From IMG/VR virus record IMGVR_UViG_3300050821_013618, positions 1-36,058 of that record: DNA of 36,058 nt. One strand, written 5' to 3'. The notes below the pieces were generated by a model, which was not told where the DNA came from, made no database searches, and saw nothing but the letters and a program-made list of their open reading frames with translations. Made by a program: the position numbers and the translations under genes. Source of the stretch: a virus. Positions 1 through 36,058 of the stretch are shown piece after piece (within the stretch, counting starts at the first letter, position 1; each line of letters starts with the position of its first letter).

Positions 1-97
1 TGGTTCAACTGTGTTGGGGAGGTATGAGGCCATGGGCAGTGCTTTCGACAGCGAAGTGTATTCCGAGCGCCAGCGGTTGCCGGGGGTGTCAATCAGC
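1..97. repeat. Terminal direct repeat, left copy (circular genome overlap)
   Basis: Bases 1-97 are identical to 35962-36058. Both the portal gene (minus) and a small plus gene read across the join without interruption, so the two ends belong together. The simplest reading is a circular or circularly permuted genome of about 35,961 bp, cut open with an assembly overlap. A true 97-bp terminal repeat is less likely but not excluded. Confidence 0.9.
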
Positions 98-358
98 CTG
101 CCGAAGCTACTTCGAGAGCTCTTGTGGGCGGCCGATAAGAAATCGGTGACGCTCTCACTGGAGTATCGAGCCGACGTGTCCGGCTGCGAATGGTGGGAAA
201 TCCGCTGGGGCGATCAGTTCGCGGTGGCGACAACCCTTGAACTCTGCCTGTTTCGCGCCGCCGTCATTCGACGACGGGATGACCAGCGGGCTCAGCGCTA
301 TGCGGGCATTGAAGCCCCGCCCACAACCGCTCCAACCCCGCCACAGTCCGCTCCGTAG
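32..358 (+). CDS. Small hypothetical protein (108 aa), divergent from portal
   Basis: I do not recognise this protein. It starts at ATG 32 behind GGGGAGG at 14-20 and has a natural mix of residues, including a segment rich in Trp, Arg and Leu (EYRADVSGCEWWEIRWG), then a Pro/Thr-rich tail. The start codon lies in a CCATGG palindrome that also holds the ATG of the portal gene on the other strand (35994 in the repeated copy), so the two genes begin back to back on the same six bases. The 3' end overlaps the tail of the metallopeptidase-like gene by 95 bp in convergent orientation. It is one of several short plus-strand genes set against the minus-strand virion operon. Confidence 0.6.
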   Translation: MGSAFDSEVYSERQRLPGVSISLPKLLRELLWAADKKSVTLSLEYRADVSGCEWWEIRWGDQFAVATTLELCLFRAAVIRRRDDQRAQRYAGIEAPPTTAPTPPQSAP

Positions 359-701
359 CGTGATCCGCGATCCGCTCGAGCAGGTCCGCCGCCACCTCCG
401 GCAGCTCGATCCCTTCGACCGCGCTGACGTAGAGGTCGAACGGCGCGAGCACGATGTGAAAGAGCTCATGGCGGAGCGTGAGGAGCACGCCGGCGTCATC
501 CGCGAACGCAGCCGGGTTCAGACTGATGTGGGCGCTGTGGTAATCGACCAGCCGGGTGCACTCGCCTCGTGTCCATCCACCATCGCCATCGGGTGATCGA
601 GACTCGTAGCTGACGGCGATGTCCCACTGATGGAGTCCGCACTTGGCGCTGAGCTGGGCGAGGTGCTCGGCGACGACTCGCTCGACGGCTGATTGGTCCA
701 C
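264..701 (-). CDS. Metallopeptidase-like protein with HExxH motif (145 aa)
   Basis: Residues 78-82 read HELFH inside a helix-like stretch (LLTLRHELFHIVLAPFD), the zinc-binding HExxH signature of metallopeptidases. The N-terminal part (CGLHQWDIAVSYE) resembles the first strand of small phage- and plasmid-encoded HExxH proteins. A third zinc ligand is not obvious. The GTG start at 701 lies inside the SEC-C gene, and an in-frame TGA sits two codons before it, so it is not a simple fusion with that gene. A role in virion maturation or host processing is possible; nothing here shows the substrate. It lies between TerL and portal, in the packaging module. Confidence 0.6.
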   Translation of the reverse strand: MDQSAVERVVAEHLAQLSAKCGLHQWDIAVSYESRSPDGDGGWTRGECTRLVDYHSAHISLNPAAFADDAGVLLTLRHELFHIVLAPFDLYVSAVEGIELPEVAADLLERIADHATERTVAGLERLWAGLQCPHSAEPAGHPVVE

Positions 702-814
702 CAGTCACCCGCTTTCCCCAAGCAGCATCGTTTGAATTTCTTCGCCGCGCCGCACGGGCAGGGCCCGTTGCGGCGCACGTTGACCGAGAACACGCGCGTG
801 TCAGGCAGACTCAC
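518..814 (-). CDS. SEC-C motif protein (98 aa)
   Basis: The N-terminal third holds RRNGPCPCGAAKKFKRCC, a complete SEC-C zinc motif (CxC followed by CC). In SecA and many small proteins this motif binds zinc and mediates contacts with proteins or RNA. I chose GTG 814 because it overlaps the stop of the preceding 46-aa gene (GTGA), a layout common in this genome; the longer reading from 913 would cover that gene. The C-terminal 60 residues are Ser/Pro-rich and overlap the metallopeptidase-like gene by 184 bp, so that tail may not matter or an indel may separate the two genes. Function in the phage is unknown. Confidence 0.55.
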   Translation of the reverse strand: MSLPDTRVFSVNVRRNGPCPCGAAKKFKRCCLGKAGDWWTNQPSSESSPSTSPSSAPSADSISGTSPSATSLDHPMAMVDGHEASAPGWSITTAPTSV

Positions 815-951
815 TTGGACCCGAGCCCGCCTTGGGGTCCGCCACCACTCGAGCCGGTCGGCACTGGTCGCGTCGGGTGGGTGGTCGACGAGACTTGCTT
901 GCTCTCGCTGCATGGGGTGGCGCCGTTGATGTTGGGGTTTTCGTAGGACAT
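811..951 (-). CDS. Small Gly/Pro/Ser-rich protein (46 aa)
   Basis: A short ORF starts at ATG 951 with GGAG five bases upstream and stops at 811-813. It overlaps the GTG of the SEC-C gene by GTGA, which argues for translation. The product begins MSYENPNINGATPC and ends in a Gly-rich tail (GGGPQGGLGSK). It has no membrane segment or known motif. It follows TerL across a fold-back repeat. Confidence 0.5.
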   Translation of the reverse strand: MSYENPNINGATPCSESKQVSSTTHPTRPVPTGSSGGGPQGGLGSK

Positions 952-966
952 GGTCACTCCAGAGGG

Positions 967-1048
967 GATTGAACAGAAGGCAACGAAGGGAACGAGGTGA
1001 ATTGAATTGAGTTTTTCCTTCGTTCCCTTCGTTGCCTTCTGTTCAATC
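967..1048. repeat. Fold-back repeat, copy 1, at the 3' end of terL
   Basis: Bases 967-995 are the exact reverse complement of 1020-1048: a perfect 29-bp stem around a 24-nt loop. The arm is built from the words GAACAGAAGG, CAACGAAGG and GAACGA. The right arm contains the TerL stop codon. Related fold-backs lie at 25243-25324 and 29584-29658, each again just behind a minus-strand virion gene. It may act as a transcription terminator or mRNA 3' stabiliser. Confidence 0.9.
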
Positions 1049-2566
1049 CGAGAACGTGAATGTCATCAGAAGCGCATCAAGCACGTCGGGCGAGCGGTGA
1101 AGCCGCTCCTGTATCTCGCTCTTATCTTCGAGCCGCATCTTGATCTCGCCCTCTTCATACTCCTGGAGCGGCGTCCGCAGCTCGGCCAGCTCCTCGCGCA
1201 GAGACAGCCACTCGGGCAGCCCGCCGCAGTAGAGCGGCACATAGTTCTCGCGGTTGGGGTCGAGGCGCCGCTTGAGTGCGTACGCGTTGGCCGTGCGCCG
1301 GTTGACGTAGAGCTTGCCGCCCTTGCCCGCGCCGAAATATCCCACCGCGCTCTCGAATGGCTCCGGTGCGAGGTCCGGCCTGTGGGGCTGGTCGACTCGC
1401 GAGGCCCACCACGCGTCGATGCGGCGGCGCTGTTCGCGTGCCAGGTACGACCCGAAATTCCGGCCGATGCCGCCCTTGTCGTAAATCACTCGATCGGGGG
1501 CCACGTTCCATTTTTTCGCCAGGTCGAGAACGATTGGTTCAAGTCGGTGTCGGGCGTCGTCGAGGACTCCATGCCACTCAGACGCGAAGATTTCGAGCAC
1601 TCGGGTTCGGTGTCGGGCGACAACCACTGAGCGATCCGCGCCGACCCCTCCGCCAATATCAACGCCGAGATACACAGGGCCCGTCGGAGTGTCGCGATAA
1701 AGCTCATCATCGAGTGTGCTCTCCGCTGTGCATCGATCGAGCCAGGCCGACGGGATAAACCGCACCGACTCCTGGCCGGGGAACTCGCCGAGGATGTTCG
1801 ACCGCCACCACGGTGATTCTTCGCCGTGGATCTCCCGCATCTGGTTCAGGAATGACTTCGAGGCCATGCCGACCTTGGAGAAGTCGTTGCCGGCGTCGGG
1901 TGATTCGAGGGAGCTGATCGGCACTGTGGTGATCGTGCTCGAGCCCTTCATCGCCAGGTCGTGCAGCTCGCGGAAGTGGCAGTCGTAGCGGATGGGGTTT
2001 CCCGAGACCACGAGGCGATTCGACGCGAGGCCGTGGATGGCCGACCAGATCTCCGGCTCGATGCCGCTGGCCTCATCGACGATGACGAGCAGCTCGCCGG
2101 CGTGCTGGCCACCGAAGCCTTCCTGGTTCTTGGCGGCGAAGCCGAGCACACCCCATTTCGTTCCGGACTTCACGGTGAGCCGCTGTGGGCTCGAGTAGCC
2201 TTGCGTGAGATGGTCCCAGCCGAGACCGAGGTTCGCACGGTCCGCCGCCTTGGCGGCTTCCCTGATCTCTTTCCAGAGCACGGACACCACCTGGCGGTGG
2301 TCCGGGCCCGTCGTGATCACGAGCGAGTTCTCGCGGGTGTAGAGCCACCACAGGACGATGCCGGCGAGAAGGTAGCTCTTGCCCACCGCGCGCCCCGCGG
2401 GGACGACAGTGACGGGACTCCTGACGACTGCTTCACTGACCGCTTTCTGTTTGCTCCACAGCTTGCGCCCCAGGATCCGCTCCTGAAACTCCACCGGCTT
2501 GTCCCTCAGGTGCTCGAGCACTTTCCTCGCGCTCGATATCTCTGAGCAGCTCGGACCAGGCATCAC
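1043..2566 (-). CDS. terL: Terminase large subunit (TerL, 507 aa)
   Basis: This is the motor ATPase and nuclease that packages DNA into the capsid. Before the ATPase there is a typical LGRKLWSKQ segment (residues 32-40). Walker A is GRAVGKS at 58-64 and Walker B is LLVIVDE at 159-165. The C-terminal RNase H-like nuclease shows GVDIGGG (acid at 303), VIYDKGG (acid near 363) and SPDVLDALL (acid near 495). The length is normal. The first 44 codons overlap the preceding gene by 134 bp in another frame. The conserved LWSKQ segment lies within that overlap, so the long start is supported. The stop codon lies inside a fold-back repeat. Confidence 0.95.
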   Translation of the reverse strand: MMPGPSCSEISSARKVLEHLRDKPVEFQERILGRKLWSKQKAVSEAVVRSPVTVVPAGRAVGKSYLLAGIVLWWLYTRENSLVITTGPDHRQVVSVLWKEIREAAKAADRANLGLGWDHLTQGYSSPQRLTVKSGTKWGVLGFAAKNQEGFGGQHAGELLVIVDEASGIEPEIWSAIHGLASNRLVVSGNPIRYDCHFRELHDLAMKGSSTITTVPISSLESPDAGNDFSKVGMASKSFLNQMREIHGEESPWWRSNILGEFPGQESVRFIPSAWLDRCTAESTLDDELYRDTPTGPVYLGVDIGGGVGADRSVVVARHRTRVLEIFASEWHGVLDDARHRLEPIVLDLAKKWNVAPDRVIYDKGGIGRNFGSYLAREQRRRIDAWWASRVDQPHRPDLAPEPFESAVGYFGAGKGGKLYVNRRTANAYALKRRLDPNRENYVPLYCGGLPEWLSLREELAELRTPLQEYEEGEIKMRLEDKSEIQERLHRSPDVLDALLMTFTFSD

Positions 2567-2882
2567 GGGCTTGAGTCTCTTTCGGGGGTGCGATCTTCAA
2601 GCGGGCGAGCTCGAGCTTCTCGGCGTCGAGAGCGAGCTTGGCAGCCACCAGGTCGTTGCGGTCGAAGGCTACCAGCGTCTTGATCGCCGCGATGCGGTGC
2701 CGGGTGTCGAGGTCGTAAGCCTGGCCGGCGACGATCTTCGCAAGCTGAAACAGGGCCTCGGTCCGCATGCAGTCCGGGGTGCCCCAGTTCTCGCGTGCGG
2801 CGCGACGCAAGAGGGCGAGATCGGATCGGCTGAACTGCCAGTGCTCGCGCCCTTCGGGTTCAGGACTTGGGATGTCGGTCAC
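2433..2882 (-). CDS. Terminase small subunit candidate (149 aa)
   Basis: A mostly helical, charged protein directly upstream of terL. Its core (residues 14-100) reads as three or four helices, for example RSDLALLRRAARENWG and DRNDLVAAKLALDAEKLELA; the tail is Gly/Glu/Ala-rich. Position and overlap with terL make it the best candidate for the DNA-recognising small subunit. No clear helix-turn-helix is visible, and the separate HTH protein at 3282-3545 is the alternative. The start is GTG at 2882 without a good ribosome-binding site; it overlaps the previous gene by 23 bp, so translation is probably coupled. Confidence 0.5.
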   Translation of the reverse strand: MTDIPSPEPEGREHWQFSRSDLALLRRAARENWGTPDCMRTEALFQLAKIVAGQAYDLDTRHRIAAIKTLVAFDRNDLVAAKLALDAEKLELARLKIAPPKETQARDAWSELLRDIEREESARAPEGQAGGVSGADPGAQAVEQTESGQ

Positions 2883-3120
2883 AGGGCGGAAGCGGAGACG
2901 CGTCCCCGCCCCTCGAAAGGAGCGTCGCGACCGAGGCTTGGAGGTCGGCCAGACGCGTTGCGCAATCGTCGCGATGGCCCGCGTCGCGATGCGCCTCGAT
3001 CCACACCTTACCGAGCGACACCACGGCGTAAGTGACCAGGCCCGCGACCCCGGCTGTCGACCAGTCCGGGTCCGGCTGGGCCAGGGCCCAGACGGACATG
3101 AGTAGAGCCACGGTGTTCAC
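2860..3120 (-). CDS. Small membrane protein (86 aa), holin-like candidate
   Basis: The start is GTG 3120, with GAGG a few bases upstream. Two hydrophobic stretches near the N-terminus (NTVALLMSVWALAQ and STAGVAGLVTYAVVSLGKVW) are followed by a charged, helical C-terminus with His, Asp and Arg. Two short membrane segments and a soluble tail fit a class II holin or another small phage membrane protein, but nothing proves a lysis role. It follows a second tiny membrane protein (3131-3235) by 10 bp and overlaps the TerS candidate. Confidence 0.55.
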   Translation of the reverse strand: MNTVALLMSVWALAQPDPDWSTAGVAGLVTYAVVSLGKVWIEAHRDAGHRDDCATRLADLQASVATLLSRGGDASPLPPCDRHPKS

Positions 3121-3130
3121 GGGGTTTACC

Positions 3131-3235
3131 TCAGGAGCTGAAACGAAACCAGAGCGACAGCAGCGCAAGCCCGAGCGCAAAACAGGCCCACCCCCACCGC
3201 GGGGCAGGCGGACCGGTCTGTGTGTGGTCGCGCAC
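3131..3235 (-). CDS. Tiny single-span membrane protein (34 aa)
   Basis: The ORF starts at GTG 3235 behind CAGAGG and ends at TGA 3131. The N-terminal half is polar (RDHTQTGPPAPR). It is followed by one strong membrane segment, WGWACFALGLALLSLWF, and a short FRFSS end. It precedes the other small membrane gene by 10 bp. Two adjacent small membrane genes could form a holin/antiholin-type pair; this is inference from size and position only. Confidence 0.45.
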   Translation of the reverse strand: MRDHTQTGPPAPRWGWACFALGLALLSLWFRFSS

Positions 3236-3281
3236 TCGGGGCCTCTGGATGGGGGTGGGTCGAAGCTGTCGGTATTCACCC

Positions 3282-3545
3282 CTATGGGCGCCGCGCGCTC
3301 AGTTTCGCCAGCCAGCTCGGCAGCCGCGGACCTTCCGGGATCGCTTCCGGACGAAAATTGGGGCGCTCAATCGCGGCGGGTCCCTGCGCGGCGATCCGGG
3401 CGATGGTCGCGGGGCAGACGTTCAGGACGTCGGCCACCGCGCGCTGGGACCAACCTGTCTCCAGGAGCTGGAGCATCATCGCATTGCGACGGGCGCGCCG
3501 GGCCTCGCGGGGGGGAAGGTGCGAGTAGAGGTCCGACGTGAACAC
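3282..3545 (-). CDS. Helix-turn-helix protein (87 aa)
   Basis: Residues 13-50 contain PREARRARRNAMMLQLL followed by TGWSQRAVADVLNVCPATI, a clear helix-turn-helix with the small residue and turn in the expected place. The rest is Pro-rich. It resembles the HTH halves of small terminases and of resolvase- or transposase-like regulators. The start is GTG 3545 with GGAG at a spacing of 6; the longer reading to 3698 has no such site. As first gene of the packaging block it could be a regulator or the DNA-binding terminase subunit. Confidence 0.6.
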   Translation of the reverse strand: MFTSDLYSHLPPREARRARRNAMMLQLLETGWSQRAVADVLNVCPATIARIAAQGPAAIERPNFRPEAIPEGPRLPSWLAKLSARRP

Positions 3546-3700
3546 GGCGCGCTCCGGGGCCCTGGCCCGCTGGTGTGGTGGCGATGGTTGTGAGGAGGTG
3601 AGGAAGAGGCGCCGCGCGCATCCCCTACCACTGACATAATCGTTTCCGGAGCGGGATCTGGTCCTAGTTTCTGGCCGCGTGGCTAAAATGAGACACACGG

Positions 3701-3729
3701 TTCATCCACGCTCGAAACACGCGCATAAT
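3701..3729 (+). promoter_or_regulatory. Possible promoter for the recombinase gene
   Basis: TTCATC (3701-3706), a 17-base spacer and CATAAT (3724-3729) form a weak sigma-70-like promoter about 39 bases before the recombinase ATG. The -10 matches 5 of 6 positions and the -35 only 3 of 6. The surrounding 3546-3767 gap is divergent and holds no gene. Confidence 0.3.
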
Positions 3730-3767
3730 CTACCGGCTGGCGATGAACATTGACCGGAGCGAACGAA

Positions 3768-4538
3768 ATGGTCCAGAAGTACATAGGACTGGCGCGGGTG
3801 AGCACCGTCCGTCAGGGAGCGTCCAGGCTTGGGATCGAGTCTGGCCTTGAGGATATCCATCATTACATAAACGCATGCGGAGGCGAACTTGTACAGATCC
3901 TTGAGGAGGTAGGGAGCGGAACACGCGCGCGACTGATTGACCGGCCGGTTCTCCTCAAGGCGCTCACCCTATGCAAGAGACACAAGGCGATCCTCTTGGT
4001 CCCGAAGGTCGATCGTCTCGTTAGATCAACAGACGTGCATACGGATATCAAACGGTCAGGGGTCTCGTTCCGCGCGTGCGACATGCCGGAGGCGAATGAG
4101 TTCACGCTCGACATTATGGTTGCGATGGCAGCGCAGGAAGCGCGCGCGATAAAGAAGCGGACCAAGGACGCGCTCGCGATCTACAAGCGAGACAAGAGGG
4201 TCTCGAAGCGCGTGATGCTGATCTACAACAACAACCCCCCGCCGGATGTCGTCGCGGCGACGGCGGGCAAACTCGGGTCGCTCTTGGTGGGCTGCCATCT
4301 GACGGACGAAGGGCGCGCGAGGGGCCGCGCGACCGCGAACGGTCGAAAGACGCAAGCGGCAATTGAGGTCTATGCCGATCTGCTCCCGGATATGGAGCGC
4401 CAGGCAGCGGAAGGGAAGTCGCTCAACTCGATCGCGAAGGGATTGAACGAGGCCGGGTATCGGACTCGAAACAACGCACTGTGGACCGCTACCCAGGTCG
4501 GCCGCGCGCTGGCCAGGGCGAAAGGAAAAACAGCATGA
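3768..4538 (+). CDS. Serine recombinase / resolvase family (256 aa)
   Basis: The N-terminus has YIGLARVST (residues 5-13) with the catalytic serine at 12, an arginine-rich second segment (GSGTRARLIDRP, 49-60) and KVDRLVR (80-86). These are the motifs of the resolvase/invertase catalytic domain. The C-terminal part ends with a recombinase-like helical DNA-binding region (LNSIAKGLNEAGYRTRN, followed by WTATQVGRAL). ATG 3768 follows GGAG at a spacing of 8. It could integrate the phage, resolve dimers or invert a segment. At 256 aa it is shorter than large serine integrases and closer in size to resolvases. Two dyad repeats at 5090-5283 may be its sites. Some codons are less GC-rich than those of neighbours. 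Confidence 0.85.
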   Translation: MVQKYIGLARVSTVRQGASRLGIESGLEDIHHYINACGGELVQILEEVGSGTRARLIDRPVLLKALTLCKRHKAILLVPKVDRLVRSTDVHTDIKRSGVSFRACDMPEANEFTLDIMVAMAAQEARAIKKRTKDALAIYKRDKRVSKRVMLIYNNNPPPDVVAATAGKLGSLLVGCHLTDEGRARGRATANGRKTQAAIEVYADLLPDMERQAAEGKSLNSIAKGLNEAGYRTRNNALWTATQVGRALARAKGKTA

Positions 4539-5080
4539 TGCGCGGTCAAATTCGTCCCGACGTGAGACGCGATATTCTCGCGTTCGATGTGCTCTACATC
4601 GGGAAGTCAACCAAGCTAGGGCGTCGGCTCCGACAGCATGGGGATCTATATCAGGATCTCGTCTCCCCGCATCGGCAGGGCCCATGGCTGGCGAAGTTCC
4701 TTGAGGAGCAATATCGGCGGATGCTGGTCGCGGTCTGGCTGGTGCCAGGGCGATGGGACACGGGCAAGGCGGAGGCCGCTCTAATCCTTGCGCTCAGGCC
4801 CCGCTTCAATGAGCAGACCCACGGGGAATCCGACTGGCCACTGAGAGCACCCGACATCATCGACATCGATCCTTGCACGTTCTGCCCGCCCGACCCACGG
4901 CGAACCGATACCAATCATCTCATTGGCGATGAGGGCTTCGGGAGGCTTCCGGACGTCCACGCCCGATCGGGAGTCTATGCGTTCTATCTCGACCACGCTC
5001 GGCCTTGGCTCGTGTCCCCATCGAGTCCGAAAATGTCCGACGAGCGATCCCACGAACTCTTCAACGGTTGGATGGACTAA
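4535..5080 (+). CDS. GIY-YIG-like nuclease domain protein (181 aa), possibly permuted
   Basis: It starts at ATG 4535, overlapping the recombinase stop (ATGATG). Residues 18-35 read DVLYIGKSTKLGRRLRQH, the YIG half with the conserved Arg and His. Residues 80-92 (EAALILALRPRFN) supply the catalytic-type Glu and the closing Asn of GIY-YIG folds. The first GIY strand is not at its usual N-terminal place; a SGVYAFYLD segment appears near residues 145-153 instead. A zinc-like CTFC pair lies between. It may be a DNA-nicking partner of the recombinase or a degenerate homing-type enzyme. Coupling to the recombinase by ATGA overlap suggests joint expression. Confidence 0.65.
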   Translation: MMRGQIRPDVRRDILAFDVLYIGKSTKLGRRLRQHGDLYQDLVSPHRQGPWLAKFLEEQYRRMLVAVWLVPGRWDTGKAEAALILALRPRFNEQTHGESDWPLRAPDIIDIDPCTFCPPDPRRTDTNHLIGDEGFGRLPDVHARSGVYAFYLDHARPWLVSPSSPKMSDERSHELFNGWMD

Positions 5081-5089
5081 CCCCCTTCG

Positions 5090-5147
5090 AAACACCACAC
5101 CCCTCCGTCGGCGTCGACGGGGGGCGTGTATGTGTCCGGTCATCCTG
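5090..5147. repeat. Dyad repeat, copy 1, behind the recombinase operon
   Basis: An imperfect direct repeat shared with 5230-5283. Conserved words include AAACACC, CGTC, TCGACGGGGG and CGTGT. Inside it, CCGTCG GCGT CGACGG forms a hairpin that extends outward through CCCC/GGGG and ACAC/GTGT. No T-run follows, so it is not an obvious terminator. It could be a recombination site for the adjacent serine recombinase. Confidence 0.6.
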
Positions 5148-5229
5148 TTTCAATCCGCTCCCGGCGGTGAGGCAGGGAGAAACGTATCATCGCACATCGG
5201 CGCGGCATGCTCGATCGGGTGTCCCTTTA

Positions 5230-5283
5230 AAACACCGCGACCCCGCGTCATCATCGACGGGGGCCGTGTGTTCGTCCGTCCTG
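5230..5283. repeat. Dyad repeat, copy 2
   Basis: The second copy of the 5090-5147 element, 140 bp downstream in the same orientation. It also folds (CCCCG..GTC against GAC..GGGG, loop ATCATC) with different bases in parts of the stem. The gene-free stretch 5081-5448 that holds both copies shows nothing else I can support. Confidence 0.6.
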
Positions 5284-5448
5284 GACGGTCGATAGTGTCG
5301 GCAACTGCTCGGGAGGCGCAGCGTCGGGCCACCGCACGGGATCAATATCGACCGCGCGCCGCGGACCGCTTGCACCGACGGACGTGGGTCAATCCCGAGG
5401 CGACACGCAGCGCTCTCCCACCGCTGCGCTGCCCCGGGCCTCCATGTC

Positions 5449-5775
5449 TCATGGAAAGAACTTCCGCGGCGTCTGCGGGCTCGGTAGTGGAGGCGAGGCC
5501 GCGGCGAACATCGGCACGGGCGTCGCCTTCGCCGGCGCGATCAGCCGCGGGCGCCGCGGCCAGTGGAAGTGCAGCACCAGCGTGGTCGACGGCACCCACG
5601 TCGGCGTCGTGGTATGCGGGACCGCGATCTGCACATGAGGTACCGGAGCTGGAGCTGGTGCGGCGGGTATGGGCACCGGCACCAGGGGCACAACGGTCGG
5701 TTCCTGACCCGACGCGACCACCGGCGCGCCGAAGGCAAACAGAGCACCCGCGACAATCCATGATTTGCCGTACAT
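5449..5775 (-). CDS. Secreted Pro-rich protein with signal peptide (108 aa)
   Basis: ATG 5775 follows GGGGGAGGG at a good distance; longer readings lack this site. The N-terminus, MYGKSWIVAGALFAFG followed by APVVASGQ, is a classical signal peptide with a likely cut near VAS-GQ. The mature part is Pro/Ala/Val-rich with periodic PVP and PAP words, a His-containing patch (HVQIAVPHTTTPTW) and a basic C-terminus. It should act in the envelope or outside the cell, possibly as a surface or lysis factor. It stands apart from the upstream operon, behind an intrinsic terminator. Confidence 0.65.
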   Translation of the reverse strand: MYGKSWIVAGALFAFGAPVVASGQEPTVVPLVPVPIPAAPAPAPVPHVQIAVPHTTTPTWVPSTTLVLHFHWPRRPRLIAPAKATPVPMFAAASPPLPSPQTPRKFFP

Positions 5776-5859
5776 TGGACCCTCCCCCTTTACCGATCGA
5801 GCGTCGCGACACCACCGAACCCTAACACAGAGATCGGCCGGGGGACCGAAGGGCGCAGC

Positions 5860-5890
5860 AAAAAGCCCCCGCACCACGTGATGCAGGGGC
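5860..5890 (-). terminator. Intrinsic terminator of the minus-strand early operon
   Basis: Read on the minus strand, GGGGC and TGC pair with GCA and GCCCC (one mismatch) around an 8-nt loop, followed directly by five T (complement of A 5860-5864). It would stop transcription after the ASCH gene and before the secreted-protein gene. Confidence 0.65.
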
Positions 5891-5957
5891 CACCGAGGAA
5901 ACGGGGCCGCCTGGCCCAGCGCTGAGATCATCGCACAGCGGACGGGCGCATGAAAGA

Positions 5958-5982
5958 GCCCCGGGGCAACACACCCCGGGGC
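5958..5982 (-). terminator. GC-rich hairpin behind the ASCH gene
   Basis: GCCCCGGGG (5958-5966) pairs perfectly with CCCCGGGGC (5974-5982) around a 7-nt loop. On the minus strand the sequence TCTTTC follows, a weak U-tract. It may back up the terminator at 5860-5890. It also fits the series of GC-rich hairpins that precede genes of this operon. Confidence 0.5.
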
Positions 5983-6043
5983 CGGATACTCAACCCGAGA
6001 CCACGCGGAACGAGAGACCGCGAGGCCAGGGGCATTATGACGG

Positions 6044-6079
6044 GGTCAGTCGCGGGGGTCCAGGGGCGGGGGCGGCGGG
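6044..6079. repeat. 36-bp direct repeat, copy 1 (gene 3' ends)
   Basis: Identical to 6453-6488. It covers the last codons and stop of the ASCH gene and encodes the shared C-terminus PPPPPLDPRD. The GC-rich repeat suggests a duplication or conversion of gene ends. Confidence 0.85.
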
Positions 6080-6438
6080 CCGTCGAGGAGAGTCCCCCAT
6101 CCGAGGATCTGTCCTTCGAACGGCAGCCTGCCCTTCCAAAACTCCATCATCTCCGCGTAGCTCGGGAACCCGTCGCGCTCTGCGAGGACACGATATTCGG
6201 TGCGGGTCAGATCGACGCCATCAATCGCGATCAGACCGTCCCGGTCGATCTGGATCTGCGCCGTCCATGTGCAGTGCACGCGCGCGAGCAGCCGTGCTCC
6301 TTTGTGCCTCAGACCGGTATAGAGATGCAGCGTGTCGCCGGGCGCATCTGGATGCTTGCGGTTCGCCCGGATCGTCTGTCGTTTCGCGCCGGCAAGGATC
6401 GGGGCGACGAAACGTTCCTGGAAGTTGTAGAGTCCCAT
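6046..6438 (-). CDS. ASCH-domain protein (130 aa)
   Basis: ATG 6438 follows GGGAGC. The N-terminus, MGLYNFQERFVAPILAGAK then RQTIRANR, and the following GDTLHLYTGLRHKGARLL match the ASCH/PUA-like beta-barrel used for RNA or modified-base binding. Such proteins are frequent small phage genes and some have RNase or hydrolase activity; which applies here is unknown. The C-terminus ends PPPPPLDPRD, the same as the neighbouring zinc-ribbon gene, through a 36-bp direct repeat. It is the last gene of the minus-strand operon before the terminator. Confidence 0.75.
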   Translation of the reverse strand: MGLYNFQERFVAPILAGAKRQTIRANRKHPDAPGDTLHLYTGLRHKGARLLARVHCTWTAQIQIDRDGLIAIDGVDLTRTEYRVLAERDGFPSYAEMMEFWKGRLPFEGQILGWGTLLDGPPPPPLDPRD

Positions 6439-6452
6439 TCGGAAGCTCCCTC

Positions 6453-6488
6453 GGTCAGTCGCGGGGGTCCAGGGGCGGGGGCGGCGGG
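6453..6488. repeat. 36-bp direct repeat, copy 2
   Basis: The second copy, at the 3' end of the zinc-ribbon gene 6455-6715. It lies 409 bases from the first copy in the same orientation. Confidence 0.85.
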
Positions 6489-6715
6489 TCGGGCAGGTCC
6501 GCAACCAGGCCGCTCGACTCACTCTCCGGTGAGCCGCCGCAAGCGGCGCAAAACTGCTGAGCCTTGCGGAAGTCGCGCGGGTCGACTAACCCCGTCGAGG
6601 GCGGAAGCGCCGGCGTGAAGATTGCACCGCACTTCTCGCAGCACGACATCCCAAAGTCAGCCAGGGTAGCACGTCGGAAGCGGCCAGCGGCCTTTCGGAA
6701 GTAGCGGCGCGTCAT
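6455..6715 (-). CDS. Small zinc-ribbon protein (86 aa)
   Basis: Two Cys pairs, CCEKC and CAAC, lie about 30 residues apart (GMSCCEKCGAIF and QQFCAACGG), as in zinc ribbons. The N-terminus is basic (TRRYFRKAAGRFRRA), which would suit nucleic-acid binding. ATG 6715 follows GGAG. The C-terminus repeats the ASCH protein's PPPPPLDPRD end. Function unknown. Confidence 0.65.
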   Translation of the reverse strand: MTRRYFRKAAGRFRRATLADFGMSCCEKCGAIFTPALPPSTGLVDPRDFRKAQQFCAACGGSPESESSGLVADLPDPPPPPLDPRD

Positions 6716-6752
6716 CGTCTCAGCTCCATCGGTGTCGGTGCGTAAGTGAAGT

Positions 6753-6779
6753 GAGCGCCCCGGGGCCCTCGGGGCGCTC
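6753..6779 (-). promoter_or_regulatory. Perfect GC-rich intercistronic hairpin
   Basis: GAGCGCCCC (6753-6761) pairs perfectly with GGGGCGCTC (6771-6779) around a 9-nt loop. It sits 37 nt before the zinc-ribbon start. No U-run follows on the minus strand. It belongs to a series of similar hairpins in this operon. Confidence 0.6.
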
Positions 6780-6801
6780 TGGTGCGGGGGGGCTGGTAGT
6801 G

Positions 6802-7098
6802 TCAGCCGATGCGTTCCAGCAGCTCGCGGGTGCGCTGCGCTGCGTTAGAGTGAGATGCCACGGAGGCTTCGAGGTCCCACACTGCAATGAGACCCTTGAG
6901 CACCGTGCGGACGTCTGTCCGGAGCGCCCGCAGCGCGGCCTGGCCGTTCTCGGACAGACGTTCCAGCGATTGCATTGCTTCGGCGATCTTGTCGGCCGCA
7001 TCGTCGATCTGGAGTCTGTCGCGCTCCATCAGTGTGACCACGTCGTCGAGCGCGGCGGCATGGTCCTGTTCGGCGGGATTCCACTTTTCGAGTCGCAT
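6802..7098 (-). CDS. Coiled-coil hypothetical protein (98 aa)
   Basis: A nearly all-helical acidic protein with heptad spacing of Leu/Ile/Val (DDVVTLMERDRLQIDDAAD, AMQSLERLSENGQAAL). It has no Cys and no signal peptide. ATG 7098 has GAGGACCTGAGG upstream. It lies between a winged-helix gene and a zinc-ribbon gene. I do not recognise its family; a small structural or regulatory partner protein is likely. Confidence 0.65.
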   Translation of the reverse strand: MRLEKWNPAEQDHAAALDDVVTLMERDRLQIDDAADKIAEAMQSLERLSENGQAALRALRTDVRTVLKGLIAVWDLEASVASHSNAAQRTRELLERIG

Positions 7099-7116
7099 CC
7101 TCAGGTCCTCGTGTAA

Positions 7117-7143
7117 GCCCCGGGCGGGGGGGTGGCCCGGGGC
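7117..7143 (-). promoter_or_regulatory. Perfect GC-rich intercistronic hairpin
   Basis: GCCCCGGGC (7117-7125) and GCCCGGGGC (7135-7143) form a perfect 9-bp stem around a G-rich 9-nt loop, 18 nt before the 98-aa gene on the minus strand. No T-run follows. Confidence 0.6.
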
Positions 7144-7158
7144 GGTGTAGGGTGGGGG

Positions 7159-7413
7159 TCAGGGCGCCGCGATCGTGTAGGTCGCGCCGCGAACGTGTCC
7201 GCCCACGTCAACCACGCGTCGCTTGATCACGCGGCCTTCGGCCACGAGCTCGGCCAGCGCGGTTCGGATGTAATGGTCGCTTGCGAAGTGGCGGCACTCT
7301 TCCAGAATCTCGTAGGGTTTCCATGCCTTGCGCGGCATCCTGTAGAGGACGTTGAGCACGTCATACCGGATCTGCTCCAGCATCGCGGGGGTCATGAGTC
7401 GCTTGCGGGTCAT
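7159..7413 (-). CDS. Winged-helix-like DNA-binding protein (84 aa)
   Basis: The order of helices and the terminal hairpin fit a small winged helix: LEQIRYDVLNVLYRMP, then PYEILEEC, then DHYIRTALAELVAEGRVI as the recognition region and a beta-wing (KRRVVDVGGHVRGATYTI). It is probably a DNA-binding regulator of the phage. It is the gene after the annealing protein, 14 bp downstream, with purine-rich GAGAGAGAGG as its ribosome-binding site. Confidence 0.6.
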   Translation of the reverse strand: MTRKRLMTPAMLEQIRYDVLNVLYRMPRKAWKPYEILEECRHFASDHYIRTALAELVAEGRVIKRRVVDVGGHVRGATYTIAAP

Positions 7414-7427
7414 CCTCTCTCTCCCTC

Positions 7428-8270
7428 TCAGGGACGATCGTAATCCGCGCCGTCATCCTCATACGCGTCCCCGCGGTCCGGCTGGTAGCTCGCGAGCTTG
7501 CGCAGCGCCTCAGCGTACGCCAGCGCGACCTGGCCGGCGTCCCAGTCGACCATGCGCGCGGGGAACTCCTGGAGCTTCGCATAGCCGTTAAGGTACTTCA
7601 GCAGGTTCACCTCGTAGCGCTCTTCCTGTTCCTTGACCCAGCGAAACATGCCCTTGCCGGAGATCGGCAGGCGCGTGTCGTCGTTGGGCTTCGGCGGGGG
7701 TGCAGGCGCGGTTGCGGTTGCGGTCGGCGGCTTCGCGCCATGCCCCCAGTTGACCGGGGCCTCTTGGGGCTGCGAAGCGTGCGGCCCGCCGCGCGCTTCG
7801 GGCGGCGAGCCCCACGCGCCGCGCTGTTTGCCGTTGCTGTGGCCGTTCGTGCGCGGCGCTGGTGCGGGCTGCGGGGCCGGCTCGGGCTCTGGGGCTGCGA
7901 ACGTGGGCGTGCCGTCGCGGTACAAATATCTGCTCACGCCGAACTTCACCGCCGCGCGCTTGAAGGCGTCGCTGTACCCGCTCTTGTCGTCGTCGCCCGA
8001 GTCCGCCATGCCGGCATAGCCGCCGGCGTCGCACTTGGTCAGGGTCGATCCGTCGGGCAGGCGCACGGTCAGGGCGCAGAGCACGCTGTTCTCGTGGGGG
8101 GTGTACGTGTCCCACCAGTTCTCCGGACCGAGCACGTTGTCGAGGCGGTTCATCGCCGTGCGCGCGGTGATGTAGGTCAGTTGCTTGCCGCCCGGGGCCG
8201 ATCGGGTCTTGAGCTCCGTCGGGTCGAACGGCGCGGACAGGGCGGCGAACAGGTCGGGAAAGGAAGTCAT
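7428..8270 (-). CDS. Rad52-type single-strand annealing protein (280 aa)
   Basis: The N-terminal half matches the Rad52/Rad22 annealing fold: YITARTAMNRLDNVLGPENW then W, CALTVRLPDGSTLTKCDAGG, and KSGYSDAFKRAAVKFGVSRY then L, with the conserved GYSDAFKRAAVKFG core. A Pro/Ala-rich linker and an acidic, Tyr/Asp-rich C-terminus follow, the latter typical of tails that contact an SSB. The protein would bind ssDNA and anneal complementary strands in phage recombination. ATG 8270 has GGAGG at about 9 bases; the longer reading to 8354 overlaps the previous gene. No exonuclease partner is evident nearby. Confidence 0.85.
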   Translation of the reverse strand: MTSFPDLFAALSAPFDPTELKTRSAPGGKQLTYITARTAMNRLDNVLGPENWWDTYTPHENSVLCALTVRLPDGSTLTKCDAGGYAGMADSGDDDKSGYSDAFKRAAVKFGVSRYLYRDGTPTFAAPEPEPAPQPAPAPRTNGHSNGKQRGAWGSPPEARGGPHASQPQEAPVNWGHGAKPPTATATAPAPPPKPNDDTRLPISGKGMFRWVKEQEERYEVNLLKYLNGYAKLQEFPARMVDWDAGQVALAYAEALRKLASYQPDRGDAYEDDGADYDRP

Positions 8271-8284
8271 CGTCAGGTCCCTCC

Positions 8285-8313
8285 GACGCTCGGGCCTCAC
8301 ACACCCGAGCGTC
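8285..8313 (-). promoter_or_regulatory. Perfect hairpin before the annealing-protein gene
   Basis: GACGCTCGGG (8285-8294) pairs perfectly with CCCGAGCGTC (8304-8313) around a 9-nt loop. It ends 15 nt before the annealing-protein ATG, just upstream of its GGAGG. It could affect start access or mRNA processing. Confidence 0.6.
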
Positions 8314-8335
8314 CCGCGGTTGGGTGTGTCCGAGC

Positions 8336-8668
8336 TCACCACATCGGTCCGCATGGCGCGGCGTAGCTGTCACCCTCGGGCAGCTCGTCGGGGTAGTGCG
8401 CGTCCTCGACGCGGGACAGCACGTCCTGGACGCGGGCCAGCTCGGCGCGTGTGTCCCGGAGTTCGTCGTACAGGCGCTCGTACTGGACGCGGTAGCTGCC
8501 GGCGAGGTAGCTCGACTCGCTCTGGCCGTTCTCCCAGCGGCACGCTTCGGCGAGTGTGCAGAGACGGGCGTGCACGCGCTCGGGGCTCATCTCGTCATCG
8601 CTGACGGGGGGAAGCTCGGGGTCCTTCACGGTCTTGATGCTGACAGCGGGGCGGAGTAGAGTGGACAT
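8336..8668 (-). CDS. Coiled-coil hypothetical protein (110 aa), first gene of minus operon
   Basis: ATG 8668 with AAGGAC upstream is preferred over the reading from 8767, which would run through the leader hairpin. The middle is a long helix with Arg/Glu heptads (YERLYDELRDTRAELARVQD, VLSRVEDAHY). The N-terminus is Pro/Val-rich and the end is acidic. The family is not recognised. It is the promoter-proximal gene and is followed by the annealing protein. Confidence 0.65.
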   Translation of the reverse strand: MSTLLRPAVSIKTVKDPELPPVSDDEMSPERVHARLCTLAEACRWENGQSESSYLAGSYRVQYERLYDELRDTRAELARVQDVLSRVEDAHYPDELPEGDSYAAPCGPMW

Positions 8669-8698
8669 CCGAAGTCCTTCTCGCGAGGGGCTCAAACC

Positions 8699-8731
8699 GC
8701 CCCGCCGCAGTCTTATCCACTGCGGCGGGGC
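8699..8731. promoter_or_regulatory. Strong leader hairpin / terminator-like element
   Basis: GCCCCGCCGCAGT and its perfect complement form a 13-bp stem around CTTATCC. It lies in the leader of the minus operon, 30 nt before the ATG. On the plus strand ATTTT follows, so it could stop plus-strand readthrough; on the minus strand it could act as an attenuator. Confidence 0.65.
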
Positions 8732-8769
8732 ATTTTCATGCGCGGTCAGAACGCCTGACCGACGCACTC

Positions 8770-8797
8770 ATCATACGGTGTACGTACAGATTGTCAA
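8770..8797 (-). promoter_or_regulatory. Strong sigma-70-like promoter of the minus operon
   Basis: On the minus strand, TTGACA (8797-8792), a 16-base spacer and TATGAT (8775-8770) form a near-consensus promoter. Transcription would start near 8762 and produce a leader of about 95 nt with the hairpin at 8699-8731. The operator-like word CAACAGTGT overlaps its -35. Confidence 0.75.
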
Positions 8798-8875
8798 CAG
8801 TGTCTTGAGAATTTTTTACATGGGATCTTGCCGACAACGTACCTCGGTCGTATGCTTGAACGGCGTACACTGTTG
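8795..8875. promoter_or_regulatory. Inverted operator-like words over two divergent promoters
   Basis: CAACAGTGT (8795-8803) and its exact complement ACACTGTTG (8867-8875) lie 63 bases apart, each overlapping the -35 box of one divergent promoter. A regulator binding both could control both operons, for example by looping. The RHH protein at 8930 is an obvious candidate, without direct proof. Confidence 0.5.
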
Positions 8876-8901
8876 GGAAGGCAACCCGATCTTGTTATGA
8901 T
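8873..8901 (+). promoter_or_regulatory. Sigma-70-like promoter of the plus operon
   Basis: TTGGGA (8873-8878), a 17-base spacer and TATGAT (8896-8901) lie about 30 bases before the RHH gene, which has GGAGGAAGG as its ribosome-binding site. Confidence 0.6.
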
Positions 8902-8929
8902 CGCCGTCGCGTAGCGGACTGGAGGAAGG

Positions 8930-9145
8930 ATGGACGGGGACGGGATTGCGCTGATGACTGATCGAAAGAAGCCGCGCGGTTCTTTGCCGCCGAAGACGGT
9001 CGCGTTTCGAGTGTCCGGAGCCTACGGTAAGTGGCTCGATAAGCTCGCGCGGGCGAACCGGTCCTCCCTCTCTGGCTTGATGGATCAGGCGCTAGTCGCC
9101 TACGCGCGGACGATCGGCTTTACTGAGGAGCCGCCCGAGCGATGA
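8930..9145 (+). CDS. Ribbon-helix-helix-like DNA-binding protein (71 aa)
   Basis: After a basic N-terminus (TDRKKPRGSLPPK), TVAFRVSG forms the ribbon strand. Two helices follow (AYGKWLDKLARANRS and SLSGLMDQALVAYARTIG). This order is that of RHH repressors such as CopG/Arc. It starts at ATG 8930 close behind GGAGGAAGG; ATG 8954 is an alternative. It is the first gene of the plus operon, directly beside the divergent promoters, so a role as repressor of both operons is likely. Its C-terminal EPPER overlaps the next gene by ATGA. A related module ends the next protein. Confidence 0.65.
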   Translation: MDGDGIALMTDRKKPRGSLPPKTVAFRVSGAYGKWLDKLARANRSSLSGLMDQALVAYARTIGFTEEPPER

Positions 9146-9585
9146 TCTACTTCATCCAGCCGACCGACGGCGGACCCGTCAAGATCGGCACCACGACGAA
9201 CCTTGACCAGCGTCTCGAGCAACTTGAAAAGCACTACGGCTGCGCGCTGGCGGCGCTCGCCACGATGGACGGGGGCCCCGCTGACGAGCGAGAGATTCAC
9301 GCCCGGTTCGCGCACCTCCGCTATGGCCACACCGAACAGTTTCAACCAGCCTCCGACCTGATGGAGTTCATCAGTCGGCCCCTGCTCGTGGTGGCGAACC
9401 CGGAAGCGGTAGAGGCGATCGAGCCGCAACGGGCCTCAATCATCCAGCTCAAAGGTACGCCCGAGTACGCGAGGTGGCTGGATGATCTGCATCGCGCGAC
9501 GCACATTCCCAAGGCGACGCTATTCCGGATCGCGCTTGCAGAGTGGGCGACGAACCGCAGCCACCCGGAGCCACCGGAGCGATGA
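9142..9585 (+). CDS. T5orf172-type GIY-YIG domain fused to an RHH-like module (147 aa)
   Basis: Residues 1-80 match the T5orf172/MUG113 branch of the GIY-YIG superfamily: IYFIQPTDGGPVKIGTTTNL then DQRLEQL, an EREIHARFAHLRYGHTEQF core with the catalytic-type Glu, and a closing strand. The last 50 residues (IIQLKGTPEYARWLDDLHRA, then HIPKATLFRIALAEWA) look like a ribbon-helix-helix and resemble the preceding RHH protein, down to the PPER end. The protein could be a sequence-guided nicking enzyme or a DNA-binding regulator. It overlaps both neighbours by ATGA. Confidence 0.7.
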   Translation: MIYFIQPTDGGPVKIGTTTNLDQRLEQLEKHYGCALAALATMDGGPADEREIHARFAHLRYGHTEQFQPASDLMEFISRPLLVVANPEAVEAIEPQRASIIQLKGTPEYARWLDDLHRATHIPKATLFRIALAEWATNRSHPEPPER

Positions 9586-9818
9586 CTGCCAACGAGCTAC
9601 TGATCGCACTCTGGAAAGAGCTGGCGATGGAGGGCGCCGGCGATCGCCCGCTCCGGGCTGAATTCACCATCAGCCTCTGTGCCGGCCCGCGACTCTTGTT
9701 GTGCTCGTGGAACGGCTACTTCTTCGAGTTGCTCGTTCAGCCCGTGCTGCCGATCGACCCCGACGTGTTGCGGATTGCGGATTCGATCAAGGCCATTGAT
9801 GCGGGAGACGTGGAGTGA
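9582..9818 (+). CDS. Hypothetical protein (78 aa)
   Basis: It begins at ATG 9582 inside the previous stop (ATGA). The product has an amphipathic N-terminal helix (ANELLIALWKELAMEGAG), then strands (AEFTISLCAGPRLLLCSWNG, YFFELLV) and an acidic helix. It has no known motif. Tight overlap on both sides makes it a certain member of the operon although its function is unknown. Confidence 0.65.
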   Translation: MTANELLIALWKELAMEGAGDRPLRAEFTISLCAGPRLLLCSWNGYFFELLVQPVLPIDPDVLRIADSIKAIDAGDVE

Positions 9819-9919
9819 CACGCCTGCTCGACTTCATCGGCAACGCCATCGGCGCCGCCTTGGTCGTGCTGGTGCTCGGGGGATGGGCCTTTGAGAAGTG
9901 GCGGCGTGGGCCGCGGTGA
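9815..9919 (+). CDS. Tiny membrane protein (34 aa)
   Basis: It starts at GTG 9815, overlapping the previous stop as GTGA. The product has one membrane segment, LDFIGNAIGAALVVLVLGGW, followed by a basic end (FEKWRRGPR), so it is probably anchored with its C-terminus in the cytoplasm. The family is not recognised. Confidence 0.55.
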   Translation: MTRLLDFIGNAIGAALVVLVLGGWAFEKWRRGPR

Positions 9920-9948
9920 GCAAGCCCCGCAAGGGGAAGGGGTGAACG

Positions 9949-10173
9949 ATGTCCGAACCGACCATGCAGCTACCGCCGGGTAAGACATGCGGCGACTGTG
10001 TTCACTTCCGTCGCTGTGAGAAGCTCTTCGGCTGCGATCCGGCGAGCGTGACTTGCGACTGGTCGCCCAGCCGGTTCAGTCCGGCGGACCAGGTCGCCCA
10101 GGTCGAGCGCGTTCAGCCCCGCCGGCTGATTGAGGAGCTGGCGAAGAACTTCAAGCTCGGGTCGAAGAAGTGA
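9949..10173 (+). CDS. Cys-rich small phage protein (74 aa)
   Basis: The pattern CGDCVHFRRCEKLFGC followed by TCDWSPSRF, with five or six Cys in 30 residues, is seen in a widespread family of small phage proteins of unknown function, probably zinc-binding. ATG 9949 follows AAGGGGAAGGGG. It is followed by a gene overlapping at GTGA. Confidence 0.7.
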   Translation: MSEPTMQLPPGKTCGDCVHFRRCEKLFGCDPASVTCDWSPSRFSPADQVAQVERVQPRRLIEELAKNFKLGSKK

Positions 10174-10322
10174 AACGAAACGGCCCCGGTGCACCAGCCA
10201 CGGTCCCGGAGCCGCTCGCAAACCCGAAGGAGCCTCTCAAGCTACCGCGCCGGTCCGTGCGGTTCAATCGCCTGATCGCGCACGCCCAATCCGGCGTCCT
10301 GTGGATTCGGGATCTGCCGTAA
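10170..10322 (+). CDS. Short basic Pro-rich ORF (50 aa)
   Basis: The GTG start at 10170 overlaps the previous stop. The product is basic and Pro-rich (PATVPEPLANPKEPLKLPRR) and ends VLWIRDLP. Part of it (10181-10231) is one of three copies of a hairpin element; the other copies may be non-coding. It may be a real gene or only an open frame through that element. Confidence 0.35.
   Translation: MKRNGPGAPATVPEPLANPKEPLKLPRRSVRFNRLIAHAQSGVLWIRDLP
10181..10231. repeat. Hairpin element 'GCACC-AGC', copy A
   Basis: A hairpin (CGGCCCCGG against CCCGGAGCC, imperfect) has a loop beginning GCACC. It is followed by GCTCGCAAACCCGAAGG, a purine-rich tail resembling a ribosome-binding site. It is related to copies at 10443-10493 and 12306-12355. 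Confidence 0.5.
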
Positions 10323-10442
10323 TTAACCAAGGTACTTATGCTTTAAGTAACCAGGGCACTGACACTTGAGGAGAAGTGGTCAGCAAGCCTCTGTTTTTAA
10401 GCCGATGATGGCGGTATCGTGAAGACGCTTTAAGACCGCCGG

Positions 10443-10493
10443 CCGCGTGGGGCACCTAGCAAGATCGCCCACACGTCTGGCAAAACCTGAGGT
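10443..10493. repeat. Hairpin element 'GCACC-AGC', copy B, before a start codon
   Basis: GTGGG and CCCAC pair around a loop with GCACCTAGCAAG, then GGCAAAACCTGAGG, nine bases before ATG 10502. The GAGG is the likely ribosome-binding site of the next gene, and the loop word ACCT could pair with AGGT, so a translation-control pseudoknot is possible. The surrounding gap 10323-10501 also holds GGCGGT/ACCGCC and CTGAC/GTCAG hairpins. Confidence 0.5.
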
Positions 10494-10501
10494 AAATAGC
10501 G

Positions 10502-10720
10502 ATGAGAGAATCCCGTCTCGGGGACGGTCTGTCCCCCTGCGCCCCTGCGCGTCCACGCCGTCGCATTCTCCCCCCAAAGCCCGATCCCGATCTCGAGCGC
10601 GCCGTGCTGACCTGGCCGGCCTGGACGCTCATGCCCGTGGACCAGCTCAACCTGGACCTTTTCGACGATCAGGGAAACCACGTCACGGAGGTCCAACATG
10701 GGACATGCTTCCAAGGGTAA
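10502..10720 (+). CDS. Hypothetical protein before the replication ATPase (72 aa)
   Basis: ATG 10502 follows GAGG within the hairpin element. The N-terminus is Arg/Pro-rich (ARPRRRILPPKPDPDLERAV) and the middle is PVDQLNLDLFDDQGNHV. Its last 8 codons overlap the ATPase gene in another frame. No motif is recognised. It may serve for translational coupling to the ATPase gene. Confidence 0.5.
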   Translation: MRESRLGDGLSPCAPARPRRRILPPKPDPDLERAVLTWPAWTLMPVDQLNLDLFDDQGNHVTEVQHGTCFQG

Positions 10721-12056
10721 AGACGCGCCGCCTCGCCTTGATTTATTGGACACGGCTGCGCTGGAACGCATGCGTACCGACCCTGCGACCAGCGCAATGA
10801 ACAGGGCCATGATCGGCGCCGAGCTCGCACGTCGGGGCGAATTCCCGGAGGAGCTCCAGAATCTGCCGGCTGACCCGGGGCAGGTCCACACGGCCACGAC
10901 GACGATGCGTGAGTCCGGCTACACCGGCCACAAGCCTCTCGAGAGCGCCCCCGTTTGCGGCTTGCCGCTGCTCTCGAAGATGTCGGACGTCGTCGCCGAA
11001 GAGGTCGACTGGCTCTGGCCGGGCCGGATCCCGATCGGGATGATGACGCTCCTGTTCGGGGATGGAGGCGTCGGCAAGAGCCAGATCGCCCTCGCCCTGG
11101 CGTCGCATGTCAGCCAGGCCCGGCCATGGCCCGACGATCCCAAGGGGAAGGTCGCCAAGGGCAAAGTTATCCTCATCCAGAGCGAGGACTCCCTCACTCA
11201 TACCGTCCGCCCCCGGGTCGACGCCGCGAAGGCGGACGCGACGCGCATCATCGCCCTGACCGGCATCAAGCGGCCCGACAACGTCGAGGCGCCGTTCCAG
11301 CTCCGCGAGCACCTGGCAGCGCTGGCCGTGGCCGTCAAGAAGGTCAAGGATGTGCGCCTCGTGGTGATCGATCCGATTTCGGCGTTCCTCGGAGGGGCCG
11401 ACGAATGCAAGAACGCGGAGGTGCGGTTCATCCTTTCGCCGCTCGGGGCCCTGGCGGAGAAACATGGCTTCGCCGTGCTGATGATCCACCACGTGAACAA
11501 GGGGACCGGGGTCAAGGCGATGTACCGCGCATCCGGGTCGCTCGCGTTCATAAACGCGTCGCGGATGGCCTGGTTCGCATGCAAGGACCCCGAGTCCGAA
11601 ACACGCTGCTTTCTCGCCCCCGTGAAATGCAACATCGGCCCCATGCCCAACGTCATGGCCTTCACGGCTGAGAAGCAGGCGATTCGTTTTGATCCGGACC
11701 CGGTCCTCGGCATCTCCGCAAACTCGATCCTCGCGCAGGAGCGGACGCTCCTCATGGATGACGATGGGCAGCGTGAGGGCCGGCGTGGCCCACTCCCTGC
11801 CAAGATCCGCGCCTGCATTGAAAAGCTGATCGAGTTTCTGGGCGACGGGCCGCAACCCCAGAGGCAGGCCGCTTCGGTGATCCTGGAATCCGGCTATCAC
11901 CCGGGCACTTTCTACGAGGCGATTGCCCGCGGGCCTTTCGAGAAGTACCCGCACGAGGACTCGAACTGGCTTCGCCTGGCGTTTGGGGTCAAAAGCGAGG
12001 GTATCGCCCCTGGCTCTAACGGCCATGCGAACGGATCGAACGGGGGTGCCCATTGA
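10698..12056 (+). CDS. RepA/AAA_25-like replication ATPase (452 aa)
   Basis: Walker A is GDGGVGKSQ (residues 121-129). Walker B is LVVIDPISAF with the Asp at 225, and an MIHHVNKG segment with the sensor-type His pair lies near 263-270. This set is that of RecA-fold RepA/AAA_25 ATPases, which act as hexameric helicases or helicase loaders in plasmid and phage replication. The C-terminal 100 residues look like a winged helix (RQAASVILESGYHPGTFYEA). ATG 10698 follows GGAGG. Nine copies of a 10-bp word directly behind the gene fit an origin controlled by this protein. Confidence 0.8.
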   Translation: MGHASKGKDAPPRLDLLDTAALERMRTDPATSAMNRAMIGAELARRGEFPEELQNLPADPGQVHTATTTMRESGYTGHKPLESAPVCGLPLLSKMSDVVAEEVDWLWPGRIPIGMMTLLFGDGGVGKSQIALALASHVSQARPWPDDPKGKVAKGKVILIQSEDSLTHTVRPRVDAAKADATRIIALTGIKRPDNVEAPFQLREHLAALAVAVKKVKDVRLVVIDPISAFLGGADECKNAEVRFILSPLGALAEKHGFAVLMIHHVNKGTGVKAMYRASGSLAFINASRMAWFACKDPESETRCFLAPVKCNIGPMPNVMAFTAEKQAIRFDPDPVLGISANSILAQERTLLMDDDGQREGRRGPLPAKIRACIEKLIEFLGDGPQPQRQAASVILESGYHPGTFYEAIARGPFEKYPHEDSNWLRLAFGVKSEGIAPGSNGHANGSNGGAH

Positions 12057-12084
12057 TCGCGTCAACGGATAAGCGCCCCATCAT

Positions 12085-12280
12085 TCAGAGTTTCGAAACT
12101 CTGAGCTCACTTAAGTCCTTTGGCAGCAACAACATTCAGAGTTTCAGAGTTTTGGGGGCCTTTACGCGCGCGCGCTACGCGTAGACCATCGGGAAACTCT
12201 GAAACTCTGAATGTCTCTGAGACGCTTGGACTTGCGTCCTCAGAGTTTCGAAGATTCAGAGTTTCTCAGAGAAACTCTGA
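12085..12280. other. Iteron-like cluster, candidate replication origin
   Basis: The word TCAGAGTTTC or its complement GAAACTCTGA occurs nine times in 196 bp (one copy ends TTTT). Starts are 12085, 12095, 12136, 12144, 12193, 12201, 12240, 12256 and 12271. The first pair forms a perfect 20-bp palindrome (12085-12104). Bases 12133-12152 and 12194-12213 are a perfect 20-bp inverted repeat around an alternating GC tract. The last pair has a 5-bp gap. Position behind the ATPase gene supports an origin. The open frame 12120-12422 through it is a by-product of the repeats. Confidence 0.7.
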
Positions 12281-12305
12281 GGAGCCCAAAAAGGACGAAA
12301 AACGA

Positions 12306-12355
12306 GCGGCCTCGGGGCACCTAGCAAGTTTCCCGAGGCCGCTCGCAAACCCGAG
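12306..12355. repeat. Hairpin element 'GCACC-AGC', copy C
   Basis: GGCCTCGGG pairs perfectly with CCCGAGGCC around a 15-nt loop, GCACCTAGCAAGTTT. It is followed by GCTCGCAAACCCGAGG. The loop shares a 15-nt run with copy B and the tail is almost identical to that of copy A. A further degenerate iteron (TTCAGAGTTCC) lies just behind it. Confidence 0.55.
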
Positions 12356-12422
12356 GCTTCAGAGTTCCGGTCTCACAACCTTAGGTGACCAATGTTCACC
12401 GTCAATCGCAAGAGGGGACTGA

Positions 12423-12872
12423 AAGCCCCCGTCCGGGGGTCAGCCCGGACTGGGTGCATTCTACCGATCCTGAGGACTTACTTCAACCCTTGACCACAGC
12501 TTGGGTCTGATAATGGCTCTTAGGCTTGACACGTCTTCACTCGTTTATTGGTCCAGGGTCCCCCCGACCGTAGGCGGAGGTATTTACCTATGGAATGACA
12601 CAACAGTATACGCCGCCCTAAACTTCGCTGTCGTCGCGATTTTTGGCTCGCCCTTCGTAATCGGCCTGGTCACCCCACTGTCGACGGACGGTTTGTCGCC
12701 GCCCTTCGGTAATGCCCCCCGGCCGGGCCCGTGGGACAACAGCACGGGGCCTTGCGGCCTCACCGGAGCCCCCGCCCAGGGGCTGAGCCAGGGCGGGTCT
12801 CTGTGGCTCCGGGAGCCCGACCGGAGGGACTTTGTACCGCGGGTCCTTGGTCCCGGGTCCTTGGTCCTTCGC
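12423..12872. other. Gene-free stretch with alternative hairpins
   Basis: No convincing gene. Two hairpins that exclude each other lie at its start: CCCCC/GGGGG (12426-12439) and GTCCGGG/CCCGGAC (12431-12450). The region up to about 12720 is less GC-rich than its surroundings. AGGTA-TT-TACCT (12578-12589) and promoter-like words TTTACC and TATACG occur there. Near 12842-12868 are two GTCCTTGGTCC words, related to the arms of the fold-backs at 15223 and 16049, just behind the gene ending at 12873. Confidence 0.5.
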
Positions 12873-13322
12873 TCAGGCGCTCTTGCGCTCGCGGCGAGCC
12901 TGGATCTTGGCCCTTGCGGCTGCCGGATCGAGCTTCGGGCGGGCAGGGGGCTGGGCCTCGCCCTCCCCTCCCCCGGCCTCTTTCGCGCTGCTTTCGAGGA
13001 GAGCAGGGGGCTTAGTTTCCCCAGTCTCCGTAGGTTGAACTTCCGGGTTTACCTGGATTTCCTGGCTCGTGACGGACGGGGCCTCGGTACGCTCGGAGTC
13101 GAGGATCTCCTGGTACCAGGCCCAGGGGATCCGCTTACCCTGGACTATCGCCTCCAGGTGAGGCTCGCAGAGCTCGCCCAGGTCCATCTCGCGACCCTTC
13201 GCGTACATGCGGAGCCCCCAGGCCAGACGCCGCGACACCGTGAGGGTGATCACGGCCCGTTCCTCCTCAGGCTTTCCGGCCGCGACTCGCGCGGCTCCGT
13301 CCTTCAGGACCGTCCTCGACAT
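12873..13322 (-). CDS. RHH-like hypothetical protein with disordered tail (149 aa)
   Basis: ATG 13322 follows GGAGGA at a spacing of 7. Residues 20-60 fit a ribbon-helix-helix: AVITLTVSRRLAWGLRMYAK, then GREMDLGELCEPHLEAIVQG. The rest is polar and Pro/Glu-rich, ending in a basic helix (ARAKIQARRERKSA). It is the only minus gene between the origin candidate and the accessory operon. It may be a copy-control or transcription regulator; this is inference from fold and place. Confidence 0.6.
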   Translation of the reverse strand: MSRTVLKDGAARVAAGKPEEERAVITLTVSRRLAWGLRMYAKGREMDLGELCEPHLEAIVQGKRIPWAWYQEILDSERTEAPSVTSQEIQVNPEVQPTETGETKPPALLESSAKEAGGGEGEAQPPARPKLDPAAARAKIQARRERKSA

Positions 13323-13429
13323 CTGAGCGTCCTCCAACCCGGGCCCCCGGTCGATCACCCTGACCCCACGCTTTCTGATCGACCGGGGGTCTCCCGTCCC
13401 ATGAACTCACTTGCGACTGGAGGTGCACC

Positions 13430-14059
13430 ATGATCCCTCGCAGCCGCCCCTCGGCCGACGACGGCCCCGATCCCGAGCGGTTCACACCCGCCCGGATCGC
13501 CCGCCGCCTGGACCGCCTGGCGCTCGCCCTGACCCGCGCGCAGTTCGAGCTGCGGGGCCTCTCGCCGTACCTGGACCGTGCCCCCCTGGACCTGCCCCAC
13601 GATTTGATCCGCTCGGCCGCCACGGCCGTCGCGGACCTGGCGACGCGCGTCCGGATCGGAGCGGTCGCCCTGGTCCCGGACTACCTGGACCCGCAGTCCG
13701 TCCCCGAGCGCCCTATTCTGGACGCGATCGAGTCGGCCCCACTCAAACGAGTGGCCGACCAGGTCGCGGACCAGATCGCCGCCCGGCCTTCCGACGATCC
13801 GACGTGGCACGATCACGATTTCGTCGCCGCGGCCGAGCCGGTCCGTCCCCCGCCCGTGCACCCGGCCGCCGGCCCGGCCCGCGCCGCCGCCGCGCGTCGG
13901 AAGCGAGCCAAGGGGCAGGGGAAGCCAGTCGACCCGAGCGAGTGGAAGAACGGCCAGCGTGACGAGCTGCTGGCCGCCGGCGTCGCGGCCGCGCTCGACA
14001 CACACCTACCGGTGACGAAGTCCCCGAGCCGCAAGGGCCGGAAGGGAGGTGCGCCTTGA
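13430..14059 (+). CDS. Hypothetical protein (209 aa), first of accessory operon
   Basis: ATG 13430 follows GGAGGTGCACC. The N-terminal half is helical (PARIARRLDRLALALTRAQF, then PYLDRAPLDLPHDLIRSAAT). A Pro/Ala linker and a very basic Lys/Arg end (RRKRAKGQGK, SRKGRKGG) follow, likely for nucleic-acid contact. No family is recognised. Its stop overlaps the TTG of the next gene, so the four genes 13430-15238 are one overlapped operon. Confidence 0.65.
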   Translation: MIPRSRPSADDGPDPERFTPARIARRLDRLALALTRAQFELRGLSPYLDRAPLDLPHDLIRSAATAVADLATRVRIGAVALVPDYLDPQSVPERPILDAIESAPLKRVADQVADQIAARPSDDPTWHDHDFVAAAEPVRPPPVHPAAGPARAAAARRKRAKGQGKPVDPSEWKNGQRDELLAAGVAAALDTHLPVTKSPSRKGRKGGAP

Positions 14060-14520
14060 CGCGCCGCAAGCTGCTCTCGAGCGACGCGATCCAGGAGCTC
14101 GTCAGGCTCGCGATCCCCCGCGACTCCGTCAAGATCTTCCAGCATCAGGAGCCCGGACGACTCCGGACCAGCGTCGTGGTCGACGGCGACACCCGGCGCG
14201 ACGTCATGATCTCGATCTACCGAAATCGCACCGTGGTCTCGTGGGTGATGGACGGGCATTCCGTCAACATGGTCGCGCGCCCCGGCGAAATCGACGCGAG
14301 TCACTCGCTTGACACCCTGAACCTGATCCGGACCGCGGTCGGCTGGTTGATCGGCGAAACCCTGCCCCCCTGGCCCGATCTGACCGTCCCCTGGGAGTGG
14401 GATGACCCCGACGTCGGAATACCCGCTAAAACCGCCCAGGATCACGCAGGACGCACGGACGGGGTTTCGGGCGGGTCCCGGGACGTCGACTGCGGAGACG
14501 CCGCGGGAGGTGCGAAATGA
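14056..14520 (+). CDS. Hypothetical protein (154 aa)
   Basis: Start TTG 14056 with GGAGG upstream, overlapping the previous stop (TTGA). The first 60 residues form a helix and mixed strands (SVKIFQHQEPGRLRTSVVVD, MISIYRNRTVVSWVMDG), then a helix (LDTLNLIRTAVGWLIG) with a PPWPDLTVPWEWDDPD segment. The Gly/Asp-rich end may be disordered. Family not recognised. Confidence 0.65.
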   Translation: MTRRKLLSSDAIQELVRLAIPRDSVKIFQHQEPGRLRTSVVVDGDTRRDVMISIYRNRTVVSWVMDGHSVNMVARPGEIDASHSLDTLNLIRTAVGWLIGETLPPWPDLTVPWEWDDPDVGIPAKTAQDHAGRTDGVSGGSRDVDCGDAAGGAK

Positions 14521-14924
14521 GCACGCCCCTATCGCACGCCGCGCCGTGCTGGTGCCGCGCGACCTACTGCACGCGCCAGGTGTTCCCGGGGAACGCTCTG
14601 TGCGCGACCCACGCCGCGATGCTGGCCAAGCGAGCCCCGCGCGGCGTCCAGCTCCTCGAGGCCCTCGAGGGAGTCGACCCCCGGGGGATCGAGTGTCGGA
14701 TCACGAGCTGGGACACGGTCCACTGCCTCGAGCGGATCGCGGACGCGGTTGAAGCGCTGGCCCAGCTCGAGGGTCATTCGGTCGTGAATCTCTACCGGCT
14801 CCGGGCCAACCTCTGCCGGACGATCCTCGCCCGGGCCGAGCCCGCCCCGGTCCAGGTCCAGGCCCGATTGCTCGAGCAGCACCCGGACCTGGGCGCCTAC
14901 GGGCCGGAGGGGAGGGCGCGGTGA
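14517..14924 (+). CDS. Cys-rich hypothetical protein (135 aa)
   Basis: It starts at ATG 14517 overlapping the previous stop (ATGA). Near the N-terminus, CWCRATYCTRQVFPGNALCA then TH holds four Cys and a His, a likely zinc site. Helices follow (DTVHCLERIADAVEALAQLE, LYRLRANLCRTILARAEPA). It is probably a small zinc-binding phage protein; substrate unknown. Confidence 0.65.
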   Translation: MSTPLSHAAPCWCRATYCTRQVFPGNALCATHAAMLAKRAPRGVQLLEALEGVDPRGIECRITSWDTVHCLERIADAVEALAQLEGHSVVNLYRLRANLCRTILARAEPAPVQVQARLLEQHPDLGAYGPEGRAR

Positions 14925-15238
14925 GCCAGCTCGGCGAGTTCACACGCCCTGGCCGGCGCCGCACCTGGCAGGGCTGGTACGAGCCGCGCGGGACGCAGAC
15001 CTTTCTCGGCTCGTCGTCGGGGACGAAAGCCGCGGAGAAAGGGGAGGACTTCGCCTCGGTGATCGGTCGGCTTCCCGGTAATCGGCTCGCGTTCTGGCGG
15101 CGGCGGTTCAAGGGCCAGATACACGAACGGGCGATCATTGATCGGGAGATGGAGCGTCGCCGGGTCAGCCGCAACGAACGTGATCAGGATGGGCAGATGC
15201 TGCTGTTCCCTGAACCGGATGATGTCCTTTGTCCATAG
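14921..15238 (+). CDS. Basic hypothetical protein (105 aa)
   Basis: GTG 14921 overlaps the previous stop (GTGA). The product is basic with several Trp/Arg patches (RPGRRRTWQGWYEPRG, RLAFWRRRFKGQ) and an Arg-rich helix (REMERRRVSRNERDQD). It may bind nucleic acid. The last codons run into the left fold-back element (15223-15357), so the present C-terminus (LLFPEPDDVLCP) may have been changed by that element. Confidence 0.6.
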   Translation: MSQLGEFTRPGRRRTWQGWYEPRGTQTFLGSSSGTKAAEKGEDFASVIGRLPGNRLAFWRRRFKGQIHERAIIDREMERRRVSRNERDQDGQMLLFPEPDDVLCP

Positions 15239-15357
15239 TCCTTCGTCCTTTGGTTGTGATGGGGAGATTACCGTCTGTTTTGGCGCTTCCCTGAACCAAA
15301 CAGTCGTCGGTCTGCGTTCACAAAACCAAGGACCAGGGACCGAGGACAAAGGACCAA
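15223..15357. repeat. Fold-back element, left copy (inverted relative to 16049-16261)
   Basis: A core hairpin is flanked by tandem GTCCTT-type words on the left and AAGGAC-type words on the right. The 37 bases 15255-15291 are the exact reverse complement of 16152-16188. A second block, 15296-15326, matches 16117-16147 with two differences. The inner stem here is decayed (GGCGCT no longer has its partner). Confidence 0.85.
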
Positions 15358-15368
15358 GCGGTGATCGC

Positions 15369-15443
15369 GGCCGCCCGGACGCGCGGCAGCCGTCGGCGCG
15401 CGTCCGGGCGGCCGACGACGGGCATCCCTACCACCCCGTCGTC
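15369..15443. repeat. Two perfect hairpins in tandem
   Basis: A 17-bp perfect stem (15369-15385 with 15397-15413, loop 11 nt) is followed directly by a 9-bp perfect stem (GACGACGGG 15414-15422 with CCCGTCGTC 15435-15443). They lie in the leader before the small membrane gene at 15523. No T-run follows. Confidence 0.75.
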
Positions 15444-15522
15444 CATCCGTGGACGAGAAAGACAGACAGACTCACCAGGAGTCTGGTCAGAACCTACGAC
15501 ACGACGGGCCAGGAGGTCGACA

Positions 15523-15687
15523 ATGGGTGGCGAGGTGGGAATCGCGGTTATCGGGGTACTGGGCGCGCTCGCGGGCATCGCCCTGGCCGCGGGGGCCGCT
15601 GGGGCTGCGGGGCTCATGCGCTGGCTGCTCGCTTGCCGCTGGTCGTCGCGCTGTACGGGATCGCGACCGTCGGCGCGATCGCGCTAG
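15523..15687 (+). CDS. Small membrane protein (54 aa)
   Basis: ATG 15523 follows a perfect AGGAGG at a spacing of 6. The first 35 residues are one long hydrophobic stretch rich in Gly/Ala (GIAVIGVLGALAGIALAAGA). A basic, Ser/Arg-rich end follows. A second frame after it also encodes hydrophobic residues (PLVVALYGIATVGAIALAA), so an overlapping membrane gene or a frameshift is possible. A holin-like role is possible but not shown. It is convergent with the zinc-ribbon gene, sharing 4 bases. Confidence 0.55.
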   Translation: MGGEVGIAVIGVLGALAGIALAAGAAGAAGLMRWLLACRWSSRCTGSRPSARSR

Positions 15688-16031
15688 CCGCCGACGGGGC
15701 TGTTCGGTGGCTCCGGAACCGGACCCGGACCCGGCGCCGCCACGTCGGCCAGGTGGGGCGCCGGCCCCACCCGCCGACGGAGGGCAGTAAAACGGGCCCG
15801 CGCCTGGGCCACCAGGCCGTCGAGATCGATCCCGACGACGATCCGGTCGTGTACGAGGCACCAGGAGTCGCAGACAGAGCAGTAGCCGGCCAGGCGATCG
15901 GGGCGCCGCTCATCGGGCTGGCTGACATCGAGGTCGGCCCCGCAATGCTGGCACAGGAGCTGCCCCGCGGCGGGGAGCTCGGCCACGACGACGCCGTGGG
16001 GGATCGTGAGCGGAGTGAGGTTGAGGCCCAT
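15684..16031 (-). CDS. Zinc-ribbon protein (115 aa)
   Basis: I chose ATG 16031 behind CAGGAG; the longer frame to 16313 is only translated fold-back repeat. CQHC and CSVC, about 28 residues apart, plus a nearby Cys and His (LLCQHCGADLD, GYCSVCDSWCLVH) form a zinc ribbon. A helix (LDGLVAQARARFTALRRR) and a Pro-rich end follow. Function unknown. With the convergent membrane gene it forms a pair enclosed by two inverted fold-back elements. Confidence 0.65.
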   Translation of the reverse strand: MGLNLTPLTIPHGVVVAELPAAGQLLCQHCGADLDVSQPDERRPDRLAGYCSVCDSWCLVHDRIVVGIDLDGLVAQARARFTALRRRVGPAPHLADVAAPGPGPVPEPPNSPVGG

Positions 16032-16048
16032 CCTTGGCTCCTGATTAT

Positions 16049-16261
16049 TCGTCCTTGGTCTTTTGTCCTTGGTCCTTTGTCTTGTGATGTCCTTTGTCCT
16101 TGGTCCTTCGTCATTTGTTTTGTGAACGCGGACCGTCGACTGTTTGGCGCTGGGAAGCGCCAAAACAGACGGTAATCTCCCCATCACAAAAACAAGGGAC
16201 AACGGACAGAGGACAAGGGACGAACAAAACAAGGGACCAAGGACAAGGGACCAAGGACTAG
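16049..16261. repeat. Fold-back element, right copy
   Basis: The longer, better preserved copy. GTCCTTGG and GTCCTTTG words (16050-16111) mirror CAAGGAC and GGGACC words (16194-16259) around a core. In the core ACCGTC, CTGTTT and GGCGCT pair with AGCGCC, AAACAG and GACGGT, and GTTTTGTGA pairs with TCACAAAA. The whole element can fold into one long imperfect hairpin. Confidence 0.85.
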
Positions 16262-16575
16262 GATTGAAATGCAAACCGGGCGGGCAGTCCATGCCGCTAC
16301 AGCCCCTGCGCACCTCATTGTGCCACGGGCGCCCGGTGTGCGATACCAGGAGGCGGACGCTAAATAGACCCCTATATCTCCCAAGCTAAGCTGGCGGAAT
16401 TATTGATGCAACTGAAGATTTTGAGAAAATGAAAATACTACACAGAGTAACTCTTATTGATGACTTGAGATGTTAGGACACGGAGGTCACAGGTCTCAGT
16501 GTCGGCCTTGCCTGACCCGCGCGCACAAACACCCCGGGCGGCGCGGGGCCGGGCCGGGGTGAAAGAGGGTGACCG
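16262..16575. other. Gene-free stretch with AT-rich island
   Basis: No gene is supported. About 16360-16480 is clearly richer in A/T than the rest of the genome and includes TATATCT and several AAAAT/TTATTG words. A hairpin CACCCCGG/CCGGGGTG lies near 16527-16560, before the next gene. The AT-rich part could be a promoter region, an unwinding element or an attachment site. Confidence 0.45.
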
Positions 16576-16779
16576 TTGAGCAGCCCGAAAATCGCGCGGT
16601 ACCGCGGCTGGCTGATCGAAGCGTGCCGGGCCGATGCCGGCGCTTACTACGCGCGGGCCGACTGCGAGATACGAATCGAGAGTTCGATGGCAACCGGCAC
16701 GCACACGGGCCGGGGGGCGATGGATCGCGCTTTGCAGGAGGCTAAGGAGCTGGTCGACGCGCGAGAAGGTGGGAGGTGA
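16576..16779 (+). CDS. Small conserved-looking phage protein (67 aa)
   Basis: TTG start at 16576 behind GAGGGTG. The pattern RYRGWLIEACRA, then GTHTGRGAMDRALQEAKELV and DAR, with a short strand pair followed by a long helix, resembles small phage proteins of unknown function in which a GWxI strand precedes a helix ending in AKxxVD. It leads a two-gene set with 16784-17041. Confidence 0.55.
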   Translation: MSSPKIARYRGWLIEACRADAGAYYARADCEIRIESSMATGTHTGRGAMDRALQEAKELVDAREGGR

Positions 16780-16783
16780 TTCG

Positions 16784-17041
16784 ATGCGCGAGCAACTGGC
16801 AAGCTGTCTGAAATGCCGCGATCTTGTGGTTGCGCGGTATTCGTCTGCCGGGCGTTACCTCGGCCTTTTTAACCCGAGACCGGTCCATAGGCTGCACATC
16901 GCCGAAGTCCTTGGCCGATTCTGGAGGCCGCAAGGATACTCGATGCCCGGTGGGGGTCACCATTTCGCGAGCCATTGCCGCCCTTTCGATTGGGTGGCGA
17001 AGCCGCTTCACGCCCCTGAACCGCCCCCGCCCAGTACCTGA
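16784..17041 (+). CDS. Hypothetical protein (85 aa)
   Basis: ATG 16784 follows GGGAGGTG. A CLKC pair lies near the N-terminus, followed by an aromatic and His-rich middle (GRYLGLFNPRPVHRLHIAEV and GGGHHFASHCRPFDW), so metal binding is possible. It ends with a Pro-rich tail overlapping the end of the hub gene by 34 bp, convergent. Family not recognised. Confidence 0.55.
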   Translation: MREQLASCLKCRDLVVARYSSAGRYLGLFNPRPVHRLHIAEVLGRFWRPQGYSMPGGGHHFASHCRPFDWVAKPLHAPEPPPPST

Positions 17042-19656
17042 TCAATCGACGTCGGAATCCCGAGGTCCGCGAGCGACGTTGGAATCGACCCGAGGTCCGG
17101 CGTGCTCATGGCCGTCTGCCGTCCGATCTCCGAGCCCACCGCCCCGGTCTGACTCGCCAGACCCGCGCCGACTTGGCCGGCCGTGCTGATGGACTCGCCG
17201 ATACTCTCCACCGTCGAGCTGAGCGAGCCCACTCCCCCGCCAATCCCGAATGGCTGGCCGGTCATCGACGGCCTCTGCAGCGCGGCCCCCGAAAATGCCG
17301 CGCGGCGGTTGCTGAACGTGAGCGTCGTCACGTACGAGGTTGCCCCGCTCCGCTCGCAATACTCCAGATCGACCGCGATGATCGGCACGGCCAGGGACTC
17401 CCATCCGGTCGAGTAAGTCCCGCCGCCCGTGCCGCCGGCGATATCGAGCTTGTGGCCGATCGTGAGCACGCTCGAGAGAAGCCCGTAGTACGGAATGCTC
17501 CCTTCGTAAACGACGTCCTTGACGCTGTCGAGGTACTCCGCGGCGAGCAGGGTCATGTTCGCGGAGTTGCTGCCGTCCCGCCAGTCGTTGACCGATATCG
17601 TCTTCGTCCGCTGGATGTTCAAAGCCGTGTAGCTGGTACCCGCGTAGCTCGATGCCGGCGACACCGTGCTGAGCGCGCCGGTGTGGACCGGGACGAAAAC
17701 CTGGACATCGTCCACGGGAGTCTTGGTGATCCCGTCGGCCGCGAACACCAGCGCGCTGGGCCGGGAGAGCAGGATCGTCCCCGACGTCGGGTCCGTGGTA
17801 ACGCCGATCCCGGAAGTCCTTCCATTGAGGGTGACGGTCCCAACCGCTGTGCTCGTGAGAGTCGCCGCGGTCCCGTCCGAGTTGCGGTACGCCACCGGGT
17901 AGGGGAAATAGTTCGCGAGCTGGGCGGCAATCGTCGCGTTGGTGACGGAGTACCTGCGATAGACGAAGCTCGCGCCGCCGGCCGTGCCGTAAATCTCGTA
18001 CGAGGTGTAGGACGTCGCCGGCGCGGGCGAGTCGAGCGTGAGCACCGACGTCCCGCCGGCGGTCAGGCTGGTGTTGGCGATGATCCTGGCGGTGAACTTT
18101 TGGGTCAAGCCGCTCAGGACATCCGACAGCAGCACCACGATGCCCTGGTGCCCCGTGGGGCTGTAATCCCAGTAGTTGGCCGACCACGCCGCATGGACGT
18201 TGGCGCTCGTGACGGTAACGCTCGTCGTCGAGCCCATGGTGCACGTGCCGATATCGCTCTGCCCAACGCTGGGGCCCGTGAGCGTGATCGTCGGCGTCGA
18301 GCTGTAGCCCGAGCCGCCGGCGGTGACGGTGAACGACGTGACGGCCCCGCTGGTGATCGTGGCCGTGGCTGTTGCCCCCGTACCGGACACGTCCGAGATC
18401 GCGACCGTGGGGGCCGCGGTGTAGCCGTAGCCCGCGATCCCGACCGCAATCGAGCTGATCGCGCCGGCGGTGACGGTCGGGTTGCCGGTGGCCGTGCCGG
18501 GGGAGCTGCTCGGGCTGGTGAAGTCCTGCGCTCGCCACTGGGCCTTGGCCTGCGTATTCGTGAGGCCGTCGTGCGCGAAGTCTTCGGCGAGCCCACCGTC
18601 GGAGCCCGAGCTGCCGGTCCAGGGCAGGAGCGAGAGCGTCACGGGCACGACAAGGTCGTGACCCCGGACCACCACGCGACTGTAACACCCCGACCAGTCG
18701 GCAGTGATCGTCGGCCGCCCGACGCGCGGGTCCCCCGGATCGTCCATCGTGAGCGTGACGTCGGCGGCGAACGTGCGGGGATCGAGAAAGCGGACCTTCC
18801 CGAGCGGGTCGACCTGGACGAAGTGGTTGGGGTGGCACGACTGGACGGCGCCCTCGAGCGATTGGAGGATCCGCTCGCCGGCGATGTCCACTTCGAACGG
18901 GGGGATGATGTTGAGGGCGTCGAGGTCGGTCAGGGTGGCGCTCGGCAGCGTGCTCAGGATGACGATCGGCGGCGAGGTGTAGCCGCTGCCGGCCGCCGTC
19001 CGCGTGAGTGCGGTGACGACACCCGAGCTGACGGTGGCCGTCGCCGTCGCTCCGGAGCCGCCGCCGCCCGAGAGGATGACCGTCGGCGCCGTGGTGTAGC
19101 CCGAGCCGCCGGCCGTGACGGTGAACGTGGTCGAGACCGTGGAACCCGTCAGGGCGCTCGTGGCGGTCGCGCCCGTCCCGGAGCTGGTGAAGCCCCCGAG
19201 CCCGGCCGCGCTCAGCGCGGTGTGGTTCTGGGACATCTCGAGCACGGCCGCCACGATCTGCCCGAGGGTCCTGCCCGCGCGGCTCGCGAGGAAGTCCGGA
19301 TCGTCGGGCGGGAGATTGTAGCGGATGGTGTCGGTGAGGACATCACTGTCGGTGCAGCAAATGTACTCGGCGCGCTTCGCGAGCCCATAACAGGTCCACT
19401 CGCGAACCCATCCCAGCCGCGGATCGTAGTGCGTCAGGTGCGTGCCGGTGTCGCCGCTGAAGATGAGCGTCCCGCCCTCGGTCAGTGTGACCGCCTGAGC
19501 GTCCCAGGGGTCCGGGCCGCTGGTCAGCTTGCCGATGGCGCGGGCGAACGACAGCATCGGGTAGCCGTCTTTGGCGTAGGGCCGGCACGACAGGATCGTG
19601 GTCCGGGTTGCTACCCGATCGATGGTTATCGAGTTGATAACCAGCACGGTGCTCAT
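17008..19656 (-). CDS. Tail hub / tail-tip protein with beta-repeat inserts (882 aa)
   Basis: The gene directly after the tape measure gene is usually the distal tail or hub gene. Residues 1-130 hold a hub-like part (TLIFSGDTGTHLTHYDPRLG, WVREWTCYGLAKRAEYI). Two inserts, residues 175-237 and 393-462, consist of paired repeats of the type GGSGYTTAPTVILSGGGGSG then ATATATV. The same repeat is inserted in the capsid protein. A later Ser/Thr/Gly-rich region precedes a short Gly-rich C-terminus. The inserts probably bind host-surface glycans or decorate the particle; this is inference. Its ATG overlaps the tape measure stop (TGATG). Confidence 0.75.
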   Translation of the reverse strand: MSTVLVINSITIDRVATRTTILSCRPYAKDGYPMLSFARAIGKLTSGPDPWDAQAVTLTEGGTLIFSGDTGTHLTHYDPRLGWVREWTCYGLAKRAEYICCTDSDVLTDTIRYNLPPDDPDFLASRAGRTLGQIVAAVLEMSQNHTALSAAGLGGFTSSGTGATATSALTGSTVSTTFTVTAGGSGYTTAPTVILSGGGGSGATATATVSSGVVTALTRTAAGSGYTSPPIVILSTLPSATLTDLDALNIIPPFEVDIAGERILQSLEGAVQSCHPNHFVQVDPLGKVRFLDPRTFAADVTLTMDDPGDPRVGRPTITADWSGCYSRVVVRGHDLVVPVTLSLLPWTGSSGSDGGLAEDFAHDGLTNTQAKAQWRAQDFTSPSSSPGTATGNPTVTAGAISSIAVGIAGYGYTAAPTVAISDVSGTGATATATITSGAVTSFTVTAGGSGYSSTPTITLTGPSVGQSDIGTCTMGSTTSVTVTSANVHAAWSANYWDYSPTGHQGIVVLLSDVLSGLTQKFTARIIANTSLTAGGTSVLTLDSPAPATSYTSYEIYGTAGGASFVYRRYSVTNATIAAQLANYFPYPVAYRNSDGTAATLTSTAVGTVTLNGRTSGIGVTTDPTSGTILLSRPSALVFAADGITKTPVDDVQVFVPVHTGALSTVSPASSYAGTSYTALNIQRTKTISVNDWRDGSNSANMTLLAAEYLDSVKDVVYEGSIPYYGLLSSVLTIGHKLDIAGGTGGGTYSTGWESLAVPIIAVDLEYCERSGATSYVTTLTFSNRRAAFSGAALQRPSMTGQPFGIGGGVGSLSSTVESIGESISTAGQVGAGLASQTGAVGSEIGRQTAMSTPDLGSIPTSLADLGIPTSIDQVLGGGGSGA

Positions 19657-22040
19657 CAGGTGAGTCCTACGGAGGGTTGGGCCGTGGGCCCAAATTCGGT
19701 GTTGCGGTTATTGAGCCTGGCTGCGTTGGCGCTCAACTGGGCGATAATCTGCCGGTCCCTGGCTTGCTCGGCCTGCATCCTGGCCAGCGCGGCTTGTGTG
19801 TCGCCGACCGGCTTGGCCAGCTCGGCGACGCCGGGGCCCTTGGCTCGAGCCGGTCCGCCGATCTGGTCCGGCAGCGCCCCGCCGATCTGATCCGGCAGCC
19901 CTCCGCCGATCTGGTCGGGGAGCTTCCCGCCGATCTGATCCGGCAGGCGTCGTCTCCGTCTCGGTTGTTGCGCCGCGGCGCGGGCCGCGCGCGCATCGCG
20001 CTCAACCTGATCCATCTGCGACGGCGTCACGCGAAAGCCGGCCCCGGCGGCGAGCTGCTGGGCCGCGAGCTGTGCGCCGCCCTGGGTCGCGCCGAGTCCG
20101 CCGATCTTGGGGCTGGCCGTGAACTGTTTCACGAGCTGGGCCGCGAGCTTGGCGGCGATCGCCTCCGGATCGCCCCCGGTGGCCTCGGCACGCATGGCCA
20201 CTTCGGCCCCGAAGCCCTTGCCGGCGACCGCCTGAATCCGCTTCGCCTCGGCCTGATTCCGCCTGTCGGCCTCTGCGAGCTCTTCCTTGGCCTTCTTGGC
20301 CTTGGCATCGTCGATCTTTTTCTGGGCCTTGTCCCGGGCCTTGAATTCGGCATCGTCGGCGTCGAGCTGGGCCTTGAGCTCTTGCCATGCGATTTCGGCC
20401 TGGGCGTCGATCAGTTTCTTGCGCGCCTTGGCCGCCTCGGCGATCGCCTTGACTTCGCCCTCCAGTTCCTTTTCCACGTCGTCGGCGACTTTCTTGAGGT
20501 GAGGGTTCGCCTCATCCATCTTCTTTTTCATGTCGCCGAATAGTTCGCCGGTGCTCTTTATGAGTCGATCGAGCGACTTGAACGCGTCCTGCTCGCCCGT
20601 CAACAGCCGGTCCATCAACTGGTCGGCCAGCGCCGCGGGGTCGCTTTCCTGGATCCGCTTTTTCGTCTCCTTCCAGATCGCGTTTATGGAGTCAGCGGCC
20701 TTGAGCTTCTCTTCGTCGGTGCGGCTCGAAGCGGCGATTGCCTGGATCGAGAGCGTCCGCGCTTTCCAGGCTGCTTCGAGCTCCGCCGCAAGCTCTGCCT
20801 GGTAGGCCAGCGCGATCTTGTTGAGTGTCTCCGCGCCGCGGCCCTTGGTCGCTTCCGTGAAGCCTTTGACGCGCCCCTCCGCCTCGTCCGTCTGGGACTC
20901 CATGACTTTCTTGAGCCGCGATTGACGCTCAGTCTGATCGGCAATTTCCGTCTCGAGCTCAGCGGTTCGCGCCCGGAGCTCGTTGTACTTTTCGAGCTGG
21001 GCCGCGTTGCCCGTCCCGGCTTTCTCCATCTTCTCGAGCGATTCCTTCGCCGCGTCCACTTCGCGTTTCATTCCCGCAATGTCGTGCTCGGCCTTCGGGA
21101 ACGGATTGCGGGTCTCCCAGAATCCCGCGATCTGATCCCAGTTGCGGTAGATCGCAATCCCGGCCGTAGCAGCAACGGCGATTACCTGACCGATCCCCCC
21201 GAGGCCCATGAGGAGCGTTGGCAGGTTATTACTGATCGAGTTCAGCTTGGCGCCCAGGTCGCCCGACGTCGCCGTGAAATCCTGGAAAGCGAAGCTTGCG
21301 GCGGTGATTGATTGCTGTAGCTGCCCCTGAACTGCGCGGGTTGCCTTCGACGCGGTCGCAAGCTTCCCCTGCGCCGATGCCGCGGCGGATGCCTCGACCG
21401 TGTAACTCCCGGTCGCGACCGCGGCGAGATAGAGCGCATTCCCTTCGAGGTGCAGCGCGCTGGTGAGCTGCTCGGCCTGCGCTTCCGCGGTATCGTGCGC
21501 CGCCGCTTCCCTTGCCAGCGCCGCCGCGAGCTCGGACGCCTCCCGCTCCACGGCATCCCGCGCGGTGATCGATTTCTGGAGTGCCGCGATCTCATGATCT
21601 TCGGCCGCTGCCGTCGCGACGAGCTGCCGTTGCTCGTGCGCGAGCATCTCGGTTTCGTGCTGGATTGCGAGCGCTTCCCGCTCGGCCTGGTCCGCCAGTT
21701 CCGCCGAGACCGCTTGCGCCTTCGCCGCGGCGAGCTGCCGATATTCGGCCGCCGACTCTTCCACGGCCGCCGCCGCGGCCGCCGCGGACCGGGCCGCTTC
21801 CTGGGCCTGCTCGCGCTGGGCCGTCGCCAGGATACTTGCCGCCTGCGCGTTGGCGCGGAGCTGTGCGTTTAATTCCTTGAGCGCCGTGGAAAACTCGGCC
21901 TGGCCGATCTCGCCCTGGTCATACGATGTTGCCAGCTCGAGGACCGCTTGCTTTAGCGCCGCGACCTTGCTCTCGGCGTCGATCGCGGACTCTTGACCGC
22001 CGATCTTTAACTCGGCCCCGAACTGCGTCATGTTGCTCAT
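19656..22040 (-). CDS. Tape measure protein (794 aa)
   Basis: A long Ala/Glu/Gln-rich coiled coil (residues 15-245), a hydrophobic segment at 272-298 (PTLLMGLGGIGQVIAVAATA, then GIAIY), and a second helical half rich in Lys/Ala/Glu are the hallmarks of tape measure proteins that set siphovirus tail length. It is the longest helical gene of the tail module and is followed by the hub gene. Near residues 702-729 the unit LPDQIGG occurs four times in tandem. At 794 aa it would predict a tail of roughly 110-120 nm using the usual 1.5 Å per residue. The start overlaps the previous stop (ATGA). Confidence 0.85.
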   Translation of the reverse strand: MSNMTQFGAELKIGGQESAIDAESKVAALKQAVLELATSYDQGEIGQAEFSTALKELNAQLRANAQAASILATAQREQAQEAARSAAAAAAAVEESAAEYRQLAAAKAQAVSAELADQAEREALAIQHETEMLAHEQRQLVATAAAEDHEIAALQKSITARDAVEREASELAAALAREAAAHDTAEAQAEQLTSALHLEGNALYLAAVATGSYTVEASAAASAQGKLATASKATRAVQGQLQQSITAASFAFQDFTATSGDLGAKLNSISNNLPTLLMGLGGIGQVIAVAATAGIAIYRNWDQIAGFWETRNPFPKAEHDIAGMKREVDAAKESLEKMEKAGTGNAAQLEKYNELRARTAELETEIADQTERQSRLKKVMESQTDEAEGRVKGFTEATKGRGAETLNKIALAYQAELAAELEAAWKARTLSIQAIAASSRTDEEKLKAADSINAIWKETKKRIQESDPAALADQLMDRLLTGEQDAFKSLDRLIKSTGELFGDMKKKMDEANPHLKKVADDVEKELEGEVKAIAEAAKARKKLIDAQAEIAWQELKAQLDADDAEFKARDKAQKKIDDAKAKKAKEELAEADRRNQAEAKRIQAVAGKGFGAEVAMRAEATGGDPEAIAAKLAAQLVKQFTASPKIGGLGATQGGAQLAAQQLAAGAGFRVTPSQMDQVERDARAARAAAQQPRRRRRLPDQIGGKLPDQIGGGLPDQIGGALPDQIGGPARAKGPGVAELAKPVGDTQAALARMQAEQARDRQIIAQLSANAARLNNRNTEFGPTAQPSVGLT

Positions 22041-22630
22041 ACGAAAGTCGCCTTCGCGTGTGCGGCGCCCCAGGATTCAAGAGCGGTCAGACACTCGCCC
22101 TGCCCCCACGGCCGAATCCCGCGCAAGTCGCGGACTTTCAAGGTGAACCGGCCTGTGCTGGCGCCGGTGAAGTGCGCGAGCAGAAACGGAACGCCCTTCC
22201 TGCTGACGACGTCGGCCCACGCCCCGACTGCGTAATAGACCCCGCGCGAGCTGTCGTATCCCTGGCCGGTCTGGAGGCGCGTGATCACGCGCGACAGCTT
22301 GCCCCGCGGTGCGAGCGGCGGACCGCCCAGGCGGCGATACTGGGCGGAGGTGAGGTTCTGATCGGAGCCGGCCGCGTAGGGGCCGGTGAAGCCGCTCCGG
22401 GCCGCCACGCCGCGCTGCTGTTTCCTGCCCCACTTCTGCGCTTTGCCCACGGGCCGATACGTGACCGCGGGGAGGGGGTTGCCGTCCTTGTCCTGGCCGG
22501 CGAGTACTCCGCGCTCGTTATCCGCCTCGATGATCTGCCGCCAGATCTTCAGTAGCGGCGCAGGGTCAGGCGAGGCGAAGCGACGACACTGGCCGATGAT
22601 GCGGTCGAGTCCGCCGACGTTGGCAGCCAT
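22037..22630 (-). CDS. Tail completion / virion morphogenesis-like protein (197 aa)
   Basis: I chose ATG 22630; the frame upstream is read through the previous gene. The layout is an N-terminal helical part, a Lys/Arg-rich middle (RPVGKAQKWGRKQQRG), strands with GVYYAVGAWADVVSRKGVPF then LLAHFTG, and a C-terminal strand set. It recalls phage virion morphogenesis/gpS-type proteins, in which a similar segment places YA and H near the end. The evidence is position and pattern only. It is located between a tail assembly gene and the tape measure gene. Confidence 0.45.
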   Translation of the reverse strand: MAANVGGLDRIIGQCRRFASPDPAPLLKIWRQIIEADNERGVLAGQDKDGNPLPAVTYRPVGKAQKWGRKQQRGVAARSGFTGPYAAGSDQNLTSAQYRRLGGPPLAPRGKLSRVITRLQTGQGYDSSRGVYYAVGAWADVVSRKGVPFLLAHFTGASTGRFTLKVRDLRGIRPWGQGECLTALESWGAAHAKATFV

Positions 22631-22634
22631 GTGG

Positions 22635-23942
22635 TCAGTCCAGATTGAAAAAGTGGAATTCGTGGCCCTTGATCGGGTGGAATGTTTCGCTCGCTTCCTG
22701 GACTCCAAGGTCGAATGCCTCGGCCATATCCGCGCGCGACAGATCGAGGTGCCGGGACTGGAGCGAACGGCCGAGCAGATCCTTGTAATCGACCAGCGAG
22801 ATCGGTCCGTAGTCCTTGACATATGCGCTATGAGCCTGGCTAATCCACACTTTCTCCCCGCCGAACCTGCCCTTGACTTTCCGCGCCGCTGCCTTGGCTC
22901 TGGCCGCGAACGCAGCGAGGTCGACGGCTGGATTGACGGGGGGAGTCTTCTCGCGTTGCAGAGGGTTGAGCTTGGGCATGCCGATGTACGGGTTGACCCA
23001 TGCGGGCTTTGCCGGGGGCGACGCCGGCTTCGGCTTACGCGCCCTGGCCGCCGGCCGCGCGGGGATCGCCTCGCCCGGTTTGGGCTTTGGCTCCGCAATT
23101 ACCTGGATGGGCTCCGACGCTTTCGCGATGGCTGCCGGCCGCCGGACCTTCGCCGGCGCTGGCGCCGGCTTCGGCTTGGGCTTGAAGGGGATCGTCGGCT
23201 TGGGCGCGGGCTTAGCCTTTCCTCCCGGCCCCGGTGGCTTGTACCTGCCCGCCTTCGAGAACCCGCTGAACGTCCCTTCCTCGATCGAGCGCCGCACCAC
23301 GTTCTCTGTCGCGCCGATCCCAAACGTGAAGTGCTCGATATCCATCCGCCCCTTGGCCGCGATCTTGACCGGCGCTGCTGCCGGCAGTCGCGGGAACTTG
23401 TCGGCGCGACTTTCGAGAAGGTTCATCGCTTCGGCCACGCGCTGGCCGTGCTGGTGCGCATACCACCACGTTGCGCCCTGTCGATGGAGCCAGAGGATAT
23501 CTTCGCGACTCCACCCGATCACGTCCCGCTGCGGATAGCGCCCGCCGCCGCCTGCGCGGTGCCAGAGCATCACCTGGCCCCAGTGCAGACCCGTGACGGG
23601 ATCGGTCCGCCAGTGCCACTCCGCGTGGTCCGCGAAGCCCCGCCCCTTCAGGAGGGCCTCCGTGCGCGACAGGCCCAGCGCGGGTACCAGGGGCGGATTG
23701 TTGCCGTTTCCGAGGCCCGTGTACGACCGCTTCCGGCCCCGTGCCCGCGTGCTCGCAGCGATCGGTGTCAGGTCCGCGCCGTGCCGATCCAAGCCCGCGT
23801 TGCAGCGCCAGTGAAATCTGTCCACACCCAGGTCCGCGATGTATTTCCAGAACGCGCGGTGGACTTCCTCATCCGAGTCCCGAAAGGTGTTATCTGGCGG
23901 CTCGATCTTCGCGAGTGTCCAGGCCGCTGATTCGCTCGGCAT
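22635..23942 (-). CDS. Tail-module hypothetical protein with Pro/Lys linker (435 aa)
   Basis: Residues 1-185 form a compact, Trp/His-rich domain (FRDSDEEVHRAFWKYIADLG, HWGQVMLWHRAGGGGRYP). A 100-residue Pro/Lys/Ala linker follows (FKPKPKPAPAPAKVRRP), then a C-terminal domain (VWISQAHSAYVKDYGPISLV, DYKDLLGRSL, LDLSRADMAEAFDLG). The C-terminus resembles a small helical domain I associate with planctomycete proteins (K..LsRADm.eA), from memory and with low certainty. The linker suggests a two-headed structural or adaptor protein. It lies between the tail tube and the tape measure genes. Confidence 0.5.
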   Translation of the reverse strand: MPSESAAWTLAKIEPPDNTFRDSDEEVHRAFWKYIADLGVDRFHWRCNAGLDRHGADLTPIAASTRARGRKRSYTGLGNGNNPPLVPALGLSRTEALLKGRGFADHAEWHWRTDPVTGLHWGQVMLWHRAGGGGRYPQRDVIGWSREDILWLHRQGATWWYAHQHGQRVAEAMNLLESRADKFPRLPAAAPVKIAAKGRMDIEHFTFGIGATENVVRRSIEEGTFSGFSKAGRYKPPGPGGKAKPAPKPTIPFKPKPKPAPAPAKVRRPAAIAKASEPIQVIAEPKPKPGEAIPARPAARARKPKPASPPAKPAWVNPYIGMPKLNPLQREKTPPVNPAVDLAAFAARAKAAARKVKGRFGGEKVWISQAHSAYVKDYGPISLVDYKDLLGRSLQSRHLDLSRADMAEAFDLGVQEASETFHPIKGHEFHFFNLD

Positions 23943-23975
23943 GTTCTACACTCGCTTGAGGAGAGGAGGTGCACC

Positions 23976-24224
23976 GTGAACGTGGAAACGATCATCGTCT
24001 GCGGGCTACTGGCCGGAATCGCTTCGGGACTGCTCGGGATCTTCGTCGCGACACAAAAGCGCCGCTCCCCGATCGAGGGATGGTGGCTGGGCTTTCTACT
24101 GGGACCGTTCGGCGTGCTCCTGGTCGCGCTCTTTCCCGCCGGCGAAGCCCCCAAGCCGAAGCCCATGCGCAGGCTATCGCGCTCGGACTGGCAGACGACT
24201 CGGCTGCGCAACGGGCGGCAGTGA
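23976..24224 (+). CDS. Small two-span membrane protein (82 aa)
   Basis: GTG 23976 follows GAGGAGGTG. Two membrane segments (IIVCGLLAGIASGLLGIFVA and WWLGFLLGPFGVLLVALF) flank a QKRRSPIEG loop, followed by a basic Pro/Lys/Arg tail. This GxxxGPxGxxxxxL type of double-span protein is common and mostly uncharacterised. It lies alone on the plus strand inside the tail module, so it is an accessory gene, possibly a superinfection-exclusion or holin-like factor. Confidence 0.6.
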   Translation: MNVETIIVCGLLAGIASGLLGIFVATQKRRSPIEGWWLGFLLGPFGVLLVALFPAGEAPKPKPMRRLSRSDWQTTRLRNGRQ

Positions 24225-24230
24225 TCGTGA

Positions 24231-25208
24231 TCACGCCAGGCTGAAGACGATGTCGCCCGGCGCACTCGTATCGAACCGATTGCCCAGCGTCATGTCGATC
24301 GTGTAGACCTTGTCTAAGGGCAGGTCGTACGGCAGGTCCGTGATCGTGTTCTGGCCGTTGAAGTTGATCGTGAGGTTCTGGCCGGTCACACCGTTCTGGA
24401 ACGTCACACTCGCGGCTAGCGCGGTCAAGAGCTCGAAGCTGATCCCATCGTTCGGGGTCGGCCGGTAGAAGAGCTTCGACTGAAGCGTGCTCTCCCGCCC
24501 CAGGAACTGGATCACCTGGCGGTAGCTGGTCTCGAACCACTCGCCGTCGATGACGTTCTTGATGTCGATGCCCAGGTTCAAGTAGCCGGCCCGGGTCGAT
24601 CCACCCAGCGAGAGCTGGCCCGCCGTCATGGCGAAGGTATAAGGCCCCGTGGGGTAGTTCGTCTCGGCGGGGGCCGGGAACGGCGTCGATGTCGGGTCGC
24701 CGGTCTCGGTGCCGAAGCCGACCTGCTTCGAGCCGATCAGTCCGAGCGAGAGCTTGGCCACCGTCGCATCGCGGGAGACGTCGATCTTGGCCGACGAGAC
24801 CTTGACCCCGCTGAATTGCTTGAGGTTGTACGCGCCCGTGCTCTGCTTGATCGCGTGGTAGATCGTGCATGACGCGAGGTCGCCCGGGGGCTCGGTCGTG
24901 ACCCACGGCAGCGTCTGCCCCGCGTTGATGCGCGTGGTGGACCAGTCGAGCAGCAGTTGCGCCTGGGTCGGATACAGGAGCGTGTCGAGGGTGCCCTCGA
25001 CTGCGTAGTGGTCACTGATCGCTTCGGCCTGGACGGCGAAGCCGCCGCCGTACATGACCTTCTGGATCACGGGCTTGGCCCGCATCTTGAACGAGTTGCC
25101 GTCGGCCAGGCGGATGTAGAGCATGTCCGTGCCGAGCACGGGCGAGGCGACGGGCGTGTTGAGTGCGCTCTCGCGCACAACCAAGAGATACTCTCTGGCG
25201 TTCGGCAT
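24231..25208 (-). CDS. Major tail tube protein (325 aa)
   Basis: A beta-rich protein in the position of the major tail protein, between the tail terminator and tape measure genes. It contains typical tail-tube pieces: EGTLDTLLYPTQAQLLLDW near residues 70-90, SSAKIDVSRDATVAKLSLGL near 140-160, and GYLNLGIDIKNVIDGEWFET. The length is normal for the family with an extra C-terminal strand set. Directly in front of it is fold-back repeat copy 2. The tube would carry the DNA through the tail. Confidence 0.75.
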   Translation of the reverse strand: MPNAREYLLVVRESALNTPVASPVLGTDMLYIRLADGNSFKMRAKPVIQKVMYGGGFAVQAEAISDHYAVEGTLDTLLYPTQAQLLLDWSTTRINAGQTLPWVTTEPPGDLASCTIYHAIKQSTGAYNLKQFSGVKVSSAKIDVSRDATVAKLSLGLIGSKQVGFGTETGDPTSTPFPAPAETNYPTGPYTFAMTAGQLSLGGSTRAGYLNLGIDIKNVIDGEWFETSYRQVIQFLGRESTLQSKLFYRPTPNDGISFELLTALAASVTFQNGVTGQNLTINFNGQNTITDLPYDLPLDKVYTIDMTLGNRFDTSAPGDIVFSLA

Positions 25209-25242
25209 TTACAGGACTCCGGGGGTTGGGTCGGGATCGGGA

Positions 25243-25324
25243 ATTGAACAGAAGGCAACGAAGGAAACAAAGGAATCGAATTGAATTGGATTCCCTTCGT
25301 GACCTTCGTTGCCTTCTGTTCAAT
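25243..25324. repeat. Fold-back repeat, copy 2, behind the tail terminator gene
   Basis: Bases 25243-25264 are the exact complement of 25303-25324; the 22-bp stem continues imperfectly inward (AAACAAAGGAAT against ATTCCCTTCGTGA). Same words as at 967-1048. It lies in the gap between the tail terminator stop and the tail tube start. Confidence 0.9.
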
Positions 25325-25339
25325 CTGTTCAGTTTTCGA

Positions 25340-25852
25340 TCAATGGACGGGGCGGATAGTGCTCAGGCGGAAGTGGCCCTGCGCGAGGAAGTAACCTTGG
25401 GGCTCCTGCGCGGGCTGGCGATCGAACGCGGGGTCACTGAAGACGATCTCTCCCGTCTCGGCGCCGAGCCCCACGAGGTCCTGGGAGAAACTCACGCCGG
25501 TCGCTGGGATCGGAATCCCGTCGGGCAAGAGCGCGGTGACGAGCATGTCCCAGAGGTCCACCACATCGTCGATGCAGGTGCTCGAAACGGCGATCTCGAT
25601 CATCACGCCCAGATTGCCGGCCTGGGCGTCGGGCGAGTACCAATCGACACCGCTGGGATTGGGGCTGAGGCGCACCAGCGGGGCCGTGGCCGTCGGCACC
25701 AGGGGCTGATAGTCCGCGGCCTTGCCGGTCCAGGAGAGGACGTTGTCGATGCCGACGACGCGGCGCACGTCGGCGTTGGTCTCGAGCTGGGCGACGATCC
25801 GGCGAAAGATCTTCGTCCAGACGCTCAGCGGTGTCTTGAGGGATTTCGGCAT
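25340..25852 (-). CDS. Tail terminator / tail completion protein (170 aa)
   Basis: A single alpha/beta domain: helix WTKIFRRIVAQLETNADVRR, strand VGIDNVLSWTG, and a beta part (LGVMIEIAVSSTCIDDVVDL, TGEIVFSD). This fits tail terminator proteins, which cap the tail tube. Such genes lie just before the tail tube gene, as here. The CRISPR-like repeats lie directly upstream, between its ATG 25852 and the previous gene. Confidence 0.6.
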   Translation of the reverse strand: MPKSLKTPLSVWTKIFRRIVAQLETNADVRRVVGIDNVLSWTGKAADYQPLVPTATAPLVRLSPNPSGVDWYSPDAQAGNLGVMIEIAVSSTCIDDVVDLWDMLVTALLPDGIPIPATGVSFSQDLVGLGAETGEIVFSDPAFDRQPAQEPQGYFLAQGHFRLSTIRPVH

Positions 25853-25895
25853 CGTGCTGTATCAAACGGGTGAAGGGTGCCGGAGGATGTGTGGA

Positions 25896-26070
25896 CTTCC
25901 ACCCGAGAGGGTGGCCCCATTGAAGCAAGACCAAAACGTGCGTCTGGACGGCCGTGTTCCGGACTCTTCCACGCCGGTAACGGCGTGGCCCCATTGAAGA
26001 CCTCGACGCCTCGGTAGCGGCGAAACTGGCCGTCTTATTCCGGGCCCTTCGGGGCCCGGCCCCATTACCC
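25896..26070 (+). CRISPR. Three CRISPR-repeat-like hairpins with two spacer-sized gaps
   Basis: Repeat R1 25896-25925, R2 25966-25999 and R3 26037-26070. R1 and R2 begin CTTCCAC; all three contain GGCCCCATT, in R1 and R2 followed by GAAG. Stems differ but pair fully: CCACCC/GGGTGG with loop GAGA, CCACGCCG/CGGCGTGG with loop GTAA, CCGGGCCC/GGGCCCGG with loop TTCG. The gaps are 40 and 37 nt. The end ATTGAAG(C) resembles the 8-nt 5' handle (ATTGAAAC type) of crRNAs. R3 is degenerate at its 3' end, as last repeats often are. Stable tetraloops of GNRA/UNCG type exist only on the plus strand. No cas gene is present. Antisense to the virion operon. Confidence 0.65.
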
Positions 26071-26895
26071 GTACATCGGGTTCGTGCTCGAGCAATCGAT
26101 GTTGATGTCCGCGAACCCGTCCCCGTTCGTGTCCAGGCTCAGCGTCAAGCACGTCGCGAGGTAGTCCGACTGTGAGTGGTACATGCGGGCCAGCCGGGCA
26201 TACGCCGCGGCGGAATCCCCCGTACCGATCTGCCCTTCGCAGATGTAGGCCAGCGCCTTCTTTGCCGCCGCCTCGCGGACCTGGTCCGTCACGAGTAGCG
26301 TGTTCGCGTCGAGCTGATCTTGCAGCCACGTTGAGCGGGCCCCACTGATTCGCGGCCCGAACGCTTGCGAGCCCACCACCATCACCATCGAGGCCACGCG
26401 GTAGTGGGCGTGGGCCAAATCTTCTAGCCAACTGCGGGCCCGGCCGAGCTGCTCGGCGAAGCCGGCCTCATCGTCCGAGGTCTGGAGCTGCTTCAGCCAC
26501 GAACGCCCGTACCTGAGCAGGTCGGAGTATGCGCAATACGTCGTGGGTGGAGTCTCGGTGCCGACGAAGGGCAGAACGTCGATCGTGCAGCCGTAGGCGT
26601 CGAGGGGGTCACTGGACGGCGGCGTGACTCGGGTCAGGAGTTCGTAGCGGCCCGGCGCGAGGCCCGTGGTCTGCGCAGCCGTGATGTCGATCGCGATCGT
26701 GCCGGATGCGGGGGTGACCCAGGCTGTGGATGCGGTGAACGATGCGGCGCGGTTGCCGCCCGGCCAGACCGTGGTGGAAAGCGTCTCGGTCCCATCGTAG
26801 CCCGTCAGGGCATTGCCGGACTGGTCGCAAAGGACGATCGGGCTCAGGGGCAAAGACGCGCCCTGGGCGACGTCGTAGTTTTCGTTGGTGAACAT
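26065..26895 (-). CDS. Head-tail connector-like protein with N-terminal beta domain (276 aa)
   Basis: Residues 1-110 form a beta domain (FTNENYDVAQGASLPLSPIV, APGRYELLTRVTPP). Residues 120-276 are helical (YSDLLRYGRSWLKQLQTSDD, DQVREAAAKKALAYICEGQI, YARLARMYHSQSDYLATC) and end LSLDTNGDGFADI. The helical part recalls head-completion connector proteins, where a comparable LxLDxDGDGxAD end occurs. The place just before the tail terminator supports this. The last codons overlap the third CRISPR-like repeat. Confidence 0.5.
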   Translation of the reverse strand: MFTNENYDVAQGASLPLSPIVLCDQSGNALTGYDGTETLSTTVWPGGNRAASFTASTAWVTPASGTIAIDITAAQTTGLAPGRYELLTRVTPPSSDPLDAYGCTIDVLPFVGTETPPTTYCAYSDLLRYGRSWLKQLQTSDDEAGFAEQLGRARSWLEDLAHAHYRVASMVMVVGSQAFGPRISGARSTWLQDQLDANTLLVTDQVREAAAKKALAYICEGQIGTGDSAAAYARLARMYHSQSDYLATCLTLSLDTNGDGFADINIDCSSTNPMYG

Positions 26896-26909
26896 GGTGG
26901 GAACTGGCC

Positions 26910-28253
26910 TTAGGGAATCAGCGATTCGACAGCCGCGGTGTAAGTCGGCTCGAGCAGACCATGGCCGGTCGGCGAGGGATGGACCTTGTCTCCGTAGTTC
27001 GTCGCGTTGTCCGAATCACCGAATGCGCCCATGCCGGAGACCGAGGCGACGTTCGCGATGGCGTCGGCGTGCGAGGCCCAGTTGGCGACCACGTCTGTGT
27101 TGAACGTCGTCCGGTCGGCCTCGAATGTGCCACGAATGCTGTTTGCCACGTCGGAGCGCGGCAGCACGGTGCACGCGACCACTTTCCAGCCAGCCGCACG
27201 CGCGGCGTCGCAGTAGGCGTAGTAAGCAGTCAGAACTTGCGCCGCCGTCTCGCTGCCAAAGGCGATGTCGTTCGTCGCGCCGGCGGCGATCAGAACGTTC
27301 TTCGTGCGCGAGACCGAATAGAGCGGTGTTACCCGGGTGGGATAATCGCTGACCATCTGGCTGATGATGTAGCCCGGTACTGCCGTCTGCGCCCAGCGAT
27401 GCGGATGCGTTCCAGAGGAGAGGGACGCCGACATCCGACCTGCCCACGACTGGTCCGAGGTGACCGTGTATCCGTAGGCGATCGAATCCCCCGCCACGAC
27501 GACGAGCGGACATCCGGTCGGATACCCGGGCGGTCCAGTGATCCTATCCAGGTGATGCAGGAGAGCCACTTCCGCGAACGACCCGGAGACGAGAGCCCCG
27601 GCGATCAGACCGGCCGAGTAAAGGCGCATCTTGCATCGCTGGAAACCCGTACCCATTACAAACCCCGCCGCGGTCCCGCTCGGAATCGTCACGGACTCCG
27701 TGGCTGTTGTAATGCTGCCGCCGGTGAGAACAATACTCCGAACACCGGCCGCCGTGAAAGTCTGGACGATAGCCACGTCGACATCCGGCAACACATTGAG
27801 GCCAGTTGACCCCAGACCGGACGCTCGCAAGGTGACCAGGGCCGATCCGTTCAAGATCGGTCCGAAAGTACCCGTGCCGTCGGTTCCGACCATGACGCCT
27901 TGTGTGCCGCTGGTCGCCTCGGATCGAAGGCGGACCCAGAGGGTGCAGTCGTTGGACGTTGCAGTCGGCCCGGACGGTTGCGTGAGCGATTGCGAGCCGC
28001 CGTTCAACCAGAGATCGGCGGCGTCCGCATATCCGTTCTCGGCTGCCGAGGATGCCTGCCAATGTCCGGAGAGCGGTGATGGCTGGTTGGCGCGATAGAC
28101 ACGATCCGATGGGGCGACGGCGGGGGTTGTCCCGCCCGTATCCGTGTAGAGCGTCGCCGATCCATCGAACCAGAGCGCCAGCCCCGCAAGCGACGCAGGA
28201 GTGAATCCCGCGAACTGCGATGACGCCAGATTTCCGAGGTTCATTCCGGACAT
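26910..28253 (-). CDS. SGNH/GDSL hydrolase tail protein (447 aa)
   Basis: The C-terminal 200 residues carry the SGNH blocks: VVVAGDSIAYGY with the nucleophile Ser at 257, AGATND with Asn at 328, and DKVHPSPTGHG with Asp 422 and His 425. The N-terminal 240 residues are beta-rich, with an LWFDGSATLYTD start typical of lectin-like attachment parts. Such proteins deacetylate polysaccharides of the host surface. The place after the fibre gene supports a tail- or fibre-bound enzyme. ATG 28253 overlaps the fibre stop (TGATG). Confidence 0.8.
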   Translation of the reverse strand: MSGMNLGNLASSQFAGFTPASLAGLALWFDGSATLYTDTGGTTPAVAPSDRVYRANQPSPLSGHWQASSAAENGYADAADLWLNGGSQSLTQPSGPTATSNDCTLWVRLRSEATSGTQGVMVGTDGTGTFGPILNGSALVTLRASGLGSTGLNVLPDVDVAIVQTFTAAGVRSIVLTGGSITTATESVTIPSGTAAGFVMGTGFQRCKMRLYSAGLIAGALVSGSFAEVALLHHLDRITGPPGYPTGCPLVVVAGDSIAYGYTVTSDQSWAGRMSASLSSGTHPHRWAQTAVPGYIISQMVSDYPTRVTPLYSVSRTKNVLIAAGATNDIAFGSETAAQVLTAYYAYCDAARAAGWKVVACTVLPRSDVANSIRGTFEADRTTFNTDVVANWASHADAIANVASVSGMGAFGDSDNATNYGDKVHPSPTGHGLLEPTYTAAVESLIP

Positions 28254-29386
28254 CAGGAGAGGTTTCCGGTCAAGAGCCAGGCGTTAGTCGCGGTCTTTTT
28301 CAAGGTCGCCCCCGCATACTGGCCGGCGAGATGCACCGCGGAGCCAAACGAGTTAACTGTGACTCCCCCCGCGGCCGACACGGCTACCTGCCCCGCGCCG
28401 AGCTGGGCCAGGTCGATCTCCGCCCCGACGGGAAACGCGACCGATGCATTCGTGGGGACCGTGAGCGTGATCGCCGCGGCGTTGGACAGACTGACGAGAG
28501 AGCCGGCGTCGCCAATGACCAGCGTGTAAGTCGTGCCGACCTGCGCGTTGGTGGGCCGGAAAGACCTCAGAGCACCGAGCCCACTGACTCCGTCCGTGCA
28601 AGTAACCACCCCAACGACCGTGGACTGAAAGCCACTGGTGTCGGTGGCGTCTCCCGCGACCGAGAAGTTGTACGTGTTTCCGTTGAATCCCGAAATGCCG
28701 CTCGAGAGGATATGCGCTGCCGTCGACACGACGCGGCCACCGCCCGACGGCGCGAGCGTCAGGTCGCTGGTGCCAATGGTGACGATATTGTTGGTCGCAA
28801 AATGGGCGATCGTGAATGTCGTCCCATCCCAGGTACCAAATCCGCCGAAGGCGCCGGAGTTATTGTACTGGACGGTCCCGCTCGATCCGCCCGGCGTGCC
28901 GCCGCTCGAACCGTTTGCCGCCGCCGTGATGCGCCCCTTGGCATCAACCGTGATGTTGGCAGACGTGTAAGAGCCGGCCGTTACCGCTGTGTTCGCCAGC
29001 GTGGCCGCTGCACCGCTGGTCGTGACGTCTCCGGTAAGCGGCCCCGCCTGCTTCGCATTCCACGTCGAGGCGCTGGCGATGAAGCCGTCCGCGACCGCCG
29101 TTCCATGCCATGTGCCCGTGGCGATCGTCCCGAGCGTCACGAGGTTCGTCGAGCCGGCCCAGGTCGACAGCGCGGTGTTCTCGACGTTGGCAATGCCGAG
29201 CGAGGTTTTCGTAACGGCCGCGGCCGCGCCGGCCGCATCGAAGACGCCGGCCAGAGCGCCGGCCATGTAGGTCTCGACCTGCGCGAACGTCGCCTGAAGG
29301 CTCGTTCCGGCGTGGACGATGTACAGCAAATCCGACCCGGAAACCGAGCTGGCCGCTGTCAATGCGGAGAGTTTTGCGTCTGCCAT
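28253..29386 (-). CDS. Tail fibre protein (377 aa)
   Basis: The N-terminus, MADAKLSALTAASSVSGSDL followed by LYIVHAGTSLQATF, is a frequent start of phage fibres. A long Ala/Gly/Thr-rich repetitive shaft (SLGIANVENTALSTWAGSTN, TVTAGSYTSANITVDAKGRI) leads to a C-terminal beta region ending KKTATNAWLLTGNLS. It should form a trimeric receptor-binding fibre. It lies between a Leu-rich mini-protein and the SGNH esterase, so adsorption functions are clustered behind the capsid gene. Confidence 0.8.
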   Translation of the reverse strand: MADAKLSALTAASSVSGSDLLYIVHAGTSLQATFAQVETYMAGALAGVFDAAGAAAAVTKTSLGIANVENTALSTWAGSTNLVTLGTIATGTWHGTAVADGFIASASTWNAKQAGPLTGDVTTSGAAATLANTAVTAGSYTSANITVDAKGRITAAANGSSGGTPGGSSGTVQYNNSGAFGGFGTWDGTTFTIAHFATNNIVTIGTSDLTLAPSGGGRVVSTAAHILSSGISGFNGNTYNFSVAGDATDTSGFQSTVVGVVTCTDGVSGLGALRSFRPTNAQVGTTYTLVIGDAGSLVSLSNAAAITLTVPTNASVAFPVGAEIDLAQLGAGQVAVSAAGGVTVNSFGSAVHLAGQYAGATLKKTATNAWLLTGNLS

Positions 29387-29395
29387 GTGCGGCCT

Positions 29396-29527
29396 TTACA
29401 ACAGGAGGTGATCGCTGGTCTCGAGCAGGAGGTAACTGCCGGTCTCGAGCAGCAGCGCGGAGCCGGCGCCCGTGGCTGCGCCCCGCTGGCCGTGCGACTG
29501 TGCGGGGTCGGGGATGGTGCGTGGCAT
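29396..29527 (-). CDS. Leu-rich repeat mini-protein (43 aa)
   Basis: ATG 29527 follows GAGG. After a Gly/Pro-rich start (MPRTIPDPAQSHGQRGA) comes LLLETGSYLLLETSDHLLL, two and a half copies of an LLLET(G/S)xx unit. Such units occur as single or tandem copies in phage fibre and tail proteins. It is placed 9 bp before the fibre gene. It may be a peptide that assembles with the fibre or a remnant of a larger one. Confidence 0.6.
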   Translation of the reverse strand: MPRTIPDPAQSHGQRGAATGAGSALLLETGSYLLLETSDHLLL

Positions 29528-29583
29528 GGGTTCCTCAGATCAGGTCCGCCCCGGCGTCTTCGGCGTCGGCGTCAGTGGGACGG

Positions 29584-29658
29584 GAATCGAACAGAAGAAA
29601 ACGAAGGAAACAAAGGAAGTGAATTCCCCTCGTGACCTTCGTTTCCTTCTGTTCAATC
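29584..29658. repeat. Fold-back repeat, copy 3, behind the capsid gene
   Basis: GAACAGAAG..AACGAAGG (29588-) pairs with CCTTCGTT..CTTCTGTTC (to 29655) with one mismatch in 19 bp, and imperfectly further in. Related to copies at 967-1048 and 25243-25324. It lies just behind the capsid stop codon (29669). Confidence 0.85.
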
Positions 29659-29668
29659 GGTTCCAAGC

Positions 29669-30820
29669 TCAGGGCGTGCACTTCAGGGACACGAGCCGCT
29701 TCGCGTTCTCCGCCGCAACGAACGTGTCGTGCAGCAAGAGCCCGCGGACGGCGTTGGCGAACGTCGTCTGCAAGCGCAGGGCCTCGATTTCCGTGATCTG
29801 TGCGGCGTACGAGATGGCTTCGTTATCGCCGAACAAGAGGAACTTGTTGCCGCTGGCAGTCGGGACGTGAGGCGTCTCATAGACCGAGAAGCCCGCGATC
29901 ATCCCGATGAAGCCAGGCGCCTGGGCCGCGGTGCGCGCCACTTCCTCGCCACCGATCAGGCCGTACTGGACGACCTTGTCGCCGAGCTCGCCGGCCCGGA
30001 CGAAATGCTCGGTATCCTGCAAGAGCAGGCTGGTGGTGTCGGGGTCGATCACGGCCCAGCGTGCGCCGGTGGTGGCCGGGACGTTCGCCTTCGAGAGAAT
30101 CGAACGCGCGAGGCAGAACTGGACATACACGTCGCTCGAGACGGGTGTGGCACCCGTCGGCGTGGTCAGGGTGAGGGCTGTCGAGGTGGTGATAATCACC
30201 GACGGCGCGACGGTGTAGTTATTGCCGCCGGCGGTGACGGTCACGGTGTCGATCACGCCCGCGGTCTGGTGCGCCGTGGCGGTAGCTCCGTTACCGGTGC
30301 CCCCCACGAACTGGATGATCGGCGTGCCGGTGTACCCGGTTCCCCCCGCCGTGATCGTGACCGAGGACACAGCGCCCGCGGTCAACACCGCAACGAGGAT
30401 TGCGCCGGTACCCGCTTCGGGCGCGCCGAGCGCCACGCCAGCCGAGCTGTAGGCAGCGAGCAGCTTGCTCTCCACCGTGTTGTTCATCGCCACCACGGCC
30501 CGCTTCAGATAGACGTCCATCGCGTTGACGTCCGACTGGGCCTTATCGAGGTCATCGACTTCGAAGGCGAAGTACTCGCCGTCGTTGACGGTGAAGCTTT
30601 CCTTGACCGGGGCCAGGTCCTGGTAGCTGATCGTCCCGCCGCGGGAGTAGCTCCCCATCGAGATATTGCCCGGCGTCCGGACCCACACCGTCTTGTTCTG
30701 GCGCAGATCGCCCTCCCAATTCCTTGAGACGAGCGGAAGCATGACGTTGATCTGATCGAGCTTGGTCACGAGCCGCTGCGACCACGCTTCTGAATTGAAA
30801 GCGGCCAGGTTGTTTGCCAC
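29669..30820 (-). CDS. Major capsid protein, HK97-type fold, with beta-repeat insert (383 aa)
   Basis: The N-terminal part, FNSEAWSQRLVTKLDQINVM, then VSRNWEGDLRQNKTVWVRTP, VNDGEYFAFEVDDLDKAQSD and YLKRAVVAMNN, matches the P22-coat-like branch of HK97-fold capsid proteins. Residues 138-225 are an insert of two repeats (TITAGGTGYTGTPIIQFVGG, TVTAGGNNYTVAPSVIITTS), of the kind also found in the hub protein. The end returns to a capsid-like pattern (AQAPGFIGMIAGFSVYETPH). It directly follows the scaffold gene. The insert should project from the shell surface like other capsid insertion domains. Confidence 0.85.
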   Translation of the reverse strand: MANNLAAFNSEAWSQRLVTKLDQINVMLPLVSRNWEGDLRQNKTVWVRTPGNISMGSYSRGGTISYQDLAPVKESFTVNDGEYFAFEVDDLDKAQSDVNAMDVYLKRAVVAMNNTVESKLLAAYSSAGVALGAPEAGTGAILVAVLTAGAVSSVTITAGGTGYTGTPIIQFVGGTGNGATATAHQTAGVIDTVTVTAGGNNYTVAPSVIITTSTALTLTTPTGATPVSSDVYVQFCLARSILSKANVPATTGARWAVIDPDTTSLLLQDTEHFVRAGELGDKVVQYGLIGGEEVARTAAQAPGFIGMIAGFSVYETPHVPTASGNKFLLFGDNEAISYAAQITEIEALRLQTTFANAVRGLLLHDTFVAAENAKRLVSLKCTP

Positions 30821-30836
30821 AACTCAGGCTCCTGTC

Positions 30837-31427
30837 TCACAGACGGCCGGGAATGCGCTCCGGGGCCGTGCTGTTACTTTCCGAGGAAACGGACTGACCG
30901 CGCTCGGAACCTGGGCCTGGCTTCCCGCCAGACTGTCCCTGCGCAGCCCCAGCCGCTCCCGCGGCAGTCGTTGCGGCTCCCGCCGCTGGTGCATCGACGA
31001 GCCAGGCACGGCCCTTCAGGGCCTCCTGGAACGCCGTCGCGATCTTCACTTCGTCGGGCTCGTCGCCCTCAGGCTGATAGGCCGCGAGCTTGACCAGGTC
31101 CGCGAACTTCGCCGGGTCGTTGACCTTCAGGCCCTTCGCGACCTTCGCGTACGCGCCGTCGTGCTTCAGGCTGCGAACCACGCCGTGCGCGTCGGCCAGG
31201 CTCTTGCGCAGGCCATCCGGATCGGCCTCCGCCTTCGTCTTGAAGTCGTCGCGCTCTTTCGTGAGCGCCTCGAGCTGGTCGGCGAGCTTCTTACCCTCGT
31301 GGCGGCGATCGCGGGCTTCCCCCCGGACTTCCTTCAGGTCGTCATGGGCGCCGGCCAGGTCGCGGGTGAGCTTGGAGTTCTCGGCCTTCAGGCGATCGAT
31401 CTCTTTCTGGAGTTCTTCGGGGTTCAT
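30837..31427 (-). CDS. Scaffold protein (196 aa)
   Basis: ATG 31427 follows GGGAGGGG; the longer reading covers the divergent gap. The N-terminal 80 residues form a charged coiled coil (ELQKEIDRLKAENSKLTRDL, EGKKLADQLEALTKERDDF). A helical middle (DPAKFADLVKLAAYQPEGDE) and a disordered Ala/Gly/Ser-rich end follow. Length, composition and place immediately before the capsid gene are those of phage scaffolds, which guide shell assembly and leave later. Confidence 0.75.
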   Translation of the reverse strand: MNPEELQKEIDRLKAENSKLTRDLAGAHDDLKEVRGEARDRRHEGKKLADQLEALTKERDDFKTKAEADPDGLRKSLADAHGVVRSLKHDGAYAKVAKGLKVNDPAKFADLVKLAAYQPEGDEPDEVKIATAFQEALKGRAWLVDAPAAGAATTAAGAAGAAQGQSGGKPGPGSERGQSVSSESNSTAPERIPGRL

Positions 31428-31497
31428 GGCCCCTCCCGGGGCAACGGTGCGGCGCCGGGCCGCGGTCAGTAAGATGCGGAGAGAAAGGGGGCGAGTC

Positions 31498-31821
31498 GTG
31501 GCTGAATCAGAGCTGGAGGATTTCGGTCCGTGCTGCTGTTGCGGTCGGAAGAACGTGCGGGTGAGGAACATCGTCATGATGAACCGCCGCGCGCCGGTTC
31601 CCGCCACGGGTTGGGGGTGCTTTCGGTGCGGACTGCCGATGGACGGTGCGCTCTACATGGCGTGCGATGAGTGCGTCCGCAACGAGATACCACCGGTCGA
31701 GGTGTGCTCAGGAAAGCCTTCCACGAAGATCCGGGTACCAGCGGACACGCTCGGAGATGAGCCGTTTGACCATGACTACTCGAAGCATCCGGAAGTGATC
31801 AGCGCTAGAGGGTCAGGGTGA
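31498..31821 (+). CDS. Cys-rich small protein (107 aa)
   Basis: GTG 31498 follows AAAGGGGG. FGPCCCCGRKNVRVRNIVMM, then GCFRCGL and CDEC, give three Cys clusters, a probable zinc fold seen in small proteins of other phages. A polar, acidic C-terminus follows (GDEPFDHDYSKHPEV). Divergent from the scaffold gene and convergent with the Cys-rich virion protein, overlapping by 17 bp. An accessory gene on the opposite strand to the virion operon. Confidence 0.65.
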   Translation: MAESELEDFGPCCCCGRKNVRVRNIVMMNRRAPVPATGWGCFRCGLPMDGALYMACDECVRNEIPPVEVCSGKPSTKIRVPADTLGDEPFDHDYSKHPEVISARGSG

Positions 31822-32797
31822 CCGTCGGCGATCCCAGCCGTGCCTCCGGCGATGAGCCACCGACGCCGCTGAGCTGGTACGTGACCGAGCTCGGGCAGGA
31901 GTCCGTGTGGTAGAAGCACGTCCCGGTGTAGTTCGACTGCCCCGCGCCCGGCGTGCTCGCGCAATTCGACGCGGCCGGGCAGTTGGTGGCGTTGATCTTG
32001 ATCCACTTCATCGTCAGGTTGCCGAACAGATCGAGCACGAAGGTGATCGCGATCGTGGCGTTCGAACAGCTCAGGTTGCCCGAGAAACTGATTGAGGCGA
32101 CGCACGTTCGCCAGGTCGACGTCCCCGCGTCCCAGGCCAGCGTCCCCGACCCCGACAGGAACGCGCTCGTGAACGTGAACGGGATCGTGCTCGCGCTGGT
32201 CAGGTTCCCGACGAAGGGCGTGATCGTGAGGGTGATGTCGTGGTTGCCCCAGATCGGGCTGGCGATGTTGCCGTGTGGGTAGCTGAACTGGTACGGGGCG
32301 CAACACGAGATCGTCTGAGACATCGTGTCGGAGCGGTTCGTCGCCGTCCCGCAGGTGGCCCCGTTGACGGGGCAGTGATTGACCCCGGTCGCGTCGTACG
32401 AGACCGTGAGAACCCACGTCGATGTCGTGTTGTCGCCTTGCAGGCTGTAGAAGACGGCCGAGCTCGCGATCGCTCCGCAGGCCCCGCCGGCGGGAACGGC
32501 CACCACCTTGCATCCGAGCCACTTCGAGACGCCGTCGAACGTCAGGATCGAGCCTCCGTAAAGGCTGTCGATCACGGGCATCGTGGTCGGGAAGCTCGAG
32601 CAGATCGCGGGGAAGGGATTGGCCGGCGGCGTCGCGACCGGAGGTGCGCTCAGCCGGCCCACGTCGTTCCACGCGTCCCAGATGCCCTGGGTCAAGCCGA
32701 TGAGTTGCCGCTTGAGGTTGTGCAGGTCGCGGTCCATCACGTCGAGACCGCGCTCCACACCCAGGACACGGGCCTCCATGGGCCCCCGCGCGTCCAT
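31805..32797 (-). CDS. Cys-rich beta protein with coiled-coil start (330 aa)
   Basis: I chose ATG 32797, which overlaps the previous stop by one base behind GGGGGAATG. Residues 1-45 form a coiled coil (VLGVERGLDVMDRDLHNLKR) similar to the preceding 43-aa protein. The rest is beta-rich with about 15 Cys (NHCPVNGATCGT, ISCCAPYQFSYPHG, NCPAASNCAST, SLQGDNTTSTWVLTVSYDAT). It recalls Cys-rich structural proteins of planctomycetes and their phages, from memory. A fibre or decoration protein attached by its coiled coil is a reasonable guess. Confidence 0.55.
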   Translation of the reverse strand: MDARGPMEARVLGVERGLDVMDRDLHNLKRQLIGLTQGIWDAWNDVGRLSAPPVATPPANPFPAICSSFPTTMPVIDSLYGGSILTFDGVSKWLGCKVVAVPAGGACGAIASSAVFYSLQGDNTTSTWVLTVSYDATGVNHCPVNGATCGTATNRSDTMSQTISCCAPYQFSYPHGNIASPIWGNHDITLTITPFVGNLTSASTIPFTFTSAFLSGSGTLAWDAGTSTWRTCVASISFSGNLSCSNATIAITFVLDLFGNLTMKWIKINATNCPAASNCASTPGAGQSNYTGTCFYHTDSCPSSVTYQLSGVGGSSPEARLGSPTVTLTL

Positions 32798-32928
32798 CAG
32801 GCATTCCCCCGGAGCTGGGCGAGCTGCTGCTGCGCCGCGCGGAGCTGGACTGTGAGCGCGTCGATGTCGCGGCGATAGCGCTCGAGCCGCCGCTCCACGC
32901 CGAGAAGGCGACGCCAAAAGGCTCCCAT
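32797..32928 (-). CDS. Small coiled-coil protein (43 aa)
   Basis: ATG 32928 to TGA 32797, overlapping the next ATG by one base. The product, FWRRLLGVERRLERYRRDID then ALTVQLRAAQQQLAQL, is one long amphipathic helix. It resembles the N-terminus of the next protein (LGVER..L....D), so the two are paralogous and may form a mixed coiled coil. The ribosome-binding site is weak. Confidence 0.5.
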   Translation of the reverse strand: MGAFWRRLLGVERRLERYRRDIDALTVQLRAAQQQLAQLRGNA

Positions 32929-32960
32929 TTGGTAAGCTCGCGGGAGAAAGGAGGTGAAGC

Positions 32961-33185
32961 GTGATCCACCACGAACTATGCGACGGGCACATTGACTGCC
33001 CGAAGTGCGAGGCAGAACGATGCTGTCGGCCGGTGGTATGGGATCAGGATGATAATCCGGTTCAGGTGCTTTGCTTGACGTGCTGGGGATCGTACCCCGT
33101 TACTCCAGCCGATCCCGCCAGCCATCATCCCAAGGCCAGCACAGGCCCTCGCACTGGCACATCAGGTAAACCACCGCGTGCATAG
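32961..33185 (+). CDS. Small zinc-binding-like protein (74 aa)
   Basis: GTG 32961 follows AAAGGAGGTG. DCPKCEAERCCRPVVW and then CLTCWGSYP form a CxxC..CC..CxxC zinc-ribbon pattern. A Pro/Ser/Thr-rich tail overlaps the next minus ORF. It is divergent from the coiled-coil gene. Function unknown. Confidence 0.6.
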   Translation: MIHHELCDGHIDCPKCEAERCCRPVVWDQDDNPVQVLCLTCWGSYPVTPADPASHHPKASTGPRTGTSGKPPRA

Positions 33186-33342
33186 GCGTCTGCCCGAGCG
33201 CTTCGAGGCCCTGATCGCGGGGCCCGATGCGCGCTCTCCAGCGCAGACCTTCGCGCTGAAAACGCACGACGTTCGCGAATCGAATTTCGTCTGCGATGGG
33301 ATTGCTCGTCACAAGGTCAGGTTTTCGATCCGGTGTGAGCAC
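33100..33342 (-). CDS. Hypothetical protein (80 aa)
   Basis: A GTG at 33342 with AGGA upstream starts a product that looks natural: EIRFANVVRFQREGLRWRAR, IGPRDQGLEALGQTP, HAVVYLMCQCEGLCWPWDDG. The word QTPMHAV before a helix recalls small phage proteins with a TPxxAVxxL end. It overlaps the tail of the plus gene 32961-33185 by 86 bp, so only one of the two readings may be right for that part. If real, it is the only minus gene between portal and the 43-aa coiled-coil gene. Confidence 0.45.
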   Translation of the reverse strand: MLTPDRKPDLVTSNPIADEIRFANVVRFQREGLRWRARIGPRDQGLEALGQTPMHAVVYLMCQCEGLCWPWDDGWRDRLE

Positions 33343-33373
33343 GCTATGATTTCCTGCTGAAAGGAGGCCCAAC

Positions 33374-33631
33374 ATGGCCTTAACGACAGCGATGCAGCCT
33401 TGGAAGATTTCGCATGAGGGCGGGCTCGTGCAGATCGATTTCGGCAACGGGTTAACTCAGTCGTACCCCGTCTCGAAGGCCCTGCAATTCTTCAGCCAGG
33501 GAATCGCGGCGTGCACCTCGCAGAGTCAGGTCGCCACCGCGCCCGCCGGCCGGGGGCGGCCGGTCGGCAGTGGGAGTGGCACGACTGCGAAGACACGGCA
33601 CACGGTGAAGCGCCGCAAGACCGCGCGGTGA
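33374..33631 (+). CDS. Hypothetical protein (85 aa), paralogue of the next gene
   Basis: ATG 33374 follows AAAGGAGG. PWKISHEGGLVQIDFGNGLT then YPVSKALQFFSQGIAACTSQ aligns with the next protein: two strands followed by one helix and a CTS end. The tail is a basic Gly/Arg/Lys-rich stretch. This small beta-beta-helix unit is not recognised. The tandem pair suggests duplication in place. Confidence 0.6.
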   Translation: MALTTAMQPWKISHEGGLVQIDFGNGLTQSYPVSKALQFFSQGIAACTSQSQVATAPAGRGRPVGSGSGTTAKTRHTVKRRKTAR

Positions 33632-33646
33632 GAAAGGGGGTGTGCC

Positions 33647-33862
33647 GTGGCGAAAGCAACGAAAGAACCATGGTCGATCAAGGTGTCCGATGGGATGGCC
33701 ACGATCCGGTTTTACGAAACCGAGAAGACGTGGCCGGTCGCAGCGGCCCAAAAGTATTTCGAGAAGGGCTTGGCGCTGTGCACCAGCGCCTCGAAGACGG
33801 CCACAGCCGCTGCGCCGAAGGGCGCGAAGAAAAAAGGAATGAAGGGCGGCAAGGGCTACTGA
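33647..33862 (+). CDS. Hypothetical protein (71 aa), paralogue of the preceding gene
   Basis: GTG 33647 follows AAAGGGGGTG. PWSIKVSDGMATIRFYETEK then WPVAAAQKYFEKGLALCTSA matches the preceding protein in order, length and the CTS end, and it too ends in a basic Lys/Gly-rich tail (PKGAKKKGMKGGKGY). The two genes lie 15 bp apart. Possibly DNA- or capsid-binding small proteins. Confidence 0.6.
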   Translation: MAKATKEPWSIKVSDGMATIRFYETEKTWPVAAAQKYFEKGLALCTSASKTATAAAPKGAKKKGMKGGKGY

Positions 33863-34019
33863 TCTGAATCGACTCACCCGGCCGCGAAGGGATTCGGCGG
33901 CAAGTGCCCGGCCGGAGGCCCGGCCCGATTGCAAGTTCACGGGCTGGGCGGTAACACCGCCAGTCGGGGCGGCGCTGTATCGATCGGCGCCGGCCCCGGC
34001 AACTCACACGGAGGGTTGG

Positions 34020-34358
34020 ATGTCGACCGAGGATAAGGACGAAAAGCCACCCACCGAGAAACCCGTCGAGCTGCTCTACTTCGAAGCGGGCTCCCAGTTC
34101 TTCAACCAGAACTCCGGCCTGCTCGGTCGCTTCCTCTACGATCTGGGCCAGCAAGCCAGTGACCTGGATGATGAGGTGCAAAACGCCCTGAATCATCTCG
34201 CGGTCGCAACCGCCAGGCGCATGACCCGGATCATGGAGAGCGAGGCCAGGCCCCGCGATCATTTCTTCGGCGAGCCCGTCAGCTCTCCGTCCCCCACGAG
34301 CCCGGTGGACTCGCAGGCAGAATCAGCGGCGCCGCGGGTATCGGGAACTGGGGAGTAA
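34020..34358 (+). CDS. Hypothetical protein (112 aa), convergent with portal
   Basis: ATG 34020 follows GGAGGGTTGG. The acidic/basic N-terminus (STEDKDEKPPTEKPVELLYF) leads to helices (NQNSGLLGRFLYDLGQQASD, LDDEVQNALNHLAVATARRM) and a Ser/Pro-rich tail that overlaps the portal 3' end by 80 bp. The antisense reading here is only a shadow. The 157-bp gap before it holds GGCGGT/ACCGCC and other hairpins without T-runs. Confidence 0.6.
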   Translation: MSTEDKDEKPPTEKPVELLYFEAGSQFFNQNSGLLGRFLYDLGQQASDLDDEVQNALNHLAVATARRMTRIMESEARPRDHFFGEPVSSPSPTSPVDSQAESAAPRVSGTGE

Positions 34359-35994
34359 CGGCGACCGTCACACTGACGTTCGGGCTCACATTCGGGTCCG
34401 CCCCTGCGAGCGGACTAGGCCCGCCCCCGCCCACGCCCATGTCGAGGTTCGCGCCGCCCATCTCGCCGGCATCACCCGAGTCCGGCAGCTCGGTCTGATC
34501 GGCCTCCGGCTCTTCGAGCACGGCAGCCGGATCGGCTGCGAGCTGGGCCGCGATCTGGAGACGCCGCTGAATCCCCCGGTAGGCTTCGATGGCCTCGTCC
34601 TCGGTCAGCCCGTGCCGGCGCATGAGCAGCTCGATCGGGTCCGTGAGAGCGTTGGCCAACTCGAAGGTATCGGCGTTGTCGCGGTCCGGGCCAGGCAGGT
34701 CGATCGAGACCTCCGGCCACGCGACCCGGAGAGAGGGATCGGCCGCGAACGCGCTCAGGCCGCCGGCCAGGCCGGGGAGTCCGGCCGCCGGGCAGGCGCC
34801 GATCTGGCAGACCAGTTGTGCCAGCCGCGTCTCGTGCAATTCGAACAGAGGCTGCCTCCCTTTGGCGTACGTGATCAGGTCCGCGTCCTGCGCCGCGATC
34901 GAGACTCCCGACGCCATGCGCGCGCCGCCCTGGCCATCGCCGGAGGCCTCGATCGAGATGGGGATGCCGACTTCCTTCAAGGCGTCGTTGGCCTCGCCGC
35001 GGATGTACTCGCGCAGGGCGGCGATGTCGATGTTCGATTCCAGGTAGTGGGCTTCGGGGATGATCGGGGCCGACTCGGAGCTGTCGTGCTTCACTACCAT
35101 CGTGACGAAGCCGCCCTCGACGAACTTCGGTTTCCACTCCGGCCCCACGCCGCTCACAAAGCCAAGCGGCCGAGCGTAGTGATGGACCCAGAGCGCCAGG
35201 TTCGACTTGTCGATGTTCAGCGCGCGGTTGATCTTCGAGAGCAGATGCCCCAGGCCCCTGGTTTCCAGATCCGTCGTCGGCAACTCGTGCGTCACGAACG
35301 CGAACGGCAAGACGCCGTAGGGATGCGGGCCACTCTGCGAGGGATCGAATCGGGCGACGTTCCATCCGCCGGGGGTGTAGCCCCAGTTTTTTCCCTTCAG
35401 GAAAGTGTAGTAGTGCGACTTGGTCCAGAGCCTGTACCGCGTGGTCTCCGGGCCGCTCTTGGTGATGGTGCAGACGGCGGTGGCCACGCGGGGATCGTCC
35501 GCATTGGCCCAGAACACGAAGTCGTGACGGGGGAAGAGGTGATAGTTGATCGGCCGGGCGGGGTTGCCCGTGGGATAGACGCCGATCATCACGATGCCGT
35601 GCAGGGTGGCCAGGCGGTCCGCCTGCTGCATCAGGCCGTTGAGCGAAATGTCCTGGCATACGCGATTGTACCAGGCATCGATCGTGGCGTCTGACGTGAT
35701 GCGGCGATGTCGCGGGCCGGGCTTGTAGAGGTGGCCGGTGAGCTTTGTGACGGCTTGCCTCGTGATGAATGAGACCCTCTTGGGCCTCGTCAACCACGAC
35801 AGCGCATCTTCTGCGGGGCGGAAAGAAACGTACTTCTCCGATTCGCCGTCCATCCAATCCTGAAGCTCGCGGGCTTTGACGAGCTGGCGCTCATGGGAGG
35901 GGCAGCCCTGTTTGACCTCACGAAGGATTGAGCGAAGATCAGGGGTGTCGTCGCCGGCTTCTGGTTCAACTGTGTTGGGGAGGTATGAGGCCAT
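34279..35994 (-). CDS. Portal protein (571 aa)
   Basis: The size, the place after terminase on the circular map, and the course of the protein fit a portal. The N-terminal part (SFITRQAVTKLTGHLYKPGP) is followed by a wing-like domain (VMIGVYPTGNPARPINYHLF). The middle has GLGHLLSKINRALNIDKSNL; the stem-like helix IDIAALREYIRGEANDALKE carries the typical GIPISIEASG turn; and the clip/crown region has PLFELHETRLAQLVCQIG. A long Pro/Gly-rich disordered tail follows. Twelve copies would form the DNA gate of the capsid. Its ATG lies in the circle junction, shared with the plus gene at 32 (CCATGG). No strong ribosome-binding site is visible. Confidence 0.85.
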   Translation of the reverse strand: MASYLPNTVEPEAGDDTPDLRSILREVKQGCPSHERQLVKARELQDWMDGESEKYVSFRPAEDALSWLTRPKRVSFITRQAVTKLTGHLYKPGPRHRRITSDATIDAWYNRVCQDISLNGLMQQADRLATLHGIVMIGVYPTGNPARPINYHLFPRHDFVFWANADDPRVATAVCTITKSGPETTRYRLWTKSHYYTFLKGKNWGYTPGGWNVARFDPSQSGPHPYGVLPFAFVTHELPTTDLETRGLGHLLSKINRALNIDKSNLALWVHHYARPLGFVSGVGPEWKPKFVEGGFVTMVVKHDSSESAPIIPEAHYLESNIDIAALREYIRGEANDALKEVGIPISIEASGDGQGGARMASGVSIAAQDADLITYAKGRQPLFELHETRLAQLVCQIGACPAAGLPGLAGGLSAFAADPSLRVAWPEVSIDLPGPDRDNADTFELANALTDPIELLMRRHGLTEDEAIEAYRGIQRRLQIAAQLAADPAAVLEEPEADQTELPDSGDAGEMGGANLDMGVGGGGPSPLAGADPNVSPNVSVTVAVTPQFPIPAAPLILPASPPGSWGTES

Positions 35995-36058
35995 GGGCAG
36001 TGCTTTCGACAGCGAAGTGTATTCCGAGCGCCAGCGGTTGCCGGGGGTGTCAATCAGC
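35962..36058. repeat. Terminal direct repeat, right copy
   Basis: Identical to bases 1-97. The portal start lies in this copy and continues into the left end of the window on the circle. Confidence 0.9.

Follow-up and report, generated by a model that had tools for sequence, protein, structure and literature searches.

A predicted leaderless type I-G CRISPR mini-array with unequal repeats in a phage virion operon

Introduction

Viruses are known to carry small CRISPR arrays of their own. In the mini-CRISPR arrays of the archaeal viruses SPV1 and SPV2, the spacers are aimed at close viral relatives (Medvedeva et al. 2019, PMC6858448). The same authors noted that the spacer targets lie close to the arrays and left the meaning of this open (PMC6858448). 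Leaderless mini-arrays were reported in phages in 2019, and some of their spacers are described as matching adjacent genes of related phages and not of the carrier (PMC6858448, PMC11656645). A review describes the repeats of leaderless phage mini-arrays as host-identical (PMC11656645). CRISPR repeats are also mimicked by phages without cas genes, in the form of solitary repeat units and RNA anti-CRISPRs (Racr) (Camara-Wilpert et al. 2023, PMC10651486). SRUFinder classifies a full match with a nearby partial match as a mini-array only if identity is at least 90% (PMC10651486), and arrays with unequal repeats can therefore be misfiled.

The locus described here is found in a 36,058-nt stretch of virus DNA (IMG/VR record IMGVR_UViG_3300050821_013618), hereafter the window. 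The carrier is a phage, as judged by head, terminase, portal, tail and integrase matches in the window. Three repeats and two spacers lie between minus-strand genes of the virion operon, on the strand opposite to the genes. The locus satisfies the definition of a virus-borne mini-array, namely one or two spacers, no cas genes and a virus genome. An earlier note, written from the sequence alone, had offered two readings of these units, mimics aimed at the repeats of several hosts or a phage mini-array against rivals.

Anatomy of the array

Repeat 1 (R1; 25896-25926, plus strand) reads CTTCC-ACCC(GAGA)GGGT-GG-CCCC-ATTGAAGC and has a 6-bp stem with a GAGA loop. Repeat 2 (R2; 25966-26000, plus strand) reads CTTCC-ACGCCG(GTAA)CGGCGT-GG-CCCC-ATTGAAGA, with an 8-bp stem and a GTAA loop. 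The terminal repeat (R3; 26037-26069, plus strand) reads ATTCC-GGGCCC(TTCG)GGGCCC-GG-CCCC-ATTACCC, with an 8-bp stem and a TTCG loop. The three stems are different and fully paired, as the earlier note had stated, with 22/22 Watson-Crick pairs. The stem-base CC, followed by GGCCCCATT, is common to R1-R3. GGCCCCATT occurs three times in the whole window, always in the array, against 0.36 expected occurrences. Units with a stem of at least 6 bp followed by CCCCATT were observed three times, versus one in total across 300 shuffled windows.

The full 3' end (ATTGAAGC or ATTGAAGA) is present in R1 and R2 only. R3 keeps its stem and CCCCATT, while the remainder of the handle is gone (ATTACCC) and GAAG is missing. 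The handle is thus retained in R1 and R2, with one change, and lost in the terminal repeat only; the GAAG-ending flanks that the note had assigned to all three units apply to two of them. The end of R3 overlaps the stop codon of the upstream virion-operon gene (26065-26895, minus strand; 276 aa).

Spacer 1 (25927-25965, plus strand) has 39 nt and spacer 2 (26001-26036, plus strand) has 36 nt, giving periods of 74 nt (R1-R2) and 71 nt (R2-R3). The gaps were correctly recognized as spacer-sized, and the values of 40 and 37 nt given previously leave the last handle base uncounted. The array has no leader. Scanning the 40 ORFs of the window against PADLOC revealed no cas gene, as had been claimed, and the units matched no known Rfam family. 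The promoter scanner reported no promoter. A possible weak promoter, TTGAGG-N18-TATCAA (25836-25865, plus strand; 8/12 consensus bases), was found by eye 30 nt before R1 and stays under the threshold of the scanner. A stem closing the leader and tail of the transcript was present in the window fold, where it did not reach significance (p=0.066), and was not general. Elsewhere in the virion operon, the protein encoded at positions 26910-28253 contains a GDSL lipase/acylhydrolase domain (E 2.9e-14).

The repeats belong to subtype I-G

GTDB genomes were searched with a repeat-end pattern, which generated 47 distinct repeats from 52 array stretches. Genuine arrays with the same repeat ends occur in Planctomycetota, Acidobacteria, Myxococcales and other groups. 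Several of these host arrays adjoin Cas4g/Cas1g fusions (E to 4e-221), Cas3g and Cas2, and the host repeats were therefore assigned to subtype I-G. Repeats in the bacterial arrays average 98-100% identity inside each stretch, and 0/52 arrays examined had unequal stems within one array. Among 40 host repeats, changes in the stem are compensated; 96.6% of cells are paired, and covariation was 0.673 versus 0.174 in shuffles.

A covariance model was built from the 40 bacterial host repeats with no phage unit included. It identified R1 (35.1 bits, E=4.1e-8), R2 (41.9 bits, E=4.5e-10) and R3 (24.3 bits, E=5.5e-5, model positions 4-30) on the plus strand. The best minus-strand match at the array had E=0.15. 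The likeness to CRISPR repeats reported earlier is thereby upheld and narrowed to subtype I-G. The stems are nearly equally stable on the minus strand, so the plus-strand assignment of the earlier note stands on the repeat family and the handle and not on stem stability. The model also gave one weak match elsewhere in the window (257-277, minus strand; E=0.024), which lacks a handle and is probably due to chance.

Almost all host units have a period of 70-76 nt with a mode of 72 nt (n=1771), compared with 74 and 71 nt in the window. The cut made by the I-G protein Csb2 falls 4 nt past the stem, which gives the crRNA an 8-nt 5' handle (PMC9638904). R1 and R2, with the layout stem-GG-CCCC-ATTGAAGC, fit this cut geometry exactly and would yield the handles AUUGAAGC and AUUGAAGA, although the agreement is one of geometry only, with no cleavage data. 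The units meet the requirement of a CRISPR array for regular spacing and unique spacers. They do not meet that for near-identical repeats, having three different stems where host repeats are 98-100% identical. That the window units form a CRISPR array of subtype I-G is well supported.

Spacer 1 resembles a site in the adjacent virion gene of related phages

Spacer 1 encodes KTKTCVWTAVFR and resembles codons 6-17 of homologues of the adjacent virion-operon gene (25340-25852, minus strand), which specifies a 170 aa protein of no database family. The six best peptide matches of spacer 1 are all this site. The homologous site agrees with spacer 1 at 27/36 nt in L154, 25 in L155 and L146, 24 in L153 and 22 in the carrier, that is, 67-75% identity to related phages and 61% to the carrier itself. 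None of 1000 dinucleotide shuffles of spacer 1 reached 27 anywhere in these sequences. The carrier's own copy (25802-25837, minus strand; codons 6-17) is 90 nt from the spacer and has 14/36 mismatches. The claim rests on the comparison with relatives; the within-genome peptide test alone gave only p=0.09. The sampled relatives have CTC at the 5' side of the site, versus the reported I-G PAM TTN. With at least 9 mismatches and CTC instead of TTN, they would not be cut, and spacer 1 was most likely derived from an unsampled relative.

No exact protospacer was found for either spacer in IMG/VR, which was searched with the codon pattern of spacer 1 and a 17-nt core of spacer 2, or in INPHARED; phage matches to the spacers in the protospacer search had E values of 0.1 or worse. 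Spacer 2 had only chance-level matches. Its best match among ten larger stretches of related phages, 22/26 nt at an unrelated site, is not convincing.

The 1771 host-array spacers gave only short chance matches to the window and its relatives, so the spacers provide no host link. The stem of R2, the only one searched, was absent from 392 Planctomycetota genomes, which leaves the proposal of mimics aimed at several hosts unsupported. No relative of the flanking gene was detected in 40 of the 392 genomes.

The array is absent from nine loci of phages whose protein corresponding to the upstream gene is 65-75% identical, and from the records of those phages. In one of these array-less relatives, L148, the two flanking genes overlap, from which we infer that the array was inserted at their junction. 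About 15 nt separate this insertion point from the site to which spacer 1 is similar.

Similar mini-arrays in other phages

Virus contigs were surveyed with patterns keyed on the repeat 3' end, under the condition that one or more units keep GAAG intact. Intact inner handles are therefore partly the product of search selection, but loss of the terminal handle is not explained this way. Unequal stems in one array were found in six lineages: the window, L007, L010, L024, the L180 family (12 contigs) and L193/L197. Equal or nearly equal repeats were found in L009, L012, L020/L200 and L187. Portal, head, tail, integrase or annealing-protein genes identify L007, the L180 family, L010, L024 and L197 as phages. 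The terminal repeat has also lost its handle in the mini-arrays of L010, L012, L020, L024, L187, L200 and the L180 family.

L007 is unrelated to the window phage. Its array is likewise opposite to the virion operon, and the last repeat reaches the stop codon of the preceding gene. The first spacer reads NSRINRTIVIG, and the adjacent gene, 92 nt away, carries NSSINRTIVIG at its start (0/200 shuffles). No relatives of L007 were found with which to test its spacers, and in mini-arrays other than those of the window and L007 no spacer could be assigned to a neighboring gene. The last repeat of L007 (L007:657-704) has a much enlarged hairpin (CCACGCCGTAGGGCCCAGCGCCTTACGGCGTGG).

The L180 family comprises L180, L181, L183, L190 and eight sister contigs, each with a two-repeat I-G mini-array in which the stems are unequal and the spacer has been swapped. 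Between L180 and L181, whose genomes are ~75% identical, the leader and unequal repeats are 91-96% identical and the spacers differ. Across family members with genomes ~74-75% identical, the leader and first repeat are 77-91% identical and the second repeat is 93-96% identical. The spacer is replaced (29-41% identity) even where genomes are ~94% identical. Most of the differences between the spacers of L181 and L190 fall at synonymous positions of a single reading frame (EYERATIRART). Judged by sequence alone, this pattern is that of a functional cassette whose guides can be exchanged. Neither canonical adaptation, in which the repeat is copied, nor straightforward acquisition from an array of the host, whose repeat would come along, fits it. 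A TTGACA-like box just before the array is conserved in the family, as is a leader/tail complementarity of 9-10 bp (GCGCGTCTC/GAGACGCGC).

Two further loci have features of their own. In L193 (450-720) and L197, two I-G repeats with unequal stems surround a partly palindromic 36-nt spacer, and a TTGACA box, the mini-array and a terminator-like hairpin form an apparent compact transcription unit. In L012 (340-480), a 335-kb virus contig, the spacer resembles the stretch before the first repeat (AAATCCTTCGG), as if the two derived from variants of one site.

Proposed function and alternatives

We favor the interpretation that the locus is a leaderless, cas-less I-G mini-array which relies on Cas proteins of the host to act against a related phage, and put its probability at roughly 0.72; transcription, processing, interference and benefit are all inferred. 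The plus strand of the array would be transcribed, and host Csb2 (a Cas5-Cas6 fusion) would bind each hairpin and cut 4 nt after its base. Two crRNAs would be released, with the handles AUUGAAGC and AUUGAAGA and with 3' hairpins contributed by the next repeat. A terminal repeat would supply a 3' hairpin and need no handle, which fits the handle loss in R3. With these crRNAs, host I-G Cascade and Cas3 would attack a related phage that co-infects or superinfects the cell; the target of spacer 1 would be the 5' end of the virion gene whose copy in the carrier adjoins the array. The carrier would escape because its own allele differs at 14/36 positions. The repeats may diverge because Cas1-Cas2 does not copy repeats in the phage, and the stems would remain paired because Csb2 needs the hairpin. 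Divergence might also guard the spacer from loss through direct-repeat recombination. This, the second option of the earlier note, is favored by a period equal to that of I-G arrays, by handles retained in R1 and R2 and lost in the terminal repeat alone, and by the homology of spacer 1. Against it stand the absence of an exact protospacer, of a spacer-2 match, of a clear promoter and, for the R2 stem, of a matching host genome, as well as the 67-75% identity and the CTC of the sampled spacer-1 homologues.

Could the array instead spread by homing? In both the window and L007 the array is directly upstream of a virion gene start codon, and the first spacer resembles the first codons of the homologous gene ~90 nt away. 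Host Cascade/Cas3 might cut an array-less rival, and repair would copy the array together with the resistant allele, as in homing endonucleases; unequal repeats would stop the cassette from deleting itself by recombination. We regard an RNA-guided homing element of this kind as a speculative possibility.

The main rival to the mini-array is a cluster of Racr-type RNA anti-CRISPRs, in which transcribed units soak up host Csb2 and Cas7 and poison I-G immunity, and the stretches between units are filler. Racr candidates have been described for nearly every CRISPR type (PMC10651486), and unequal repeats suit decoys as well as guides. Solitary I-G-like units do occur in other virus contigs (L006, L008, L021 and L025), and that of L006 is soon followed by a terminator-like hairpin. 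On the other hand, the window keeps the CRISPR period and does not qualify as a solitary unit without array spacing. RacrIF1 acts through a missing functional handle (PMC10651486), whereas the window handles are kept and just the terminal one is lost, and the gene of a related phage is the most likely source of spacer 1. An RNA anti-CRISPR explains fewer facts than a mini-array does and appears unlikely here, but it is not excluded. The solitary L006 repeat (10194-10226, minus strand), whose terminator-like hairpin with a T-run lies within ~50 nt, is itself a candidate RNA anti-CRISPR for I-G.

Somewhat less plausible still is a decayed relic of a formerly functional mini-array that has gone out of use. 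Such a relic would account for unequal repeats, the missing R3 handle, the lack of an exact target in the collections and the related phages without an array. Decay breaks stems, however, and all pairs are intact in three different stems; moreover, in the L180 family, unequal arrays of a comparable kind have been conserved between divergent phages. Ordinary structural hairpins of the virion-operon mRNA (terminators or attenuators) or a recombination site would suit units that fold on either strand between two minus-strand genes, but were rejected as very improbable given that there is no U-tract, that the CRISPR repeat model matches the plus strand only, and that relatives with the same operon lack the units.

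CRISPR finders and the published solitary-unit and mini-array pipeline, which depend on near-identical repeats, would miss such arrays or file them as solitary units. Searching with a single repeat family was enough to reveal six phage lineages whose repeats are unequal. Unequal arrays also separate the selected parts of the I-G repeat (pairing, CCCC and handle) from the free part, the stem sequence. They sharpen two questions: how spacers are renewed in leaderless phage arrays, given that the L180 family retains its unequal repeats and changes its spacer, and why spacers are directed at a neighboring gene.

Comparison with known systems

Chromosomal I-G arrays, for example those of Singulisphaera acidiphila (L031/L057/L109), share with the window the 5' CTTCC, the GGCCCCATTGAAGC 3' end, the stem length and the period. 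They differ in that their own repeats are 98-100% identical and that cas genes lie beside several of those tested. Like the SPV1/SPV2 arrays, the window array has 1-2 spacers, no cas genes and an intergenic position in a virus; the SPV1/SPV2 arrays also have spacer targets close to the array and a carrier shielded by mutations in its own copy of the target. The SPV1/SPV2 arrays have leaders and host-like repeats, whereas the window array is leaderless, of subtype I-G and in a tailed phage, and its repeats differ from one another. Leaderless phage mini-arrays are described as having host-identical repeats (PMC11656645), and in the window no two repeats share a stem. Racr and other solitary repeat units stand alone, but the window has three spaced units with handles (R1 and R2) and a relevant spacer.

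The literature searched, which did not extend to subscription papers, including Faure et al. 2019, described neither a mini-array whose repeats are unequal and compensated nor one of subtype I-G. It was already known that virus-borne mini-arrays can be directed against relatives, and that they occur in phages, can be leaderless and can be aimed at adjacent genes. What is new is the subtype, I-G, the presence of repeats that are not identical but have compensated stems, and the fact that such repeats recur in six phage lineages.
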